Source of the DNA: Thioalkalivibrio thiocyanodenitrificans ARhD 1
GTDB lineage: Bacteria; Pseudomonadota; Gammaproteobacteria; Ectothiorhodospirales; Ectothiorhodospiraceae
Length of the DNA: 64,000 nucleotides
Assembly: GCF_000378965.1 (NCBI RefSeq)
Contig: NZ_KB900536.1
Span: forward strand, 2,605,407-2,669,406
Direction: 5' to 3'
The notes below the pieces were generated by a model. It did no database searches, was not told where the DNA came from, and saw only the letters and a list, made by a program, of their open reading frames with translations. The position numbers and the translations under genes are program-made. Of this stretch, positions 1 through 64,000 are shown piece after piece (within the stretch, counting starts at the first letter, position 1; every line of letters begins with the position of its first letter).

Positions 1-155
1 CCGGTGCCGGGTTGGCCGCGCGGTTGACCGCCCTGCGCCCGCAGACGCTGATCCTGCCGGCGGGATTCTTCGCGCAACACGCCCCCATGCTCCGCCCGCT
101 CCTCGCGCGCCTGGGCTGTACGCTGCTGGTGGTGGGACAGGAGAGGCTGAAGTAG
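1..155 (+). CDS. 3' end of an unidentified protein-coding gene
   Basis: An open frame runs from the left edge of the window to a TAG at 153-155 and encodes about 50 residues, ending VVGQERLK. The segment is leucine- and alanine-rich with no recognisable motif, so I cannot name the family. It is convergent with the pcm-like gene and separated from it by a low-complexity inverted repeat. Codon use is GC-rich like its neighbours, which supports a real coding end, but the start and most of the protein lie outside the window. Confidence 0.45.
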   Translation, partial: GAGLAARLTALRPQTLILPAGFFAQHAPMLRPLLARLGCTLLVVGQERLK

Positions 156-157
156 GA

Positions 158-275
158 AGGGAGAAGTGGGAAGTGGGAAGGGGGAATTGGGAAGTGGGAA
201 CTGAATGCCTCACTTCGCCCTTCCCAATTCGCCCTTCCCACTTCCCTCCCCCTTCCCACTTCCAAAGTCATTCCC
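158..275. repeat. Inverted low-complexity GGGAAGT/GAATTGG heptamer repeat
   Basis: A run of degenerate GGGAAGT and GGGAATT heptamers (158-200) is followed by its reverse complement (about 213-262), so the RNA could fold into a long hairpin between two convergent genes. The same repeat type recurs at 4090-4430 and 11884-12125. It may serve as a bidirectional terminator, but no function is demonstrated. Confidence 0.7.
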
Positions 276-942
276 TGCCCACCAGGGGTACGAATACCAC
301 GCCCAGCACGTTGCGGGTCTCGAGCCCGCCGTCCTCGCCGCGCACCCCCAGGACCAGGTCCTGTCCGTACCAGCCCGTGTCCACGGGGATCACCAGCCGA
401 CCCCCCGGGCGCAGCTGTTCCACCAGGGTCGGGGGGATCTCCTCGGCCGCGGCGGTGACGATCACCGCGTCGAAGGGCGCCGCCTCGGGCCAGCCCAGCC
501 GCCCGTTGCCGGCACGCACGTGTACGTTTTCATACCCCATCTCCCGAAGGCGTGACTCCGCCTGCGCGGCCAGTTCCGGCACCACCTCAATGCTGTAGAC
601 CTCGCCGGCGAGTTCCCCCAGCAGGGCCGCCTGGTAGCCGGAACCCGTGCCGATCTCCAGCACACGGCTCTCCGGGGTCAGTGCCAGCAGTTGGGTCATC
701 AGGGTCACCACGAACGGCTGGGAGATGGTCTGGCCGTAGCCGATGGACAGCGCGGTATTCTCCCAGGCCAGGTCGAGGTCGCGTTCCGTCACGAACCGGT
801 CCCGGGGCACGCGCCGTATCGCCTCGATGAGGGCCTCGTCAGGAGCCGGGATGCCGGTGCTGCCCGCGGTTTCCCGAAAGTCGCGTTTCAGAGTATCGAT
901 CAGGGCCTGGATGCCCTTGCGGCGTTTCGCATTCATGGCCAT
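268..942 (-). CDS. pcm: Protein-L-isoaspartate O-methyltransferase (PCMT family)
   Basis: The 224-residue protein has the PCMT architecture. A GYGQTISQPFVV segment typical of the family precedes SAM motif I (LEIGTGSGYQAALLG), then the acidic strand-2 residue (YSIEVV) and a TAAAEEIPPTL segment. The family methylates isoaspartyl residues in damaged proteins using SAM, in the cytoplasm. Length is normal (about 210-225 residues). The start is either Met at 942 or the Met two codons downstream (936). The gene stands alone; the usual surE/nlpD neighbours are absent, so it may be a second PCMT-family copy rather than the surE-linked one. Confidence 0.88.
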   Translation of the reverse strand: MAMNAKRRKGIQALIDTLKRDFRETAGSTGIPAPDEALIEAIRRVPRDRFVTERDLDLAWENTALSIGYGQTISQPFVVTLMTQLLALTPESRVLEIGTGSGYQAALLGELAGEVYSIEVVPELAAQAESRLREMGYENVHVRAGNGRLGWPEAAPFDAVIVTAAAEEIPPTLVEQLRPGGRLVIPVDTGWYGQDLVLGVRGEDGGLETRNVLGVVFVPLVGRE

Positions 943-1300
943 GTGCCGTCCGTTCGAGAGGGGTTCGTCCGTCGGGCCGGACCGGTGCGACGGCCTTGCC
1001 CGACATCCCGCTGCGACGCGTCTTTATTGCCGCTGACCGACGATCCCGTTCTGTCCTGTGCGCCGATCCCCGGTGGCTGGCGGTTGAAAGGGACAGTCAG
1101 GGGCATCATGAACAGTTTAGCCGATCCGGGGAGCGCCCCGCCGTCGCAGTGCCTGGCGATGCAGAGAAACGGTGCGAGTCGGTCGGCGGGGGCCGCTGAA
1201 GCGGGGCCGCGCGGCACCCGGCGGCCCCGGGTTGTGACGAGGCACGTCCATCCTGGTCTATGCTCTATGCCCGGCAGGGGTGTACGAGGCGAAAGGGTCC
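943..1300. other. Intergenic region without a recognised gene
   Basis: About 360 bases lie between the divergent pcm-like gene and a small membrane-protein gene, so both promoters must be here. Reading frames crossing it have no convincing protein features. I see no strong sigma-70 promoter, hairpin or repeat. Confidence 0.4.
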
Positions 1301-1639
1301 ATGGGCGTCTGGAACAACACAGCACAGGTCATCGGCGGCACGCGGCTGCTGGTCACCCTCGTTGCGCTGGCCGTGGTGCTGACGTTCGCCGTCTATCAGA
1401 CGCGCTGCACACCCGGCGTGGTGTCGTCCGAGTTGCTGGATACGCCGGTGCTGGAGGTGCGCCACGCCGGCGACGAGTTGTATCACCTGCGCGTGGAGCC
1501 GGTGGATGGGGACGTCGTCTGGGTGCGCTGGTACACGCACAGGCAACCGCCGGCGGTGGGTGACTCCATCCAGCTCAACATGACCGTCCTGGAAACCGGC
1601 GAGCGGAACTACCTGGTCATACGGGACATCATCCCCTGA
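1301..1639 (+). CDS. Small predicted inner-membrane or secreted protein, unknown function
   Basis: The 112-residue protein starts at an ATG preceded by a GAGG about 11 bases upstream; a GTG start at 1280 would add seven residues. Residues about 8-28 form a hydrophobic segment (LLVTLVALAVVLTFAV), either a membrane anchor or an uncleaved signal. The remaining 80 residues look like a small soluble domain rich in beta-strand-forming residues. I recognise no family. It is convergent with the SPOR gene at 1686. Confidence 0.6.
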   Translation: MGVWNNTAQVIGGTRLLVTLVALAVVLTFAVYQTRCTPGVVSSELLDTPVLEVRHAGDELYHLRVEPVDGDVVWVRWYTHRQPPAVGDSIQLNMTVLETGERNYLVIRDIIP

Positions 1640-1685
1640 CGATCCTGGCCCGTCGGCCAGGCTTCCTGGCCACTTGCCACTGCCT

Positions 1686-2282
1686 TTAACCGGATTCCGG
1701 CAGCCTCATGAGCAGGGTCTGGATCTGGTTGGCGTGCAGGCGTTCCCGCACCTTGTTGAGTTCAGTGGTGTCGCGGAAGGGTCCGACGCGCACCCGATGC
1801 CAGGTGTCGGAGTTGACCTGGACCCGCTGGATGTCTGCCTCCACACCCAGCAGGGCGAGGCTTGCCTTCATGCGGTCAGCCTCCTGGAACTGGCGGAAGG
1901 AGCCGGCCTGAAGCATGTAGGTGCCGGGTTCCTCCACTGTCCTGGGGGCGGGCGGCGCCTCTCCGGGGCGCCTGGGCAGGACCTCCGGCTCGGGCACCAC
2001 CACCTCCAGTTCCGGAAGCATGGTGTAGAAGTCGAATCGTGGCCTGGGCGCCGCGGGCGCCTCTTCCGGTCCGGTGCGGCGCACATCGCGGGTGTCGCGC
2101 TGGGGGGGTGCCGTGGACGTGACGCTTCGGGCCTCGGACGAGACGTTGTTGCCGCCGAGATAGACGAGAAAGGCGGCAAACAGTCCGACGGACAGGCCCG
2201 CAATCCCCCACGCCCATCCCGGGAGACCGCCGCCGGATTTCTTCTTCCGGCGGCTCACCGAGTGCTTGTAGTCTCTGGCCAT
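1686..2282 (-). CDS. SPOR-domain cell-division protein, FtsN-like
   Basis: The 198-residue protein has a basic cytoplasmic N-terminus (SRRKKKSGGG), one transmembrane helix at about residues 24-45, a proline-rich periplasmic linker and a C-terminal SPOR domain (about residues 118-196, starting GTYMLQAGSF and containing RVRVGPF). SPOR domains bind denuded peptidoglycan glycan strands at the septum. Its ATG overlaps the argS TAA by one base (TAATG), implying translational coupling. The order priA-argS-SPOR matches many gammaproteobacteria, where the last gene is an FtsN homologue. Whether it replaces FtsN or is an additional SPOR protein cannot be told from sequence. Confidence 0.85.
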   Translation of the reverse strand: MARDYKHSVSRRKKKSGGGLPGWAWGIAGLSVGLFAAFLVYLGGNNVSSEARSVTSTAPPQRDTRDVRRTGPEEAPAAPRPRFDFYTMLPELEVVVPEPEVLPRRPGEAPPAPRTVEEPGTYMLQAGSFRQFQEADRMKASLALLGVEADIQRVQVNSDTWHRVRVGPFRDTTELNKVRERLHANQIQTLLMRLPESG

Positions 2283-4042
2283 TACATCTCCTGCGGCGCG
2301 GACACGCCCAACAGCTCAAGGCCGTTGGCGACCACCTGGCGAACCGCCAGAATCAGGCTCAGGCGCGCGTCCCGGATTGCGGCGTCGTCCACCAGGAACT
2401 GGTGGGCGTTGTAATAGGTGTGGAAGTCGTTGGCCAGCTCGCGCAGGTAATTGGCCACCTGGTGCGGCTCCTCGGCCAGGGCCGCGGCCTCCACCACCTC
2501 CGGGTAGCGGGCCAGTGTTGCCAGCAGGGCCTGTTCGTGATCCTCGGTGAGCCGGGCAAGGTTGGCCTCGCCGTTTGCCGGATCATGGCGGTAGCCCTTC
2601 GCTTCCATCTGGCGCAGCACGCTGCACACGCGGGCGTGGGCGTACTGGATGTAGTACACGGGGTTGTCGGCGGACTGGGACCTGGCGAGATCCAGATCGA
2701 AATCCAGATGCTGTTCGCAGCGGCGCATCACATAGAAGAATCGGGCGGCGTCTTTGCCCACCTCGTTGCGAAGCTCCCGAAGGGTGACGAAGCTGCCCGA
2801 GCGCGTGGACATCTGCACCCGCTCCCCGCCCCGGTAGAGGATGGCGAACTGCACCAGCAGCACGTCCAGGCGTGACGCATCCTCACCCAGCGCCTTGAGC
2901 GCCGCCTTTACCCGGGGCACGTAGCCGTGATGGTCCGCGCCCCAGACGTCGACCACGCGCTCGTAGCCGCGCTCCAGCTTGTCCATGTGGTAGGCGATGT
3001 CCGAGGCGAAATACGTGGTCTGGCCGTTGTCCCGCTGCACCACGCGGTCCTTTTCGTCGCCGAAGTCGGTGGAGCGGAACCACAGGGCGCCGTCCTGCTC
3101 GTAGAGATGGCCGGCCTCGCGCAGCCGTTCCAGGGCGAGGTTCACCGAACCCTTCTCGGTGAGCGAGCGTTCCGAATACCAGGTGTCGTAGGTGACGCCG
3201 AAATCGGCCAGGTCGGCGCGGATGTCGTCCAGGATGACGTTGAGCCCCAGTTCGAAGACGAAGCGATAGTGATTGTCGCCGAGCAGTTCCTGCGCGCGGG
3301 CGATCATGGCGTCGATGTATGCCTCCTTGTCGCCACCGTCGGGTTCGTCCGGGGGCAGGTCGCCCAGGACCTCGTGGGCCTCGCGCTTGTAGTTGTCGCC
3401 GTGTTCCCGGTGCAGGGTGGCCGCGATGTCGTAGACATAGTCGCCGCGGTAGGCGTTGGCGGGAAACGGCAGCTCCACGCCGGCCAGTTCCAGGTACCGG
3501 AGCCATACGCTGGTGGCCAGGATATCCATCTGCCGGCCCGCGTCGTTGACGTAGTACTCCCGATGCACATCGAAGCCCACGGCTTCGAGCAGATCCGCCA
3601 CCGCCGCCCCGTACGCTGCACCGCGCCCGTGACCCACATGCAGGGGGCCGGTGGGGTTGGCCGAGACGAACTCCACCTGCACCCTGCGCCCGCGGCCGAG
3701 CTCGCTGCGCCCGTAGCGCCCGCCCTGTTCGCAAACGGTGGTGATCACGCCCAGACGCGCCCGCTCGCTCAGGAACAGATTGACGAAGCCGGGCCCGGCG
3801 ATCTCGGTGCGTGCGATCAGGCCCGACTCGGGCAGACGGGCGATGATGGCCTCGGCGACATCCCGGGGGCTGCGCCGCGCGGGTTTGGCGAGCTGCAGGG
3901 CCACGTTGGTGGCAAAGTCACCGTGGGCCTTGTCCCTGGTGCGGGTTACCTGCACGTCAGCGGTCGTGTCCGCCGGCAGGGTGCCGTCCTGTCGAAGTGC
4001 ATCGATGGCCTGTTGGATGAGTGCCTGGAGCTGATCTTTCAA
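2282..4042 (-). CDS. argS: Arginyl-tRNA synthetase
   Basis: This class I aminoacyl-tRNA synthetase charges tRNA-Arg. I place the start at TTG 4042, giving 586 residues beginning (M)[13 protein letters not shown], the usual ArgRS N-terminus and length. A longer in-frame opening reaches 4417, but its extra residues are translated from the heptamer repeat and are not credible. The HIGH-type motif reads HVGHGRGA in [15 protein letters not shown], the additional-domain signature is near the N-terminus, and the DALR anticodon-binding domain ends in LGVSAPQEM. The stop overlaps the SPOR gene start. A promoter must lie in or beyond the repeat-filled 4043-4413 gap, or transcription reads through from priA. 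Confidence 0.95.
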
Positions 4043-4089
4043 GGTGGGGGATCCGGGGTCGCGGGGCTGAAGATTGGGGGCCAATTCTA

Positions 4090-4430
4090 ACGCTCTTGAA
4101 GTGAGAAGTGGGAATATGGAAGTGAGAAGGGAGAATTGGGAAGTGAGATTAAAAGTACGAAGTGGGAACCGGGAAGTGGGAATGAACACCTCACCCCCTC
4201 CATCACATTCCGGGCATCCTGCCCTCCACCCTTCAGGCCAGCCTGTCGGCCGCTCAAATCCGCTCCCGACGGATTTGTCCTGAGCGCGAGGGAAAACCCC
4301 GCGGCACGGGCAGGGCCGGGTGCGTGCCTCCCCGGTTCCCACTTCCCGATTCCCACTTCCCAGCCCCCACTTCGTACTTCCCAATTCCCAATTCCCAATT
4401 CCCACTTCCGAACTCACACTTCAAGAGCGT
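4090..4430. repeat. 340-bp heptamer-repeat element bounded by 14-bp perfect inverted repeats
   Basis: The argS-priA gap is filled by GGGAAGT-type heptamers (4101-4180), about 140 bases of unrelated sequence, then the complementary heptamers (about 4326-4420). The two ends are perfect 14-base inverted copies of ACGCTCTTGAAGTG (4090-4103 and 4417-4430). The right copy is also the last codons of priA (DALEV plus stop). The whole unit could form one long stem. It resembles the repeats at 158-275 and 11884-12125. Confidence 0.7.
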
Positions 4431-6615
4431 CCACGTCCAGCGACCAGCGTACCTTGCGGGCGCCCGGGAGTTTTCCCAGGTTGGGCACCCATTGCCGCAG
4501 GGCACGATGCAGTGCCGGGCGTGACTCGCTCTGGATCATCAGCTGGGCCCGGTAGCGTCCGGCGCGGCGTTCCATGAGCGCGGGCGCGGGCCCCCAGGCC
4601 TGTACGGAATCGGGCTGCAGGGCCTCCAGCGCCCCGCGGGCGGCCTCCAGAAAATCGTGGGGTGCCCGGGCGGCGGTGGCCTCGGCCCGCAGCAGGGCAA
4701 TGCTGGCGAAAGGGGGCAGGCCGGCAGCCTTGCGCTCGGCCAGCGCGGCCTCGGCGAAGGCCTCGTAGCCGCCCTCCACCAGGGTTCGCAGCAGCGGGTG
4801 CTCGGGGTGGTGGGTCTGGATCACCACCTCGCCCGGCCGGCCGGCGCGCCCGGCGCGTCCGGCCACCTGGATGATCAGTTGGGCCATGCGCTCGGCTGCG
4901 CGGAAATCCGCACTGAACAGCCCCTGATCCGCGTCCAGGATGCCCACCAGAGACACGTCGGGAAAGTGGTGGCCCTTGGCGACCATCTGGGTGCCCACCA
5001 GGATGCGGAACCTGCCGCTGCGCACGTCCTCCAGGACGGATTCAAGCGCACCCTTGCGCCGAGTGCTGTCCCTGTCCAGCCGGCCCGTGGACACGCCCGG
5101 AAAGTGCCTCTCCAATGCCTGTGCGATCCGCTCGGTGCCCTCCCCGAGTCCGCCCAACGTCCCGCCGCAGGCCGGGCATCGGGGCGGGCGGGGGCGTTCG
5201 TGGCCGCAGTGATGGCAGCGAATCCGGCCGTCGCCGTGATGCCAGGTCATGCGCGCGTCACAGCGGGGGCAGTCGGCCACCCAGCCGCAGGCGTGGCAGA
5301 TGAGCGTGGGCGCATAGCCCCGGCGGTTGAGAAAGAGCAGGCACTGGCCGCCCGCCTCCAGGTGCGTCTCCATGCGTTTCAGCAGGCCGGTGGAGATGCC
5401 TTCATCCAGCGTCTGACGGCGCAGGTCCAGCAGTTCGGCCCGTGGCGTGCCGGCCCCGCCGGCGCGCTCGGTGAGCCGCAGGTGCGTGTACTGTCCGCGC
5501 GCCACGTTGGCGAGGCTTTCCAGGGACGGTGTGGCGGAACCCAGCAGAATCGGGATGTCCTCCATGCGCGCACGCATCACCGCCACGTCCCGGGCATGGT
5601 AGCGAAAGCCTTCATGTTGCTTGAAGGAGGTGTCGTGTTCCTCGTCCACGATGATGAGCCCCGGCCTGACCCAGGGTACGAACACGGCCGAGCGGGTGCC
5701 GATGATCACGCCCGCCCGGCCGCCTTGCGCGGACAGCCATGCATCCAGACGCTCCCGGTCGCCAAGCCCGGAATGCATGACCGTCACCGGCGCGGCGAGC
5801 CGGCCGCGAAAACGGCGCACCAGTTGAGGGGTGAGGGCGATCTCCGGCACGAGCACCAGCACCTGCCGACCGGCATCCAGGACCGCCTGGATCAGATGCA
5901 GGTAGACCTCGGTCTTGCCGCTGCCGGTCACGCCCTGCAGCAGATGACACGAGAAGCCGTCCAGAGCGCGGCTGACCGCTTCCACCGCGGCTGTCTGTGG
6001 CGGATGAAGCGGGGGCCCCGGTTTCGGCACGGCTGTGCGCGGCGGGACCCGGCTCGTCTCCCGGGATCGGACCCAGCCCTTCTCCTGCAGGGCCCGCAGC
6101 GGGCCCTGCCATCGCCCCGGGGGAATGGATTCCAGTTCAGTCGCGGACAGTCCCTCGGGAGCGTCCCGGAGAAGCTGCAGCAGAGCGGCCTGTCGCGGTG
6201 CCCGGGCCGGCTCGTCCCGCGCCTGGCGGCGGCCTTGTGCGGTGATCCGGTAGTACCGCCGTGTGCCGGCGCGGGCAGGCCGCCCCTGACGCAGGAGCAC
6301 GGGCAGTGCCTGGTGAAGGACTTCTCCGAGGGGGTGGCGGTAGTACTCCGCGCTCCAGGTCAGCAGTCTGAGCAGGTTCGGGTCCAGGACAGGGGCCTCG
6401 TCCAGCACCTGCGTAACGGGGCGCAGCCGTGCCCGGGGCAGGTTGCTGGACGCCGGGGTGGCGGTCACCACACCCACCACCTCCCGGCGCCCCAGGCCGA
6501 CGCGCACCCGCTGACCGGGGGCCGGAACCGGCATGCCATCGGGCATGAGATAGTCCAGGGCTTCCGCGAACGGACCCGGAACCGCGACCTGGCAGATCGG
6601 GGGAGTCGTGGGCAT
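4414..6615 (-). CDS. priA: Primosomal protein N' (PriA helicase)
   Basis: The 733-residue superfamily 2 DNA helicase restarts stalled replication forks by loading DnaB. The N-terminal 3'-DNA-binding domain (about 1-100) is followed by a winged-helix region, Walker A ([12 protein letters not shown]), a DEEH box (IIVDEEHD), and paired zinc-binding cysteines ([17 protein letters not shown] and [19 protein letters not shown]). The helicase C-terminal motifs are [15 protein letters not shown] and [13 protein letters not shown]. Length is normal. The last five codons lie inside an inverted repeat shared with the other side of the argS gap. The ATG start at 6615 faces a candidate replication origin. 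Confidence 0.96.
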
Positions 6616-6660
6616 CGTGGTTACGTGACGTTCTTCATGTAATTTCCCACTAATGAAGCT

Positions 6661-6905
6661 AACCGCTTAAAACTTGTGACCTAAATCCGCTTTTCCACAA
6701 AACCTGTGGATAACTATGTGGAAAGCGTGTCATAAACGGGTGCCGAGGCGCTTGATCGTTGGCCGATCATTAACTTGAACAAAAAATGATCAGTCTGCAA
6801 TAGTATTAAAAAACAATACCTTGAGATCCCATCGCCCGATTCTGTCACGGCCGGGCAGTGATCGTCCGCCCATGACCGTGACTTGTGAACAACTGTGTAT
6901 AACGA
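6661..6905. other. oriC: Candidate chromosomal replication origin (DnaA-box, GATC and AT-rich cluster)
   Basis: Within a 500-base gene-free interval there is a perfect DnaA box in reverse orientation, TGTGGATAA at 6705-6713. Near boxes are TTTTCCACA at 6691-6699 and TGTGGAAAG at 6717-6725, and TGTGTATAA (complement TTATACACA) lies at 6894-6902. Five GATC sites fall at 6754, 6765, 6788, 6825 and 6860. The AT-rich stretch at 6765-6820, including ATTAACTTGAACAAAAAATG and TATTAAAAAACAAT, contrasts with the GC-rich surroundings and has GATC-headed 13-mer-like segments. Flanking genes diverge (priA left, GGDEF right). DnaA boxes plus Dam sites plus an unwinding-like region is the enterobacterial oriC pattern. 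The gene neighbourhood (priA rather than dnaA, mnmG or rpmH) is unusual, so DnaA regulation of priA or the GGDEF gene is the alternative. Confidence 0.55.
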
Positions 6906-7115
6906 GCCGGGCCGGATGCGGGCATCCCGGATGCGTCCTGCGCCCCCGCGCGGCCCCGAAGTTGTGATTCTATAGGCATTTTTGCGCCGGGTCCGTTGAG
7001 CCGGGTCATGCGGGTCCTGTACAAGTTCAGGCCATGGAGACGGGTCCATGGCAGCGCAACGCCGGCGCCTTTGCGGCTGACGCGCGTACGGCGGATGGCT
7101 GGGAGGCGGGACGGA

Positions 7116-8090
7116 ATGAGTGCCGGCAGCCGGGTGAATCATGGGCTGGAAGATCCGACCCTTGACGTGATCCAGGGTCAGCCCCTGTTTCATGGTGTCG
7201 GGGCCGACGGACTTTCCGCCCTGCTTGCCACGGCGGGCATCCGGAACCTTGCCGCGGGGGAGACGCTGCTGGCGCCGGGTGACGGCAACGACCGCCTGTT
7301 CGTGGTCGTCACGGGGCACCTCGTGCTGCGCGTGTCGGACGATGAGGAGGCCGCGCGGGTACTGGGGCCGGGTGATCTGGCGGGTGAGGTCTCCCTGATC
7401 GCCAATGCGCCGGTGTACTCCCGGGTCATTGCCCGGGACGCCGCGCGCGTGCTGACGATTCCCCGCACCACCCTTTGGCGCATCGCCCACCGGGAACCCG
7501 TATTCACATGCAATCTCCTGCAGTACCTGGCGCGGCAGCTCGCCGGTGTGGGCAGCGCCATGCGTACCGCGCGGGCCCTGCAGGAGGAGTATCGGCAGCA
7601 TGCCCATACGGATCCGCTCACGGGCCTGTTCAACCGCAGATGGATGGACGAGCGCCTGACCTTCGAGATCGCGCGCAGTGAGCTTCGCGCCAGGCCGTTG
7701 TGCCTGATGATGATCGACATTGACCATTTCAAACCCTACAACGACACGCACGGCCATCTGGCCGGTGATCTGGTGTTGCAGACCGTGGCCGCGACCATTC
7801 AGAACGTACTGAGAGAGAGTGACCTTGCCGTGCGCTTCGGCGGAGAGGAGGTGGTGGTCATCCTTCCGGGCACGGAAGCCTCCGAGGCCCTGGGCGTGGC
7901 CGACCGGCTGCATCGGGCACTGGCCGGGAGCGGTTACCCGGTCGTGGGAGGGACACCCCTGCCACGGGTGACGGTCTCTATCGGTGTGGCCGCCTGGCAG
8001 GCGGGGGACGATGCGGTCCGGCTGATCCGCCGGGCCGACAGGGCGCTCTACCGGGCCAAGGATGCGGGTCGGAATCGTACTTCGTTGTGA
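7116..8090 (+). CDS. Cyclic-nucleotide-binding-domain diguanylate cyclase (cNMP-GGDEF)
   Basis: The 324-residue soluble protein has an N-terminal cNMP-binding beta-roll (about residues 20-130, with GDLAGEVSLI in the phosphate-cassette position). A GGDEF domain starts at DPLTGLFNRRWMDE and carries the catalytic signature GGEEV, with an upstream IDIDHFKPYNDTHGHLAGD. It should therefore make cyclic-di-GMP from GTP, tuned by a ligand or partner at the beta-roll. The start was chosen because GGAGG lies nine bases before ATG 7116; an upstream in-frame opening from 6996 has no such site. Its promoter would be in or beside the origin-like region. Confidence 0.88.
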   Translation: MSAGSRVNHGLEDPTLDVIQGQPLFHGVGADGLSALLATAGIRNLAAGETLLAPGDGNDRLFVVVTGHLVLRVSDDEEAARVLGPGDLAGEVSLIANAPVYSRVIARDAARVLTIPRTTLWRIAHREPVFTCNLLQYLARQLAGVGSAMRTARALQEEYRQHAHTDPLTGLFNRRWMDERLTFEIARSELRARPLCLMMIDIDHFKPYNDTHGHLAGDLVLQTVAATIQNVLRESDLAVRFGGEEVVVILPGTEASEALGVADRLHRALAGSGYPVVGGTPLPRVTVSIGVAAWQAGDDAVRLIRRADRALYRAKDAGRNRTSL

Positions 8091-8154
8091 GGGGTGAGGG
8101 GTGAGGAGTAAGGCGTAGGCAGTGGTCACACCTATCGCCTCACCCCTCACCCCT
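8090..8154. terminator. 17-bp perfect stem between convergent genes
   Basis: AGGGGTGAGGGGTGAGG (8090-8106) is perfectly complementary to 8138-8154. The hairpin sits between the GGDEF stop and the pntB stop. No strong T tract follows on either strand, so it may be a repeat of the GGGGTGAGG type acting as a bidirectional terminator. Confidence 0.55.
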
Positions 8155-8167
8155 GACGCGCCAGCCC

Positions 8168-9556
8168 CTAGCCGATCTCCTTGATGGCCGTGATCAGCTC
8201 ACCCGCCACCTTCTGACCGTCGCCGTAGAGCATACGGGTGTTGTCGGCGAAGAACAGGTGGTTCTCCACGCCGGAGAATCCGGCGCCCTGGCCGCGCTTG
8301 ATGACGATGACATTCTTCGCCTGGTCGGCGTTGAGGATCGGCATGCCGTAGATGGGGCTGTCCGGGTTGGTGCGGGCCACCGGGTTCACCACGTCGTTCG
8401 CGCCGATCACCACCGCCACGTCGGCGGTCTTGAACTCGTTGTTGATCTCGTCCAGGTCATAGATGATGTCGTAGGGTACGCCCGCCTCGGCCAGCAGCAC
8501 GTTCATGTGCCCGGGCATGCGGCCCGCCACCGGGTGGATGGCGAACTTCACCGCCACGCCGCGTTCCTGGAGGAGCTGGGTCAGTTCCCAGATCTTGTGC
8601 TGGGCCTGCGCCACGGCCATGCCGTAGCCGGGCACGATGATCACCTTGTCGGCAAACGCCATCATGACGCCCGCATCGGTCGCCTCGATGGACTTCATGG
8701 TGCCGGTGATCTCCTCGGCCTCACCGCCGCCGCTGGTGCCGAACTGGCTGAACAGCACGTTGCTGATGGGCCGGTTCATGGCCTTGGCCATGAGCTGGGT
8801 GAGCAGCGTGCCGGCGGCGCCCACCACGATGCCGGCGATCATCAGCGCCGGGTTGTCCAGCACCAGGCCCTTGAAGCCTACGGCCAGACCGGTCAGGGCG
8901 TTGTAGAGCGAGATCACCACCGGCATGTCCGCCCCGCCGATGGGCAGGGTCATGAGGATTCCGAAGGCGAGCGCCAGCACGAAGAACACCAGCAGTACGC
9001 TTCCGCTCACCTCCGTTCCGCTGAAGGCGAGGATCAGGCCGCTGATGACGGTGACCGCGAACACCGCCAGGTTGACCCACTGCTGGCCGCCGAAGTGCAG
9101 GGTCTTCTTCATGATGCCCTGCAGTTTCGCGTAGGCGATCAGCGAGCCGGAGAAGGCCACCGAGCCGATCAGCACACCCAGCACCGCGATGAACTGGATG
9201 GTGAACGACATCTCGTAGACATGGGCCTGGAGCAGCGCGATCAGGCCGATGCCGGCGGCGGCGCCGCCGCCCATGCCGTTGTAGAGCGCGATCATCTGCG
9301 GCATGTCTGTCATGGGCACACGCTTGCCGCTCCACCAGGCCAGCGCGCCGCCGATGCCGATGCCGAGGATGATCAGCAGGTAGTTGACCAGCCCGCGCAC
9401 CTCCGGGTGCACGAAGGTCACCACCGTGGCGATGATCATGCCGACGCCGGCCCAGACAATACCGCGCCGCGCATTGACCGGCGAGGCCATCTGCTTGAGG
9501 CCGATGATGAACAGTACGGCCGCTGCAAAGTAGGCAATGTTGATGATGAAGCTCAT
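8168..9556 (-). CDS. pntB: NAD(P) transhydrogenase subunit beta
   Basis: The 462-residue membrane subunit of proton-translocating transhydrogenase couples hydride transfer between NADH and NADP+ to proton movement. About eight to nine hydrophobic helices occupy residues 1-270. The soluble NADP(H)-binding domain III follows, with the GYGMAVAQAQ dinucleotide motif and FAIHPVAGRMPGHMNVLLAEA. Length is normal. It directly abuts the preceding pntA C-terminal subunit gene (stop 9557-9559, start 9556), making it the last gene of a three-gene operon. Confidence 0.95.
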   Translation of the reverse strand: MSFIINIAYFAAAVLFIIGLKQMASPVNARRGIVWAGVGMIIATVVTFVHPEVRGLVNYLLIILGIGIGGALAWWSGKRVPMTDMPQMIALYNGMGGGAAAGIGLIALLQAHVYEMSFTIQFIAVLGVLIGSVAFSGSLIAYAKLQGIMKKTLHFGGQQWVNLAVFAVTVISGLILAFSGTEVSGSVLLVFFVLALAFGILMTLPIGGADMPVVISLYNALTGLAVGFKGLVLDNPALMIAGIVVGAAGTLLTQLMAKAMNRPISNVLFSQFGTSGGGEAEEITGTMKSIEATDAGVMMAFADKVIIVPGYGMAVAQAQHKIWELTQLLQERGVAVKFAIHPVAGRMPGHMNVLLAEAGVPYDIIYDLDEINNEFKTADVAVVIGANDVVNPVARTNPDSPIYGMPILNADQAKNVIVIKRGQGAGFSGVENHLFFADNTRMLYGDGQKVAGELITAIKEIG

Positions 9557-9853
9557 TTACTTGCCTCCCTTGCTGCTCTTGAACATCTCGAGCATGCGTT
9601 CGGTGACCACGTAACCGCCCACCGCGTTGCCCGCACCGAGGATCACGGCCACGAAGCCGATGGCCTGCTCCAGCGGCGTGGTCGCATGTCCGAGCGCCAC
9701 CATGGTACCCACCAGCACGATGCCGTGGACGAAGTTGGAGCCGGACATCAGCGGGGTGTGCAGGATCACCGGCACCTTCGAGATCACCTCGTATCCGGTG
9801 AAGGCGGCCAGCATGAAGATATACAGTGCGACGAAACCCTCGATGCCGATCAT
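9557..9853 (-). CDS. pntAB: NAD(P) transhydrogenase subunit alpha part 2 (membrane)
   Basis: The 98-residue protein corresponds to the membrane C-terminal part of E. coli PntA, split here into its own gene as in many alpha- and gammaproteobacteria. It shows three to four hydrophobic segments (FVALYIFMLAAFTGYEVI, MSGSNFVHGIVLVGTMVALG, AIGFVAVILGAGNAVGGY). It starts with an ATGA overlap with the upstream subunit gene and is followed immediately by pntB. The three products assemble into the inner-membrane complex. Confidence 0.93.
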   Translation of the reverse strand: MIGIEGFVALYIFMLAAFTGYEVISKVPVILHTPLMSGSNFVHGIVLVGTMVALGHATTPLEQAIGFVAVILGAGNAVGGYVVTERMLEMFKSSKGGK

Positions 9854-10983
9854 GACTGACCTCCTTCCACCAGGCTGCGGGTCGCTTCGTGTTTGATCTC
9901 GCCTTCGTGCGTCAGGCAGCTCTTGGCGATGATCTCGTCTTCCCAGTCGGGCTTGAACTCGCCTTCATTGATGTGGGGCGAGAGGAAGTTGAGCAGGTTC
10001 TTGGCGTACATCTCGCTCGCGTGCAGAGCCACCTGGGAGGGGATATTCAGGGGGCCGTGGATGACCACGCCCTTGTGCTCGATGGTCTCGCCGGGCTTCG
10101 TGAGTTCGCAGTTGCCGCCGCCCTCGGCGGCAAGGTCCACGATCACCGCGCCCGGCTTCATACCCTCGACCATGGATTCCGGGATGAGCTTCGGAGACGG
10201 CCGACCGGGAATGGCGGCGGTGGTGATGAGCACGTCGGCCTTGCTGATGTACGCGGCCAGGGCCTCCTGCTGCTGTTTCTTCTCCTCGTCGGTCAGCTCG
10301 CGGGCGTAACCGCCTTCGCCTTCGGCCTTGACGCCCAGGTCCAGGAACTTGGCGCCCAGGGACTCCACCTGTTCCTTCGTGGCGGAGCGCACGTCGTAGG
10401 CCTCCACCATGGCGCCCAGACGCCGGGCGGTGGCGATGGCCTGCAGGCCAGCCACGCCGGCCCCGATCACGATCACCTTGGAGGGCCGGATGGTGCCTGC
10501 GGCGGTGGTGAGCATGGGAAAGAATCGGCAGGAGAGGTCCGCGCCCATGATGGCGGCCTTGTAGCCGCCGATGGCCGCCTGGGAAGACAGGGCGTCCATG
10601 CTCTGGGCGCGCGAGATGCGGGGGATCAGTTCCATGGCGAAGCTGGTGATCTTCTTCGCCTGCATGGCCTTGACCAGGTCGGGATTCTTGTGGGCGTGGA
10701 AGAAGCCCACCAGAGTGGCGCCGTCCTTCATGCGCTCGACATCCTCGACGCCCGGCGGGGCAACCCGGACCACGATGTCGGCCTCGCCGCACAGGGCGCC
10801 GGCGTCGTCCACCATGCGGGCGTCACCGTAGGCGTCGTCGGGGAAATGCGCCGAAGCCCCGGCGTCTTTCTGTATCAGGACTTCGAGGCCCAGCTTGGTC
10901 AGCTTGGCGACCACGCTGGGATCCAGTGCGACCCGGCGTTCGCCGGGGGCTGTTTCTTTTGGCACGGCCAGTTTCATGGGCAT
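9850..10983 (-). CDS. pntAA: NAD(P) transhydrogenase subunit alpha part 1 (NAD-binding)
   Basis: The 377-residue soluble domain I of transhydrogenase resembles alanine dehydrogenase. It opens MPMKLAVPKETAPGERRVALDP, with an NAD-binding GAGVAGLQAIATARRLG Rossmann motif and the mobile-loop region near ARELTDEEKK. Either Met1 or Met3 could be the start. It is the first gene of pntAA-pntAB-pntB, so the operon promoter should lie in 10984-11290. The complex probably supplies NADPH from NADH and proton-motive force. Confidence 0.94.
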   Translation of the reverse strand: MPMKLAVPKETAPGERRVALDPSVVAKLTKLGLEVLIQKDAGASAHFPDDAYGDARMVDDAGALCGEADIVVRVAPPGVEDVERMKDGATLVGFFHAHKNPDLVKAMQAKKITSFAMELIPRISRAQSMDALSSQAAIGGYKAAIMGADLSCRFFPMLTTAAGTIRPSKVIVIGAGVAGLQAIATARRLGAMVEAYDVRSATKEQVESLGAKFLDLGVKAEGEGGYARELTDEEKKQQQEALAAYISKADVLITTAAIPGRPSPKLIPESMVEGMKPGAVIVDLAAEGGGNCELTKPGETIEHKGVVIHGPLNIPSQVALHASEMYAKNLLNFLSPHINEGEFKPDWEDEIIAKSCLTHEGEIKHEATRSLVEGGQS

Positions 10984-11292
10984 TGCTTACTCCGTCAGCC
11001 GGCGTAGGGCCCGGGGTCATCACTCGACCCTTCGCCGGACGTTTGGCGGGAACAGGATTTCGGAACGTGATTTTCCTGGCGGCGGATCTTGCGGAGGTCC
11101 GCTTCAAAAAGGGCGCTAATGGTATCGGATTCCTGCCCCACTTTGAAGTCAATTCCCTTTGTGCGTGCGGGGGAAAGTTGCTTTTCAGGGCCCGATCCGG
11201 TGCCGAAGGTGCGAGTCGGCTTGATAATTGCTTTGCATGCGGCTTCCGGATAAAGTCATGGCGGAACCGACAGGCTCGCCGAGGGTGACCCG
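10984..11292. other. Intergenic region between divergent pnt operon and HNH gene
   Basis: About 310 bases must contain the promoters of the leftward pnt operon and the rightward HNH gene. I see no clear consensus promoter, hairpin or repeat. No reading frame here has protein-like features. Confidence 0.35.
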
Positions 11293-11877
11293 GTGTTCGA
11301 ATTGAACCAGCAAGTGCTTCGTACCGATGCGGCCGGCATGCCGCTGGAGTGGATCGACTACCAGCAGGCTGTGCGGCTCTACCATGCCGGGCAGGTGGCC
11401 TACACCTGCGGTGTGCTGCTCTATCGCGTCAGGGGCGGCATCAACGCGTTGTCCGGCCTGCGGAGCGTGGTGGAGGTCAATTCCATCATCGCCACCTTCG
11501 GCAGCAACCGGGCCATCCACGCGGGCTATGTGCCGCCGCTCAACAACCACGCGCTGTTCAAGCGCGACGCCCACCTGTGCATGTACTGCGGCCAGCACCA
11601 CCCGGCCCATGAACTCTCGCGGGACCACGTCACCCCCCTGAGCCAGGACGGCGCCGATCACTGGCGCAACGTGGTCACCGCCTGCAAACGCTGCAACAAC
11701 CACAAGGCCGGACGCACCCCGGAGCAGGCCGGCATGCAGCTGCTGGCCGTGCCCTTCGTGCCCACCCATGCCGAGTACATCTACCTGCAGGGCCGCCGCA
11801 TCCTCGCGGACCAGATGGAGTTCCTGCAGTCCCACTTCCCCCGCTCCAGCCCGCTTCGCACCCGCGCACTGCAGTAG
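11293..11877 (+). CDS. HNH endonuclease
   Basis: The 194-residue protein carries a C-terminal HNH nuclease domain. A zinc-binding CMYCGQ is followed by the active-site stretch LSRDHVTPLSQDGADHW with the first catalytic His, then NVVTACKRCNNHKAGRTPEQAG. The N-terminal 80 residues match no family I know. The start is GTG 11293, with GAGGGTG upstream. Such stand-alone HNH proteins are widespread in gammaproteobacterial chromosomes with no established substrate. It is followed by a repeat-filled gap and then hemH. Confidence 0.85.
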   Translation: MFELNQQVLRTDAAGMPLEWIDYQQAVRLYHAGQVAYTCGVLLYRVRGGINALSGLRSVVEVNSIIATFGSNRAIHAGYVPPLNNHALFKRDAHLCMYCGQHHPAHELSRDHVTPLSQDGADHWRNVVTACKRCNNHKAGRTPEQAGMQLLAVPFVPTHAEYIYLQGRRILADQMEFLQSHFPRSSPLRTRALQ

Positions 11878-11879
11878 AG

Positions 11880-12130
11880 CCTTCAGAAGTGGGAAGTGTG
11901 AATCTGGAGGTGGGAAGTCCCCCACCCCAACCCTCCCCCGCGAGGCGGGGGAGGGAGTATCAACGGTGGTTATGCCGTTCTCCCCCTCCTCCCCCCTCGC
12001 CCTCTCCCTCTCCCTCAGGGAGAGGGCCGGGGTGAGGGTGGTTTCATTCCCACTTCCCAATTCACACTTCGCACTTCATACCTCACTTCCCAATTCTCAC
12101 TTCGCATTTCTCATTTCCCACTTCAATTCT
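11880..12130. repeat. Composite intergenic repeat: heptamers plus GC-rich palindromes
   Basis: A heptamer arm (GGGAAGTGTGAAT, 11888 onward) is followed by a CCCTCCCCCGCGAGGCGGGGGAGGG palindrome (about 11930-11955). A second palindrome, CCCTCAGGGAGAGGGCCGGGG (about 12014-12034), comes next, and the complementary heptamer arm (about 12048-12125) closes the unit. Repeats are therefore nested within a larger inverted repeat. No gene is present. Confidence 0.6.
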
Positions 12131-12169
12131 GTATCCTGCGACTGTATCCCACCACGCCGGATCATCCCC

Positions 12170-13279
12170 ATGCGCTACGACGGCGAATCCGATTACCGCC
12201 ACGGCAGTCCCGAATGCCTTGGGGTGCTGATCACCAACCTGGGCACTCCGGACGCGCCGACCGTCGGCGCACTGCGGCGCTATCTGAAGGAATTTCTCTG
12301 GGATCCCCGAGTGGTGGAGATCCCGCGGCCCCTGTGGTGGCTCATCCTGAACGGTCTCGTGCTGACCCGGCGCCCGAAGCGCAGCGCACCGCTGTACCGG
12401 AAGATCTGGACCCCGGACGGTTCCCCCCTGCTGGTCATCGGCCGCCGCCAGGCGCAGGGGCTGGCGGGGCGTCTCGCCGGGCGAATGACCGGCCCGGTGC
12501 ATGTGGAGCTGGCCATGCGCTACGGCCAGCCTTCCATTGAAAGCGGCCTGAAGCGCCTGCGTGACGCGGGTGCCCGGCGCATGCTCGTGCTGCCGCTCTA
12601 TCCCCAGTATTCGGCCAGCACCGGGGGTTCCACGCTGGATGCCGTCTCCCGCGTGCTGCGGCGCTGGCGCTGGGTTCCCCATCTGCGCTTCGTGGGGGAT
12701 TATCATCAGGATGCCGGCTACCTGGACGCGCTGGCCCGCAGCGTACGGAGCTACTGGGACGCGCACGGGCGTGGCGACAAGCTGCTCATGTCCTTTCACG
12801 GCGTACCGAAGCGCTACCTGCTATCGGGTGATCCGTATCATTGCCAGTGCCAGGCCACGGGGCGGATGCTTGCCGAGCGGCTGGGGCTCGGGGAAGGCGA
12901 GTGGATCGTCACCTTCCAGTCGCGTTTCGGCAAGGCTGAGTGGCTCAAGCCCTACACCATCGAGACGGTGGCACAACTTGGCCGGGAAGGACTGGGCCGG
13001 CTGGACGTGATCTGCCCCGGGTTCTCCGCCGACTGCCTGGAAACTCTGGAGGAGATTGCCGAGGACAACCGGGAAACCTTCGAAGAGGCCGGTGGCGGGG
13101 AGTTCCATTACATCCCCGCGCTCAACGACAACCCCGATCACCTGGATGCCCTGGCGGATCTGGTCATGCGCAACGTGCAGGGCTGGCCCGAGGCCGATCC
13201 CGGTTACGCTCCCGGCGAGCGGGAACAGGCGGCCCAGGCGAGCCGCGCCCGGGCCCTGGCCATGGGGGCCAGGGACTGA
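12170..13279 (+). CDS. hemH: Ferrochelatase
   Basis: The 369-residue enzyme inserts Fe2+ into protoporphyrin IX, the last step of protoheme synthesis. It contains GVLITNLGTPDAPT at the N-terminus, LPLYPQYSASTGGST, the active-site His in LMSFHGVPKRY, and FQSRFGKAEWLKPYT followed by ICPGFSADCLETLEEI with the metal-binding Glu. The ATG at 12170 gives the family N-terminus; the same frame upstream only translates repeat DNA. Length is slightly long because of an alanine-rich tail (QAAQASRARALAMGARD). It appears to be a single-gene unit bounded by repeats. Confidence 0.95.
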   Translation: MRYDGESDYRHGSPECLGVLITNLGTPDAPTVGALRRYLKEFLWDPRVVEIPRPLWWLILNGLVLTRRPKRSAPLYRKIWTPDGSPLLVIGRRQAQGLAGRLAGRMTGPVHVELAMRYGQPSIESGLKRLRDAGARRMLVLPLYPQYSASTGGSTLDAVSRVLRRWRWVPHLRFVGDYHQDAGYLDALARSVRSYWDAHGRGDKLLMSFHGVPKRYLLSGDPYHCQCQATGRMLAERLGLGEGEWIVTFQSRFGKAEWLKPYTIETVAQLGREGLGRLDVICPGFSADCLETLEEIAEDNRETFEEAGGGEFHYIPALNDNPDHLDALADLVMRNVQGWPEADPGYAPGEREQAAQASRARALAMGARD

Positions 13280-13283
13280 ATCA

Positions 13284-13416
13284 GCCACAGAGGTCACAGA
13301 GGTCACAGAGCAGGAACACCGATTCAGAAAACCGCTTCATCGGCCAAGGTGTGCTGAACCCGGAACCCCATTGCCTTTGCCCTTGAACCCTCTGTGACCT
13401 CTGTGACCTCTGTGGC
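13284..13416. repeat. 27-bp perfect inverted repeat of the CACAGAGGT family
   Basis: The segment 13284-13310, built from CACAGAGGT units, is perfectly complementary to 13390-13416. The 79-base loop is unrelated. A relative of this repeat occurs at 36557-36676. It lies between hemH and the MoaB-type gene and could act as a terminator. Confidence 0.75.
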
Positions 13417-13445
13417 TCAATAAACACTGTAACTGACATTTCGAG

Positions 13446-14219
13446 ATGCACATCGGCGCACTGATCATCGGGGACGAACTGCTCTCGGGCAAGCGTCAGG
13501 ACAAGCACCAGACCTTTCTGATCGGCGCCCTGGCGCGCCGCGGGATGCAGCTCTCCTGGGTCCGGGTGGTGGGTGACGACGAGGAACTGCTGGTGCGCAC
13601 CTTTCGGGAGACGCTGTCGGCCGGTGACGCGGTGTTCAGTTTCGGCGGCATCGGCGCCACCCCGGACGACCTTACCCGGCCCTGCCTCGCCCGGGCTGCC
13701 GGGGTGGAACTCGTCTACCATCCGGAGGCGGTGGCGCTGATCGAGCAGCGCTTCGGCGAATCCGCCTATCCCAACCGCATCCGCATGGCGGAGCTTCCCC
13801 TGGGCAGCGCCCTGATCCCCAACCCCGTGAACCAGGTACCCGGTTTCAGCCTGCGCGGGCACCATTTCGTGCCCGGTTTCCCCAACATGGCATGGCCCAT
13901 GGTGGAGTGGGTGCTGGACACCCACTACGCGCACCTGTCGTCGTCGGTGGCGCACATTGAGCGGCTGCTGGTCCTGCACGGGACCGCGGAGAGCGACATC
14001 ATCCCGCTGATGGAAGCCCTGCTGGAATTGTTCCCGGACGTTCGCCTCTCCAGCCTGCCCAGCTCCCGCAACCGTCAGGAGATCGAACTGGGGGTTCGGG
14101 GCGTGGAGGCCCGGGTCGTCGACGCGCTCCAGTGGCTGGAGCGGGAGTTGTCCATGCGCCAGGTGCGATGGGCGCATCGCGAGGTGTCCGGCGACGGCAC
14201 GACCTGCCCGCCCTCATGA
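13446..14219 (+). CDS. Molybdopterin-binding (CinA N-terminal/MoaB-like) domain protein
   Basis: The 257-residue protein begins IGALIIGDELLSGKRQDKH and carries the GGIGATPDDLT motif of the MoCF_biosynth fold shared by MoaB, MogA and CinA. Only the N-terminal CinA-type domain is present; the C-terminal nicotinamide-nucleotide deamidase domain is missing. Proteins of this form are often called competence/damage-inducible protein A, but that role is not supported here. No moa or mob genes are nearby. The C-terminal 70 residues may form the small CinA-like alpha/beta subdomain. Confidence 0.82.
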   Translation: MHIGALIIGDELLSGKRQDKHQTFLIGALARRGMQLSWVRVVGDDEELLVRTFRETLSAGDAVFSFGGIGATPDDLTRPCLARAAGVELVYHPEAVALIEQRFGESAYPNRIRMAELPLGSALIPNPVNQVPGFSLRGHHFVPGFPNMAWPMVEWVLDTHYAHLSSSVAHIERLLVLHGTAESDIIPLMEALLELFPDVRLSSLPSSRNRQEIELGVRGVEARVVDALQWLERELSMRQVRWAHREVSGDGTTCPPS

Positions 14220-14297
14220 GGCGTGCGGGCTCACGGATCAGGGAGGCGCGGCCATGGTGCGGCGCCTTCCCGGATCGGGAACGGAGGTCCTTGCGTC

Positions 14298-14786
14298 ATG
14301 TCCGATGATTCCACCCGGCAGTCACGTACCGCCGAGCGCCTGGTGTGGGCCGGGTTCATGGTGTTCCTGGTGGTCGTGATGTTCATCTACATGCTGCGTG
14401 GCGCGGGGCTGGAACAGGATCTGGCGGTCGCCAACGAGGAGAACCTGCGCCTGCAGGTTCTCCTGGCCCGCTACACCGACCGGGAGGTGCAGGTGCCCGC
14501 GGACCCGGGGCTCACCAATGCCGAGGTGCGCCGGCTCCAGCGTCTCGGCTTGGCCAACCCCGCGCAGGCGCTGCGTGACGACCTGGTGGCGCAGCCGGAG
14601 CTGATCCCCCACGAGCCGGTGCTGGGCGGCCGGATGTATTTCGTGCCCGAGGGCGTGCACGTGCTCAATGGACGCTGGGTGCTTGCGGTGTTCGAGGACG
14701 GCCACATCCGCGGCCAGGCGCTGCTGCAGTACGACGTGGCCTACGGCAACATCACCTGGCAGGTGATGGACGCCTACCTGGAGTGA
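14298..14786 (+). CDS. Single-pass membrane protein of unknown function
   Basis: The 162-residue protein starts at ATG 14298, with GGAGG ten bases upstream. One hydrophobic helix at about residues 15-35 (LVWAGFMVFLVVVMFIYML) is followed by a short heptad-like segment (LEQDLAVANEENLRLQVLL) that may be coiled coil. A periplasmic or cytoplasmic domain of about 100 residues ends WQVMDAYLE. No family is recognised. It probably shares a transcript with the thioredoxin-barrel gene downstream. Confidence 0.7.
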   Translation: MSDDSTRQSRTAERLVWAGFMVFLVVVMFIYMLRGAGLEQDLAVANEENLRLQVLLARYTDREVQVPADPGLTNAEVRRLQRLGLANPAQALRDDLVAQPELIPHEPVLGGRMYFVPEGVHVLNGRWVLAVFEDGHIRGQALLQYDVAYGNITWQVMDAYLE

Positions 14787-14844
14787 TGTCGGGTCAGGGA
14801 AACGCCGCGAACCGTTCCCGGCCGGGCGTGCCTAAACTCAAAGG

Positions 14845-16437
14845 ATGCGACGACACACTGTCATAGTGATCCTTGCCGTGGTCCTGGCCCTGGTGCTGGC
14901 CCTCTGGCCCTGGGTGACGCGGCACGAGGATCCGCCGGAACCGGCACCCCCCGGGCACGTGCTGGACGATTATCCCCGGGGTTCGGCCATCGACTGGCAG
15001 GACTGGGGCGCGCAGGCCCGTGAAACGGCAGCCCGGGAGGGACGGGGGTTGTTCGTGTACTTTCACGGGCAGTGGTGCACCTGGTGCCGGCAGTACCAGG
15101 ACGAGACCTTGGAGCATCCGGACACGGTGGCCGCCATCGAGCGGGACTTCGTGCCGGTGCTGGTGAATCTGGACAAGCGCCGGGACCTGTTTTCCCGGCT
15201 GGGCGGCCGGGGGCTGCCGTTTACCGTGCTGATGGATGCCGGGGGCGAGCCCCTGGGGCGTTTCACGGGACACGTGGCTGCCGCGGATCTCCAGGGCCTG
15301 CTGCGCGAGGCCGCCACCCTGGTCACCACCGCGGGGGCCGTGCCCGAAGGTCTCGAGGACCTGCTGGATGCAGACCCGGCGGCCTTCCTCGCGTTTCTCG
15401 ACGAGACCTACGATCCCGGAACCCGGCGCCTGAGCGGCGCGTCAGTGATCGGCACCCTGAGCAAGCGCCCGCAGCCCATGACCTATCGGCTCCTGCTCCA
15501 AGAGCCGGACTGGTCCGCGCGCATCCCCGCCATGCTGGACGTGCTGCGCGAGGACCTGTACGACCCGGTCGACGGCGGATTCTTCTTCTTCTTCGATCCC
15601 GACAACCCCAATCCCGACACTGCGGTGGAGACCTCCAAGGTGCTCGGGCTCAATGCCCTGCTGACGTGGCTGTTCGCCGATGCCTACGCGGTGCTGGGGC
15701 GGGAGGCCGACGCCGATGCCGTGCGCGGTGCGCTTGCCTATCTGGAGACCACGCTTTGGGATCCCGCCCGGGGGGTCTTCCGCAACAGCCAGTATTCGGA
15801 CCCCGGGTACTACAGCCTGCCTCCCGCGCAACGGGAAGGCCGGACCCCGCCCCCGGTGGAGAAGGTGCAGTTCGCCGACGTGAGCGGCCAGGCCATCGTG
15901 GCCCTCGTGCATGCGGCCCGGGCCCTGAACGAGCCCGGGTATCTGGAATGGGCCGCCGAGGCGCTGGCGGGGCTGGACCGGTACCTGGGCCATGCGGACG
16001 GCGGCTACTATCACTTCCGGCCCGATGACGGGCCGCCGCAACTGGAGGGCTACCTGCCGGCGCAGGTGTGGCCGGCCGCCGCCTGGTGGACCTACTACGA
16101 GGCCACCGGCGACGAACAGGCGGCATCGCGCGGTGCGCAACTGCTGGCGCGCATCGCCGCGCACCGTGTCGAGGGACTGGACGGCTTCGCCGAACGTCTC
16201 GATGCGGACCTGGAGCCCTGGACGGAGTCACGCACCCACGGTGCGCTGGCCTGGCTGCTCACGGGGCCGGCGCGGCCTGCCCGGGTGCCGGAGGACGTGC
16301 TGCCCGACGGGCGCCGGGCGCAATGGATGCAGGACGCGCTCGGCCGGTTGGAGCTGATCAGCGGTGGCGATCCGGACGACATGGCGCTCGGGGTGCTGGC
16401 TTACCGCCGCTGGGCGGTGGCAGGCAGTGGTGAGTAG
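14845..16437 (+). CDS. Membrane-anchored thioredoxin-fold plus six-hairpin-barrel protein
   Basis: The 530-residue protein has an N-terminal signal or anchor (about residues 5-25). A thioredoxin-like domain (about 55-165) with the redox motif WCTWCRQ follows, then an (alpha/alpha)6-barrel-like region (about 210-520) rich in WWTYYEATGDE-type helices. This resembles the YyaL/SPATA20 arrangement of thioredoxin fused to a glycosidase-like toroid, whose activity is not established. The CxxC and export signal suggest periplasmic thiol chemistry. The stop overlaps the next gene by a few bases. Confidence 0.72.
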   Translation: MRRHTVIVILAVVLALVLALWPWVTRHEDPPEPAPPGHVLDDYPRGSAIDWQDWGAQARETAAREGRGLFVYFHGQWCTWCRQYQDETLEHPDTVAAIERDFVPVLVNLDKRRDLFSRLGGRGLPFTVLMDAGGEPLGRFTGHVAAADLQGLLREAATLVTTAGAVPEGLEDLLDADPAAFLAFLDETYDPGTRRLSGASVIGTLSKRPQPMTYRLLLQEPDWSARIPAMLDVLREDLYDPVDGGFFFFFDPDNPNPDTAVETSKVLGLNALLTWLFADAYAVLGREADADAVRGALAYLETTLWDPARGVFRNSQYSDPGYYSLPPAQREGRTPPPVEKVQFADVSGQAIVALVHAARALNEPGYLEWAAEALAGLDRYLGHADGGYYHFRPDDGPPQLEGYLPAQVWPAAAWWTYYEATGDEQAASRGAQLLARIAAHRVEGLDGFAERLDADLEPWTESRTHGALAWLLTGPARPARVPEDVLPDGRRAQWMQDALGRLELISGGDPDDMALGVLAYRRWAVAGSGE

Positions 16438-16795
16438 CAAGAAGAGGCGGGGTGTTACGTATCAGTTGCTGATCCATGTGGATGAGCCTGTGACCGTGCG
16501 GGTGGGGCGGCTGGGTGAGTGCGCGTTCGCGCCGGGGTTCTACGTGTATACGGGCAGCGCGCGCCGCGGCATGAAGGCCCGACTGACGCGGCACCTGTCC
16601 AAAGACAAGCGGCTGCACTGGCATATCGACCACCTGCTGGCGGATGCCCATGCCACCGTGGTGGACGTGCATCTGTACTTCGAGCCGGAGTGCGCGGTCA
16701 ATCAGCGCACCCCGGGCACCATCCCGGCGCCCGGTTTCGGCGCCAGCGACTGCCGGGCAGGCTGTGGTGCGCATCTGAAGCGGTTGCCGCGGTGA
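16430..16795 (+). CDS. GIY-YIG nuclease family protein (DUF123)
   Basis: The 121-residue protein matches the DUF123 branch of GIY-YIG nucleases. It has YQLLIHVDEPVTVRVGRLG, the GFYVYTGSARRGMKARLTRHL core (GIY-YIG replaced by FYVYTGSA), KRLHWHIDHLL, and the C-terminal PGFGASDCRAGCGAHL cysteine motif. In archaea and some bacteria this domain is fused to endonuclease III; here it stands alone. The start is GTG 16430 (or GTG 16427), overlapping the end of the upstream gene and suggesting coupling. Catalytic competence is uncertain. Confidence 0.85.
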   Translation: MSSKKRRGVTYQLLIHVDEPVTVRVGRLGECAFAPGFYVYTGSARRGMKARLTRHLSKDKRLHWHIDHLLADAHATVVDVHLYFEPECAVNQRTPGTIPAPGFGASDCRAGCGAHLKRLPR

Positions 16796-16804
16796 CGGGT
16801 GACC

Positions 16805-16954
16805 GTAGGATGGGTCAAGCGAAGCGGACCCATGCTGTGTGGTCAGTCGTAGGATGGGTCAAGCGAAGCGGACCCATGCTGTGTGGTCAGTCAAGGAGGC
16901 AGGAGTCGGGACGTGCGGGAGGGCCCGCATGGGCACGCTGCGCTTTGCCCATCC
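16805..16954. repeat. GGATGGGTCAAGCGAAGCGG palindrome family, tandem copies and IS-interrupted copy
   Basis: Two exact 44-base tandem units (16805-16848 and 16849-16892) each contain a GGGTC...GACCC palindrome. A divergent third copy (16928-16954, GGGCACGC...GCCCATCCT) is interrupted by the IS110 element, and its 3' end TACGG resumes after the element at 18214. More copies lie at 18232-18360, 18505-18595, 47574-47605 and 47683-47766. Confidence 0.85.
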
Positions 16955-16984
16955 TTGTATGTTGTCCGCGTCTGGTCTGATAGG

Positions 16985-17160
16985 GTTTTGGGCCGGGCAC
17001 CGGGGAGGCCGTCCCATCCTGGAGGCAGCGTTGGTCTGACCTCGTTCGTAGAGCGGCTCCCCGCCTCATTGCCGACTTCGAGGAGTATCCAAAAGCCAGC
17101 CAGGCTGGACTTTGCATCACAAGGTCGAAGCTGCAAGAAGTGCGAGGTCGGGGAACCGGT
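16985..17160 (+). ncRNA. Predicted bridge RNA of IS110 copy 1
   Basis: IS110-subgroup elements encode a bridge RNA in the 5' noncoding end whose first loop pairs with target DNA and second with donor DNA. All four expected guide segments are visible in order. CCCATCCT (17013-17020) is identical to the left target plus core. CGTAG (17047-17051) is complementary to CTACG of the right target. GGAGTATC (17082-17089) is identical to the right element end plus core C (18206-18213). ACAAG (17119-17123) is complementary to CTTGT at the left element end. The exact RNA ends and fold are not determined. Confidence 0.72.
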
Positions 17161-17201
17161 GTCTATTGTGACTCAACCAGCCCCCGAATGGGAAAGGACA
17201 G

Positions 17202-18197
17202 ATGATGACTGTGGTAGGTATCGATATCTCGGCCCAATCCTTCGACCTGGTCAGCCGCCGCGATGGGCGTAACGCCAAGGCGCAGCGCTTCGAACAGAGC
17301 CCCCAGGGCCATGCCCGTGCCATCAGCCACCTCAAGGGGCTCAAGCCTGAGTGCATCGTCATGGAGGCCACCGGGGTCTATTACCTGGACCTGGCGGTCG
17401 CTCTGCATGAGGCCGATTTGCCAGTGTGTGTGATCAACCCGCGCAGCTTTCGCCACTTTGCCGAGATCCATCTCACGGGCACCAAGACCGATGCCATCGA
17501 TGCCGCGCTGCTTGCCGAGTACGGCGAACGCATGACGCCCCGGCGCTGGACGCCGCCGCCGAAGCACTGCCTGGGGTTGCGCGATATTGGACGGCAAATC
17601 AATCGCTTGATACATGCCCGCACCCAGGCCAAGAACCGCCTGCACGCGCTCAGCGCCAAGACGAGCACGCCTGAGCTGCTCATCGAGGACGAGCAAGACG
17701 GCATCGCCCAGCTGGATCGGCGCATTGAACGACTCAAACAGGCAGCCCTGGAGTTGATCGCTCAGTCCGAGACACTCTCGAGCCACTTCGAGCACATAAG
17801 CACGGCCCGAGGCATGGGCCAAGCCAGCAGCGTGGCGGTGCTTGCCGAACTGTGTACCCTGCCGAGCGATCTCAAGGCCGCGCAGGTCAGCCGCCATGCC
17901 GGACTCGATGTACGGCTCACGCAGTCGGGGAGCAGTGTCAACAGCCCGGGACGCCTGAGTAAGGCCGGTAACGCCTATCTGAGGGCCGCGCTCTACATGC
18001 CCGCCATGGTGGCCATCCGCCATGAACCCAGGGCCAAGGCCTTCTATGAGGCGCTGGTGGCACGCGGGAAGAAAAAGATTCAGGCCCTGTGCGCCGTGAT
18101 GCGCAAGTACCTCACCGGATTGTGGGCCTGCATCAAAACTCGAACCCCCTTCGATGCCGCGGCGCTGTTCAGCGATCAACACCTCAACAAGGCTTGA
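17202..18197 (+). CDS. IS110-family transposase (DEDD recombinase)
   Basis: The 331-residue protein has an N-terminal RuvC-like DEDD domain: D8 in GIDISAQSFD, E55 in VMEATGVYY, and D97/D100 in TKTDAIDAALLAEY. A helical linker follows (residues about 125-195). The C-terminal transposase_20 domain has HAGLDVRLTQSG and the RLSKAGNAYLR motif, whose Ser253 is the expected catalytic serine. Length is normal and no lesion is seen. The protein encoded by the inverted copy at 46330-47325 is identical, and shared overlapping frames show the DNA is too, implying very recent transposition or gene conversion. Confidence 0.95.
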   Translation: MMTVVGIDISAQSFDLVSRRDGRNAKAQRFEQSPQGHARAISHLKGLKPECIVMEATGVYYLDLAVALHEADLPVCVINPRSFRHFAEIHLTGTKTDAIDAALLAEYGERMTPRRWTPPPKHCLGLRDIGRQINRLIHARTQAKNRLHALSAKTSTPELLIEDEQDGIAQLDRRIERLKQAALELIAQSETLSSHFEHISTARGMGQASSVAVLAELCTLPSDLKAAQVSRHAGLDVRLTQSGSSVNSPGRLSKAGNAYLRAALYMPAMVAIRHEPRAKAFYEALVARGKKKIQALCAVMRKYLTGLWACIKTRTPFDAAALFSDQHLNKA

Positions 18198-18213
18198 CCG
18201 GGAACGGAGTATC

Positions 18214-18597
18214 TACGGCTGCCCCCGCTCGGCATGGGTCCGCTGCGCTTGACCCATCCTACGGCTGCCCCCCGCTCGGCATGGGTCCGCTTCGCTTGAC
18301 CCATCCTACGGCTGCCCCCCCGCTCGGCATGGGTCCGCTTCGCTTGACCCATCCTACGGCTAGAGTCGACGACTCCGGATTTCAAGGGACCGGTGGCGTC
18401 AGAAGCAGGAATCCGTAGGTTGGGGTGAGCGGAGCGAACCCCAACGGGGGGTTTGACAGGGCTCGTCATGTTGGGGTTCGCTCCGCTCACCCCAACCTAC
18501 GGGGCTCGGCATGGGTCCGCTGCGCTTGACCCATCCTACGGCTGCCCTCCGCTCGGCATGGGTTCGTTGCGCTTGACCGATCCTACGGTTCACGGTC
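18214..18597. repeat. Cluster of two palindromic repeat families
   Basis: Three near-identical GCATGGGTCCGC...GACCCATCC units lie at about 18232-18263, 18280-18310 and 18328-18359, with two more at about 18509-18541 and 18557-18592. Between them an inverted pair of a different family, GTAGGTTGGGGTGAGCGG, spans 18415-18502. Several units end in CCCATCCTACGG, an intact copy of the IS110 target. No gene is present. Confidence 0.85.
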
Positions 18598-18609
18598 AGG
18601 CGTCACTCA

Positions 18610-20645
<2,036 letters not shown>

Positions 20646-20691
20646 TCAATAAACTGCCAGAGCAGGGCGCAGACCGCGCATGGTGGTGATC

Positions 20692-22520
<1,829 letters not shown>

Positions 22521-22687
22521 CCCCTGTCAAACGCCCGCAAAGCGTATCACGGCGCCCGGTTCACAGGCCCTGGCGCCGTGCGGGGACAGCGTGCACCGGG
22601 CACGAATCCATGTGCTGATCGTTGACGTGCGCACCGCGGCTGCTAACAATTGCAGAGTATCCTCATTCACACGCCCCGGAGTAACGC

Positions 22688-23095
22688 ATGAAAACCACAA
22701 CAAGAGAACTCGCCAAGCGGTTCATTGCCCTGCTCTGCGTGCTGGCCCTGGTGGGCGCGAGCCTGAGCCCGGCCATAGCGGGCATGGTGGCAACCGATCA
22801 GCTGATCGCCGCGGAACAGGTGCAGGCGGATCGCGAGCGGCTCATGGCCACCCTGTCCCGGGACGACGTGAGGCAGCAACTGTCCGCCATGGGCGTGAAT
22901 CCGGCACAGGCCGCCGAGCGTGTCTCGCGCATGACGGACAGCGAGGTGGCCGCGCTCAACCAGCGTCTGGATGAATTGCCCGCGGGAGCCGGGCCCAGCG
23001 TACTGGGCGTGCTGCTGGTGGTCTTCATCGTGTTCGTCATCACCGATGCCATCGGCGCCACGGACATCTTCCCCTTCATCCGGCCGGTGAACTGA
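22688..23095 (+). CDS. PA2779-family protein, first paralogue
   Basis: The 135-residue exported protein has a signal peptide (about residues 1-31, ending PAIAG) and the family segment AEQVQADRERLMATLSRDDVRQQL. MGVNPAQAAERVSRMTDSEVAALNQRLDELPAGAG follows, and a C-terminal hydrophobic helix (VLGVLLVVFIVFVITDAIG) leads to TDIFPFIRPVN. The function is unknown; the family is named after Pseudomonas PA2779 and is found beside PA2778-type cysteine peptidases, as here. Confidence 0.85.
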   Translation: MKTTTRELAKRFIALLCVLALVGASLSPAIAGMVATDQLIAAEQVQADRERLMATLSRDDVRQQLSAMGVNPAQAAERVSRMTDSEVAALNQRLDELPAGAGPSVLGVLLVVFIVFVITDAIGATDIFPFIRPVN

Positions 23096-23137
23096 TCACG
23101 CGAACCGCTGAAACCATTGCCCGGAGGAGTGTCAACC

Positions 23138-23530
23138 ATGATCAGGACCACCCTGCGTTGCCTGGCGGTGGTTGCCGCCACCCTGTGCCTGTTCGCGCTG
23201 GTCACCTCGCCCCTGCATGCCTCCATGGTCGGCACGGGAGAGGTCCTGGCGGCCGAACAGGGGCACCTGGAACGTGCGCAGCTCATGCAGACCCTTTCCC
23301 GGGAAGACATGCGCCGGCAGATGGAACGCATGGGCGTCACCCCCGAGGCGGCCGAGGAACGTGTCGCGCGCATGACCGATGCGGAGGTGGCCGCCATCAA
23401 CGAGCGCCTGGCCGATCTGCCCGCCGGGGCCGGCACGCTGGAGGTGGTCCTGATCATCCTCCTGGTGCTGGTGCTGCTGGACGCCATGGGCGTGACCGAC
23501 ATCTTCTCCTTCGTGCGTCCCGCCCGCTGA
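23138..23530 (+). CDS. PA2779-family protein, second paralogue
   Basis: The 130-residue protein parallels the previous one: signal peptide, AEQGHLERAQLMQTLSREDM, MGVTPEAAEERVARMTDAEVAAINERL, a C-terminal helix and TDIFSFVRPAR. The ATG at 23138 follows GGAGGAG. Its TGA overlaps the next gene's ATG (TGATG). The two paralogues share the core but differ in signal peptide and helix, so this is an old tandem duplication rather than a recent one. Confidence 0.85.
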   Translation: MIRTTLRCLAVVAATLCLFALVTSPLHASMVGTGEVLAAEQGHLERAQLMQTLSREDMRRQMERMGVTPEAAEERVARMTDAEVAAINERLADLPAGAGTLEVVLIILLVLVLLDAMGVTDIFSFVRPAR

Positions 23531-24561
23531 TGATCGAGGCTCCGCGGCACGCCCGCCCCCCGGCGGGCGTGCCTTTCCTGTTCCTGCTCGTGCTCCTGCC
23601 GGCCGTGCTGTGGCTCTCCGGCTGCGCCACGCCCGCCCAGACCCGGCAGCTCGTGCAGGACACGCCTGCCGGGCTGCCGGAACGGGTGGAACTTGCCCGC
23701 GTGCCCTTCTTTCCCCAGGAGGACTACCAGTGCGGGCCCGCGGCCCTCGCCACCCTGCTGGTGGACCAGGGCATCGGCGTGGGACCCGACGCCCTGGTAA
23801 GCGAGGTCTACATCCCCGAGCGCCGGGGCAGTCTGCAGACGGAGATGCTCGCCGCCGCCCGGGCCCGGGGACTCATGGCCTACCTGCTGAATCCCGAACT
23901 GGAGGATGTGCTGGCCGAGGTGGCCGCGGGCAACCCGGTGCTGGTGTTTCAGAATCTCGGGGTGCGCTTCATCCCCCGCTGGCACTACGCCGTGGTCATC
24001 GGCTATGACCTGCCGGCCCGGCAGATCGTGCTGCGCTCGGGCACCATCGAGCGTCATGTGAACAGTTTCAGCCGCTTCGAGCGGACCTGGCAGCGGGGCG
24101 GGCGCTGGGCCTTCGTCACCGTACCGCCGGACGCACCGCCCGCCACGGCCCATGCCCTGCCCTGGCTGCAGACCGCCAATGCCCTGGAAAGCACCGGCCT
24201 CATGGCGCCGGCCGCCACGGCCTACGAGACGGCCACCCGGCGGTGGCCGGAGCATCCCGTGGGCTGGATCGGGCTGGGCAACGTGCGCTACGCGGTGCAG
24301 GACATGACAGGCGCCGAACAGGCGTTCCGGGCACTCGTCGAACGCCAGCCCCGGGCACATGCCGCCTGGAACAATCTCGCCCATGTGCTCCAGGCCCGGG
24401 GTTGTGGCGATCAGGCCCGCGAGGCGGCGGCCTGTGCCGCCAGCCTGGGTCCGGACAACCCGCGTTACCGGCAGACCCGGGAGACCATGCGGGACGCTCC
24501 CGTGGAAAACCATTGCGCACCGCTTGCGTGCCCGGTGGACGTCCCGGCACAGCAACGCTGA
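23530..24561 (+). CDS. PA2778-family lipoprotein cysteine peptidase with TPR region
   Basis: The 343-residue protein starts at ATG 23530, overlapping the upstream stop. A lipoprotein signal ends in LSGC with Cys32. The peptidase C39-like domain has the expected catalytic Cys68 (YQCGPAALATLL) and His152 (WHYAVVIGYD). The C-terminal 120 residues form TPR-like repeats (AATAYETATRRWPEHPVGWIGLGNVRY, AEQAFRALVERQPRAHAAWNNLAHVL). It is probably an outer-membrane-anchored periplasmic protease acting with the two PA2779 proteins. Confidence 0.86.
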   Translation: MIEAPRHARPPAGVPFLFLLVLLPAVLWLSGCATPAQTRQLVQDTPAGLPERVELARVPFFPQEDYQCGPAALATLLVDQGIGVGPDALVSEVYIPERRGSLQTEMLAAARARGLMAYLLNPELEDVLAEVAAGNPVLVFQNLGVRFIPRWHYAVVIGYDLPARQIVLRSGTIERHVNSFSRFERTWQRGGRWAFVTVPPDAPPATAHALPWLQTANALESTGLMAPAATAYETATRRWPEHPVGWIGLGNVRYAVQDMTGAEQAFRALVERQPRAHAAWNNLAHVLQARGCGDQAREAAACAASLGPDNPRYRQTRETMRDAPVENHCAPLACPVDVPAQQR

Positions 24562-24598
24562 AGCACCGGCATGAAACGGATTCGACCGCACCGACGAA

Positions 24599-24994
24599 TC
24601 AGTCGTCTTCGCGCAGCGCTTCGATCAGCGGGCAGCCCACGGACCCGCCCGCCGCCGAACCGCAATCCGCCACCAGGGTCGACAACGCGGCCTCCATGCG
24701 CTCCAGGTCCGCCTTGCGTGCGCGTACGCCCTGCAGCTTGTGCTCTGCGATCTCGCGCGCCTCGTCACAATGGAGACCGTCTTCCAGTTGCAGGAGCTGG
24801 CCGATCTCGGCCAGGCTGAATCCCAGCCGCTGCGCCGATCTGATGAACCGCAGGCGGGCCACCTCCGCCGAGTCATAACGGCGTATGCCGCCCGGCGGCC
24901 GCTCCGGTAACCGGAGCAGGCCCTTGCGCTGATAGAACCGCACGGTCTCCACGCCCACGCCCGCTTCCCGGGCCAGCATCGAGATGGTCAGCAT
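24599..24994 (-). CDS. merR: MerR-family metal-responsive regulator, Hg(II)-type
   Basis: The 131-residue regulator has a winged helix ([26 protein letters not shown]) and a dimerisation helix. It carries the three metal-ligand cysteines of mercuric MerR: LHCDEA, VADC, and VGCPLIEAL. The loop between the last two is one residue longer than in classic MerR, so the metal is not certain. ATG 24994 is chosen because the longer frame to 25030 would translate the divergent promoter. It is convergent with the PA2778 gene and divergent from the GDCCVxC gene, which it probably controls. Confidence 0.85.
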
Positions 24995-24998
24995 GCCC

Positions 24999-25030
24999 TT
25001 GACTCCGTACCAGGGTACGGACCTGATCAT
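24999..25030 (+). promoter_or_regulatory. MerR-type promoter/operator for the GDCCVxC gene
   Basis: The -35 element TTGACT (24999-25004) is followed by a perfect dyad CCGTACC-AG-GGTACGG (25005-25020). A -10-like region (TGATCAT, 25024-25030) lies 19-20 bases downstream of the -35. An over-long 19-20 base spacer filled by the operator dyad is the hallmark of MerR-activated promoters. The dyad closely resembles mer operators. Confidence 0.82.
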
Positions 25031-25059
25031 AACGCCCGATCCTAGTCGGGAGACACCCC

Positions 25060-25275
25060 ATGGAAGCGCCCATCGACCGGTCGACCATCACCTGCCCGGC
25101 CTGTGGCCACCGCCGCACCGAACACATGCCCACCGATGCATGTCAGTGGTACTACCAGTGCGCGCACTGCCACACCCTGCTGCATCCCAAACCCGGGGAC
25201 TGCTGCGTGTTCTGCTCCTACGGGGACGTTCCCTGTCCATTCGTGCAGACGCGCGGGCAGGACTCGCCTCCGTGA
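25060..25275 (+). CDS. GDCCVxC-domain protein
   Basis: The 71-residue cysteine-rich protein contains [26 protein letters not shown] and the family signature [11 protein letters not shown]. The family (GDCCVxC domain (seleno)protein) is often found beside merR and mercury-resistance genes; here all positions encode Cys, not selenocysteine. It is the only gene between the MerR-type promoter and the next unit, so mercury or thiol-metal binding is the most likely role, by inference. merT, merP and merA are absent. Confidence 0.85.
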
Positions 25276-25462
25276 TGCGGGACAGGGAACAGCGGCCGGG
25301 GTCGGAAAGGGCGATTGCAGGCGCCGTGCCCGGACCGCGGTGTTCAGCCCGGGATCGGGCGTCCCGCGGGGGCGGATTGGTGATCTGATCACGGACAGTC
25401 TGCCGGGGTCAGCGCACACTGGGATGCATCCGCAGTTCCATTGATCTGAAAGGAGACGCCCC

Positions 25463-25996
25463 ATGCATCGCATCCCGATCCCCCTCGCCTGCGCCGCTGC
25501 CCTGCTGGCCGGCGGCCCCGCCATGGCCCAGCAACCCCCCGCCGATCCCGCCATCGCCGTGCTGGGCGGCGTACTGTTTCCCGATGTTCCCCGTGCCGAT
25601 GACGATCTGGTCTACGGCATCGAATTGTCCGCCAACTGCCGGTTCATCCAGCCCGCCCGGGGGCGCGTGCGTCACCACCTGAGCCTCACCCGGTACAACG
25701 ACAGTCCGCTCAAGATGACGAGTGCGGAACTCAACAGCCACTACACGGTGGACGTGGCGCCCGACCTTGCGCTGGGCGTCGGCCCGGGTATCGGCTATGC
25801 GCGCACCAACATCGGCAACGATGACCACGGACTCTGGTCGTTCCAGGTGGGCGGCAGCATGCACTACCGGACAGCCGGCAACCTCTTCCTGGGTCTTGAA
25901 GCCCGTTACCAGTTCACCGAGAGCGCCCGCTTCGACGGTCGCCGCCGCGACGCCGACAACATGCGCATCCTCGGCAAGGCCGGCTTTCATTTCTGA
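25463..25996 (+). CDS. Predicted outer-membrane beta-barrel protein
   Basis: The 177-residue protein has a signal peptide (about residues 1-22, ending AMA-QQ). Alternating hydrophobic strands follow and end in aromatic KAGFHF, the C-terminal Phe pattern recognised by BamA. Segments such as VYGIELSANCRF, HHLSLTRYND, ALGVGPGIGYARTN and NLFLGLEARYQFT look like barrel strands. Size and style recall PagL-like or OmpW/OmpA-barrel-like proteins, but no specific family motif is visible. An AAAGGAGA ribosome-binding site precedes the ATG. Confidence 0.72.
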   Translation: MHRIPIPLACAAALLAGGPAMAQQPPADPAIAVLGGVLFPDVPRADDDLVYGIELSANCRFIQPARGRVRHHLSLTRYNDSPLKMTSAELNSHYTVDVAPDLALGVGPGIGYARTNIGNDDHGLWSFQVGGSMHYRTAGNLFLGLEARYQFTESARFDGRRRDADNMRILGKAGFHF

Positions 25997-26023
25997 CCCG
26001 GCGCCGCGCGATTACCTCCCCCC

Positions 26024-26270
26024 GTAGGAGCCCAGTCCCCTGGGCGATTACCCGCCCAAGCCAAACCCCTTTCGCCCGGAGGACCGGGCTCCTACACGCG
26101 TGCCTCGCCCCCCCCTGTAGGAGCCCACTCCCGTGGGCGATCCTGCCCAAGCCAAACCCCTTTCGCCCGGAGGACCGGGCTCCTACACGCGTGCCTCGAC
26201 CCCCCCTGTAGGAGCCCACTCCCGTGGGCGATTCTGCCCAAACCAAACCCCTTTCGCCCGGAGGACCGGG
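26024..26270. repeat. Three tandem 90-bp GTAGGAGCCC...GGGCTCCTAC units
   Basis: Units begin at about 26024, 26117 and 26207. Each contains TAGGAGCCCACTCCCGTGGG followed by CGGAGGACCGGGCTCCTACA, so each can fold on itself. The third unit breaks off at GAGGACCGGGG near 26269. The array lies between the outer-membrane protein gene and the first P-type ATPase. Confidence 0.85.
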
Positions 26271-26474
26271 GGGTTGCGGTTCCTCACTGGCGTCCCCGCC
26301 TTCTCCCGGTTTCCCCCTGCCGCCCGACGGCAGGGGAACCGGAACCCCGTTCGCCTGTCACTCATTGAAATCAATCCTCTCCCTGATCCCGCTCAACGGA
26401 CGGCCCCGAGCGGCTTGCCCGGCGGCCACGGGTTGCCGACCATCAACAGGGAAACCAGCGCAAGGACCGATTCC

Positions 26475-29186
26475 ATGGTTCCCCCCGCCAGCGACAGGCC
26501 CGCAAACCGGACATGGCATGCACGCGACGCGCAGGAGACGCTTTCGCACTGGCGCACCGAACGCCGGGGCCTGGGCAGTGACGAGGCGCGGGAACGCCTG
26601 GAACGGTACGGACACAATGCTCTCCCCCCGCCGGAGAAGGCAGGGCCGTTGCTGCGCTTTCTGCGCCATTTCCACAATGTGCTGATCTACATCCTGCTGG
26701 TGGCCGCGCTCGGCACCGCATTGCTGGGCCACTGGGTGGACACCGGCGTGATTCTCGCCGTGGTGCTCATCAACACCATGATCGGGTTCATCCAGGAGGG
26801 CAAGGCGGAAAAGGCCCTGGACGCCATCCGCAACATGCTCTCGCCCAAGGCGGCGGTGATGCGCGACGGCAAGCGGCGCGAGGTGCCCGCGGACGAACTG
26901 GTGCCCGGCGATATCGTCTTTCTGCAGGCCGGAGACCGGGTGCCCGCCGATCTGCGCCTTCTGGAAGTGAAGAACCTGCGCGTGGAAGAGGCGGTGCTCA
27001 CCGGCGAATCGGTGCCGGTGGAAAAGGCCGTTGACCCCGTGGCCGAGGACGCGCCTCTTGGCGATCGCACCTGCATGGCCTTCTCCGGCACTCTGGTGGC
27101 CTTCGGCCGGGCGACGGGCGTGGTGGTGGGCACCGGTGCGCACACGGAGATCGGGCGCATCTCCGAGATGCTCGGCGAGGTGCAAAGCCTGCAAACGCCG
27201 CTGGTGCGCCAGATGGAGCAGTTCGGCCACTGGCTGGCGGTGGTGATCATCTTCATCTCCGCCGCCACGTTCGCATTCGGTTACTGGATACGCAGCTACC
27301 CCCTGGACGAAATGTTCCTGGCGGCGGTGAGCCTGGCGGTCTCCACCATCCCGGAAGGCCTGCCCGCCATCATGACCATCGCGCTGGCCATCGGCGTGCA
27401 GAAGATGGCGAAACGCAACGCCATCATCCGCCGCCTGCCGGCCGTGGAGACCCTGGGTTCCGTGTCCGCCATCTGCTCGGACAAGACCGGCACGCTCACG
27501 CGCAACGAGATGACCGTGCAGACCGTGGTCACCGCTGCGCAGCGCTTCGATGTCACCGGCGTGGGCTATGAACCCCGTGGCGGTTTCCTGCTGGGCGACC
27601 GCGACGTGGCCCCCGACGATCATCCGGTACTCTGGGATACCCTTCTGGCGGGACTGTTGTGCAACGACGCGGTGCTTTACGAACGGGAAGGCCAGTGGGT
27701 CATGGAAGGCGATCCCACCGAGGGCGCCCTGGTCACCGCCGCCTGCAAGGCGGGGCTCGACCCGCACCAGCAGCAGGAGCGGCTGCCGCGCACCGACGTG
27801 ATCCCCTTCGAGTCGGACCACAAGTACATGGCCACCCTGCACCACGACCACGAGGGGCACGGGCGCGTGTTCCTGAAGGGGGCACCGGAGCGGGTGCTGT
27901 CCCTGTGCGAAAGCCAGCGGGAAGGCGACAGGAACGCACCCGTCGACCGGGACGCCTGGCACGGGCACATGGAGCAGATCGCGGCAAGGGGCCAGCGGCT
28001 TCTGGCGGTAGCGGTGCGCGATGCCGCGCCGGAGCAACGCGACCTCACCTACGCGCACATCGAGGAAGGCGGCTTCACGATGCTGGCCCTGCTGGGCATC
28101 ATCGATCCGCCCCGGGACGAGGCCATCGCCGCCGTCAAGGAGTGCCGGGAGGCGGGTATCGGCGTGAAGATGATCACCGGCGATCACCTGATCACCGCCC
28201 GGGCCATCGGCGAGCAGTTGGGCATGGGCAACGAGATCACCGCGCTTTCCGGCCACGAACTGGAGGAGATGGACGAGGACGCCCTGGGCCGCGCTGTGCA
28301 GGAGGCGGACGTGTTCGCCCGCACCACACCCGAGCACAAACTGCGCCTGGTGCAGGCCCTGCAGGCGGACGGGCGCATCGTGGCCATGACCGGCGACGGG
28401 GTCAACGACGCGCCGGCGCTCAAGCGCGCCGACGTGGGCGTGGCCATGGGGCGGAAAGGCACCGAGGCCGCCAAGGAGGCCGCCGAGATGGTGCTGACCG
28501 ACGACAACTTCGCCTCCATCGCCCACGCCGTGGAGGAAGGGCGCACCGTCTACGACAACATCCGCAAGGCCATCCTGCACACCCTGCCCACCAACGCGGG
28601 CCAGTCGCTCACCATCATGATGGCCATCCTCATGGGGCTCGCCCTGCCGCTCACGCCGGTGCAGGTGCTGTGGGTAAACATGGTGACCTCGGTGACGCTG
28701 GCCATGGCGCTGGCCTTCGAGCCGGCCGAACCGGGTGTCATGAAACGACCGCCCCGGCGCCCCGACGCACCATTGCTCTCGGGTTTCCTGCTGTGGCGCA
28801 TCCCGTTTGTGGCCATCCTGCTTTGGGCCGGCACCTTCGGGCACTTCGTGTACATGGAAGAGGTCCTGGGTGTCTCCGACGAACTCGCGCGCACCGTGGC
28901 CATCAATACGCTGGTCGCCGGGCAGGCCTTCTATCTCCTGAACCTGAGGCTCATCCACCAGCCGGTGCTGATCGGCCTGGAGGTGTTCCGTTCCCGGGCC
29001 ATGTGGATCGCCATCGGGGTGCTGATCGTGTTGCAGATCGCGTTCACCTTCGCGCCGGTCATGAACACCCTGTTCGGCACCACCCCGGTGCCCCTCGAGC
29101 ACTGGTGGCGTATCCTGCTCTTCGGCGTGCTGTTGTTTGTCATCGTCGAGACCGAGAAGGTCGTTATCAGGAAATTCATTCAATGA
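26475..29186 (+). CDS. P-type cation-transporting ATPase, P2-like, first of a tandem pair
   Basis: The 903-residue inner-membrane pump starts at ATG 26475. It has a cation_ATPase_N domain, TGES (176-179) in the actuator, PEGL (293-296) in M4, the phosphorylated Asp336 in DKTGTLTRNEMTV, MTGDGVNDAPALKRADVG in the P domain, and a P2-type C-terminal helix bundle. In M6 the Ca-ATPase signature NLVTD reads NMVTS (N735-S739), so the acidic residue used for calcium is missing. The cation is therefore uncertain. It overlaps the second ATPase gene by ATGA. Confidence 0.92.
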   Translation: MVPPASDRPANRTWHARDAQETLSHWRTERRGLGSDEARERLERYGHNALPPPEKAGPLLRFLRHFHNVLIYILLVAALGTALLGHWVDTGVILAVVLINTMIGFIQEGKAEKALDAIRNMLSPKAAVMRDGKRREVPADELVPGDIVFLQAGDRVPADLRLLEVKNLRVEEAVLTGESVPVEKAVDPVAEDAPLGDRTCMAFSGTLVAFGRATGVVVGTGAHTEIGRISEMLGEVQSLQTPLVRQMEQFGHWLAVVIIFISAATFAFGYWIRSYPLDEMFLAAVSLAVSTIPEGLPAIMTIALAIGVQKMAKRNAIIRRLPAVETLGSVSAICSDKTGTLTRNEMTVQTVVTAAQRFDVTGVGYEPRGGFLLGDRDVAPDDHPVLWDTLLAGLLCNDAVLYEREGQWVMEGDPTEGALVTAACKAGLDPHQQQERLPRTDVIPFESDHKYMATLHHDHEGHGRVFLKGAPERVLSLCESQREGDRNAPVDRDAWHGHMEQIAARGQRLLAVAVRDAAPEQRDLTYAHIEEGGFTMLALLGIIDPPRDEAIAAVKECREAGIGVKMITGDHLITARAIGEQLGMGNEITALSGHELEEMDEDALGRAVQEADVFARTTPEHKLRLVQALQADGRIVAMTGDGVNDAPALKRADVGVAMGRKGTEAAKEAAEMVLTDDNFASIAHAVEEGRTVYDNIRKAILHTLPTNAGQSLTIMMAILMGLALPLTPVQVLWVNMVTSVTLAMALAFEPAEPGVMKRPPRRPDAPLLSGFLLWRIPFVAILLWAGTFGHFVYMEEVLGVSDELARTVAINTLVAGQAFYLLNLRLIHQPVLIGLEVFRSRAMWIAIGVLIVLQIAFTFAPVMNTLFGTTPVPLEHWWRILLFGVLLFVIVETEKVVIRKFIQ

Positions 29187-31897
29187 ACGAGCCACAGCCC
29201 GAGAGCACCCCCTGGCACAACCGGGGGACGGATGATGTCCTGCGGGAACTGGAGGTCTCCGAACAGGGGCTCGATGCCGGGCAGGTGAAGGAGCGCCTGG
29301 AACGTTTCGGCCACAACCGCCTTCCGCCGCCGGAACGGACCGGTCCGCTCAAGCGTTTCCTGCTGCAGTTCCACAACGTGCTCATCTACATTCTCATCGC
29401 CGCGGCCGCGGGCACCGCGTTCCTGCAGCACTGGGTGGACACGGGCGTGATCCTGGGCGTGGTGCTGATCAACGCCATCATCGGTTTCATCCAGGAGGGA
29501 AAGGCGGAGGAGGCCCTGGACGCCATCCGCAGCATGCTTTCCCCCAAGGCCCTGGTGCTGCGCGACGGCGAGCGGCGCACGGTGCCCGCCGAGGAACTGG
29601 TGCCGGGGGACATCGTGTTCCTGCAGGCGGGCGACAAGGTGCCTGCCGATCTGAGACTGCTGCGTGTCCACAACATGCGCATCGACGAGGCGATGCTCAC
29701 CGGCGAGTCGGTGGCCGTGGACAAGCAGACCGATCCCGTGGACGAGGACGCGGACCTGGGCGACCGGGGCGGCATGGCCTTCTCCGGCACGCTGGTGGCC
29801 TTCGGCCAGGGGCGCGGCGTGGTGGTGGCCACCGGCACCGGGACCCAGATCGGCCGCATCTCCACCATGCTGGGCGAAGTCGAGCAGCTCACCACGCCGC
29901 TGCTGCGCGACATTGCCGTGTTCGGCCGCTGGCTGTCGGTGGCCATCGTGGTGCTTGCCGCCTTCACCTTTGCCTTCGGCTACTGGTTCCGGGATTACGA
30001 CATCCTGGAGACCTTCCTCGCGGCGGTGAGCCTGGCGGTCGCCGCCATCCCCGAGGGTCTCCCTGCCATCATGACCATCACGCTGGCCATCGGCGTGCAG
30101 CGCATGGCCGCGCGCAATGCCATCATCCGCCGCCTGCCGGCGGTGGAGACCCTGGGCTCTGTCACCACCATCTGTTCCGACAAGACCGGCACGCTGACCC
30201 GCAACGAGATGACGGTCAAGTCCATCGTCACCGGCGAGGACATCTTCGAGGTGGGCGGCGTGGGCTACGAACCCCACGGCGGGTTTTCGCGCGACGGTCA
30301 GGACGTGGAACCGGAAGAACACCCGGTGCTGGCCGAAACCCTGCGCGGCATCCTGCTGTGCAATGACGCGGAGGTGCGTCAAAGGGACGGCGAGTGGGTG
30401 CTTGAAGGTGATCCCACGGAGGGCTCACTGGTAACGGCCGCGCTCAAGGGCGGGCTGAATCACAGGGAAACCAATGAGCTTTATCCGCGGGATGACGTGA
30501 TCCCCTTCGAGTCCTCCTACAAGTTCATGGCCACCCTGCATCACCACCACGAGGGGAACCACAGCCTCGTGTATCTCAAAGGCGCGCCGGAACGGGTGCT
30601 GGCGGTGTGCAACCGGGAACGCACCGTGGACGGCGACCGTGACATCGACACGGATCGCTGGCAGCAGCACATGGACGAGATCGCCGCGAAGGGACAGCGC
30701 CTGCTGGCGCTGGCCGTTAAGGGCGTGGACGCGGACAAGCGCACCCTGGAGTTCCCCGACATCGAGGACGGCGGGCTCACGATGGTGGCATTGTGCGGCA
30801 TCATCGATCCGCCCAGGGACGAGGCCATCGAGTCGGTGGCCGAATGCCAGTCGGCGGGCATCGTGGTCAAGATGATCACCGGCGATCACGGGGTGACCGC
30901 CCGGGCCATCGCCGACGAGCTGGGCATCGACACCTCGGGCGGCGTGATGGTCGGCCATGAACTGGAGAAACTCTCCGACGACGAGATGGAGCGCACCGTT
31001 CGGGAAGTGGATGTCTTTGCCCGTGCCACCCCGGAACACAAGCTGCGCCTGGTGCGTGCCATCCAGGCCAACAGGCACGTGGTGGCCATGACCGGAGACG
31101 GGGTCAACGACGCGCCGGCACTCAAGCGCGCCGACGTGGGCGTGGCCATGGGCATCAAGGGCACCGAGGCCTCCAAGGAGGCCGCGGAGATGGTGCTGGC
31201 CGATGACAACTTCGCCTCGATCGCGCATGCCGTGGAGGAAGGGCGCACCGTCTACGACAACCTGCGCAAGGCCATCCTGTTCCTGCTGCCCACCAACGGC
31301 GGCCAGGCTTTCACGATTGTCGCCGCGATCCTGCTGGGGCTCACCCTGCCGCTGACCCCGGTGCAGGTGCTGTGGGTGAACATGGTCACCGCCGTGACCC
31401 TGGCCCTGGCGCTGGCCTTCGAGCCCACCGAGCCCGGCGTCATGGAACGGCCGCCGAGACCGCCCCAGACGCCGATCCTGTCCGGCTTTCTCATCTGGCG
31501 CGTGGTGTTCGTCTCCGCCCTCCTGGTGGCCGGCACCTTCGGCCATTTCCTGTGGATGGAGCAGCAGGGGGTCGCGGTGGAGATCGCCCGCACCGTGGCC
31601 ATCAACACCCTGGTGATGGGTCAGCTTTTCTATCTCTTCAACAGCCGCTACATCCTGGAGCCGGTGTTCAACCGGGCCGGGCTGCTGGGCAGCCGCGCCG
31701 TACTCATCGCCGTCGGGGTGCTCATCGTGCTGCAGGGCCTGTTCACCTACGCGCCCCCGCTGCAGTTCCTGTTCGGCACCGCCGCTCTGGGCCTCGACGA
31801 CTGGGGCCGCATCCTCGTCTTCGGCATGGCGCTGTTCGTGCTGGTGGAACTGGAGAAGGCCTTTCTCAAGCGGCGTGACGTGCAGGCGCATCAGTAG
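29183..31897 (+). CDS. P-type cation-transporting ATPase, P2-like, second of a tandem pair
   Basis: The 904-residue paralogue of the preceding protein has similarity along its full length. The phosphorylated Asp is D333 (DKTGTLTRNEMTV), M4 reads IPEGLPAIMTITLAIGVQ, and M6 reads NMVTA (N733-A737), again lacking the acidic ligand of Ca pumps. The ATGA overlap with the upstream gene indicates one transcript and coupled translation. Whether the two pumps act as a heteromer or have different ions is unknown; P2 ATPases normally work as single chains. Confidence 0.92.
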   Translation: MNEPQPESTPWHNRGTDDVLRELEVSEQGLDAGQVKERLERFGHNRLPPPERTGPLKRFLLQFHNVLIYILIAAAAGTAFLQHWVDTGVILGVVLINAIIGFIQEGKAEEALDAIRSMLSPKALVLRDGERRTVPAEELVPGDIVFLQAGDKVPADLRLLRVHNMRIDEAMLTGESVAVDKQTDPVDEDADLGDRGGMAFSGTLVAFGQGRGVVVATGTGTQIGRISTMLGEVEQLTTPLLRDIAVFGRWLSVAIVVLAAFTFAFGYWFRDYDILETFLAAVSLAVAAIPEGLPAIMTITLAIGVQRMAARNAIIRRLPAVETLGSVTTICSDKTGTLTRNEMTVKSIVTGEDIFEVGGVGYEPHGGFSRDGQDVEPEEHPVLAETLRGILLCNDAEVRQRDGEWVLEGDPTEGSLVTAALKGGLNHRETNELYPRDDVIPFESSYKFMATLHHHHEGNHSLVYLKGAPERVLAVCNRERTVDGDRDIDTDRWQQHMDEIAAKGQRLLALAVKGVDADKRTLEFPDIEDGGLTMVALCGIIDPPRDEAIESVAECQSAGIVVKMITGDHGVTARAIADELGIDTSGGVMVGHELEKLSDDEMERTVREVDVFARATPEHKLRLVRAIQANRHVVAMTGDGVNDAPALKRADVGVAMGIKGTEASKEAAEMVLADDNFASIAHAVEEGRTVYDNLRKAILFLLPTNGGQAFTIVAAILLGLTLPLTPVQVLWVNMVTAVTLALALAFEPTEPGVMERPPRPPQTPILSGFLIWRVVFVSALLVAGTFGHFLWMEQQGVAVEIARTVAINTLVMGQLFYLFNSRYILEPVFNRAGLLGSRAVLIAVGVLIVLQGLFTYAPPLQFLFGTAALGLDDWGRILVFGMALFVLVELEKAFLKRRDVQAHQ

Positions 31898-31909
31898 GCA
31901 GTCAAAGGC

Positions 31910-32016
31910 AAAGGCCTTGACGCAAAGACGCAATGTCGCAAAGGGGCGCAAAGGTCGTTTTGGATTTACACTCAGAAATCCTTTGCGTTCCTTCGCGTCT
32001 TTGCGTCGAGGCCTTT
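31910..32016. repeat. Inverted repeat of the GACGCAAAGACGCAA family
   Basis: AAAGGCCTTGACGCAAAGAC (31910 onward, to about 31933) is nearly complementary to 31992-32016. The intervening 58 bases include GCAAAGGGGCGCAAAGG and CTTTGCGTTCC. It lies between the ATPase and pirin genes. Confidence 0.75.
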
Positions 32017-32038
32017 CAAGACCCGTGAGGGACAGACC

Positions 32039-32959
32039 ATGAGCATAGAAACCACCTTCGACGAAGAGCAGATTGAGCAGCCGGGCACATGTACCGCCAT
32101 CGACCTCATGATCGCTCCGAAGGAGCACGATCTCGGCGGCTTTTCCGTGCGCCGGGCCCTGCCGTCCGGCAAACGGCGCATGGTCGGGCCCTGGATCTTC
32201 TTTGATCACATGGGGCCGGCCGTGTTCGAGCCGGGCAAGGGGATCGATGTCAGGCCGCATCCGCACATCAATCTCGCCACGGTGACCTACCTGTTTCAGG
32301 GTGAGATGCTGCACCGGGATTCCCTGGGCAATGAATTGGCCATCACCCCCGGCGCGATCAACCTGATGGTGGCGGGCAAAGGCATCGTGCATTCAGAGCG
32401 CCAGCGGGAGGAAGTGAAGGCCGCCGACAATGTCCTGGACGGCCTGCAGTTGTGGCTGGCCCTTCCGGAAGCCGATGAGGAGATCGATCCGGCGTTCCAC
32501 CACTACGATCGCGAACAGCTCCCGTCCCTGTCCGTCGATGGCGCTGCCGTCCGCGTACTGATCGGCTCTGCCTATGGCGTGCAATCCCCCGTCAGGACGT
32601 TCGCCCGGACGCTCTACGTGGAAGCCGCCCTCAAGGCCGGGCAGAGCCTGACGCTGCCGGATGGCGTGGATGAGCGTGCGCTTTACGTGGTCAAGGGAAG
32701 GCTCAAGGCCCTGGAAAGCGTGATCGATCAATTCAGCATGGCCGTTCTGCACACGGGCCACACCGTGACGGTCCATGCGCTGGAGGACACCCGACTGGCG
32801 CTGATCGGCGGCGAGCCGCTCGGCGACCGGCACATCTGGTGGAATTTCGTCTCCAGCCGCAAGGAGCGCATCGAACAGGCCAAGGCGGACTGGAAGAACG
32901 GCGCGTTCCCCAAAGTACCGGGGGACGAGGTCGAGTTCATTCCGCTGCCGGAGAGATAG
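32039..32959 (+). CDS. Pirin-family protein
   Basis: The 306-residue bicupin has the pirin N-terminal metal-binding motif around PHPHINLATVTYLFQGE and HSER, giving the usual three His plus Glu set. DNVLDGLQLWLALP and a C-terminal pirin_C domain with HIWWNFVSSRKERIEQAKADW follow. Pirins are iron-binding proteins with quercetinase or regulatory roles; the specific role here is unknown. Length is typical (about 290-310). It precedes the chromate resistance operon but is separated from it by 110 bases and an operator. Confidence 0.92.
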   Translation: MSIETTFDEEQIEQPGTCTAIDLMIAPKEHDLGGFSVRRALPSGKRRMVGPWIFFDHMGPAVFEPGKGIDVRPHPHINLATVTYLFQGEMLHRDSLGNELAITPGAINLMVAGKGIVHSERQREEVKAADNVLDGLQLWLALPEADEEIDPAFHHYDREQLPSLSVDGAAVRVLIGSAYGVQSPVRTFARTLYVEAALKAGQSLTLPDGVDERALYVVKGRLKALESVIDQFSMAVLHTGHTVTVHALEDTRLALIGGEPLGDRHIWWNFVSSRKERIEQAKADWKNGAFPKVPGDEVEFIPLPER

Positions 32960-33044
32960 CACGGCTTCGTGATCCAGACAGCGCTTTCAGCGACCCCGGA
33001 TGCGCTGCGCGCATCCGCCCCGAGACACAGGATGTTGTCACGAT

Positions 33045-33072
33045 CATTACATCTAATGTAATGTCCGTTACA
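33045..33072 (+). promoter_or_regulatory. Operator-like overlapping dyads at the chrB start
   Basis: CATTACA-TCTAA-TGTAATG (33045-33063) is a perfect 7-base dyad. Its right arm also pairs with TTACA (TGTAA-TGTCCG-TTACA, 33057-33072), giving three half-sites that end on the chrB ATG. ChrB proteins are known to regulate chr operons in response to chromate, so an autoregulatory site is plausible. Confidence 0.65.
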
Positions 33073-34040
33073 TGACTTTCTTGCCGACCCGCTGGCAAAT
33101 GCTGATCCTGTCCTTCCCCGGGGGCCGGGATACCAGTCGCGTGCGGCTGTGGCGCGCCCTCAAGACGCTGGGGGCGGGGACCCTGCGTGACGGGGTCTAT
33201 ATCCTGCCGGAACGCCCCGACCTGCACGAGACCCTGCGCGGCCTTGCGGAGGACATCCGCACCGCCGGCGGTCAGGCTCACCACCTGGTCTTTTCCGTCC
33301 CCGCCCCGGAGGAAGACCGCTACCGGAATCTGTTCGACCGCTGCGAGGAATACCAGGCCATCACGGAAGCTGCGACGGCGCTGGCCGAGCAGGTCGATGA
33401 TCTGGCCGAGCCGGAGTTGCTCAAGCAACTGCGCCAGATCCGGCGTGACGCCGAGCATCTGCACCGGATCGACTACTTTCCGGGGCCGGAACGTGACGCC
33501 ATGCGCGCACGGCTGGAGATCCTGGAGGCCGCGGTCCAGGCAAGACTCTCCCCCGATGAGCCTTCCCAGGCACCGGAACAATCCATCCCTCGTCTCAACG
33601 TCCGCGATTACCGGGGTCGAACCTGGGCCACGCGTGCCTCCCTTTGGGTGGATCGGGTCGCCAGCGCCTGGCTGATCAACCGGTTCATCGACCCCGAGGC
33701 CCGGTTCCTGTGGCTGGCCCGCCCTGCAGACTGCCCTGCTGACGCCCTGGGCTTCGACTTCGACGGTGCAACCTTCACTCACGTGGGCGAACGGGTCACG
33801 TTTCAGGTCCTGACGGAGGCCTTCTCCCTGGACGATGATCCCGGGCTGGTGCGTCTGGGCGAGCTGGTGCGTTTCCTGGATATCGGCGGCGCCCCGGTCG
33901 CCGAGGCTGCCGGTTTCGAGGCTGTCCTCACGGGCGCCAAGCAACGCTGCGGTGATGACGATGCCCTGCTGGCCGCAGTGTCGCCGGTCCTGGAAGACCT
34001 GCACCGCAGTTTCTCCCCCGCACAGGAACTGAACACATGA
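33072..34040 (+). CDS. chrB: Chromate resistance regulator ChrB
   Basis: The 322-residue protein has two parts. The N-terminal ChrB_N-like domain (about 1-150) opens MTFLPTRWQMLILSFPGGRDTSRVRLWRALK. The C-terminal ChrB domain (about 180-320) contains RTWATRASLWVDRVASAWLINRFIDPEARFLW and FTHVGERVTFQVL. It acts as a chromate-responsive regulator for chrA. No ribosome-binding site precedes the ATG because operator half-sites run into it, so the mRNA may be leaderless. It overlaps chrA by ATGA. Confidence 0.92.
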   Translation: MTFLPTRWQMLILSFPGGRDTSRVRLWRALKTLGAGTLRDGVYILPERPDLHETLRGLAEDIRTAGGQAHHLVFSVPAPEEDRYRNLFDRCEEYQAITEAATALAEQVDDLAEPELLKQLRQIRRDAEHLHRIDYFPGPERDAMRARLEILEAAVQARLSPDEPSQAPEQSIPRLNVRDYRGRTWATRASLWVDRVASAWLINRFIDPEARFLWLARPADCPADALGFDFDGATFTHVGERVTFQVLTEAFSLDDDPGLVRLGELVRFLDIGGAPVAEAAGFEAVLTGAKQRCGDDDALLAAVSPVLEDLHRSFSPAQELNT

Positions 34041-35407
34041 GCCGCGAGGCCGGCACCCGACCCGCCGCAACCGAAAAACCAGCGCCTGTCGGCCTGCTGG
34101 AGGCCGTCCGCTGGTGGTTGAAACTGGGCTTCATCAGCTTCGGTGGCCCCGCCGGGCAGATCAGCATCATGCACCAGGAACTGGTGGAGCGGCGGCGCTG
34201 GATCTCCGAGCACCGCTTCCTGCACGCCCTCAACTACACCATGGTGCTGCCGGGACCGGAGGCCCAGCAGCTGGCCACCTACATCGGCTGGCTCATGCAC
34301 GGCACCCTGGGCGGAATCATTGCCGGCACGCTGTTCGTGCTGCCGTCGCTCTTTATCCTCATCGGACTGACGTGGATCTACCTGGCCTTCGGCGACGTTC
34401 CTGTCATTCAGGCGATCCTCTACGGCATCAAACCGGCGGTGACCGCCATCGTGGTACACGCCGCCTGGCGCATCGGCAGCCGCGCCCTGAAAAACGGTGC
34501 GCTCTGGGCCATGGCGGCGGCGGCCTTCGTCGCCATCTTTGCCCTCAACATCCCCTTCCCCTATATCGTCATCGGCGCGGGCATCATCGGCTGGATCGGC
34601 GGGCGCCTGTCGCCGGACCGTTTCAGGACGGGCGGCGGGCACGGACCGACCGCCAAGGACGGCTACGGTCCCGCGCTCATCGATGACGACACGCCGGTGC
34701 AGCCGTGGATGCGATTCCGCTGGCCCCGGGTAATGCTCTTCGCCACGATCGGCCTGCTGCTCTGGGCGGGCGTGCTGGGCGGACTCCTTGCCGTGTACGG
34801 CTGGGACGGCACGCTCACGCGCATGGGCGTGTTCTTCACCCAGGCGGCGCTGGTCACCTTCGGCGGCGCGTACGCCGTGCTGCCCTACGTCTACCAGGGC
34901 GGCGTGGAGACCTACCAGTGGCTCACGGCGCACCAGATGATCGACGGGCTGGCACTGGGTGAATCGACGCCCGGGCCGCTGATCATGATCGTCACCTTCG
35001 TGGGTTTCGTGGGCGGCTGGACTCATGCCTTCCTCGGGGCGGACCAGATGGTGATCGCCGGCGCACTCGGAGCGGTGGTGGCCACCTTCTTTACCTTCCT
35101 GCCGTCCTTCCTGTTCATCCTTGTGGGTGCGCCGGCGGTGGAGGCCACGCGCCATGAACTGCACTTCACCGCGCCGCTCACGGGTATCACCGCAGCGGTG
35201 GTGGGCGTGATCCTGAATCTCGCCGTGTTCTTCGCCTGGCACGTGCTCTGGCCGCAGGGCTTCGAAGGTGACTTCGAATGGTTTACCGCCCTGCTCGGCA
35301 TTGCCGCCTTCATCGCCCTGTTCCGGTACAGGGTCGGCATCATCCCCCTGCTTATTGCCTGCGCTGCGGTCGGAGCGAGCTACCGGTTGCTTCTGCAGGG
35401 AGCGTAG
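34037..35407 (+). CDS. chrA: Chromate efflux transporter ChrA
   Basis: The 456-residue inner-membrane transporter exports chromate, driven by the membrane potential. It has two homologous halves of about six helices each: LKLGFISFGGPAGQISIMHQELVERRRWISE in the first and FFTQAALVTFGGAYAVLPYVYQGGVETYQWLT in the second, with PGPEAQQLATYIGWLMHG and ESTPGPLIMIVTFVGF. Length is usual for the long-chain CHR family. It is translationally coupled to chrB. Confidence 0.95.
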   Translation: MSREAGTRPAATEKPAPVGLLEAVRWWLKLGFISFGGPAGQISIMHQELVERRRWISEHRFLHALNYTMVLPGPEAQQLATYIGWLMHGTLGGIIAGTLFVLPSLFILIGLTWIYLAFGDVPVIQAILYGIKPAVTAIVVHAAWRIGSRALKNGALWAMAAAAFVAIFALNIPFPYIVIGAGIIGWIGGRLSPDRFRTGGGHGPTAKDGYGPALIDDDTPVQPWMRFRWPRVMLFATIGLLLWAGVLGGLLAVYGWDGTLTRMGVFFTQAALVTFGGAYAVLPYVYQGGVETYQWLTAHQMIDGLALGESTPGPLIMIVTFVGFVGGWTHAFLGADQMVIAGALGAVVATFFTFLPSFLFILVGAPAVEATRHELHFTAPLTGITAAVVGVILNLAVFFAWHVLWPQGFEGDFEWFTALLGIAAFIALFRYRVGIIPLLIACAAVGASYRLLLQGA

Positions 35408-35454
35408 CAGTGCTCGAGCCTTCAACATCAAGCCCATCGACAATTGAGGTGAGT

Positions 35455-36420
35455 ATGACCAGACACAGTGCTTTGATGCTAAGAGCAAGCCTGATGGCCT
35501 TTCTCCTGACGACCGGCATGGCAAAGGCAGTGGCCGGGGATATCCTTCCCGAAGCCCAGCCGGTCGCACCCAACACCTGGGCGTGGATCGGTCCCTACGG
35601 GGGGCCGACACCGGAGAACCGCGGGTTTCGGATGAACCTCGGTTTCGTGGTCGGCGCAGAGGCCGTGGCGGTGATCGACTCCGGATACGGTCCGGACATG
35701 GCAGCAGAGATGCTCCACAGGATTCGCTCGCATACGGATCTGCCCGTGCGCTACGTGATCAACACCAACTCCCAGGCACACCGCTTCATGGGCAATCCGG
35801 TGTTCCGGGAGCAGGGGGCCGCCATCATTGCGGCGAAGGACGCCGTGGAACGCATGCAAAGCGACGGCACGGCATTCGCGCGGGCGATTGAACGGACACT
35901 CGAATTGCCGGCCGGCCACGTACAGGCGCCGGCGGCGCCGGACGTCCTGGTGGAGACGCACAAGACGCTGGACCTGGGCGCGGGCGTGACGCTTACGATC
36001 GAGAACGTGGGCAACACCCATACCGATGGCAGCCTCGCCGTGCATGTGGCGCCCGACAACGTGGTGTTCGCCGGCGACGTCCTCTATGGCGGGCGCCTGC
36101 TGGCCGTTCTTCCGGTGGGAAGCATGTCGGGTTGGATCGAGGCCTTCGATCGGCTGGCCTCTGAGTACGGGGATGCATTGTTCATCCCCGGACACGGCAA
36201 ACCGGGATCCATCGAGGAGTTTCAGCACCCGACCCGGGATTATCTGGCATCGCTCATGGACCACATGGATGCGGCAGTGGAAGCAGGCACCGACATGCAG
36301 TCCGCCATCAACGACTTCGACGCGAGTCGATGGGAGGGGCTGGCTGACTTTGACGCCCTGGCGCCGCGCAATGCCAACATCGCCTACCAGGAGAGCGAGC
36401 GCAGGATCTTCGGATTCTGA
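35455..36420 (+). CDS. Exported metallo-beta-lactamase-fold protein with degenerate HxHxDH motif
   Basis: The 321-residue protein has a signal peptide (about residues 1-27, ending AKAVAG). It shows the MBL fold: FRMNLGFVVGAEAVAVIDSGYG, VGNTHTDGSLAVHV, VVFAGDVLYGG and LFIPGHGKPGS. At the position of the zinc motif (normally NTHxHxDHxGGN) it reads NTNSQAHRFMGN, so the usual His-x-His-x-Asp-His ligands are replaced. It resembles the SoxH/quinoprotein-relay group in overall layout. The ATG at 35455 follows GAGGTGAG. It lies 47 bases after chrA and may be cotranscribed. Confidence 0.78.
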   Translation: MTRHSALMLRASLMAFLLTTGMAKAVAGDILPEAQPVAPNTWAWIGPYGGPTPENRGFRMNLGFVVGAEAVAVIDSGYGPDMAAEMLHRIRSHTDLPVRYVINTNSQAHRFMGNPVFREQGAAIIAAKDAVERMQSDGTAFARAIERTLELPAGHVQAPAAPDVLVETHKTLDLGAGVTLTIENVGNTHTDGSLAVHVAPDNVVFAGDVLYGGRLLAVLPVGSMSGWIEAFDRLASEYGDALFIPGHGKPGSIEEFQHPTRDYLASLMDHMDAAVEAGTDMQSAINDFDASRWEGLADFDALAPRNANIAYQESERRIFGF

Positions 36421-36476
36421 GTGACAGGCAAACCTCCGGTGTCCCAGCCGGCATTGTTCACAGGCAAGTCAAGGGC

Positions 36477-36676
36477 GTAGGGCGGACAAGCGGAGCGCAT
36501 CCGCCATGCCTGAGCCCGGCGTGCCGGTTATCAATTGCTTCTCTGAAAGGCGTTTTGCCACAGAGGGCACAGAGGTCACAGAGAAGAAACGAAACCAACC
36601 TTGCTCGACTTCTGGCTCGCCTTGGCGAGCAAGCTCGGATCCTGAATTTCTCTGTGCCCTCTGTGTCCTCTGTGGC
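36477..36676. repeat. TAGGGCGGACAAGCGGAGCG palindrome and CACAGAGG inverted repeat
   Basis: The first element (36477-36507) has GGCGGA...TCCGCC arms; a copy lies at 53257-53290. The second is an imperfect inverted pair (36557-36585 and 36648-36676) of the CACAGAGG family seen at 13284-13416. A short GCTCGCCTTGGCGAGC palindrome lies between its arms (about 36615-36630). The region separates two convergent genes. Confidence 0.75.
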
Positions 36677-36684
36677 TAACCGGT

Positions 36685-37446
36685 TCAGACAGCCAGACCA
36701 TCAACCACGGCCGACAGATCATCCGCCACTCGGGACCGACCGGCTTCGATACGCCCCTCGTCGCCGGGGCGGTATTTGCCGGTCCTGACCAGACAGGCCT
36801 GCAGACCGGCGTCGAGGGCACCCTGGACATCGGCCTCCACGTCGTCGCCCACCATGAGTACCTGATCGGGTTCCAGCCCCATGTCCGAGACGGCGCCGTG
36901 GAAGAAGTCGCTCGATGGCTTGCCGAGCACCGTCCCCTGCACGTCGGCGGCATACTCCAGGGCCTTGAGGAAAGGCCCGATATCGAGACTCAGTCCGTCT
37001 GCCTCCCTGAAATAGCGGTTATTGCCCATGGCCAGCAACGGTGCGCCGCCCATGAGCAACCGGAAGGCGCGATTCAGGTTCTTGTAGGTGAAGCTGTCGC
37101 CGGCGTCTCCCAGCACAACCGCATCCGGGACATCACCGGGAAAGTCGGCGAACTCGGGCTCGAGGTCCGGATGAATGAGCAACAGAGGCGTCAGTCCGTC
37201 ACGCTTGAGGGCCGCACGCACGGCGCCGGGCGCGGTGAAGATCTCGTCCTCGGCAATGGAAAACCCCATGCCCGCCATCATCAAGTGGATCTGCGCGCGG
37301 GTACGACGGGTGGTGTTGGTGATGTAGCGCACCGGCATCCCGGATCCCTGCAACCGCGCCACCGCATCCACCGCCCCGGACAGCGGCCGGTCACCCAGAT
37401 ACAGCACACCACTCAAATCCAGCAGGACACCACGGATCTCGTTCAT
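36685..37446 (-). CDS. HAD superfamily IIA phosphatase (LHPP/TIGR01458-like)
   Basis: The 253-residue protein has HAD motif I as DLSGVLYLGD (nucleophile Asp10, with Ser replacing the usual second-position residue), motif II in YITNTTRRTRAQI, and motif III/IV as GKPSSDFFHGAVSDMG and MVGDDVEADVQGALDAG. The IIA cap is inserted between. It resembles phospholysine/phosphohistidine pyrophosphatase-type proteins; the true substrate is unknown. It is divergent from the hybrid kinase and shows no operon partner. Confidence 0.88.
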   Translation of the reverse strand: MNEIRGVLLDLSGVLYLGDRPLSGAVDAVARLQGSGMPVRYITNTTRRTRAQIHLMMAGMGFSIAEDEIFTAPGAVRAALKRDGLTPLLLIHPDLEPEFADFPGDVPDAVVLGDAGDSFTYKNLNRAFRLLMGGAPLLAMGNNRYFREADGLSLDIGPFLKALEYAADVQGTVLGKPSSDFFHGAVSDMGLEPDQVLMVGDDVEADVQGALDAGLQACLVRTGKYRPGDEGRIEAGRSRVADDLSAVVDGLAV

Positions 37447-37926
37447 GCCGTTGGCCTTCCGAGCAACGAATCAAAATCTGTCGAGACAAGGTTATGATGA
37501 CGCGATGATCCTTCATTAAAAAGGTCTTTCCTTCACCTTGTCGCGCTATACGTCAAATTCCTGACGTCGATCGCCCTGGCTTCAAACGTCGGCAAGTGCT
37601 TCTCGCGCAGTCTGCAGCGGATGCAACAGGGCAACGTCCGCCATCCCACCGGATTCCGTCCAAAGCCCATGCGTCGTCGAGGCAAGGTCCTGGCGCTATG
37701 TCTATAATGGCATTGGCCGTTTTGAAAACGGATAGGATTTCGCAACACTAAAGCCCTCGGCCCCGTGACCGATCGAGGAAGTGACACGGGCAAAAAGAAC
37801 AAGAAGAAAAGCTTGGGAGGACACCATGGCCCATCTCGTCTACGCGAGGACGAGTCCTTCGGCCTTTGTCGGGTCGATTGCTCCTGCCCATCCAACGTGG
37901 ATGCGCCCCCTTCGGCGCAACTGACC
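37447..37926. other. 480-bp intergenic region with a candidate promoter for the hybrid kinase
   Basis: A TATAAT at 37703-37708 preceded by TATG resembles a -10 element with a weak -35 (AGGCAA near 37680). A CCGTTTTGAAAACGG hairpin lies at about 37717-37731. Frames across this interval lack protein character. The upstream extension of the kinase frame (from 37765) is rich in Lys and Cys and unlike MASE1 N-termini. Confidence 0.5.
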
Positions 37927-40900
37927 ATGTCCGCGCCGTCAAAATCGGACGCCGCGCTCGCCCAGCGGCCTCCGCCGTTCGGCTACTTGACACTCGTCCT
38001 GCTCGTCGCCATCGGCTATCTCGCGACCGCGCTTGCGGGCGGCCTGCTGGCGCTGCCGCCGGGTTACGCCTCTCCCATGTGGCCGGCGGCGGGCGTGGCG
38101 CTGGCCGCCCTACTCATGGGCGGATTGCGCTGCTGGCCGGGGGTGCTTCTGGGGGCGTTCGTATACACCCTCTGGCTGGACGTCTCCGTGGAAGGGGCCC
38201 TGTTGGCGGCGGCAATGGCCATCGCAGCCACATTGCAGGCCCTGGCCGGGGCCCTGCTGGGCAGAGGTTACCTGAACCGCCGCATCCCGCTCGCCCGGCA
38301 ACGCGACGTGTTGCGGTTTCTGCTGCTGGCGGGTCCGCTCGCGAGCATCCTGGGCGCCACGCTGGGGACGGCGGCCCTGTTTGCCTTCGGAAACACCCAG
38401 CAGCCGGTCTCGCTGCCGACCCAGTGGCTGGTGATGTGGAGCGGCAGCTCGATCGGGGCGGTCCTGTTCGCCCCGCTGGTGCTGCTGGCCTGGCCGCGCA
38501 TGCAGCGCATATGGAAGGACAGCACCTGGCGCGTCGGGCTGCCCCTGGCCGCCACGGCCGCGCTCCTGGCGCTGGGGCAGATGGGTCTCGAACACCTGGA
38601 AAATGCCCGGGAGCGCGCGGCGCTGGAGGATTACAAGGACGAGATGTACCGCACCGGCCTGCTGCCCGTGGCGGCCGCCTTCGAGGTGCTGACCAGCGTC
38701 GAGCGATTCTTCCTGTCCAGTGAAGAGGTGACCCGCCGGGAGTTCACCACCTTCAACTCATTCCTCGTGCGCAGACCCGGGATCGTGGGCATCGACTGGG
38801 CACCCCGCGTGCCGCGCGAACGACTGCGGGAGTTCGAGGCGATGGTGCGGGCCGAGGGTCTGGAGGACTACCGGGTCTTCGAACCCGATGGCGAAGACCG
38901 CCTGGGGCCGCCCGCTTCGCGTTCGGAGTATTTTCCGGTGCTATTCAGTGAACCACACACGGTCAATGAAGCTATCCTCGGCCTCGACCACGGTTTCGAA
39001 GGCGCGCGGCGCGTGGCGATGGAGGCGGCCCTGGGAAGAGACCACGGGGCCACAATCGCCGCGGTCCCGCTGCTGCGCACCGAGGGACACGTGATTCTCA
39101 CCTTCCGCCCCGTCTACCGCCAGGGATTCGATCCCGTGAACGCCGCCGTTGCCGCGCGCCGGGAGGCCCTGGAGGGTTTCGTGGTCGGCGTGTTCGACCT
39201 GGATGTGATCTTCCGGCCCCTCGTGCGGGCGGCCGAGCTTCACGGGCTCGGCATTCGCGTCACGGACATCACACCGGGGGAGACCCCCACGATCATGGCC
39301 GACACCCTGCCGCCGGGGGTGGAACCGGGCTGGGTGCGCGACGTGGAGGTAACGGAACGGCGCTTTCGCGCGGAAATCCAGCCCCTGTCCGCGGCCGGCC
39401 TGCACGGTGTCACCGCCGGCTCGCAGTTCTATTACCTGTTCTCCCTGCTGGCCGGTTTTCTCGTCTCGTTCGCCGCCCTGGCCGCAGCCGGGCGCAATGC
39501 CGCCACCGAGGCGGAGGTCACCTCCCGCACCCTTGATCTCGACCGCGAACTCATGGCACGCAGGGCCGCGGAGAGCGCCCTGCGTGCCAGCGAAACCGAT
39601 CTCCATACCACGCTCAACTCCATCGGAGACGCCGTGCTGGCCACGGACACCCTCGGCCACGTCACGCGCATGAACCCGGTGGCCGAGGAACTCACGGGCT
39701 GGTCCCTGGAGGAGGCTCGGGGACGTCCGGTGGATAAGGTCTTCGTGATCATCAATGAGCGGACGCGCAAGCCTGCCGAGATCCCCGTGGAGAGAGTGCT
39801 GCGCACGGAAAAGGTGCAGGGCCTGGCCAACCACACGGTCCTCGTCGCCCGGGACGGCACCGAACGCGCCGTCGCCGACAGCGCCGCACCCATTACCGAT
39901 GACGACGGGAAGGTGCGCGGCGTGGTTCTGGTCTTTCGCGACGTGAGCCGGGCGCGTGAGGCGGAACTGGCCCTGGAGAGCAAGGAGCGGGAGCTGCACG
40001 CCATCCTCGACAACCTGCTGGAATGCGTCATCACCATCGACACGGAGGGAATCATCAAGAGCGCCAACCCGGCGCTCACGCGACTGTTCGGCTACCGGGT
40101 GGCCGAGGTTCTTGGAAAGAACATTTCCTTGCTCATGCCGGAACCTGATCGAAGTCGACACGGCGAGTATCTGGCCCGCTACCTGCGCACCGGTGAACGC
40201 CGGACCCTCGGAAGCACCCGGGAAGTGACCGGTCTGCACAAGGAGGGGCGTACGCTGCCCATGGAACTGACCACCAACGAGTTCCGGGTACAGGACGAGT
40301 TGCGTTTCATCGGCGCCCTGCGCGACATCTCGGAGCGCCGCCGGTTCATCGACGAACTCTCCCGCGCGCAGATGGACGCCGAGCAGGCCAACCGCGCCAA
40401 GTCCGCCTTCCTGGCCACCATGAGCCACGAGATCCGCACGCCTATGAACGGCATCGTCGGCATGGTGGACGTGCTGGAACACAGCCGTCTGACGCCGCAT
40501 CAGGCGGAGCTGGTCAAGACGGTGCGCGAATCCGCCGCGAGCCTGCTCACGCTCATCGACGACATCCTGGACTTCTCGAAGATCGAGGCCGGCCGGCTGG
40601 AGATCGAGCACAGCCCCGTGTGCATCCCGGATCTTGTGGAGGGGCTTTGCAACTCCATGGTGTCGGTGGCCATGCGTCAGGGGGTGGACCTGCGCCTGTT
40701 CGTCTCCCCGGAGATCCCGGAGCGGGTGCTGTCGGACGACACCCGGATTCGCCAGATGCTCTACAACCTGATCGGCAACGCCATCAAGTTCTCCTCGGGC
40801 CGGGCCGAGCGGCGGGGTCTGGTCTCCGTCCGGGTCGAGGCGGCGCAGGCCGACCCGCTCAGGATCGCCTTCCGCATCCGGGACAACGGCATCGGCATGG

Positions 40901-42321
40901 ATGAAAAGACCCAGAAAAACCTGTTCAAGCCGTTTACCCAGGCCGAGATCTCCACCACACGGCGGTTCGGAGGGACCGGCCTCGGGTTGGCGATCGTCAA
41001 GCGCCTGGTGGACACCATGAACGGCGAGATCAGCGTCACCAGCGCGCCGGATGAGGGGTCCGCGTTCACGGTCACGCTGCCCATGGAGCCGGCCCCCGAG
41101 CAGCCCGAGCGCGTCCTGCCCGACCTCGGCAGGCTCCAGTGCATGCTGGTCGAATCCCCCGGGATCGACGCCGACGGCCTGACGACCTATCTGGAGCACG
41201 CGGGAGCCACCGTGCGCCGTTTCACACGGGAGAAGGACGCCATCGATGAGGCCCGGCAGATGGACGAACCCGCCGTCCTGATCCAGTACTCCGAGACCTG
41301 CGCCGGCACCGGGAAAGGGAAGCCCGCGAAATCGCCCCAGTTGCGCCGGCTGCTGATCTGCCGGGGGCGGCGGCGCCGTGCACGGATGGCTTCGCCGGGG
41401 AGCGTGACCATCGACGGCGAGGCCATGCGCCGCCAGGCCTTCCTGCGCGCCGTGGCAGTGGCAGCAGGGCGGGCCTCGCCGGAGGTCTTTCACGATCAGG
41501 AGCCGCAGCGGCGCCCGGGTGAGCTTTCCGATCCGCCGACCGTGGAGCAGGCCCGGGCCGCACACCGGCTGATCCTGGTCGCGGAGGATGACCCGATCAA
41601 CCAGAAGGTCATCCTGCAGCAGCTCCGGCTGCTGGGTTATGCGGCGGAGGTGGTGGAGAGTGGCGTCGAGGCGCTGGAGCGCTGGCACACGGGGGATCAT
41701 GCGCTGATCCTCACCGACCTGCACATGCCCGAAATGGACGGGTATGCGCTGACCCGCGAGATCCGGCGCCAGGCCGCCGGCAGACACCGGATACCGATCA
41801 TCGCGCTGACGGCCAACGCCCTGCGCGGAGAGGCCCACCGCGCCAGGGCGGCGGGCATGGACGAGTATCTGACCAAGCCGGTGAGCCTCGAAAAGCTTCG
41901 CGCCGCCCTGGAGAAGTGGCTTGCGCAGTCGCCGAGCGACGACGGGGACAAACCGCCCGCGGCGAAAACATCACCCGCATCCGGCGATGCACTGGACATC
42001 TCGGTGCTTGAACGACTCGTAGGCGACGACCCCGCCACGATCCGGGACTTTCTAAGGGAGTACGGCGAGACGGCCGAGCGATCCGCCGCGGCCCTGCGGG
42101 AGGCAGTGGACAAGGGGGTTCCGGGCGAAATCGCACCGGTTGCCCACAAGCTCAAGTCGTCGTCGCGTTCCGTCGGCGCGATCGCCCTCGGCGACCTTTG
42201 CGAGAAGCTGGAGCACGCCGGCAAGCGGGGCGACCTGACAGCCGTACGCCGGAACATGGAGGACTTCGAGACGCGCTTTGCGAAAGTGATCGAGGAGATT
42301 GCAGGTTTATCATCGGACTGA
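37927..42321 (+). CDS. Hybrid sensor histidine kinase: MASE1-CHASE-PAS-PAS-HK-REC-Hpt
   Basis: The 1464-residue inner-membrane kinase starts at ATG 37927. Residues about 15-220 form a MASE1 multi-helix sensor. A CHASE-type extracellular ligand domain (about 260-490) lies between helices, then PAS domains start at about 554 and 686. HisKA has His834 (MSHEIRTPMNG), and HATPase shows NLIGNAIKFS and FGGTGLGLAIVKRL. A receiver-like segment without a clear Asp (about 1058-1175) is followed by a canonical receiver with Asp1264 (LTDLHMPEMDG) and an Hpt with His1407 (AHKLKSSSRSVG). A complete phosphorelay is encoded. Its likely partner is the receiver-EAL protein 60 bases downstream. Confidence 0.9.
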   Translation: MSAPSKSDAALAQRPPPFGYLTLVLLVAIGYLATALAGGLLALPPGYASPMWPAAGVALAALLMGGLRCWPGVLLGAFVYTLWLDVSVEGALLAAAMAIAATLQALAGALLGRGYLNRRIPLARQRDVLRFLLLAGPLASILGATLGTAALFAFGNTQQPVSLPTQWLVMWSGSSIGAVLFAPLVLLAWPRMQRIWKDSTWRVGLPLAATAALLALGQMGLEHLENARERAALEDYKDEMYRTGLLPVAAAFEVLTSVERFFLSSEEVTRREFTTFNSFLVRRPGIVGIDWAPRVPRERLREFEAMVRAEGLEDYRVFEPDGEDRLGPPASRSEYFPVLFSEPHTVNEAILGLDHGFEGARRVAMEAALGRDHGATIAAVPLLRTEGHVILTFRPVYRQGFDPVNAAVAARREALEGFVVGVFDLDVIFRPLVRAAELHGLGIRVTDITPGETPTIMADTLPPGVEPGWVRDVEVTERRFRAEIQPLSAAGLHGVTAGSQFYYLFSLLAGFLVSFAALAAAGRNAATEAEVTSRTLDLDRELMARRAAESALRASETDLHTTLNSIGDAVLATDTLGHVTRMNPVAEELTGWSLEEARGRPVDKVFVIINERTRKPAEIPVERVLRTEKVQGLANHTVLVARDGTERAVADSAAPITDDDGKVRGVVLVFRDVSRAREAELALESKERELHAILDNLLECVITIDTEGIIKSANPALTRLFGYRVAEVLGKNISLLMPEPDRSRHGEYLARYLRTGERRTLGSTREVTGLHKEGRTLPMELTTNEFRVQDELRFIGALRDISERRRFIDELSRAQMDAEQANRAKSAFLATMSHEIRTPMNGIVGMVDVLEHSRLTPHQAELVKTVRESAASLLTLIDDILDFSKIEAGRLEIEHSPVCIPDLVEGLCNSMVSVAMRQGVDLRLFVSPEIPERVLSDDTRIRQMLYNLIGNAIKFSSGRAERRGLVSVRVEAAQADPLRIAFRIRDNGIGMDEKTQKNLFKPFTQAEISTTRRFGGTGLGLAIVKRLVDTMNGEISVTSAPDEGSAFTVTLPMEPAPEQPERVLPDLGRLQCMLVESPGIDADGLTTYLEHAGATVRRFTREKDAIDEARQMDEPAVLIQYSETCAGTGKGKPAKSPQLRRLLICRGRRRRARMASPGSVTIDGEAMRRQAFLRAVAVAAGRASPEVFHDQEPQRRPGELSDPPTVEQARAAHRLILVAEDDPINQKVILQQLRLLGYAAEVVESGVEALERWHTGDHALILTDLHMPEMDGYALTREIRRQAAGRHRIPIIALTANALRGEAHRARAAGMDEYLTKPVSLEKLRAALEKWLAQSPSDDGDKPPAAKTSPASGDALDISVLERLVGDDPATIRDFLREYGETAERSAAALREAVDKGVPGEIAPVAHKLKSSSRSVGAIALGDLCEKLEHAGKRGDLTAVRRNMEDFETRFAKVIEEIAGLSSD

Positions 42322-42382
42322 GCCGCACGGACGGACCGATGCACATTTTCTGGGCCGGATCTGCCGGCAGGGAGCATATGCT

Positions 42383-43585
42383 GTGCACATCATTGTCATC
42401 GATGACGACCCCTTCGCCCTGAAGCTGATCAGGCATCAGCTTCACGTCATCGGTTTTAACCGGGTCGAATCAACAACCAGCGCCCATGATGCCCTGGCGC
42501 GCATGACCGGCGGCGAATGCTTCGACCTGGTGATCACCGATCTGCAGATGCCCGAACTGGACGGCGTGGAGTTCGTCCGTCGGCTGACCCAAAACGGGTT
42601 CGAAGGGGGGCTCGTGCTGGTGAGCGGGGAGGACGAACGGATACTGCAGACGGCCGAACGCCTGGCCAGGGCCCATGAGTTGCACGTGCTGGGCAGCCTC
42701 CACAAGCCCATCGATCCGGAGCGCCTGCGCAAGATGCTGACCAGCCACACGCAACCGGCCGGTGACGCAAAGAGACCGGCCCGCAGGATCTACGGTCCCG
42801 AGGAGGTACTGGAAGGCATCCGCACAGGCCAGCTGGAATGCTTCTGCCAGCCCAAGGTGGCGCTCGCCTCCGGCGAGGTCAACGGCGTGGAGATGCTGGT
42901 CCGCTGGCGGCACCCCCGGGACGGGCTGGTCTTTCCGGATCAGTTCATCGCCACGGCGGAAGAGCACGGAATGATCGACGAGCTGACCCGGGTGGTGCTT
43001 CGACAGGCACTGGAGCAGGCCCGGACATGGATCGAGAGAGGCCTGCATCTGTCCGTCGCCGTAAACGTCTCCATGGAGAGTCTGAGCGATCTCCGGTTTC
43101 CGGACTTCGTCTCCCGGGAGATAAGCCGTGCCGGCGTCCCTTCGTCGGCACTCATTCTGGAGGTCACGGAAAGCAGACTGATGAAGGACGTGCGCAATGC
43201 GCTCGACATTCTCGCCAGGCTCCGGCTCAGGCGTGTGGAACTGTCCATCGACGACTTCGGCACGGGCCATTCCACCCTTGTGCAGTTGCGTGACATACCC
43301 TTCACCGAACTGAAGGTCGATCGCGGTTTTGTCCATGGTGCCTGGCGGCACGACAGCAACCTTGGCGCGATACTGGAAGCCAGCCTGGACATGGCACGCC
43401 GCCTCGGCATGCGCAGCGTCGCGGAAGGCGTGGAGAATCAGGAGGATTGGGCATTTCTCAGGAGGCGTGGCTGTGACACGGCACAGGGGTACTTTGTGGC
43501 CAGACCGATGCCCATGAACGAACTTCCGGACTGGCTGCCCGTCTGGGAGGAACGCTGCCGGGACATGGGATTATCCGGCCCATGA
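42383..43585 (+). CDS. Response regulator with EAL phosphodiesterase domain
   Basis: The 400-residue cytoplasmic protein starts at GTG 42383 with GGGAG upstream; it begins (M)HIIVIDDDPFALKLI. The receiver has phospho-acceptor Asp53 (ITDLQMPELDG). The EAL domain has E170-M-L (EMLVRWRHP), NVSMES, LEVTES, SIDDFGTGHS, LKVDR, EGVEN and QGY, so all catalytic residues for cyclic-di-GMP hydrolysis are present. The upstream hybrid kinase with its Hpt domain is the natural phosphodonor. Confidence 0.9.
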   Translation: MHIIVIDDDPFALKLIRHQLHVIGFNRVESTTSAHDALARMTGGECFDLVITDLQMPELDGVEFVRRLTQNGFEGGLVLVSGEDERILQTAERLARAHELHVLGSLHKPIDPERLRKMLTSHTQPAGDAKRPARRIYGPEEVLEGIRTGQLECFCQPKVALASGEVNGVEMLVRWRHPRDGLVFPDQFIATAEEHGMIDELTRVVLRQALEQARTWIERGLHLSVAVNVSMESLSDLRFPDFVSREISRAGVPSSALILEVTESRLMKDVRNALDILARLRLRRVELSIDDFGTGHSTLVQLRDIPFTELKVDRGFVHGAWRHDSNLGAILEASLDMARRLGMRSVAEGVENQEDWAFLRRRGCDTAQGYFVARPMPMNELPDWLPVWEERCRDMGLSGP

Positions 43586-43612
43586 ACGACCCGCACATCC
43601 TGATCGCAAAGA

Positions 43613-44878
43613 TCAACCACCCTCCGGACTGAACACCGGCAGCTTCTTCTCCAACAGTTCGCCGCGGATCCGCACGTAGTTGGGCAGGCCGTTGTCGTAG
43701 GGCGGGTAGTCCTCGCCGTCGATGAGCGGGGCGAGATGCCGGCGGCACGCGGCGGTGATATGGTAGCCGTCCTCGGTGATGTAATCCCGGGGCAGGCCCT
43801 GCTCGATGTCGGCCACCTGTTCCAGAGGCACCCGGTCCACGGTCCAGAGATAGGGCTGGTCGCACAGGCGTTTGATTACGGGCATGAAGCCGGTGTGCCC
43901 TTCCACGGCAAAGCGCACGGCCATGGCGCCGGCGGCATAGGCCTGCTCCACGTCCAGGCGCGAAGCGATGTGACGCGCGGCCCGCTGAATATAGTCGGCC
44001 ACCGCCCAGTGGATCTTGTGGCCGGTTTCCTCCTTGATCATGCGCGCCAGCATGGGCGCCACGCCGCCGAGCTGCGTGTAGGCGTACACATCGTGGGCCT
44101 GGGCCACGGTGAGCAGCTTGCCGTCAGGGCCCTTGAGGCCCTCGGAAGCCACCACCACACAATAGCCATGGGCCTCGATCACGGCATTCAGGCGCCTCAG
44201 GAAGTCCGCCTGGTCGAAGGGGATCTCCGCGAACAGGATCAGCATGGGCGGCGTATTCTCCGCCTGCTGGGCCAGCGCCGCGGCCGCGGCCAGCCAGCCC
44301 GCATGACGCCCCATCACCTCCATGATGAACACCTTGGTCCCGGAGCTGGCCATGGACTCCACGTCCATGCTGGCCTCGCGCACCACGGTGGCGATGAACT
44401 TGGCCGCGGAACCGAACCCGGGGCTGGTGTCGGTGCAGGCGAGATCGTTGTCGATGGTCTTGGGCACGCCGATGCTGCGGATGGGATAGTCCATCTGGTC
44501 GGCGATGCGCGCCACCTTGAGCGCGGTGTCCATGGACCCGCCGCCGCCGTTATAGAAGAAGTAGCCGATGTCGTGGGCCCGGAACACCTCCACCAGGCGC
44601 CGGTACTGCTCCGGATGGGTGTCGGGGTCGCCCAGGTCGTATCGGCAGGAACCGAAGGCGCCGCCGGGGGTATGGCGCAGGGCGGCGATGGTCGCGTCGC
44701 TCTCCCGTTCGAGATCGATCAGCTCCTCCTTGAGCACACCGAGGATGCCGTCCCGGGCCGCGAAGATGCGGCCGAAGGTACGAGGATGGCGGCGCACCGT
44801 CTGGATCACGCCGCAGGCGCTGGCGTTGATGACGGCGGTGACACCGCCGGACTGCGCATAGAGGACATTGTTGGGCAT
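43613..44878 (-). CDS. pfp: 6-phosphofructokinase, pyrophosphate-type family
   Basis: The 421-residue phosphofructokinase has AQSGGVTAVINASACGVI, FYNGGGGSMDTALKVA, GVPKTIDNDLACTDTSPGFGSAAK, MEVMGRHAGWLAAAAAL and YIQRAARHIASRLD. Lys in PKTIDND marks pyrophosphate-dependent enzymes, where ATP enzymes have Gly. The GGDGS/GGDDS segment is GGGGS, so the phosphoryl-donor site is non-standard. It would interconvert fructose-6-phosphate and fructose-1,6-bisphosphate reversibly. It is divergent from fbp, placing both enzymes of this step together. ATG 44878 gives the family start. Confidence 0.88.
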   Translation of the reverse strand: MPNNVLYAQSGGVTAVINASACGVIQTVRRHPRTFGRIFAARDGILGVLKEELIDLERESDATIAALRHTPGGAFGSCRYDLGDPDTHPEQYRRLVEVFRAHDIGYFFYNGGGGSMDTALKVARIADQMDYPIRSIGVPKTIDNDLACTDTSPGFGSAAKFIATVVREASMDVESMASSGTKVFIMEVMGRHAGWLAAAAALAQQAENTPPMLILFAEIPFDQADFLRRLNAVIEAHGYCVVVASEGLKGPDGKLLTVAQAHDVYAYTQLGGVAPMLARMIKEETGHKIHWAVADYIQRAARHIASRLDVEQAYAAGAMAVRFAVEGHTGFMPVIKRLCDQPYLWTVDRVPLEQVADIEQGLPRDYITEDGYHITAACRRHLAPLIDGEDYPPYDNGLPNYVRIRGELLEKKLPVFSPEGG

Positions 44879-44979
44879 CGGTCTCCGGTATCCGTGTTGG
44901 TGGCGCGGGGTCAGGGTTCACCGCCCCCGGGTTGTCGAGGCGGAATCCGGGCCGTGGCGGGCACATGCGCACTCGTCAG

Positions 44980-45000
44980 GGCGTTTTGCTATGATACGCG
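44980..45000 (+). promoter_or_regulatory. Candidate extended -10 promoter upstream of fbp
   Basis: TGC-TATGAT (TATGAT at 44990-44995) is an extended -10 element. The -35 position (about 44967-44972) is poor, as is common for extended -10 promoters. It would give a leader of about 180 bases before the fbp ATG. Confidence 0.5.
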
Positions 45001-45179
45001 CCCTGATTTGACGGCCGCCTTGGCGCAATGTCAGTGCTTGCCCCCTCAGGTTAACAGCTTGCGGGTCCCGGGCAAGCCGGGGTATCGCGCCACCCGTCCT
45101 GCCCCGCCGGCGTGCTACGTGCACCGCCATCGATCAGGTGAGGCACGGTTTACCTTTAACCATTAGGAAATCTGCAACC

Positions 45180-46190
45180 ATGCATATCGGAACGACCCTG
45201 ACGAACTACATCATCGAGACCCAGCGCAACTTCAAGGGCGCCACGGGTGAATTCACCGGCCTGCTCAACGACATCGCCGTGGCCTGCAAGAAGATCTCCG
45301 ACCTGGTCAACAAGGGCGACCTGGTGGACATCCTGGGCAGCGCGGAATCCGAGAACGTGCAGGGCGAGACCCAGAAGAAGATGGACGTGATCTCCAACGA
45401 GATCTTCATGGAGGCCCTGCAGCACAACGGCCACGTGGCCGGGCTTGCCTCCGAAGAGGTGGACGACATCTGCCGGATGCCCGAGGATGCCCCCCGGGGC
45501 CATTACCTGGTGCTGTTCGACCCGCTGGACGGCTCATCCAACATCGACGTCAACGTCTCGGTGGGCACGATCTTCTCCATCCTCAAGGCCTCGCCGCACC
45601 CCGGGGATCCGACCACCGAGGACTTCCTGCGCCCCGGCACCGAGCAGGTGGCTGCCGGCTACTGCCTGTACGGCCCGTCCACCATGATGGTGCTGACCAC
45701 CGGCCGGGGGGTGAACATGTTCACCCTGGACCGTCATTTCGGCGAGTTCCTGCTCACCCACGAGAACATCACCATCCCCGAGGACACCCAGGAGTTCGCC
45801 ATCAACGCCTCCAACATGCGTTTCTGGGAGACGCCGGTGAAGCGTTACATCGACGAGTGCCTGCAGGGCAAGGAAGGCCCGCGAGGCAAGGACTTCAACA
45901 TGCGCTGGGTGGCCTCCATGGTCGCCGAGGTGCACCGCATCCTGACCCGCGGAGGCATCTTCATGTACCCCATGGACGAGAAGATCAAGGCCAAGGGCCA
46001 GGGCGGCAAGCTGCGCCTCATGTACGAGGCCAACCCCATGGGCTTCATCATCGAGCAGGCGGGCGGCGCCGCCACCACGGGCCGCGAACGCATCATGGAG
46101 ATCAAGCCCGGGCACATCCACCAGCGCGTGCCGGTGGTGCTGGGCTCGAAGAACGAGGTGGAGCGCGTGACGAGCTACCACAAGGAGTGA
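45180..46190 (+). CDS. fbp: Fructose-1,6-bisphosphatase class I
   Basis: The 336-residue enzyme hydrolyses fructose-1,6-bisphosphate in gluconeogenesis and the Calvin cycle. It has [10 protein letters not shown], the metal-binding signature [23 protein letters not shown], a [25 protein letters not shown] motif (active-site Lys), and [24 protein letters not shown] 45180 gives the usual N-terminus [12 protein letters not shown]. The gene is followed by a strong hairpin terminator and then IS110 copy 2. Confidence 0.95.
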
Positions 46191-46221
46191 CGCCCGCACG
46201 GCGTGATAGTGGACAGATCAA

Positions 46222-46248
46222 AGAGCCCGGCATTGCCGGGTTCTTTTC
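46222..46248 (+). terminator. Rho-independent terminator after fbp
   Basis: The stem CCCGGC-ATT-GCCGGG (46226-46240) is followed by TTCTTTTCT. It is correctly placed 36 bases after the fbp stop. Confidence 0.85.
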
Positions 46249-46329
46249 TGGTGACGGGTGACGCCTGATGCCTTCCCCGTCACTTGTCACTGCTCACTGC
46301 CCTTCTTCCCGTAGATACTCCGTTCCCGG

Positions 46330-47325
46330 TCAAGCCTTGTTGAGGTGTTGATCGCTGAACAGCGCCGCGGCATCGAAGGGGGTTCGAGTTTTGATGCAGG
46401 CCCACAATCCGGTGAGGTACTTGCGCATCACGGCGCACAGGGCCTGAATCTTTTTCTTCCCGCGTGCCACCAGCGCCTCATAGAAGGCCTTGGCCCTGGG
46501 TTCATGGCGGATGGCCACCATGGCGGGCATGTAGAGCGCGGCCCTCAGATAGGCGTTACCGGCCTTACTCAGGCGTCCCGGGCTGTTGACACTGCTCCCC
46601 GACTGCGTGAGCCGTACATCGAGTCCGGCATGGCGGCTGACCTGCGCGGCCTTGAGATCGCTCGGCAGGGTACACAGTTCGGCAAGCACCGCCACGCTGC
46701 TGGCTTGGCCCATGCCTCGGGCCGTGCTTATGTGCTCGAAGTGGCTCGAGAGTGTCTCGGACTGAGCGATCAACTCCAGGGCTGCCTGTTTGAGTCGTTC
46801 AATGCGCCGATCCAGCTGGGCGATGCCGTCTTGCTCGTCCTCGATGAGCAGCTCAGGCGTGCTCGTCTTGGCGCTGAGCGCGTGCAGGCGGTTCTTGGCC
46901 TGGGTGCGGGCATGTATCAAGCGATTGATTTGCCGTCCAATATCGCGCAACCCCAGGCAGTGCTTCGGCGGCGGCGTCCAGCGCCGGGGCGTCATGCGTT
47001 CGCCGTACTCGGCAAGCAGCGCGGCATCGATGGCATCGGTCTTGGTGCCCGTGAGATGGATCTCGGCAAAGTGGCGAAAGCTGCGCGGGTTGATCACACA
47101 CACTGGCAAATCGGCCTCATGCAGAGCGACCGCCAGGTCCAGGTAATAGACCCCGGTGGCCTCCATGACGATGCACTCAGGCTTGAGCCCCTTGAGGTGG
47201 CTGATGGCACGGGCATGGCCCTGGGGGCTCTGTTCGAAGCGCTGCGCCTTGGCGTTACGCCCATCGCGGCGGCTGACCAGGTCGAAGGATTGGGCCGAGA
47301 TATCGATACCTACCACAGTCATCAT
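46330..47325 (-). CDS. IS110-family transposase, copy 2
   Basis: The 331-residue protein is identical to the one encoded at 17202-18197, with an intact DEDD set (D8, E55, D97/D100) and Ser253 motif. With no substitutions visible between copies, both should be functional if one is. The two copies could mediate inversion of the intervening 28 kb by homologous recombination. Confidence 0.95.
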   Translation of the reverse strand: MMTVVGIDISAQSFDLVSRRDGRNAKAQRFEQSPQGHARAISHLKGLKPECIVMEATGVYYLDLAVALHEADLPVCVINPRSFRHFAEIHLTGTKTDAIDAALLAEYGERMTPRRWTPPPKHCLGLRDIGRQINRLIHARTQAKNRLHALSAKTSTPELLIEDEQDGIAQLDRRIERLKQAALELIAQSETLSSHFEHISTARGMGQASSVAVLAELCTLPSDLKAAQVSRHAGLDVRLTQSGSSVNSPGRLSKAGNAYLRAALYMPAMVAIRHEPRAKAFYEALVARGKKKIQALCAVMRKYLTGLWACIKTRTPFDAAALFSDQHLNKA

Positions 47326-47366
47326 CTGTCCTTTCCCATTCGGGGGCTGGTTGAGTCACAATAGAC

Positions 47367-47542
47367 ACCGGTTCCCCGACCTCGCACTTCTTGCAGCTTC
47401 GACCTTGTGATGCAAAGTCCAGCCTGGCTGGCTTTTGGATACTCCTCGAAGTCGGCAATGAGGCGGGGAGCCGCTCTACGAACGAGGTCAGACCAACGCT
47501 GCCTCCAGGATGGGACGGCCTCCCCGGTGCCCGGCCCAAAAC
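47367..47542 (-). ncRNA. Predicted bridge RNA of IS110 copy 2
   Basis: This is the mirror of the segment in copy 1. Guide candidates fall at 47507-47514 (left target), 47476-47480 (right target), 47438-47445 (left donor) and 47404-47408 (right donor). The sequence is identical to copy 1, so both copies should have the same target preference. Confidence 0.7.
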
Positions 47543-47571
47543 CCTATCAGACCAGACGCGGACAACATACA

Positions 47572-47766
47572 AGGATGGGTCAAGCGAAGCGGACCCATGC
47601 GGAAGAGTCGGTGACCAGTGACGGGCTCAGATGCCACCCCTCCCGGCCCTCTCACCGCTTGCCGCCTCACGCCTGACTCCGCCGTCCGCATGGGTCCGCT
47701 GCGCTTGACCCATCCTACCGGAAGAAGCCGTCCGCATGGGTCCGCTGCGCTTGACCCATCCTACCG
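47572..47766. repeat. GGGTC...GACCC palindrome copies flanking IS110 copy 2
   Basis: The interrupted unit lies at 47574-47605, with two further units at about 47687-47716 and 47733-47762 (GCATGGGTCCGCTGCGCTTG type). The last two end in CATCCTACCGG, one base different from the IS110 target CATCCTACGG. Confidence 0.8.
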
Positions 47767-47826
47767 GGAGAAGGGCAGTAACAAGTGACGGGGCGGCATC
47801 ATGCCCCGTGCGTCCCCCGCCACGGC

Positions 47827-47873
47827 TTGACCACCACATCAACCGCATCTACTATGCAAGCAAGTACTCACTT
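47827..47873 (+). promoter_or_regulatory. Promoter and operator-like dyad of the TetR-RND operon
   Basis: A -35 TTGACC (47827-47832) and a -10 TACTAT (47850-47855) are separated by the optimal 17 bases. AAGT-ACTC-ACTT (47862-47873) is a short dyad just downstream of the -10, a good position for repression by the TetR protein encoded next. Confidence 0.7.
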
Positions 47874-47880
47874 ACATCCG

Positions 47881-48489
47881 ATGACCATTATGCGCAAATC
47901 AGGCGAGGAACGACGGGAAGAGATCATCCAGGCGGTGCTGGATCTGGCCGGCGAGCGCGGTGTCGGGCAGGTGACCGCCCAAGCTATCGCGGACCGGGTG
48001 GGCATCGCCCAGCCCACGGTCTTCCGCCACTTCAAGACCCGCGATGCCATCCTGCGCGCGGCGCTGGAGTGGATCGGCCGGAGCGTGCTCACGGTGCTCA
48101 CGCCGATCTTCGCCGGATCCGGTCCGGCCGACCAGCGCCTGCGCCAGCTCCTCTCCCGCCAGTTGCATTTCATCAGCCAGCGCAAGGGGCTGCCGCGCCT
48201 GCTCTTCTCCGAGCGCCTGCACCTGGAAGACCCCGAACTCAAGGCCGTCGTGCGGCGGATCATGGAAACCTACACGGGGCGCGTCCGGTCGCTGCTGGAC
48301 GAGGGCGTGGACGAGGGCCGCTTCCGCCCCGACCTGGATACCGAGGAGACGGCCCGGTTCATCGTCGCCCTCGTCCAGGGGCTGGTGATGCGCTGGTCCA
48401 TCAGCGACTTCGAGTTCCCCCTGGAGGCCCAGGGCGATGCCCTGTGGCGCCTGCTGGAGCCGGCGCTGGTCGCGCGCTGGACACCCTGA
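47881..48489 (+). CDS. TetR-family transcriptional regulator
   Basis: The 202-residue repressor has a TetR_N helix-turn-helix (KSGEERREEIIQAVLDLAGERGVGQVTAQAIADRVGIAQPTVFRHFKTRDAIL). The C-terminal ligand domain includes FSERLHLEDPELKAVVRRIMETYTGRVRSLL. ATG 47881 is used (47890 is also possible); an upstream Met would overlap the -10. It is the first gene of a same-strand run with a cytochrome and RND efflux genes and probably autoregulates that operon. Confidence 0.9.
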   Translation: MTIMRKSGEERREEIIQAVLDLAGERGVGQVTAQAIADRVGIAQPTVFRHFKTRDAILRAALEWIGRSVLTVLTPIFAGSGPADQRLRQLLSRQLHFISQRKGLPRLLFSERLHLEDPELKAVVRRIMETYTGRVRSLLDEGVDEGRFRPDLDTEETARFIVALVQGLVMRWSISDFEFPLEAQGDALWRLLEPALVARWTP

Positions 48490-48571
48490 GGCCTGACAGG
48501 CAACGCATCCGACCGGCCGCATCGCGCCCGGAAACATGTATCTGATATCCGTTAATCAAGGAGACAAACCG

Positions 48572-49009
48572 ATGACCCTGTCGCACACCGTACGCCGTGC
48601 CGCACTGGCCCTTGTCACCGTCTCGTGGATCGCCGCTTCCGCCGCCCAGGAGGGGCCGACCTTCAAGGAGATCATGCAGGGGCTAGCCGAGGATATGAAC
48701 CACCTCAACGCCGCCATCTTCGCCGAGGACTTCGAGGCCATCGAGCGCTACGCGTCCGCCATCGCCCATCATCCCCGGTCGTCCCCCGCGGAGCGAGCGC
48801 GCCTCATGGAGGCCGTGGGTCCCCGCGTGGAACTGTTCCAGTCCATCGACCACTCCGTGCACGGCGGTGGTGAAGAGATGGCCGACGCGGCCGGGGTCGG
48901 GGACATGGACGGCGTGCTGCGCTATCACGCCAGGGTGATGCAGGGCTGCGTGTCCTGCCACGCCGCCTTCCGTGACGAGCTCACGCAACCCGACGCACCG
49001 AAACCCTGA
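48572..49009 (+). CDS. Exported c-type cytochrome, cytochrome c'-like
   Basis: The 145-residue periplasmic protein has a signal peptide (about residues 1-24, ending ASA-AQ) and a helical bundle (IMQGLAEDMNHLNAAIFAEDFEAIERYASAIAHHP). One heme-binding motif C126-V-S-C129-H130 lies near the C-terminus. A C-terminal CxxCH after four helices is the class II cytochrome c' arrangement. GGAG precedes ATG 48572. Its position inside a TetR-RND operon is unusual. Confidence 0.82.
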   Translation: MTLSHTVRRAALALVTVSWIAASAAQEGPTFKEIMQGLAEDMNHLNAAIFAEDFEAIERYASAIAHHPRSSPAERARLMEAVGPRVELFQSIDHSVHGGGEEMADAAGVGDMDGVLRYHARVMQGCVSCHAAFRDELTQPDAPKP

Positions 49010-49020
49010 GACTTCCCGCC

Positions 49021-50154
49021 ATGTCCGCCCCCGACATCCCCCGCCTGTCCTGGCCCCAGCGCCTGACCGTCACCCTCATCCTCGTACTGCTCGCCGTGTG
49101 GATCGGGCTGGCAGGCGCCGAGCGCCTCTCCGCCCGCTTCGATCCGGAACCCGCGCGCGCCGTGCCGCCGCCGGCCGTGGAGATGCTGGCCGCCTCGGCG
49201 GAGACGGCGGTGGTGGAGCGGACCTATCGCGGCACCGTGGAGGCCGAGGGGCGGGCGCGCATCTCGGCCCGCCTCACGGCCCAGATCCTCGCGATCCCCC
49301 ATCGTGAAGGCGCCCTCGTGCGCCAGGGGGATGTGCTCGCCCGTCTGGATGACGAGGAACTCAAGCGCGATGCGGCGCGTCTGGAGGCCGTGGGCGACCG
49401 TCTGGAGGGGGAGCTTGCCACCGCCCGGCGTGAAGCCGCCCGCCAGGAGGATCTTTTCCGGCGAAGCCTCACGCCGGAGCGCAGCCTCGACGATGCCCGC
49501 CAGCGGGTCCACACGCTGGAGGCCCAGATCCGCGAGAACGCGGCCGCCCTGGGCCTGGTGAAAAGGCGCCTGAGCTACGCCGAGGAACGCGCTCCCTTCG
49601 ACGCGCTGGTGCAGCGGGTCCACGCCAGCGAGGGCGAGCTGGCCACCACGGGCCAGCCCCTGGTGGAAGTGGTGGCACTCGACAACCTCAAGGCGGTGGT
49701 GCAGGTCCCGCAGATGGATGTCTCCCGTCTGCGCCCGGGCATGACCGTGCGCCTGGAGGTCCCGGCCCTGGGCCGGACCTGGTCCGCCCAGGTGGACCGT
49801 CTCTACCCGGCACTCGATGCGGGCAGCCGCAACGCGACACTGGCCGCGTTCTTCCCCGATGATGCGGCGGGTGTGCGCCCCGGCATGGCCCTGCAGGCGC
49901 ACGTGGAGCTTGAGCAGATCGAGGGGGCCGTGCGCCTCCCGGCCCAGGCGGTGCACGGCGAGGGGTCCGAGCGCCGGGTCTACGTGCTGGAGGACGGTCG
50001 AGCGCGCGAGCGGGCGGTGCAGGTGACCGTGGCCCGGGCGGGTGAATACCTGATCACCGCCGGTCTCGAATCCGGCGAGCGGGTCATCGTCACCGCCGAC
50101 CCGCGCCTCGGCGACGGTCTGCCCGTGCAGGCCGGCGAGGATCCCGGTTCATGA
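49021..50154 (+). CDS. RND efflux periplasmic adaptor (membrane fusion protein)
   Basis: The 377-residue HlyD/AcrA-type adaptor has an N-terminal membrane anchor (about residues 14-32) and the lipoyl halves (VVERTYRGTVEAEGRARISARLTAQI and LVEVVALDNLKAVVQVPQ). A coiled-coil hairpin (DEELKRDAARLEAVGDRLEGEL to NAAALGLVKRRLSYAEE) and a beta-barrel/MP domain (GVRPGMALQAHVELEQ) complete it. It links the inner-membrane pump to an outer-membrane channel, which is not encoded here. Its stop overlaps the pump gene start (ATGA). Confidence 0.92.
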   Translation: MSAPDIPRLSWPQRLTVTLILVLLAVWIGLAGAERLSARFDPEPARAVPPPAVEMLAASAETAVVERTYRGTVEAEGRARISARLTAQILAIPHREGALVRQGDVLARLDDEELKRDAARLEAVGDRLEGELATARREAARQEDLFRRSLTPERSLDDARQRVHTLEAQIRENAAALGLVKRRLSYAEERAPFDALVQRVHASEGELATTGQPLVEVVALDNLKAVVQVPQMDVSRLRPGMTVRLEVPALGRTWSAQVDRLYPALDAGSRNATLAAFFPDDAAGVRPGMALQAHVELEQIEGAVRLPAQAVHGEGSERRVYVLEDGRARERAVQVTVARAGEYLITAGLESGERVIVTADPRLGDGLPVQAGEDPGS

Positions 50155-53100
50155 ACTGGCCCGAGTGGGTCCTGCGCCATCGCCACACGGTGATTGCCCT
50201 GCTGGTGGGCGTCCTGGTGCTGGGCGTGCAGGCCCGATTCCAGTTGCCCGTGCAACTCTTCCCGGACACGGACCCGCCCACTGTCACCGTGATCACCGAG
50301 TATCCGGGCATGGCGGCGGCGGACGTGGATGCGGACCTCACCCGACTGCTGGAAGAGGAATTCGCGAGCCTCGACGGTGTCACGCGCATCTCCGGCACCA
50401 GCCAGGCCGGGCTGTCCGTGGTGCGGGTGGAGTTCGACTACGGCAGGCTCGCGACGCTCGCGGCCGTGGACGTGCAGAACGCCGTGGGTCGGGTGCGCCG
50501 GGACCTGCCCGACGCCATCGGCGAACCGCGGGTGCTGGAATTCTCCACCGCCGACAAGCCCATCGTCACCGTCGCGTTACGAAGCGAGAAGCTGGATCTC
50601 ACGGAGGTGCGCGAACTGGCGGACAACGCCGTGCGCGAGCGCCTGGAGCGGGTGCCCGGCGTGGCCGCGGTGGACATCATCGGCGCTCATAAACGTGAAC
50701 TGCACGTGGCCCTGGACCCGGACCGCGCCGAATCTCTGGGCGTGGATCTGGAGCAGGTGGTCGCCGCCCTCGACGCCTGGAACCTGGTCGCCCCCGGCGG
50801 CCGAGTGCGTCACGGGGCGCTGGAGAGCGTGATCCGTTTCGACGCACCCATCGATTCGGCCCGGGCCGCCGGGCGCATCGTGCTGCGCTCCGATGCCGCC
50901 GGGCAGGTGCGCCTGAATGATGTGGCCACGGTCAGCCTCGCGCCGGGCGAGATCCGCAACGCCTACCGCTTCGACGGCCTTCCCGCCATCGCCGTGCAGG
51001 TGCTGCGCCGGGACGACGCCAACACCGTGGAGGTGGCCGCGCGGGTACGCGACGTGCTGGAGACGCTGCGGGCCGAACATCCGGCGCTGGAGATCATCGT
51101 CGCGGACGACGACTCCGTATTCACCGAGCGGGTCATCACCGACATGACCCAGACCGTGCTCGTGGCCGTGGTGCTCACCATGGTCGTGGTGCTGCTGTTC
51201 CTGGCCGACCTGCGCCAGGCGGCGATCATTGCGCTCTCCATCCCCGCCGCCTTTCTCGCCACCTTCGCCCTCATGCAGGCGGCGGGACTCGATCTCAACA
51301 TGGTCACCATGTCGGCGCTGATCCTCGCCATCGGCCTGCTGGTGGACGACGGCATCGTGATCCTTGAAAACATTCACCGTCATCTCGAAATGCCCGACGC
51401 CAGCGCGCGCAGCGCCGTGGTCAACGGCGTGGGCGAAGTCCTCGCCGCCAAGCTCGGCGGTTCGCTCACCACCCTGGGCGTGCTGGTGCCGCTCATGTTC
51501 ATGGGCAGCTTCATCGGCGAACTGTTCGGCCCGCTCGCCCTGACGCTCGCCTTCGCGCTCGCCTCGTCCTTCGTCATGGCCGTGACCCTCGTGCCGCTGC
51601 TCGGCGTGTGGTGGCTCAGGCCCGGCCGCCCGCAGGCGCCGAACCGGCTCGTGGCAGGGCTGGGCCGGGCGGGCGGCGCGGTGCGCGTCTACTACCTGGC
51701 GGGCCTGGGGCTCGCCCTGCGCCGCCCGGTCACCATCCTGGTCACCTCGGTGCTGCTGCTCGCGGCCAGCCTCGGCATGCTGCGCATGGTGGGCAGCGAG
51801 ATGCTGCCGCGCTTCGATTCGGGCAGTTTCCGGGTGGTGGTGGACCTGGTGCCGGGCACCACGCTTGCGGACACCGTGCGGGCCGTCGCCCGCGCCGAGG
51901 ACGTGCTGGTGGGCCGCGAGCACACGCTCACGGTCAGCACCCGCGCCGGCCACGAGACGGGTGCACGCGCCATGGGCGATCGCGGCGCCATGGCGGTCAA
52001 CCAGGCCGAGATCACCGTCAACCTGGTCCCGCGCACCGACCGCGATGCCGACCAGTGGCAGATCATGGATGAGGTGCGCCAGGTCCTGGAGCGCACCCCC
52101 GGCGTCATGCTCGGCGTACCGCGCGAGATGGGCGGCACGGCACGCGCGAGCACCGCAGCTCCCGTCATCGTGCGCGTCGCCGGCGAATCCCCGGCCGAGC
52201 TCGACCGCACCGCCCAGGCCCTGCTGGAACACCTGCGCGGCATCCCCGGCGTGACCGACCTCTACAAGGACTGGGCCCTGGACACCCCGGAGCTGCGCGT
52301 GCGCCTGGATCACGAGCGTGTCGCGGAACTGGGCCTCACCGGCGCCCAGGCGGCCCGTGCCGTGCACCGGGCCATGGACGGCGCGGTGGCCACCCGCTTC
52401 CGCCAGCCGCCGCTCAGGGACCTGGACGTGGTGGTGCGCTACGCCGAGGCCCACCGCCTGCACCTGGAGGACCTGGAGAACGTCACCCTCGCCACGCCCG
52501 CGGGCCCGGTCCCGCTGCGCGAGGTGGCCACGCTCGAACACGACCTCGGCCCGCGCGTGCTCACCCGCGAGGATGGGCAGCGCACGCTGGACGTGCTCGG
52601 CTATCACCTGGGCCGGCCGCTCTCCGAGGTGGTCGCCGACGTGGAGGCGCGCCTTGCCACCTTCGAGGCCCCGGCGGGCTACCAAGTGTTCCTGGTGGGC
52701 GAGCAGGCCGACTTCGACGAGGCCCGCGCCCACATGCTCCGCGCCCTGATGCTCGCGGCACTCGCGGTCTACCTCCTACTGGTGGTGCAGTTCGGAAGCT
52801 TCGTCCATCCGCTCACGGTAATGAGCGCCATCCCGCTGCAGTTCATCGGCGTGACCGCCGCGCTGCTGGTGGCCGGCAAGTACATCTCCATGCCCGCGCT
52901 CCTCGGCATCATCCTGCTCATCGGCATCGTGGTGAACAACAGCATCATCCTGCTGGACCTCACCCGCCGCCGCATGGCCGAGGGCCTGGACCTTCACGCC
53001 GCCGTCACCGAGGCCGTCGACACCCGCATGCGTCCCATCATGATGACCGCGCTCTCCACCGTCGCCGGCATGTTCCCGCTCGCGCTGGAGATGGCGGTGG

Positions 53101-53261
53101 GTGCGGAGCGCTTCTCGCCCATCGCCACGGTGATCATCGGCGGGATCATTGCTGCGACGGTGCTGACGCTGGTGGTGATTCCGGCGCTGTTTGTGGTGAT
53201 GGAGCGGGTGCGAGCGAGACCGGGGGTGGGCCGTCAGGCTGACAACCCCGCAGCGCCGTAG
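50151..53261 (+). CDS. RND-family efflux permease
   Basis: The 1036-residue AcrB-superfamily proton-driven pump has an N-terminal helix followed by FPDTDPPTVTVITEYPGM, two large periplasmic loops and 12 expected helices. The TM4 motif GLLVDDGIVILENIHRHLE carries the proton-relay Asp pair. The C-terminal part has QFGSFVHPLTVMSAIPLQFIGVTAALLV and GIVVNNSIILLDLTRRRMAEGLD. Substrate class cannot be assigned. The stop codon lies inside a TAGGGCGGATAAGCGAAGCG palindrome. Confidence 0.94.
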   Translation: MNWPEWVLRHRHTVIALLVGVLVLGVQARFQLPVQLFPDTDPPTVTVITEYPGMAAADVDADLTRLLEEEFASLDGVTRISGTSQAGLSVVRVEFDYGRLATLAAVDVQNAVGRVRRDLPDAIGEPRVLEFSTADKPIVTVALRSEKLDLTEVRELADNAVRERLERVPGVAAVDIIGAHKRELHVALDPDRAESLGVDLEQVVAALDAWNLVAPGGRVRHGALESVIRFDAPIDSARAAGRIVLRSDAAGQVRLNDVATVSLAPGEIRNAYRFDGLPAIAVQVLRRDDANTVEVAARVRDVLETLRAEHPALEIIVADDDSVFTERVITDMTQTVLVAVVLTMVVVLLFLADLRQAAIIALSIPAAFLATFALMQAAGLDLNMVTMSALILAIGLLVDDGIVILENIHRHLEMPDASARSAVVNGVGEVLAAKLGGSLTTLGVLVPLMFMGSFIGELFGPLALTLAFALASSFVMAVTLVPLLGVWWLRPGRPQAPNRLVAGLGRAGGAVRVYYLAGLGLALRRPVTILVTSVLLLAASLGMLRMVGSEMLPRFDSGSFRVVVDLVPGTTLADTVRAVARAEDVLVGREHTLTVSTRAGHETGARAMGDRGAMAVNQAEITVNLVPRTDRDADQWQIMDEVRQVLERTPGVMLGVPREMGGTARASTAAPVIVRVAGESPAELDRTAQALLEHLRGIPGVTDLYKDWALDTPELRVRLDHERVAELGLTGAQAARAVHRAMDGAVATRFRQPPLRDLDVVVRYAEAHRLHLEDLENVTLATPAGPVPLREVATLEHDLGPRVLTREDGQRTLDVLGYHLGRPLSEVVADVEARLATFEAPAGYQVFLVGEQADFDEARAHMLRALMLAALAVYLLLVVQFGSFVHPLTVMSAIPLQFIGVTAALLVAGKYISMPALLGIILLIGIVVNNSIILLDLTRRRMAEGLDLHAAVTEAVDTRMRPIMMTALSTVAGMFPLALEMAVGAERFSPIATVIIGGIIAATVLTLVVIPALFVVMERVRARPGVGRQADNPAAP

Positions 53262-53290
53262 GGCGGATAAGCGAAGCGCATTCGCCGGCG
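53257..53290. repeat. TAGGGCGGATAAGCGAAGCG palindrome at the RND gene end
   Basis: The GGCGGA/TTCGCC arms resemble the element at 36477-36507. Its TAG is the stop codon of the RND gene, so it probably forms the 3' end hairpin of that mRNA. Confidence 0.7.
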
Positions 53291-53736
53291 CATCCGCGTT
53301 GCCCGAACTTGGCTCAATCCCGGACGTTATGTAGGATTAACCCAGCATCCAGGGAGACGAGCCGCGAACATCATGCGGTATCCAAGGAAACAGCCTCTGC
53401 GCCGGTGCGCCGGCCATCGAGCGATCCTTGCTCGGCGACGGCCGGGACGGGCCGCCTCGCTTTCGAGCCACGGACGGGGTTTAGACGCGTTCGCCCTGGC
53501 CATCAGGCCAGCTCCCCAGCGGCGCGCCATCCGTATTTTGCGCTCGAAGTCCTGCCTCGCTCAGCGCCATCCCGCCACGTTCCCGGGAACCGGGGTTCGC
53601 ATCATACGGCGCAAGTGCCGCATAAGCCGTTACACAGCGTATCCGCAGGATAGCGGCCGCCTTGGATGCCTGTGGCGTCTTGATCAAGATGCTGATTCCG
53701 CGTCGAAACGCGGATCTGGAGTGTTCTGTGTTGGGG
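53291..53736. other. Gene-free interval upstream of the integron array
   Basis: About 450 bases lie where an integron-integrase gene would be expected (divergent, on the minus strand). Short frames on either strand show none of the tyrosine-recombinase motifs such as HxLRHSFAT. A GGCGCAAGTGCC palindrome occurs near 53611-53622. No gene is supported. Confidence 0.45.
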
Positions 53737-53774
53737 TGTTACGCGGCCGTTTGGCCGTCTACTTATAGTTAAGC
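53737..53774 (+). other. attI: Candidate attI primary recombination site
   Basis: GTTACGC (53738-53744) is followed by a CGGCCGTTTGGCCG hairpin and CTACTTATAG. The cassette boundary G^TTAAGC (53768-53774) comes next, about 31 bases from GTTACGC. In class 1 integrons, as I recall, GTTACGC lies about 33 bases before the same boundary. No R'' partner (GCTTAAC) is found upstream, so this is not an attC. Confidence 0.5.
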
Positions 53775-53795
53775 CTATAAACGAAGGAGAGTCAC

Positions 53796-54083
53796 ATGGC
53801 CGATAACCACCAGATTAAATGTATCAACAAGACAGACCGTCAAAGTGCTCATGAGCGAATCAGTCATGTCGGAGGAGTTAATGGCGACGGCTCGCGGTGG
53901 AAATTAACTCTAGATAGCGCTATTGAAGGGATTGAGTCTGGAAAATGGAGGTTTTATGTGAGTGTCAATGGAAAGTCGGTTTGGGTCATCGTTTCAACAA
54001 GTGCAAGTGGTAGAAAATACCTAAAAACAGAGAATGACGGCGAACAACCCAATAACCTGCTCAGCCTGCCTGAGTGCCCCTAG
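53796..54083 (+). CDS. Integron cassette A: DUF3892-like small protein
   Basis: The 95-residue protein opens [27 protein letters not shown] and contains [48 protein letters not shown]. This matches the DUF3892 pattern of small proteins of unknown function. AAGGAGAG precedes the ATG. The cassette spans 53769-54158; its left boundary TTAAGC matches the R'' GCTTAAC of its own attC. GC content is clearly lower than in the flanking chromosomal genes. Confidence 0.8.
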
Positions 54084-54164
54084 GCTTAACAAGCGGCTCA
54101 AATTCGCTCCGCTTCGCTGCGCCGGACGCTCACTGCGTTCGCGCCGTTTAGCCGGGCGTTATGC
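54084..54164 (+). other. attC: attC site 1
   Basis: R'' GCTTAAC (54084-54090) and R' GTTATGC (54158-54164) bound an imperfect palindrome. Its arms include AAGCGGCTC and GCCGGGC, with an inner CTCCGCTTCGCTGCG segment. It follows the cassette A stop immediately. Confidence 0.85.
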
Positions 54165-54181
54165 CTCCGGAATCTGACCTG

Positions 54182-54598
54182 ATGCCCAAGAAGAAGCCGA
54201 TCACCCAAACCGAGCTAGATATGGTCGCTCGCCTTAGCTCCGAGCGCTTTTCCGCTGACGATCTGCTGGAGATTTCCGATGCTGTCCACGATCTTCCGGA
54301 AGATCGCGGAGATTGGGAAGGAAGAATATTTTTTCTTGCCAAACGCTTCCCCGGGCAGCACTACCGTGCAATGGCAGCGGACTACCGGCTCACAGCAATG
54401 TCTGCCCTCATTGCCAAAAACACATTGCCTCTCGGAGTGTTGCCGCAAGCCCCCGACGGCTCGCACATGGTTGGCGAATCCGTCTTTGAGGCAGCCGCAA
54501 TGGAACCGCTTCTCCTGCGGGAGAATGAACCATTCTTTGAGCCAGAATCCTTTCGCCGACGCGTTCTTGAACTCACCGAAACTGATGGCAAGGCATAA
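54182..54598 (+). CDS. Integron cassette B: unknown protein
   Basis: The 138-residue protein starts at ATG 54182 (an ATG at 54161 lies inside the attC R' site and is less likely). It is soluble and mixed alpha/beta by composition (TELDMVARLSSERFSADDLLEISDAV, RIFFLAKRFPGQHYRAMAADYRL). No family is recognised. The cassette spans 54159-54655; its left boundary TTATGC matches the R'' GCATAAC of its own attC exactly. Confidence 0.65.
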   Translation: MPKKKPITQTELDMVARLSSERFSADDLLEISDAVHDLPEDRGDWEGRIFFLAKRFPGQHYRAMAADYRLTAMSALIAKNTLPLGVLPQAPDGSHMVGESVFEAAAMEPLLLRENEPFFEPESFRRRVLELTETDGKA

Positions 54599-54661
54599 CC
54601 CTGTGGTCCACCGGACGCTGCGCGATAAAGCCGCGCAGCTCCGGTGACCCCCACGTTCGGC
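54593..54661 (+). other. attC: attC site 2
   Basis: R'' GCATAAC (54593-54599) overlaps the cassette B stop codon, and R' GTTCGGC lies at 54655-54661. The stem includes CCACCGGA...TCCGGTGA and an inner GCTGCGCG/CGCGCAGC hairpin. Confidence 0.82.
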
Positions 54662-54679
54662 AGAGTATGTGAGGGTACA

Positions 54680-55765
54680 TTGAATCAATCTGCAAATAAG
54701 GCTTTCCCAGGGGGCTCAAAGTCGCGTGTTAATCGCGCAGGAAGCGCCGTGCGTGATGAGACCGCAGACATTGAGGACTACTTGGTTATCGAAGAGTGGC
54801 GGTCAGCTCACCGGTCGGTCTTGAATACTTTTCAGGCGATATTGCGAAACCGTACCCGTGACTCCGATATCACGGTTGCTCAGCGCCACAAGCGCAGATC
54901 AACAATCTTCGACAAATTGGTGCGTTTTCCAGAAATGCAGCTTGCTCGTATGGATGATGTGGCTGGGTGCCGGTTGATTTTTCCGGACATTGCTTCTTTA
55001 GATAAATTTCGCTCCAACTTTCATAGGGCGCGGTTTCATCACAAAAGAAAGAATGAAGCAAGAAAATATAACTACATAGAGAAGCCTAAAAGCACAGGAT
55101 ACCGGGGGATACATGATGTCTACTCATATGACGTCAACTCGGTGACGGGAAAGCACCTAAAAGGTCTTCTTGTTGAGATCCAGTATCGCACAGCAGTTCA
55201 GCATGCTTGGGCTACCGCCGTGGAAGTGATCGGTTTTATTACTGAAAATCAGCCTAAGTTTGAAAAAGGTGACGACCGTTACAATCATGCTATGGCGCTT
55301 GCATCAGAAATACTAGCCAGAGCACATGAAGATGAAAAGGGGCCATTCCCGGAAAAGACCGATGTCGAGGTGGTTCAAGAATTTCTTGCGCTTGATGCGG
55401 AGTTGAACCTTTTAAACATGCTGAGAGGGCTCAATACGGCGAGCGCCGAAGTCAGTGAGAATAGAAACTCTATCCTTATTTTTCATGAGTCAGGCGAACT
55501 TGAAGTGCAAACTTATCGGAGTGCCACTGAAGCATTGGCGGCCCTTTTTGAATTAGAGAAAGAACTACCTGGAACTGACGTTGTGTTGGTAAAGGCTGAT
55601 ACCTCGGAAGAGGTTCGGTTCGCCTTTAAAAACTACTTTTCCGATGCTCGGGATTTCATTCGCTTGGTGGAAGAAGGCTGCCAGAAGTTGTCTGGCAAGA
55701 AGCAAATACGCGCAGGGCGCCGAACAAGGCGCTCTAGTGGACGCGTCAAAAGAACGCGCCGCTAA
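54680..55765 (+). CDS. Integron cassette C: RelA/SpoT-domain nucleotide pyrophosphokinase
   Basis: The protein of about 361 residues has a TTG start at 54680 with GAGGG seven bases upstream; earlier starts would lie in the attC. The RelA/SpoT synthetase domain shows DDVAGCRLIFPD, YNYIEKPKSTGYRGIHDVY and VEIQYRTAVQHAWATAVE, retaining the G-loop Tyr and catalytic Glu. A C-terminal region of about 170 residues has no zinc-finger, TGS or ACT domain that I can see. It should make (p)ppGpp or modify RNA as small alarmone synthetase-like toxins do. Its last codons lie inside the attC. GC is notably low. Confidence 0.85.
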   Translation: MNQSANKAFPGGSKSRVNRAGSAVRDETADIEDYLVIEEWRSAHRSVLNTFQAILRNRTRDSDITVAQRHKRRSTIFDKLVRFPEMQLARMDDVAGCRLIFPDIASLDKFRSNFHRARFHHKRKNEARKYNYIEKPKSTGYRGIHDVYSYDVNSVTGKHLKGLLVEIQYRTAVQHAWATAVEVIGFITENQPKFEKGDDRYNHAMALASEILARAHEDEKGPFPEKTDVEVVQEFLALDAELNLLNMLRGLNTASAEVSENRNSILIFHESGELEVQTYRSATEALAALFELEKELPGTDVVLVKADTSEEVRFAFKNYFSDARDFIRLVEEGCQKLSGKKQIRAGRRTRRSSGRVKRTRR

Positions 55766-55780
55766 GCGCGATCGTTAGAC
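55719..55780 (+). other. attC: attC site 3
   Basis: R'' GCCGAAC (55719-55725) is the exact complement of the GTTCGGC that begins cassette C. R' GTTAGAC is at 55774-55780. Inner arms include AAGGCGCT and AGCGCGAT, with GACGCGTC and CGCGCC between. Confidence 0.8.
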
Positions 55781-55840
55781 GCCCCAAGCGAACGTAGGCC
55801 CCCGAGATGCTCGCCATGGGATCATATACGGAACCGACTG

Positions 55841-58800
55841 ATGCCTTCTGACTACAAAGCCATTCGCGCCGACAACGAGAGGCGCTACGGCACGGACATC
55901 GGCCGCATCGGGCCGATGCTCCTCGCTGACCGCTACGACGACCGCACCCACTTCATCTTCGAGCTTCTGCAGAATGCGGAGGACGCACTCGCGCGTCGTG
56001 ACCAATGGCAGGGGGCGCGAGCCGTCTCATTCCAACTGACCGATACCCAACTCCGCTTCAGCCACTTCGGCCAGCCCTTCTGCGAGGCTGATGTTCGAGG
56101 AATTTGCGGCATCGCAGAGAGTACGAAGGCGCTGACCGCCATCGGTCGGTTCGGCATCGGCTTCAAATCCGTTTACGCCATTACGGATCGCCCAGAGGTG
56201 CACTCGGGGACGGAGGCCTTTGCCGTCGAAAGCTTCGTCTGGCCTGTTGGGGTCCAGCGTGCCTCCCGGGACGACGACGAGACTCTTTTTGTCCTCCCCT
56301 TCAAGTCGGGTGACTCGCACGCGCTTGACGATGTCTCCCGTGGTCTTCAGCGCCTCGGCACGACCGCGCTCCTCTTCCTGCGGCAGATCGAGGAGGTGCG
56401 CTGGAGGGTAAAGGGTGGGCCTCCAGGGACCTACCTCCGCGAGTCGCGGCACGTGGCTGACGGGGTTCGCCGGGTTACCGTTATCGGCCAACAACACGAC
56501 GCCGACGATGTCGATGACGAATGGCTCGTCTTCTCGCAGGCCGTTGCGGCCCAGGACGGACGCCATGCCGGCTACGTCGAGATCGCCTTTTCACTTTCCA
56601 ATCAGCCACCCGAGGGCGAGGCCATTCAGCGGGTAGAGCGCTCGCCGCTCGTCGTGTTCTTTCCCACGGTGGTCGAGACGCACTTTGGCTTTCTGTTGCA
56701 GGGTCCATATCGCACCACGCCGAGCCGCGACAACGTGCCCCGGAGCGACCCATGGAACCAGCATCTTGTTGAAGAGACCGGATCGCTTCTCGTGGACGCG
56801 CTTCGATGGTTGCGCGAAAACGAATTGCTCGACGCAGCGGCTCTGCGGTGTCTGCCCATTGATCCATCGAAGTTCGGCGAGGCGAGCATGTTCGCGCCGC
56901 TCTTCCAGGTGACTAAGGAAGCGTTGTCGTCGGAGCGTCTGCTGCCGCGATTCGGCGACGGCCATACACCGGCCGACCGTGCGCGGCTCGGGCGCACCCA
57001 GGAACTCCGCGATCTCTTCAGCGCCTCGCAGCTTGCCGCGCTCCTGGGAGAAGATGGGGAACTCTCTTGGCTAAGCGGCGACATAAGCCAGGATCGCGCG
57101 CCAGAGTTGCGACGGTATGTCATGCAGGAGCTGAGTGTCACAGAGATTACGCCGGAAACCATCATCCCCCGGCTCGACCAATCGTTCCTCGAAGCGCAGC
57201 CCGATGATTGGATTCTGAACCTCTACGAGTTCCTAGGCGGCCAAGCCGCCCTGCGCCGGCGGCTCGATGGCTTGCCGCTTATCCGGCTGGTGGACGGCAG
57301 CCACGTTCCACCGCGAGTCGACGGTCAGCCCCAAGCGTTCTTGCCGAGCACGATAACGACGGGATTCCCCACGGTCCGGGCATCGGTATGCGGGACGGAG
57401 TCGGCGCGCGAGTTACTTCGGTCGCTGGGACTGACGGAGCCGGACCCGGTGGACGATGTGGTCCGAAATGTTCTTCCGAAGTATCGGTCAGACAAGGTCG
57501 ATATCGCAGACGACGCTTACGAGAGCGACATACGCCGCATACTTGCTGCCTTTTCGACGGATTCCAAGGATCAACGCGAAAAGCTGCTGGTAGCGCTGCG
57601 TGAAACACCGTTCGTCATGGCGGTCGATACAGGCAATGCACGCAAGTACGTTGAGCGGCCCGCTAGCGTCTATCTTTCCACCGAACGCCTGAAGGAGCTG
57701 TTCGCGGGGATTCCAGATGTGCTGCGCGTGGACGATGCGTATTCATGCCTCCGCGGCGAGGAGGTGCGGGAACTACTCGTAGCGTGTGGAGCGGTTCGAT
57801 ACCTCCGACCAGTCGCGGACGCGTCGCTTTCATGGGAGCAACGGCAGGAACTGCGAGAAAGAGCCGGTCACGCGGAGACTTCGAACCAGAATGATCGAAT
57901 TACGGATTGGTCGCTGGTTGGTCTCCGTCATCTCCTCAGCGCGTTTCCGGGCCTGTCGTCCGAGGAGCAGGTTGCCAAGGCTTGGCGTCTTTGGGAGGAG
58001 CTCGCGAATCTCGAAGAGCGTCGTGGAAAGAGCGTCTTCACTGGTGAGTACACTTGGACGCACTACGGCACGTACCGCACAATATTCGACGCCGCTTTCA
58101 TTCGGGAACTGAACGAGACTGCGTGGATTCCCGATGAAAACGGAGACCTTCATCGGCCCGAGTTCGTCCTGTTCGACACCCTCGGCTGGAAGGCAAACCC
58201 ATTCCTCGAGTCCAAGATCCGTTTCAAGCCACCGATCATCGAGGCGCTTGCGAAGGAAGCAGGTATCGAGACCGGTGTGCTGGACCTACTCAAGAAGCAC
58301 GGAGTCACCAGCGTCGCTGAACTCGTCGTTCGACTCGGCCTCGCCGAGGACTCGGAAGCGGGTGAGAGCGACCAAGTCTCCGAAACCGCGAAAGAGGGAG
58401 TGGAGCCAGCGGACGACACGCTTGTTACCACTCCCAGCGCCCCGAGGACGCAGGAGTCCAAGCCAGGCGGATCAGGAGATGCGGGTGGAGGCTCAGGAAC
58501 AACCACCGCCGGAACCAGAGGCAGTGGAAGCGGCGGCAGAAGGGAGAGCGATGGCACCGGCGAGCGGGCGCGCACTGAACCGAAGGATGCTCCCGGTCGG
58601 AAGGAGAGAGACCAAACACCTGAGCGTACACCCGCGATGTTCATCTCCTACGTCGGAGCACATCCCGACGACGAGGAACCGGACCCCGACGGCCTAGACC
58701 AGCAGGCCCGCATGGCACTCGAAGCGAAGGCCATCGAGTTCATCTTGTCCCGCGAGCCTGAATGGCGCCGCACACCAACCCACAATCCGGGTTATGACCT

Positions 58801-59071
58801 CTATGTGGCCGACGAAGGCGGCAACGCGACGCGGTGGTGTGAAGTCAAGGCAATGACGGGCAGCCTGAACGATCATCCGGTGGGACTATCGCGCACTCAG
58901 TTCGACCATGCCCGGGAGCACGGCGAGGCCTATTGGCTCTACGTGGTCGAACACGCGGGCACTGACGCCGCACGCATCGTTCGCATTCAGGACCCGGCTG
59001 GCAAGGCTCGAACCTTCACGTTCGACCGCGGTTGGATCAATGTTGCAGAAGTCGATGGTTCGGGTGAGTAA
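55841..59071 (+). CDS. Integron cassette D: sacsin-type GHKL ATPase with C-terminal DUF3883 domain
   Basis: The 1076-residue protein has an N-terminal Hsp90/sacsin-like ATPase. Its N-box has E41, N45 and D48 (ELLQNAEDA), and the ATP-lid glycine motif is GRFGIGFKS at 102-110. A long middle region, and a low-complexity Gly/Ser/Thr linker (about 885-925), precede a DUF3883-like nuclease fold with D986 (GYDLYV) and E1001-x-K1003 (CEVKA). ATPase plus PD-(D/E)xK-like end suggests nucleic-acid sensing and cleavage, as in predicted phage-defence proteins. At 3.3 kb this is a very large cassette. Its left boundary matches its own R'' GTCTAAC exactly. Confidence 0.85.
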   Translation: MPSDYKAIRADNERRYGTDIGRIGPMLLADRYDDRTHFIFELLQNAEDALARRDQWQGARAVSFQLTDTQLRFSHFGQPFCEADVRGICGIAESTKALTAIGRFGIGFKSVYAITDRPEVHSGTEAFAVESFVWPVGVQRASRDDDETLFVLPFKSGDSHALDDVSRGLQRLGTTALLFLRQIEEVRWRVKGGPPGTYLRESRHVADGVRRVTVIGQQHDADDVDDEWLVFSQAVAAQDGRHAGYVEIAFSLSNQPPEGEAIQRVERSPLVVFFPTVVETHFGFLLQGPYRTTPSRDNVPRSDPWNQHLVEETGSLLVDALRWLRENELLDAAALRCLPIDPSKFGEASMFAPLFQVTKEALSSERLLPRFGDGHTPADRARLGRTQELRDLFSASQLAALLGEDGELSWLSGDISQDRAPELRRYVMQELSVTEITPETIIPRLDQSFLEAQPDDWILNLYEFLGGQAALRRRLDGLPLIRLVDGSHVPPRVDGQPQAFLPSTITTGFPTVRASVCGTESARELLRSLGLTEPDPVDDVVRNVLPKYRSDKVDIADDAYESDIRRILAAFSTDSKDQREKLLVALRETPFVMAVDTGNARKYVERPASVYLSTERLKELFAGIPDVLRVDDAYSCLRGEEVRELLVACGAVRYLRPVADASLSWEQRQELRERAGHAETSNQNDRITDWSLVGLRHLLSAFPGLSSEEQVAKAWRLWEELANLEERRGKSVFTGEYTWTHYGTYRTIFDAAFIRELNETAWIPDENGDLHRPEFVLFDTLGWKANPFLESKIRFKPPIIEALAKEAGIETGVLDLLKKHGVTSVAELVVRLGLAEDSEAGESDQVSETAKEGVEPADDTLVTTPSAPRTQESKPGGSGDAGGGSGTTTAGTRGSGSGGRRESDGTGERARTEPKDAPGRKERDQTPERTPAMFISYVGAHPDDEEPDPDGLDQQARMALEAKAIEFILSREPEWRRTPTHNPGYDLYVADEGGNATRWCEVKAMTGSLNDHPVGLSRTQFDHAREHGEAYWLYVVEHAGTDAARIVRIQDPAGKARTFTFDRGWINVAEVDGSGE

Positions 59072-59077
59072 TTGGGC

Positions 59078-59137
59078 GTCTAACAACAGCATGCAGCGGA
59101 CGGCGCTTCGCGCCGCCGCTGATGCTGAGCGTTAACG
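59078..59137 (+). other. attC: attC site 4
   Basis: R'' GTCTAAC (59078-59084) and R' GTTAACG (59131-59137) enclose a near-perfect hairpin: CAGCATGCAGCGGACGGCG, loop CTTCG, CGCCGCCGCTGATGCTG. Unpaired extrahelical bases on one arm are typical of attC. Confidence 0.9.
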
Positions 59138-59146
59138 CAACAGAAC

Positions 59147-59863
59147 ATGTACCGGGAAGCCGTTGAGAATTTGCTTGCCGCAGCAACGGATTTGCTAGGG
59201 CTTCAAGTAGCCGCTGGGAGTGTAATTCGCGAACAGTCCAAAGAGAGGTATGGGCAGTTACTCGAATCTCATATACAAGTCGTAGGCGCAATAGGTTCTG
59301 CGGTGAAACGAAGGGACGGGGAGAGAGCCGAAATCGTTGGCGATTCGCAACAGCAGATAGTGTTGATAGCCTCATTTATCCAGGGCATTAACATCGTGGA
59401 ATGCGCTATCAGTGAGGGCTACTACATCCAAGCCGCTGCGTTAATCAGGCAAGAGCTGGAGACGATCGCGGCCCTTGAGGAGTTGAAAAAAGGAACACGC
59501 GTATTACGAAGGACTCCGAACGTAGGACATGTTCCATGGGCACTCGCGACTCTCTATGGTGACCTAAGTAAGGCGGCACATGCAGCGGATCATGACGTAC
59601 TTCAAGATATCCTAGCGCCAAATGCTGTGGGCTTAGCTGAAGATACAACTGGTGTGGTTATGGTTCAGCAATTCCGGGATCAATTATCGTGGCGTCTCTA
59701 TGGGTTACATGTTGCATTGTTGATTCTGCTTGCCGTTCATTTGCATGAGCACCAGGAAACTGTTCATGGAGAGGGCCAGGGGCTGAACGAGATCGAAATT
59801 CAAGCGGTGCAAAATGCCCAACAAATTATGATTGATGGTGGCTGGCTTGTCCTGCAGCCCTAA
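59147..59863 (+). CDS. Integron cassette E: unknown helical protein
   Basis: The 238-residue protein is predicted largely alpha-helical (VENLLAAATDLLGLQVAAGSVIREQ, IVLIASFIQGINIVECAISEGYYIQAAALIRQELETIAALEELKKG, LYGLHVALLILLAVHLHEHQE). It resembles cassette or plasmid proteins of the DUF5677 type, but I cannot confirm the family. Its own R'' (CCCTAAC) differs by two bases from the complement of its left boundary (TTAACG), so the boundary has drifted or recombined. Confidence 0.7.
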   Translation: MYREAVENLLAAATDLLGLQVAAGSVIREQSKERYGQLLESHIQVVGAIGSAVKRRDGERAEIVGDSQQQIVLIASFIQGINIVECAISEGYYIQAAALIRQELETIAALEELKKGTRVLRRTPNVGHVPWALATLYGDLSKAAHAADHDVLQDILAPNAVGLAEDTTGVVMVQQFRDQLSWRLYGLHVALLILLAVHLHEHQETVHGEGQGLNEIEIQAVQNAQQIMIDGGWLVLQP

Positions 59864-59938
59864 CAATGCCGTCAACTCGGACGCATTTTTCGTTTGCTGC
59901 GCTCACTACAAATGCGCTGGGTACGGCTGGCGTCAGGC
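59858..59938 (+). other. attC: attC site 5
   Basis: R'' CCCTAAC (59858-59864) overlaps the cassette E stop; R' is GTCAGGC (59932-59938), one base off the GTTRRRY consensus. Inner arms CGGACGCATTT and AAATGCGCTGGG pair, with the typical GCTGCGCTCACT loop region. Confidence 0.8.
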
Positions 59939-59953
59939 ATATCGGAGAGCATA

Positions 59954-60856
59954 GTGCCAGCTGCTGAATTTGAAGAACGCGAATTCGAGACGCCTCTTTA
60001 TAACCAATTGCAGCAAACCAACTTGGTGTGGTCTCCCGGGCAAGTATTGGAAGGGCACATTGGGTTTGATTATGCGGCGCTGTGCTTTGATCAGAGAATT
60101 TGGGATATTCACGGCTACGACCGGCCTCTCGATGGCGTTCTCTTGGACGATTTGTTTCTAATTCGGCATTTGCGGCACTTCCGGGAGCCGCGTTCGCTGC
60201 CAAATTTTGAGATTAATCTATTCATTCAGTCGAAGCGGCCCGATCATCTCAAGAATGTAGCTCAGAAACTCAGAGAGAAAGGAATTCAGGGTCCGTACTG
60301 GCGCATCAACATCAACCCCGACCAGCAGCACATACTTGAAACGCTGGCTGCGCACGTTGGCAGCAAGGGTCTTGTCTGTTACGCCGCAGCAGCGTTCCAC
60401 CGACTGAGTCAGCTGTACGGACACATTAGATCACGGAATATCGTAGAAAACTCGACATTTCCTGAGGCCCAGCAATTATCGGGGCACTCGAAGTGGAATT
60501 ACTGTGAACCCGGTAACGTTGGGGTTGCGAACGTCGAGCCTGAATTCATCGAGGGCCTTCCTCTATTGAATCGGCTTGAAGCACTTTCCTCCGAGTTGGC
60601 CAATGAACCAGATGAGAAGTTCAGACGTAACCTAAAGGTATTGGCAAACAGCGTGAATGCTTGCGCGGAGGAAGCCTCCTCAGAACAGGAGGCACGCGCG
60701 GCTCTGTTCTTTCAACGCCTTTCCGCAATCTCAGTTAGCCTGGATGCCATATCCGGAGAGAACGCGGATGCTTTGCTAGATTTTCTGACGGTGCAGGCAT
60801 TTTGTGTGTCCTTCGGAGTTCGTTGGTTTACGGTAGGCAGGAAACGATATGCCTAA
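59954..60856 (+). CDS. Integron cassette F: unknown protein
   Basis: The 300-residue protein starts at GTG 59954 with GGAG upstream. The first half reads EFEEREFETPLYNQLQQTNLVWSPGQVLEGHIGFDYA with aromatic and acidic residues and PNFEINLFIQSKRPDHLK, reminiscent of a nuclease-like fold, but no catalytic set is certain. The C-terminal third is helical. No family is recognised. The cassette's left boundary TCAGGC matches its R'' GCCTAAC with one mismatch. Confidence 0.68.
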   Translation: MPAAEFEEREFETPLYNQLQQTNLVWSPGQVLEGHIGFDYAALCFDQRIWDIHGYDRPLDGVLLDDLFLIRHLRHFREPRSLPNFEINLFIQSKRPDHLKNVAQKLREKGIQGPYWRININPDQQHILETLAAHVGSKGLVCYAAAAFHRLSQLYGHIRSRNIVENSTFPEAQQLSGHSKWNYCEPGNVGVANVEPEFIEGLPLLNRLEALSSELANEPDEKFRRNLKVLANSVNACAEEASSEQEARAALFFQRLSAISVSLDAISGENADALLDFLTVQAFCVSFGVRWFTVGRKRYA

Positions 60857-60949
60857 CAAATCGCTGCAGGTGACGTTTGACCCGCCGCCCATTTTTGCTG
60901 CCGCAAAACCGGCCGTCGCCTCAAACGGACCTGAGCTCAGGCGTTAGCC
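60851..60949 (+). other. attC: attC site 6
   Basis: R'' GCCTAAC (60851-60857) overlaps the cassette F stop; R' is GTTAGCC (60943-60949). Arms CTGCAGGTGACGTTTGA and TCAAACGGACCTGAG pair imperfectly around a GCCGCCC...GGCCG inner region. Confidence 0.87.
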
Positions 60950-60971
60950 ATACAAAGAAGGAACGCAGATC

Positions 60972-61871
60972 GTGGCAATTCTCAAGTTTCAAGAGATCAC
61001 TCTTCCGATGCTCAAGTTGGCTGCCGACGGAGAGGTGTGGTCGCTTGCCGATGCGCGGGAGGAAATGGCGAAGCACTTCCAGCTTACGAAGGAGGAACTG
61101 GAAGAGCTTCTGCCAAGTGGGCGCCAAGCGCGTTTTTCGAATCGAGTCGCCTGGGCAAAGGTTTATCTTGAGCGGGGTGGTCTGCTTTCATCCCCCAAGC
61201 GGGCACACTTTCAAATCACCGAGCGCGGAAGGGAAGTGCTTCAAGATCCGTCGGATGAGGTTTCCATCAAATTCCTCAGCCAGTATCCCGAGTTTCAGGA
61301 ATTCCGAAGCCGCTCGTCAAAGAACACCGAGGGCGAGACAGATGATGAGAATTCCGACACGCCGGAGGAGACCCTGGAATCAGCATACCTCACTATCCGT
61401 AAGAATCTGGCCTCTGAGGTGTTGGAGCGAGTGAAATCATGTACGCCGCACTTCTTTGAACATCTTGTCGTCGATCTGCTGCTGAAAATGGGCTACGGCC
61501 GCGCGGGTGGTGGCAGTGGCGAGCGTGTTGGCCAGGCGGGAGATGAAGGAATCGACGGAATCATCTCTGAAGATAGGCTTGGCTTGGAAATGGTGTATTT
61601 GCAGGCCAAACGCTGGGAAGGAACAGTGGGTAGGCCTGAGATTCAGAAATTCGTCGGGGCGCTTCATGGCAAGAGGGCGCGAAAGGGCGTTTTCATAACA
61701 ACCGGCTCATTTTCTGCTGACGCAGCAGCTTACGTCCAAACTATCGACCCGAAGGTGGCACTGGTTGATGGGAAGCAGCTTGCCGAGTACATGATTGACT
61801 TTGGGCTTGGGGTGTCCCTGGCTCGTGCATACGAGGTCAAGCGGATCGACACTGATTATTTCGAGGAGTAA
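60972..61871 (+). CDS. Integron cassette G: Mrr-type restriction endonuclease
   Basis: The 299-residue protein starts at GTG 60972. The N-terminal Mrr_N winged helix (about 1-95) is KFQEITLPMLKLAADGEVWSLADAREEMAKHF to KRAHFQITERGREVL. The catalytic Mrr_cat domain (about 155-290) has HFFEHLVVDLLLKMGY, D195 (GDEGIDGII) and Q211-A-K213, giving an intact PD-(D/E)xK-type site, followed by KGVFITTGSFS. Mrr enzymes cut modified DNA. The cassette's left boundary TTAGCC matches its own R'' GGCTAAC exactly. Confidence 0.93.
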   Translation: MAILKFQEITLPMLKLAADGEVWSLADAREEMAKHFQLTKEELEELLPSGRQARFSNRVAWAKVYLERGGLLSSPKRAHFQITERGREVLQDPSDEVSIKFLSQYPEFQEFRSRSSKNTEGETDDENSDTPEETLESAYLTIRKNLASEVLERVKSCTPHFFEHLVVDLLLKMGYGRAGGGSGERVGQAGDEGIDGIISEDRLGLEMVYLQAKRWEGTVGRPEIQKFVGALHGKRARKGVFITTGSFSADAAAYVQTIDPKVALVDGKQLAEYMIDFGLGVSLARAYEVKRIDTDYFEE

Positions 61872-61873
61872 AT

Positions 61874-61948
61874 GGCTAACAAAAGCGTCAACTCGGACCG
61901 GCTTCTCCGCTGCGCTCCAAAGCTGGCCGGTTACGCTAGGCGTTATCT
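61874..61948 (+). other. attC: attC site 7
   Basis: R'' GGCTAAC (61874-61880) and R' GTTATCT (61942-61948) enclose AGCGTCAACTCGGACCGGCTT and its partner AAGCTGGCCGGTTACGCT, with a TCCGCTGCGCT loop. It is very similar in sequence to attC5. Confidence 0.9.
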
Positions 61949-61951
61949 GTC

Positions 61952-62236
61952 ATGACTCAACGATACTGGGAAATCGCTGGATATCAGGGCACCGAGAAGA
62001 TATTCGAGCGGAAGATAAAACTCGGGTGCTATACCGAAAGTCAAATGAAGCAACTGTTGAAGGCGTTGGCCGCTAAGGTTGGGTTGAATACCGATGAAAT
62101 CGTCGGTGCGTATGCGAAACGGGGTACCAAGGACGCAAACGAACTATTAGAGGTCCGGCGCGACCCCAAATTCGCAACCCTAACGTGTGGTATTAACCCT
62201 CACTTTGTAGCTCGGGTAGTGAAAGAACGCTCATAG
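61952..62236 (+). CDS. Integron cassette H: small unknown protein, attC missing
   Basis: The 94-residue protein opens MTQRYWEIAGYQGTEKIFERKIKLGCYTESQMKQLLKALAAKVGLNTDEIVGAY. No family is recognised; it is basic and helical. Its left boundary (TTATCT) predicts an R'' AGATAAC downstream, but none is visible before the repeat and transposase remnant, so this cassette is probably truncated after its gene. Confidence 0.65.
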   Translation: MTQRYWEIAGYQGTEKIFERKIKLGCYTESQMKQLLKALAAKVGLNTDEIVGAYAKRGTKDANELLEVRRDPKFATLTCGINPHFVARVVKERS

Positions 62237-62261
62237 CAGGTGTATGGACTCGGGAGTTTGG

Positions 62262-62416
62262 ATATGGGGAGGGCGGGGGCAAGTCTAGTAATATATAGTT
62301 AATGGGAGCAGCAAGACTGATCACGGAAGCCCGGGTCAGAGAGGAACCTCTTCCAGCGCGCGCCATACGTGCTCGGTGAACCGGATTCCCGCATTACTAT
62401 CTATTGCTAGACTTGA
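62262..62416. repeat. Imperfect inverted repeat at the array end
   Basis: GGGGGCAAGTCTAGTAATAT (about 62270-62289) and CTATTGCTAGACTTGACCCC (about 62400-62419) are complementary with about three mismatches. They enclose 110 bases without a gene. The ends may be those of a small non-autonomous element or of the neighbouring transposase remnant. Confidence 0.5.
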
Positions 62417-62681
62417 CCCCGTTGTCCCCGTTGTCCAGCAGCCGATCGAAGCGCTTGAGCGGTGCGCCAATGCGCTCGGCGCCGGGGAAGTGACGCGCCA
62501 GTTCCATCAAGGTCAGGCGCCGGTCGATCAGCAATGCCTCGACGGCGAGGAATAGGTTTCGGACATTGCGCCGGTCGATCCGACTGGTGACAGGCCTGAG
62601 AATCTTATGCAAGATTGATGTGGCGCATAGCGGACGTTCCTCACGGTGGCTAGACGTGAGGAACAAAAACCTGTCATGCAC
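62397..62681 (-). pseudogene. IS4-family transposase remnant (N-terminal part)
   Basis: The encoded segment HDRFLFLTSSHREERPLCAT...NLFLAVEALLIDRRLTLMELARHF and PLKRFDRLLDN matches the N-terminal domain of IS4-family transposases. It stops after about 94 residues (DNGDNGVKSSNR) where the inverted repeat begins. The catalytic DDE domain is absent, so this is a truncated fragment. Confidence 0.7.
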
Positions 62682-62778
62682 GCTGTTTTCATCGAGCGTA
62701 GTACGTAACCATCGGTTTGCATAAGAGTATTTCTGGGGAAACCTCAGGATCTGTCACCTTTCTGGGGAGGAAACCATC

Positions 62779-63597
62779 ATGAATGCGACAATGCCTGATC
62801 TGGCAACTGTGAAGGAACGTATGAAGGCAACGTGGGGGGCGGGTGACTTCGGCGAGGTCGCGAAGTCGATCGAGTCGCATGCCGAAGACTTCATGTCGCG
62901 CCACGATATCGGGCCCGGCAGGCACGTGCTCGACATCGCCTGCGGCACCGGCAACCTCGCACTCCCGGCCGCCCGGGTCGGCGCCAGCGTGGTCGGCATC
63001 GACCTGGCCGGCAATCTGGTCGAGCAGGCCCGGGAAAGAGCCAAGGCCGAGGGACTCGAGATCCGTTTCGACGAAGGTGACGCGGAAGCCTTGCCCTACG
63101 CCGACGCAGGGTTCGATCTCTGCGTGAGCATGTACGGCATCATGTTCGCGCCGCGGCCGGAAGTGGCGACGACGGAGCTGTTGCGGGTATGTCGTCCCGG
63201 CGGCACGATCGCGCTGGCCAGCTGGACGCCCGAGGGGTTCATCGGGCGGATGCTGAAGGTGGTGAGCGCACATGTACCACCACCGCCCGGCGTTCCCTCG
63301 CCGCTGCTGTGGGGCCAGGCCGAGGCGGTCCGTGAACGACTCGGCGATGGCGTCTCCGCATTGGCGATGCAGCGCGTGCCGGTGTGGTTCGACTACCCGT
63401 TCCCGCCTGCCGATACCGTCGACTTCTACCGCCGTTACTACGGTCCGATCCTGCGCGTGTTTGACGCACTTTCCGACGAACACGCCGAGGCACTGGAACG
63501 CGATCTGGTCACTTTGTGGTCGGAGCACAATACGGCCGATGACGGTACGACGCGCGTCGAGGCCGAGTATCTGGAAGTAGTCGCGACCCGTGCGTGA
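62779..63597 (+). CDS. Class I SAM-dependent methyltransferase
   Basis: The 272-residue protein has the UbiE/Methyltransf_11-type fold: LDIACGTGNLALPAARVGASVVGIDLAGNLVEQA (motif I and post-I), FDEGDAEALPYADAGFDLCVSMYGIMFAPRPE (motifs II/III) and RVCRPGGTIALASWTPEGFIGRML. The substrate is not predictable. GGGGAGGAAACC precedes the ATG. It lies just beyond the integron array and IS4 remnant, and its GC-rich codon use is like the main chromosome. Confidence 0.88.
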   Translation: MNATMPDLATVKERMKATWGAGDFGEVAKSIESHAEDFMSRHDIGPGRHVLDIACGTGNLALPAARVGASVVGIDLAGNLVEQARERAKAEGLEIRFDEGDAEALPYADAGFDLCVSMYGIMFAPRPEVATTELLRVCRPGGTIALASWTPEGFIGRMLKVVSAHVPPPPGVPSPLLWGQAEAVRERLGDGVSALAMQRVPVWFDYPFPPADTVDFYRRYYGPILRVFDALSDEHAEALERDLVTLWSEHNTADDGTTRVEAEYLEVVATRA

Positions 63598-63605
63598 AGG
63601 AGTTA

Positions 63606-63621
63606 CCCGGCCATTGCCGGG
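63606..63621 (+). terminator. Hairpin after the methyltransferase gene
   Basis: The stem CCCGGC-CATT-GCCGGG (63606-63621) starts nine bases after the stop codon. No T run follows, so termination is uncertain. Confidence 0.45.
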
Positions 63622-63792
63622 CCGTTGTCTGGCTCACGCCCCCGGCAATGGTCGCGTGGCGGGGACGACGGGGTCGGACCACGGCTACCTTCTGATTCGC
63701 CTTACAAAGAGCCTCGGAATCGAGGAAGAAGATAAAAGGACACGCATCATTCTGTTGGCATCGATGGCGAGGGTCGAAAGCGATGGATCAGG

Positions 63793-64000
63793 TCAGTCCT
63801 TCGCCGGACTCTCGTGGAGCACATTCAGCACCTCTACGCCGGGCAGATAGCCGTACAGGACCTTCCCTTCCGGGGTCACGATCGCCGGCGTCCCCCACAA
63901 ACTCAGGTCCAGGGCAATGTCGAGATGATGCACCACGGGGGTCTCGCAATCCGCGGTCTCAAGCTTCACGCCCCGCTTGGCCTCGTCCATGGCCGCCTTG
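63793..64000 (-). CDS. DsbC/DsbG-like disulfide isomerase, C-terminal part
   Basis: The frame is open to the window edge and ends at 63793. The visible 68 residues (KAAMDEAKRGVKLETADCETPVVHHLDIALDLSLWGTPAIV, then TPEGKVLYGYLPGVEVLNVLHE) match the end of the thioredoxin-fold domain of periplasmic DsbC. This includes the cis-Pro loop WGTPAIV and the GYLP segment. The catalytic CxxC and dimerisation domain lie outside the window. Confidence 0.8.
   Translation of the reverse strand, partial: KAAMDEAKRGVKLETADCETPVVHHLDIALDLSLWGTPAIVTPEGKVLYGYLPGVEVLNVLHESPAKD

Follow-up and report, generated by a model that had tools for sequence, protein, structure and literature searches.

Three copies of one IS110-group insertion sequence lie in the 3.75-Mb genome of Thioalkalivibrio thiocyanodenitrificans ARhD 1. 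Two of them, identical, are found in the window, by which we mean the whole 64-kb stretch of DNA that was analysed. How does the element find its site, and what part does its non-coding left end (LE) play in the choice? A preliminary description of the window proposed that the LE specifies a bridge RNA, with two guide segments for the host target and two for the ends of the element itself. The four guide words are confirmed as they were described, and the interpretation is supported by the comparisons below. We put the probability that the segment is the bridge (seeker) RNA of the element, as predicted, at about 95%. Bridge RNAs have been predicted in 85.7% of IS110 elements, so RNAs of this kind are already known (passages of PMC11208160), and the supplementary data of that paper, with entries in the thousands, may include the present element or its clade.

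The element sequence is identical in copies 1, 2 and 3, which carry the same ORF, guides and ends at three different sites with different outer flanks. Each copy spans 1257 bp between two CT cores, and in all three the left junction reads CCCATC-CT/TGTATG and the right junction CGGAGTAT/CT-ACGG, the slash marking the element boundary. The recombinase matches PF01548 (92.6 bits) and PF02371 (63.6 bits), both above cut-off, as well as NF033542 (199.8 bits, cut-off 140), and has the DEDD RuvC-like domain and the C-terminal serine domain by which the IS110 family is recognised. Its residues D8, E55, D97, D100 and S242 correspond to D11, E60, D102, D105 and S241 of IS621 and are invariant in alignment A3; solved structures exist for the related recombinases of ISCro4 (9t56) and IS621 (8wt6). 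The layout is that of the IS110 group: a long LE (246 bp) with an RNA model match in it, a right end (RE) of only 15 bases from stop codon to core, and 3-bp subterminal inverted repeats (AAC and GTT, bracketing GGAGTATCTTGTAT), the group having 2-3 bp. AAC before the donor is kept in 15 of the 16 element types compared below (L022 has AAT) and GTT in all 16. The IS1111 group, in contrast, has its RNA in the RE and inverted repeats of 7-17 bp. One scan of viral contigs with a single recombinase protein, which reaches close relatives only, found no relative.

It could be argued that the guides are historical and that the element no longer moves, a view compatible with the identity of the segment as a bridge RNA. 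In favour of this view, intact copies number only three, and the one further trace of the element in the genome is a decayed right-end remnant (L007); three identical copies at three different sites, however, suggest recent movement, and we consider immobility unlikely. The remnant consists of 77 bp at C1:2736184 (L007 1501-1577). Its junction has decayed to CAACGG instead of CTACGG, and it is surrounded by GTAG repeats.

The four guide segments lie within 16985-17160 in the order first described (Table 1). The left target guide (LTG), CCCATCCT, equals the left target half plus core; the right target guide (RTG), CGTAG, is complementary to the right target; the left donor guide (LDG), GGAGTATC, equals the right element end; and ACAAG, at 17119 in the right donor guide (RDG), is complementary to the left element end. 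The last of these proved longer than was noted, since AU-(C)-ACAAG can be read against CTTGTAT with one base looped out. Across joined ends, the donor reads GGAGTAT-CT-TGTATGTT. The target had been deduced from two insertions and several empty sites in the window, where we count two copies and eight CCCATCCTAC sites.

Table 1. Features of the element, its predicted RNA and its target sites, in coordinates of the window
Feature	Position	Strand	Basis or remark
Element copy 1	16956-18212	+	sequence comparison
Second identical element copy	46315..47571	-	cores CT at 46313-46314 and 47572-47573
Non-coding left end (LE), copy 1	16956..17201	+	246 bp; identical in three copies; alignable in 15 element types
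IS110 recombinase, 331 aa (P0001)	17202..18197	+	PF01548, PF02371, NF033542, IS621 alignment
Right element end GGAGTAT (left donor)	18206..18212	+	junctions
Left target half CCCATC + core CT (host DNA), copy 1	16948..16955	+	three-copy junctions vs empty sites
Core CT + right target ACG (host DNA), copy 1	18213..18217	+	junctions
Left target guide (LTG) CCCATCCT	17013..17020	+	equals left target + core; covaries with flank in relatives
Right target guide (RTG) CGTAG	17047..17051	+	complementary to CTACG
Left donor guide (LDG) GGAGTATC	17082..17089	+	equals right element end + first core base
Right donor guide (RDG) AT-(C)-ACAAG	17116..17123	+	complementary to CTTGTAT, one base looped out; sequence reading
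Bridge RNA core, copy 1 (predicted)	16994..17165	+	model R1, 191 bits; sequence among the 15 building R1
Bridge RNA core, copy 2 (predicted)	47362..47533	-	model R1, 191 bits
Predicted 5' RNA hairpin	16970..16998	+	minimum-energy fold; counterparts in relatives mixed vs shuffles
Target-binding stem-loop (predicted)	17007..17058	+	consensus helices 2 and 3; converted from alignment columns
Donor-binding stem-loop (predicted)	17070..17135	+	consensus helices 5 and 6; converted from alignment columns
-35-like hexamer TTGACC	18194..18199	+	contains stop codon TGA (18195-18197)
-10-like hexamer TATGTT	16958..16963	+	invariant in 15 aligned left ends
GTAG-headed palindromic repeats	18227..18358	+	empty targets CCCATCCTAC at 18253, 18300, 18348; another at 18530

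Order and polarity follow the IS621 bridge RNA, as had been claimed; we checked this on an IS621 copy and in passages of PMC11208160 and PMC11208158. In IS621 of E. coli the RNA is likewise encoded in the LE, with the order LTG, RTG, LDG, RDG and a CT core, and IS621 also has a discontinuous RDG (A157-U158/C162-G165; PMC11208158), a junction promoter and the catalytic D, E, D, D and S (passages of PMC11208160 and PMC11208158). The IS621 copy L117 carries LTG ATCGGGCCT, RTG GCGTAG, LDG ACAGTATC and an RDG ending in GCAAG, in the same order. The natural target of IS621, ATCAGGCCTAC in REP elements, also ends in the complement of GTAG (passages of PMC11208160 and PMC11208158). The guides themselves differ between the two elements, and the present one, with a recombinase only 33% identical to that of IS621, lets the bridge-RNA rule be tested independently on a natural case. 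ISEc21 is comparable in that an upstream non-coding region gives a target-matching RNA, with the top-strand match 3' of the bottom-strand match as here; unlike the present element, it is directed to a conserved stretch of certain IS3-family members, and its seekRNA is described as 74 nt long (passages of PMC11187229).

Conservation of structure was assessed on 15 left ends (alignment A1). Their consensus fold has 44 pairs, 17 of them with changes on both sides; 95.6% of 660 cells are paired versus 89.1% in shuffles, and covariation is 0.254 versus 0.129 in shuffles and 0.027-0.068 when slid. The unpaired loop sides, converted from alignment columns 78-88, 112-123, 150-160 and 192-203, fall in copy 1 at 17011-17021, 17044-17054, 17081-17091 and 17114-17125, and each holds one guide. 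The conserved two-loop fold that the preliminary description had named as a check is found across homologous ends, with compensatory changes and with the guides on the loop sides. The fold differs from that of IS621 in having a common outer helix that closes both loops. Rfam models gave 10 matches over 16900-18700, none reaching the gathering score; those to miRNA families fall across the inverted repeat at 18413-18502 and are probably chance hits.

Energy gives another picture than covariation. The minimum-energy fold of the single sequence differs from the two-loop fold (z -0.91; 40 of 200 shuffles do equally well), and the two-loop energy is poorer than the minimum in all 15 types (-46.9 vs -72.9 for the present element). 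As for the predicted 5' hairpin, whose counterpart in IS621-type bridge RNAs precedes the target loop, five of the 15 types, the present element not among them, fold better than 95% of 200 mononucleotide shuffles. We also observed that GACCTCG (17038-17044) and CGAGGTC (17143-17149) pair in 104 of 105 cells over the 15 types, in a helix that excludes the two-loop fold and that shows no pair with changes on both sides and no covariation; it is possibly a switch or a folding trap.

The segment could instead be a structured RNA or DNA that is conserved for another role, such as a 5' leader controlling translation of the recombinase or a binding site for it, with homology-dependent insertion accounting for the target match. 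This would fit its position directly upstream of the start codon, the different most stable single-sequence fold and the conserved alternative helix. We nevertheless regard such a role as very improbable. Homology-dependent insertion gives no reason for a sense LTG and an antisense RTG on opposite loop sides, and the LTG is variable between conserved stretches and tracks the target. The RNA of IS621, moreover, is necessary for recombination in vitro (passages of PMC11208160).

That the LTG tracks the target was established in 16 element types, namely the present element and 15 relatives whose recombinases are about 61-70% identical to its own. The relatives were gathered by protein and retained if their best tblastn piece showed at least 55% identity, and each type offers a left end and both flanks, with one flank per element. 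The LTG was located by conserved neighbouring bases and the element ends by CTTGTATGTT and GAGTAT, never by the flank; the LTG-placing pattern was written after the relatives' sequences had been read and contains no flank base. Of the 24 rows with flanks, L004, L006, L008 and further copies from genome G281 were left out; L008, a second Alcanivorax copy with an LTG match of 4/6, was omitted in favour of L009 (5/6). L019, a near-copy of L011, is counted among the 16 types and is absent from A1, which has 15 rows. Right-end pieces that lack an LE offer no guides to compare.

Compared with the six bases of flank that precede the core, the LTG is identical at 89 of 96 positions, against a mean of 55.6 (sd 5.4, maximum 81) in 100,000 flank permutations, and sliding it by 1-6 bases lowers the identity from 93% to 29-39%. 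When each distinct LTG is represented by a single element, 57 of 60 positions match (permutation maximum 55). The relative L070, for example, has LTG CCCGACCT and target CCCGAC-CT-AC. Insertion of relatives at targets that do not co-vary with the guides had been named as the outcome contrary to a bridge RNA; relatives at other targets instead carry changed, matching LTGs. On the recombinase tree, in which the places of L020 and L022 are unsure (translations partly frame-broken), the 10 different six-base LTGs call for at least 10 changes, nine being the least possible, and the agreement between LTG and flank is therefore not one shared inheritance. Some LTGs are one base apart (TCGCTC/CCGCTC/ACGCTC; CCCAAC/TCCAAC), so that true retargetings are fewer, about six by such grouping. 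The guide positions, fixed by conserved bases, thus predict the flanks of relatives, and the comparison supplies recombinases and guides whose targets are known.

For the other guides there is little variation to follow. The RTG agrees with the right flank at 41 of 45 positions in 15 of the 16 types, a value reached by 1137 of 100,000 permutations; L018 is missing from this count because its contig ends after CTAT. The covariation is weak because the RTG hardly varies, ending in GTAG in 15 of 16 types. L018 is the exception, with ATAG and a flank that begins with CTAT. CTAC opens the right flank in 14 of the 16 types, the others being L012 (CTGC) and L018. The donor guides are nearly invariant, and for the sole variable LDG column 2306 of 20,000 permutations are as good.

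Were the words found by chance, in a flexible search of GC-rich DNA near palindromic repeats? The reader was free in the choice of word lengths, for which our shuffle counts carry no correction, and the two five-base words are indeed common: when the 176-nt region was put through 200,000 dinucleotide shuffles, 13,932 and 28,904 of the products contained them. The first 8-mer, however, occurs in 580 of the 200,000 and the second in 195, both together in none, and the four words in order in none. Both 8-mers are likewise absent together from the 11,606 overlapping 176-nt windows taken on both strands from the rest of the 64 kb, with both copies masked. Since the guide positions also carry over to relatives with other targets, a test independent of word length, chance is scarcely credible.

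How a bridge RNA would direct the element can be outlined by analogy with IS621. Excision would join RE and LE around the CT core and set TTGACC 17 bases before TATGTT, an arrangement that by sequence resembles a sigma-70 promoter and may act as one in the circle. The two halves are apart in the integrated form, so production of the RNA would be limited to the circle, as is described for IS621. The transcript would fold into a target loop and a donor loop, as covariation of the fold supports, and its LTG would pair with the target, as covariation in relatives supports. The recombinase, with its IS621-like DEDD and serine residues, would then exchange strands at CT, so that the element would come to lie at the GTAG foot of a palindromic repeat in the host.

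The putative -35 hexamer overlaps the end of the recombinase gene. In all 16 types the stop codon TGA falls within a TTGA hexamer, which is placed 17 bases before TATGTT in 15 of them and 18 in L072. Among eight right-end pieces (sister copies left out, LE assumed), four have the same overlap, three (L031, L034 and L093) retain a TTG-hexamer at 17 with the stop codon elsewhere, and L027 is without a hexamer at 17. A hexamer is thus kept in pieces whose stop lies elsewhere, which suggests that conservation acts on the promoter and not on the stop. In the IS621 copy L117 the distance from stop to core is 105 bases, versus 15 here with the stop inside the -35. We offer the stop codon within a candidate -35 as an observation, not as an established feature. 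In one of the seven G281 copies (L096, L105; C2:182380-183363) the outer part of the left end is missing, and with it the -10 and the donor half; this copy should therefore be immobile.

Genome-wide, the empty site GACCCATCCTACGG was counted 13 times and its control, the pattern read backwards, not once; CCCATCCTAC occurs 75 times (control 1), and 8 of the 75 are inside the window. As read from the sequence, these sites sit in palindromic repeats with GTAG at the outer end, which occur singly, in tandem (44-bp and 47/48-bp units) or as inverted pairs. Copy 1 has short tandem arrays of the target repeat on both sides, at 16804-16891 (two 44-nt copies) and 18227-18358 (47-48-nt units). The target repeats belong to the class described as GTAG repeats, stem-loops with GTAG at one end that are known from two Thioalkalivibrio strains (passages of PMC3733652). 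That paper ties the repeats to RAYT transposases, and its main text does not mention IS110. Here, nine Y1_Tnp matches in the genome gave eight loci, and none of the eight has GTAGGATGGG or CCCATCCTAC in flanks of about 1.5 kb; a RAYT gene beside the target repeat was accordingly rejected. A fixed insertion point in palindromic repeats is also known for ISPa11, ISPpu9 and ISPpu10; the passages of that 2006 genome study do not invoke a guide RNA and suggest a protein motif for some elements of other families (PMC1525189).

A second GTAG-headed repeat family is present in the window at 18413-18502, as a perfect 33-bp inverted repeat, CCGTAGGTTGGGG..CCCCAACCTACGG. Its foot, CCCAACCTAC, is the target type of the relative L013 and nearly that of L018.

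Relatives, too, are commonly found beside a stem. A left flank with a perfect stem of at least six bases ending at most four bases from the core was found in 10 of 14 testable types (L016 and L020 were left out of the 16 as their flanks are too short); L009, L010, L011 and L012 are without one. For the 10 positive types, 0 to 31 of 500 shuffled flanks were equally good.

Host repeats were compared with the guides of resident elements in six genomes, of which the present one is G000. For CCCGACCTAC, where the G281 element sits, the complete G281 genome gives 532 occurrences (control 61), and G000, G019, G175, G296 and G343 give 9, 9, 1, 3 and 14. TCCGCCCTAC, at which the G019 element is inserted, was counted 58 times in 400 kb of G019 versus 0-5 times in the five other samples, and CCCATCCTAC 6 times in 400 kb of G000 versus 0-1 elsewhere. 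TCGCTCCTAC, taken from the guide of the G175, G296 and G343 elements, is absent from every sample, to which these hosts contributed 295, 400 and 48 kb; in their sequence the shorter CGCTCCTAC is no commoner than its control (3/7, 4/11 and 2/4). Resident elements are tuned to the host's repeats in three of six tested hosts; the other three, partly sampled, showed no enrichment.

These results suggest a natural way of changing target, in which the guide half that reads the GTAG head stays and the half that reads the repeat stem changes. We tentatively propose that in this clade the RTG half and core remain complementary to GTAG, a head common to many palindromic repeats, while the LTG half is rewritten to the stem of the host's common repeat, and we rate the idea at somewhat under an even chance. 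In its favour, the nearly constant RTG ending stands against the 10 different LTGs. Against it, L018 (ATAG) and L074 (GTTAG) depart from the rule, 4 of 14 testable flanks lack the stem, and half of the tested hosts lack enrichment. The split between a fixed anti-GTAG RTG and a variable LTG was not found in the literature searched, mostly outside subscription journals and supplements, and is offered as an observation that is not established. If the proposal is correct, changing six to eight bases on one loop side would turn the element onto the repeat family of a new host, and the clade would consist of RNA-guided parasites of GTAG repeats.

Beyond the clade, the reach of the RNA model is short. 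In the genome of the present element R1 finds only the three IS copies and no orphan bridge RNA without recombinase; as 150 of 1774 first-look candidates were scored, weak ones could be missed. Applied to 39 more distant IS110 loci, none used in building it, R1 found three (L108, L073 and L074, with 54, 41 and 35% protein identity) and missed 36, including the IS621 copy and its Enterobacter relative. In all three the match lies just upstream of the recombinase. Judged by eye, their RTGs match the right flanks over 6, 7 and 6 bases, and their LTGs match at only 4/6. L074 (bridge RNA 2496-2653, minus strand) has a different RTG, CGTTAG, with flank CTAACG, and a donor change on both sides, GCATC in LDG and RE (by eye). 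The right flank of L074 also resembles, to our eye, an integron attC site. L008 and L073, whose recombinases are 70% and 41% identical to that of the present element, have similar LTGs (CTGAGCCT and TTGAGCCT) and occupy sites that closely resemble each other (GAGCCTACA.GGACGTATTCACGGCGT), apparently one repeat that is present in different genomes.
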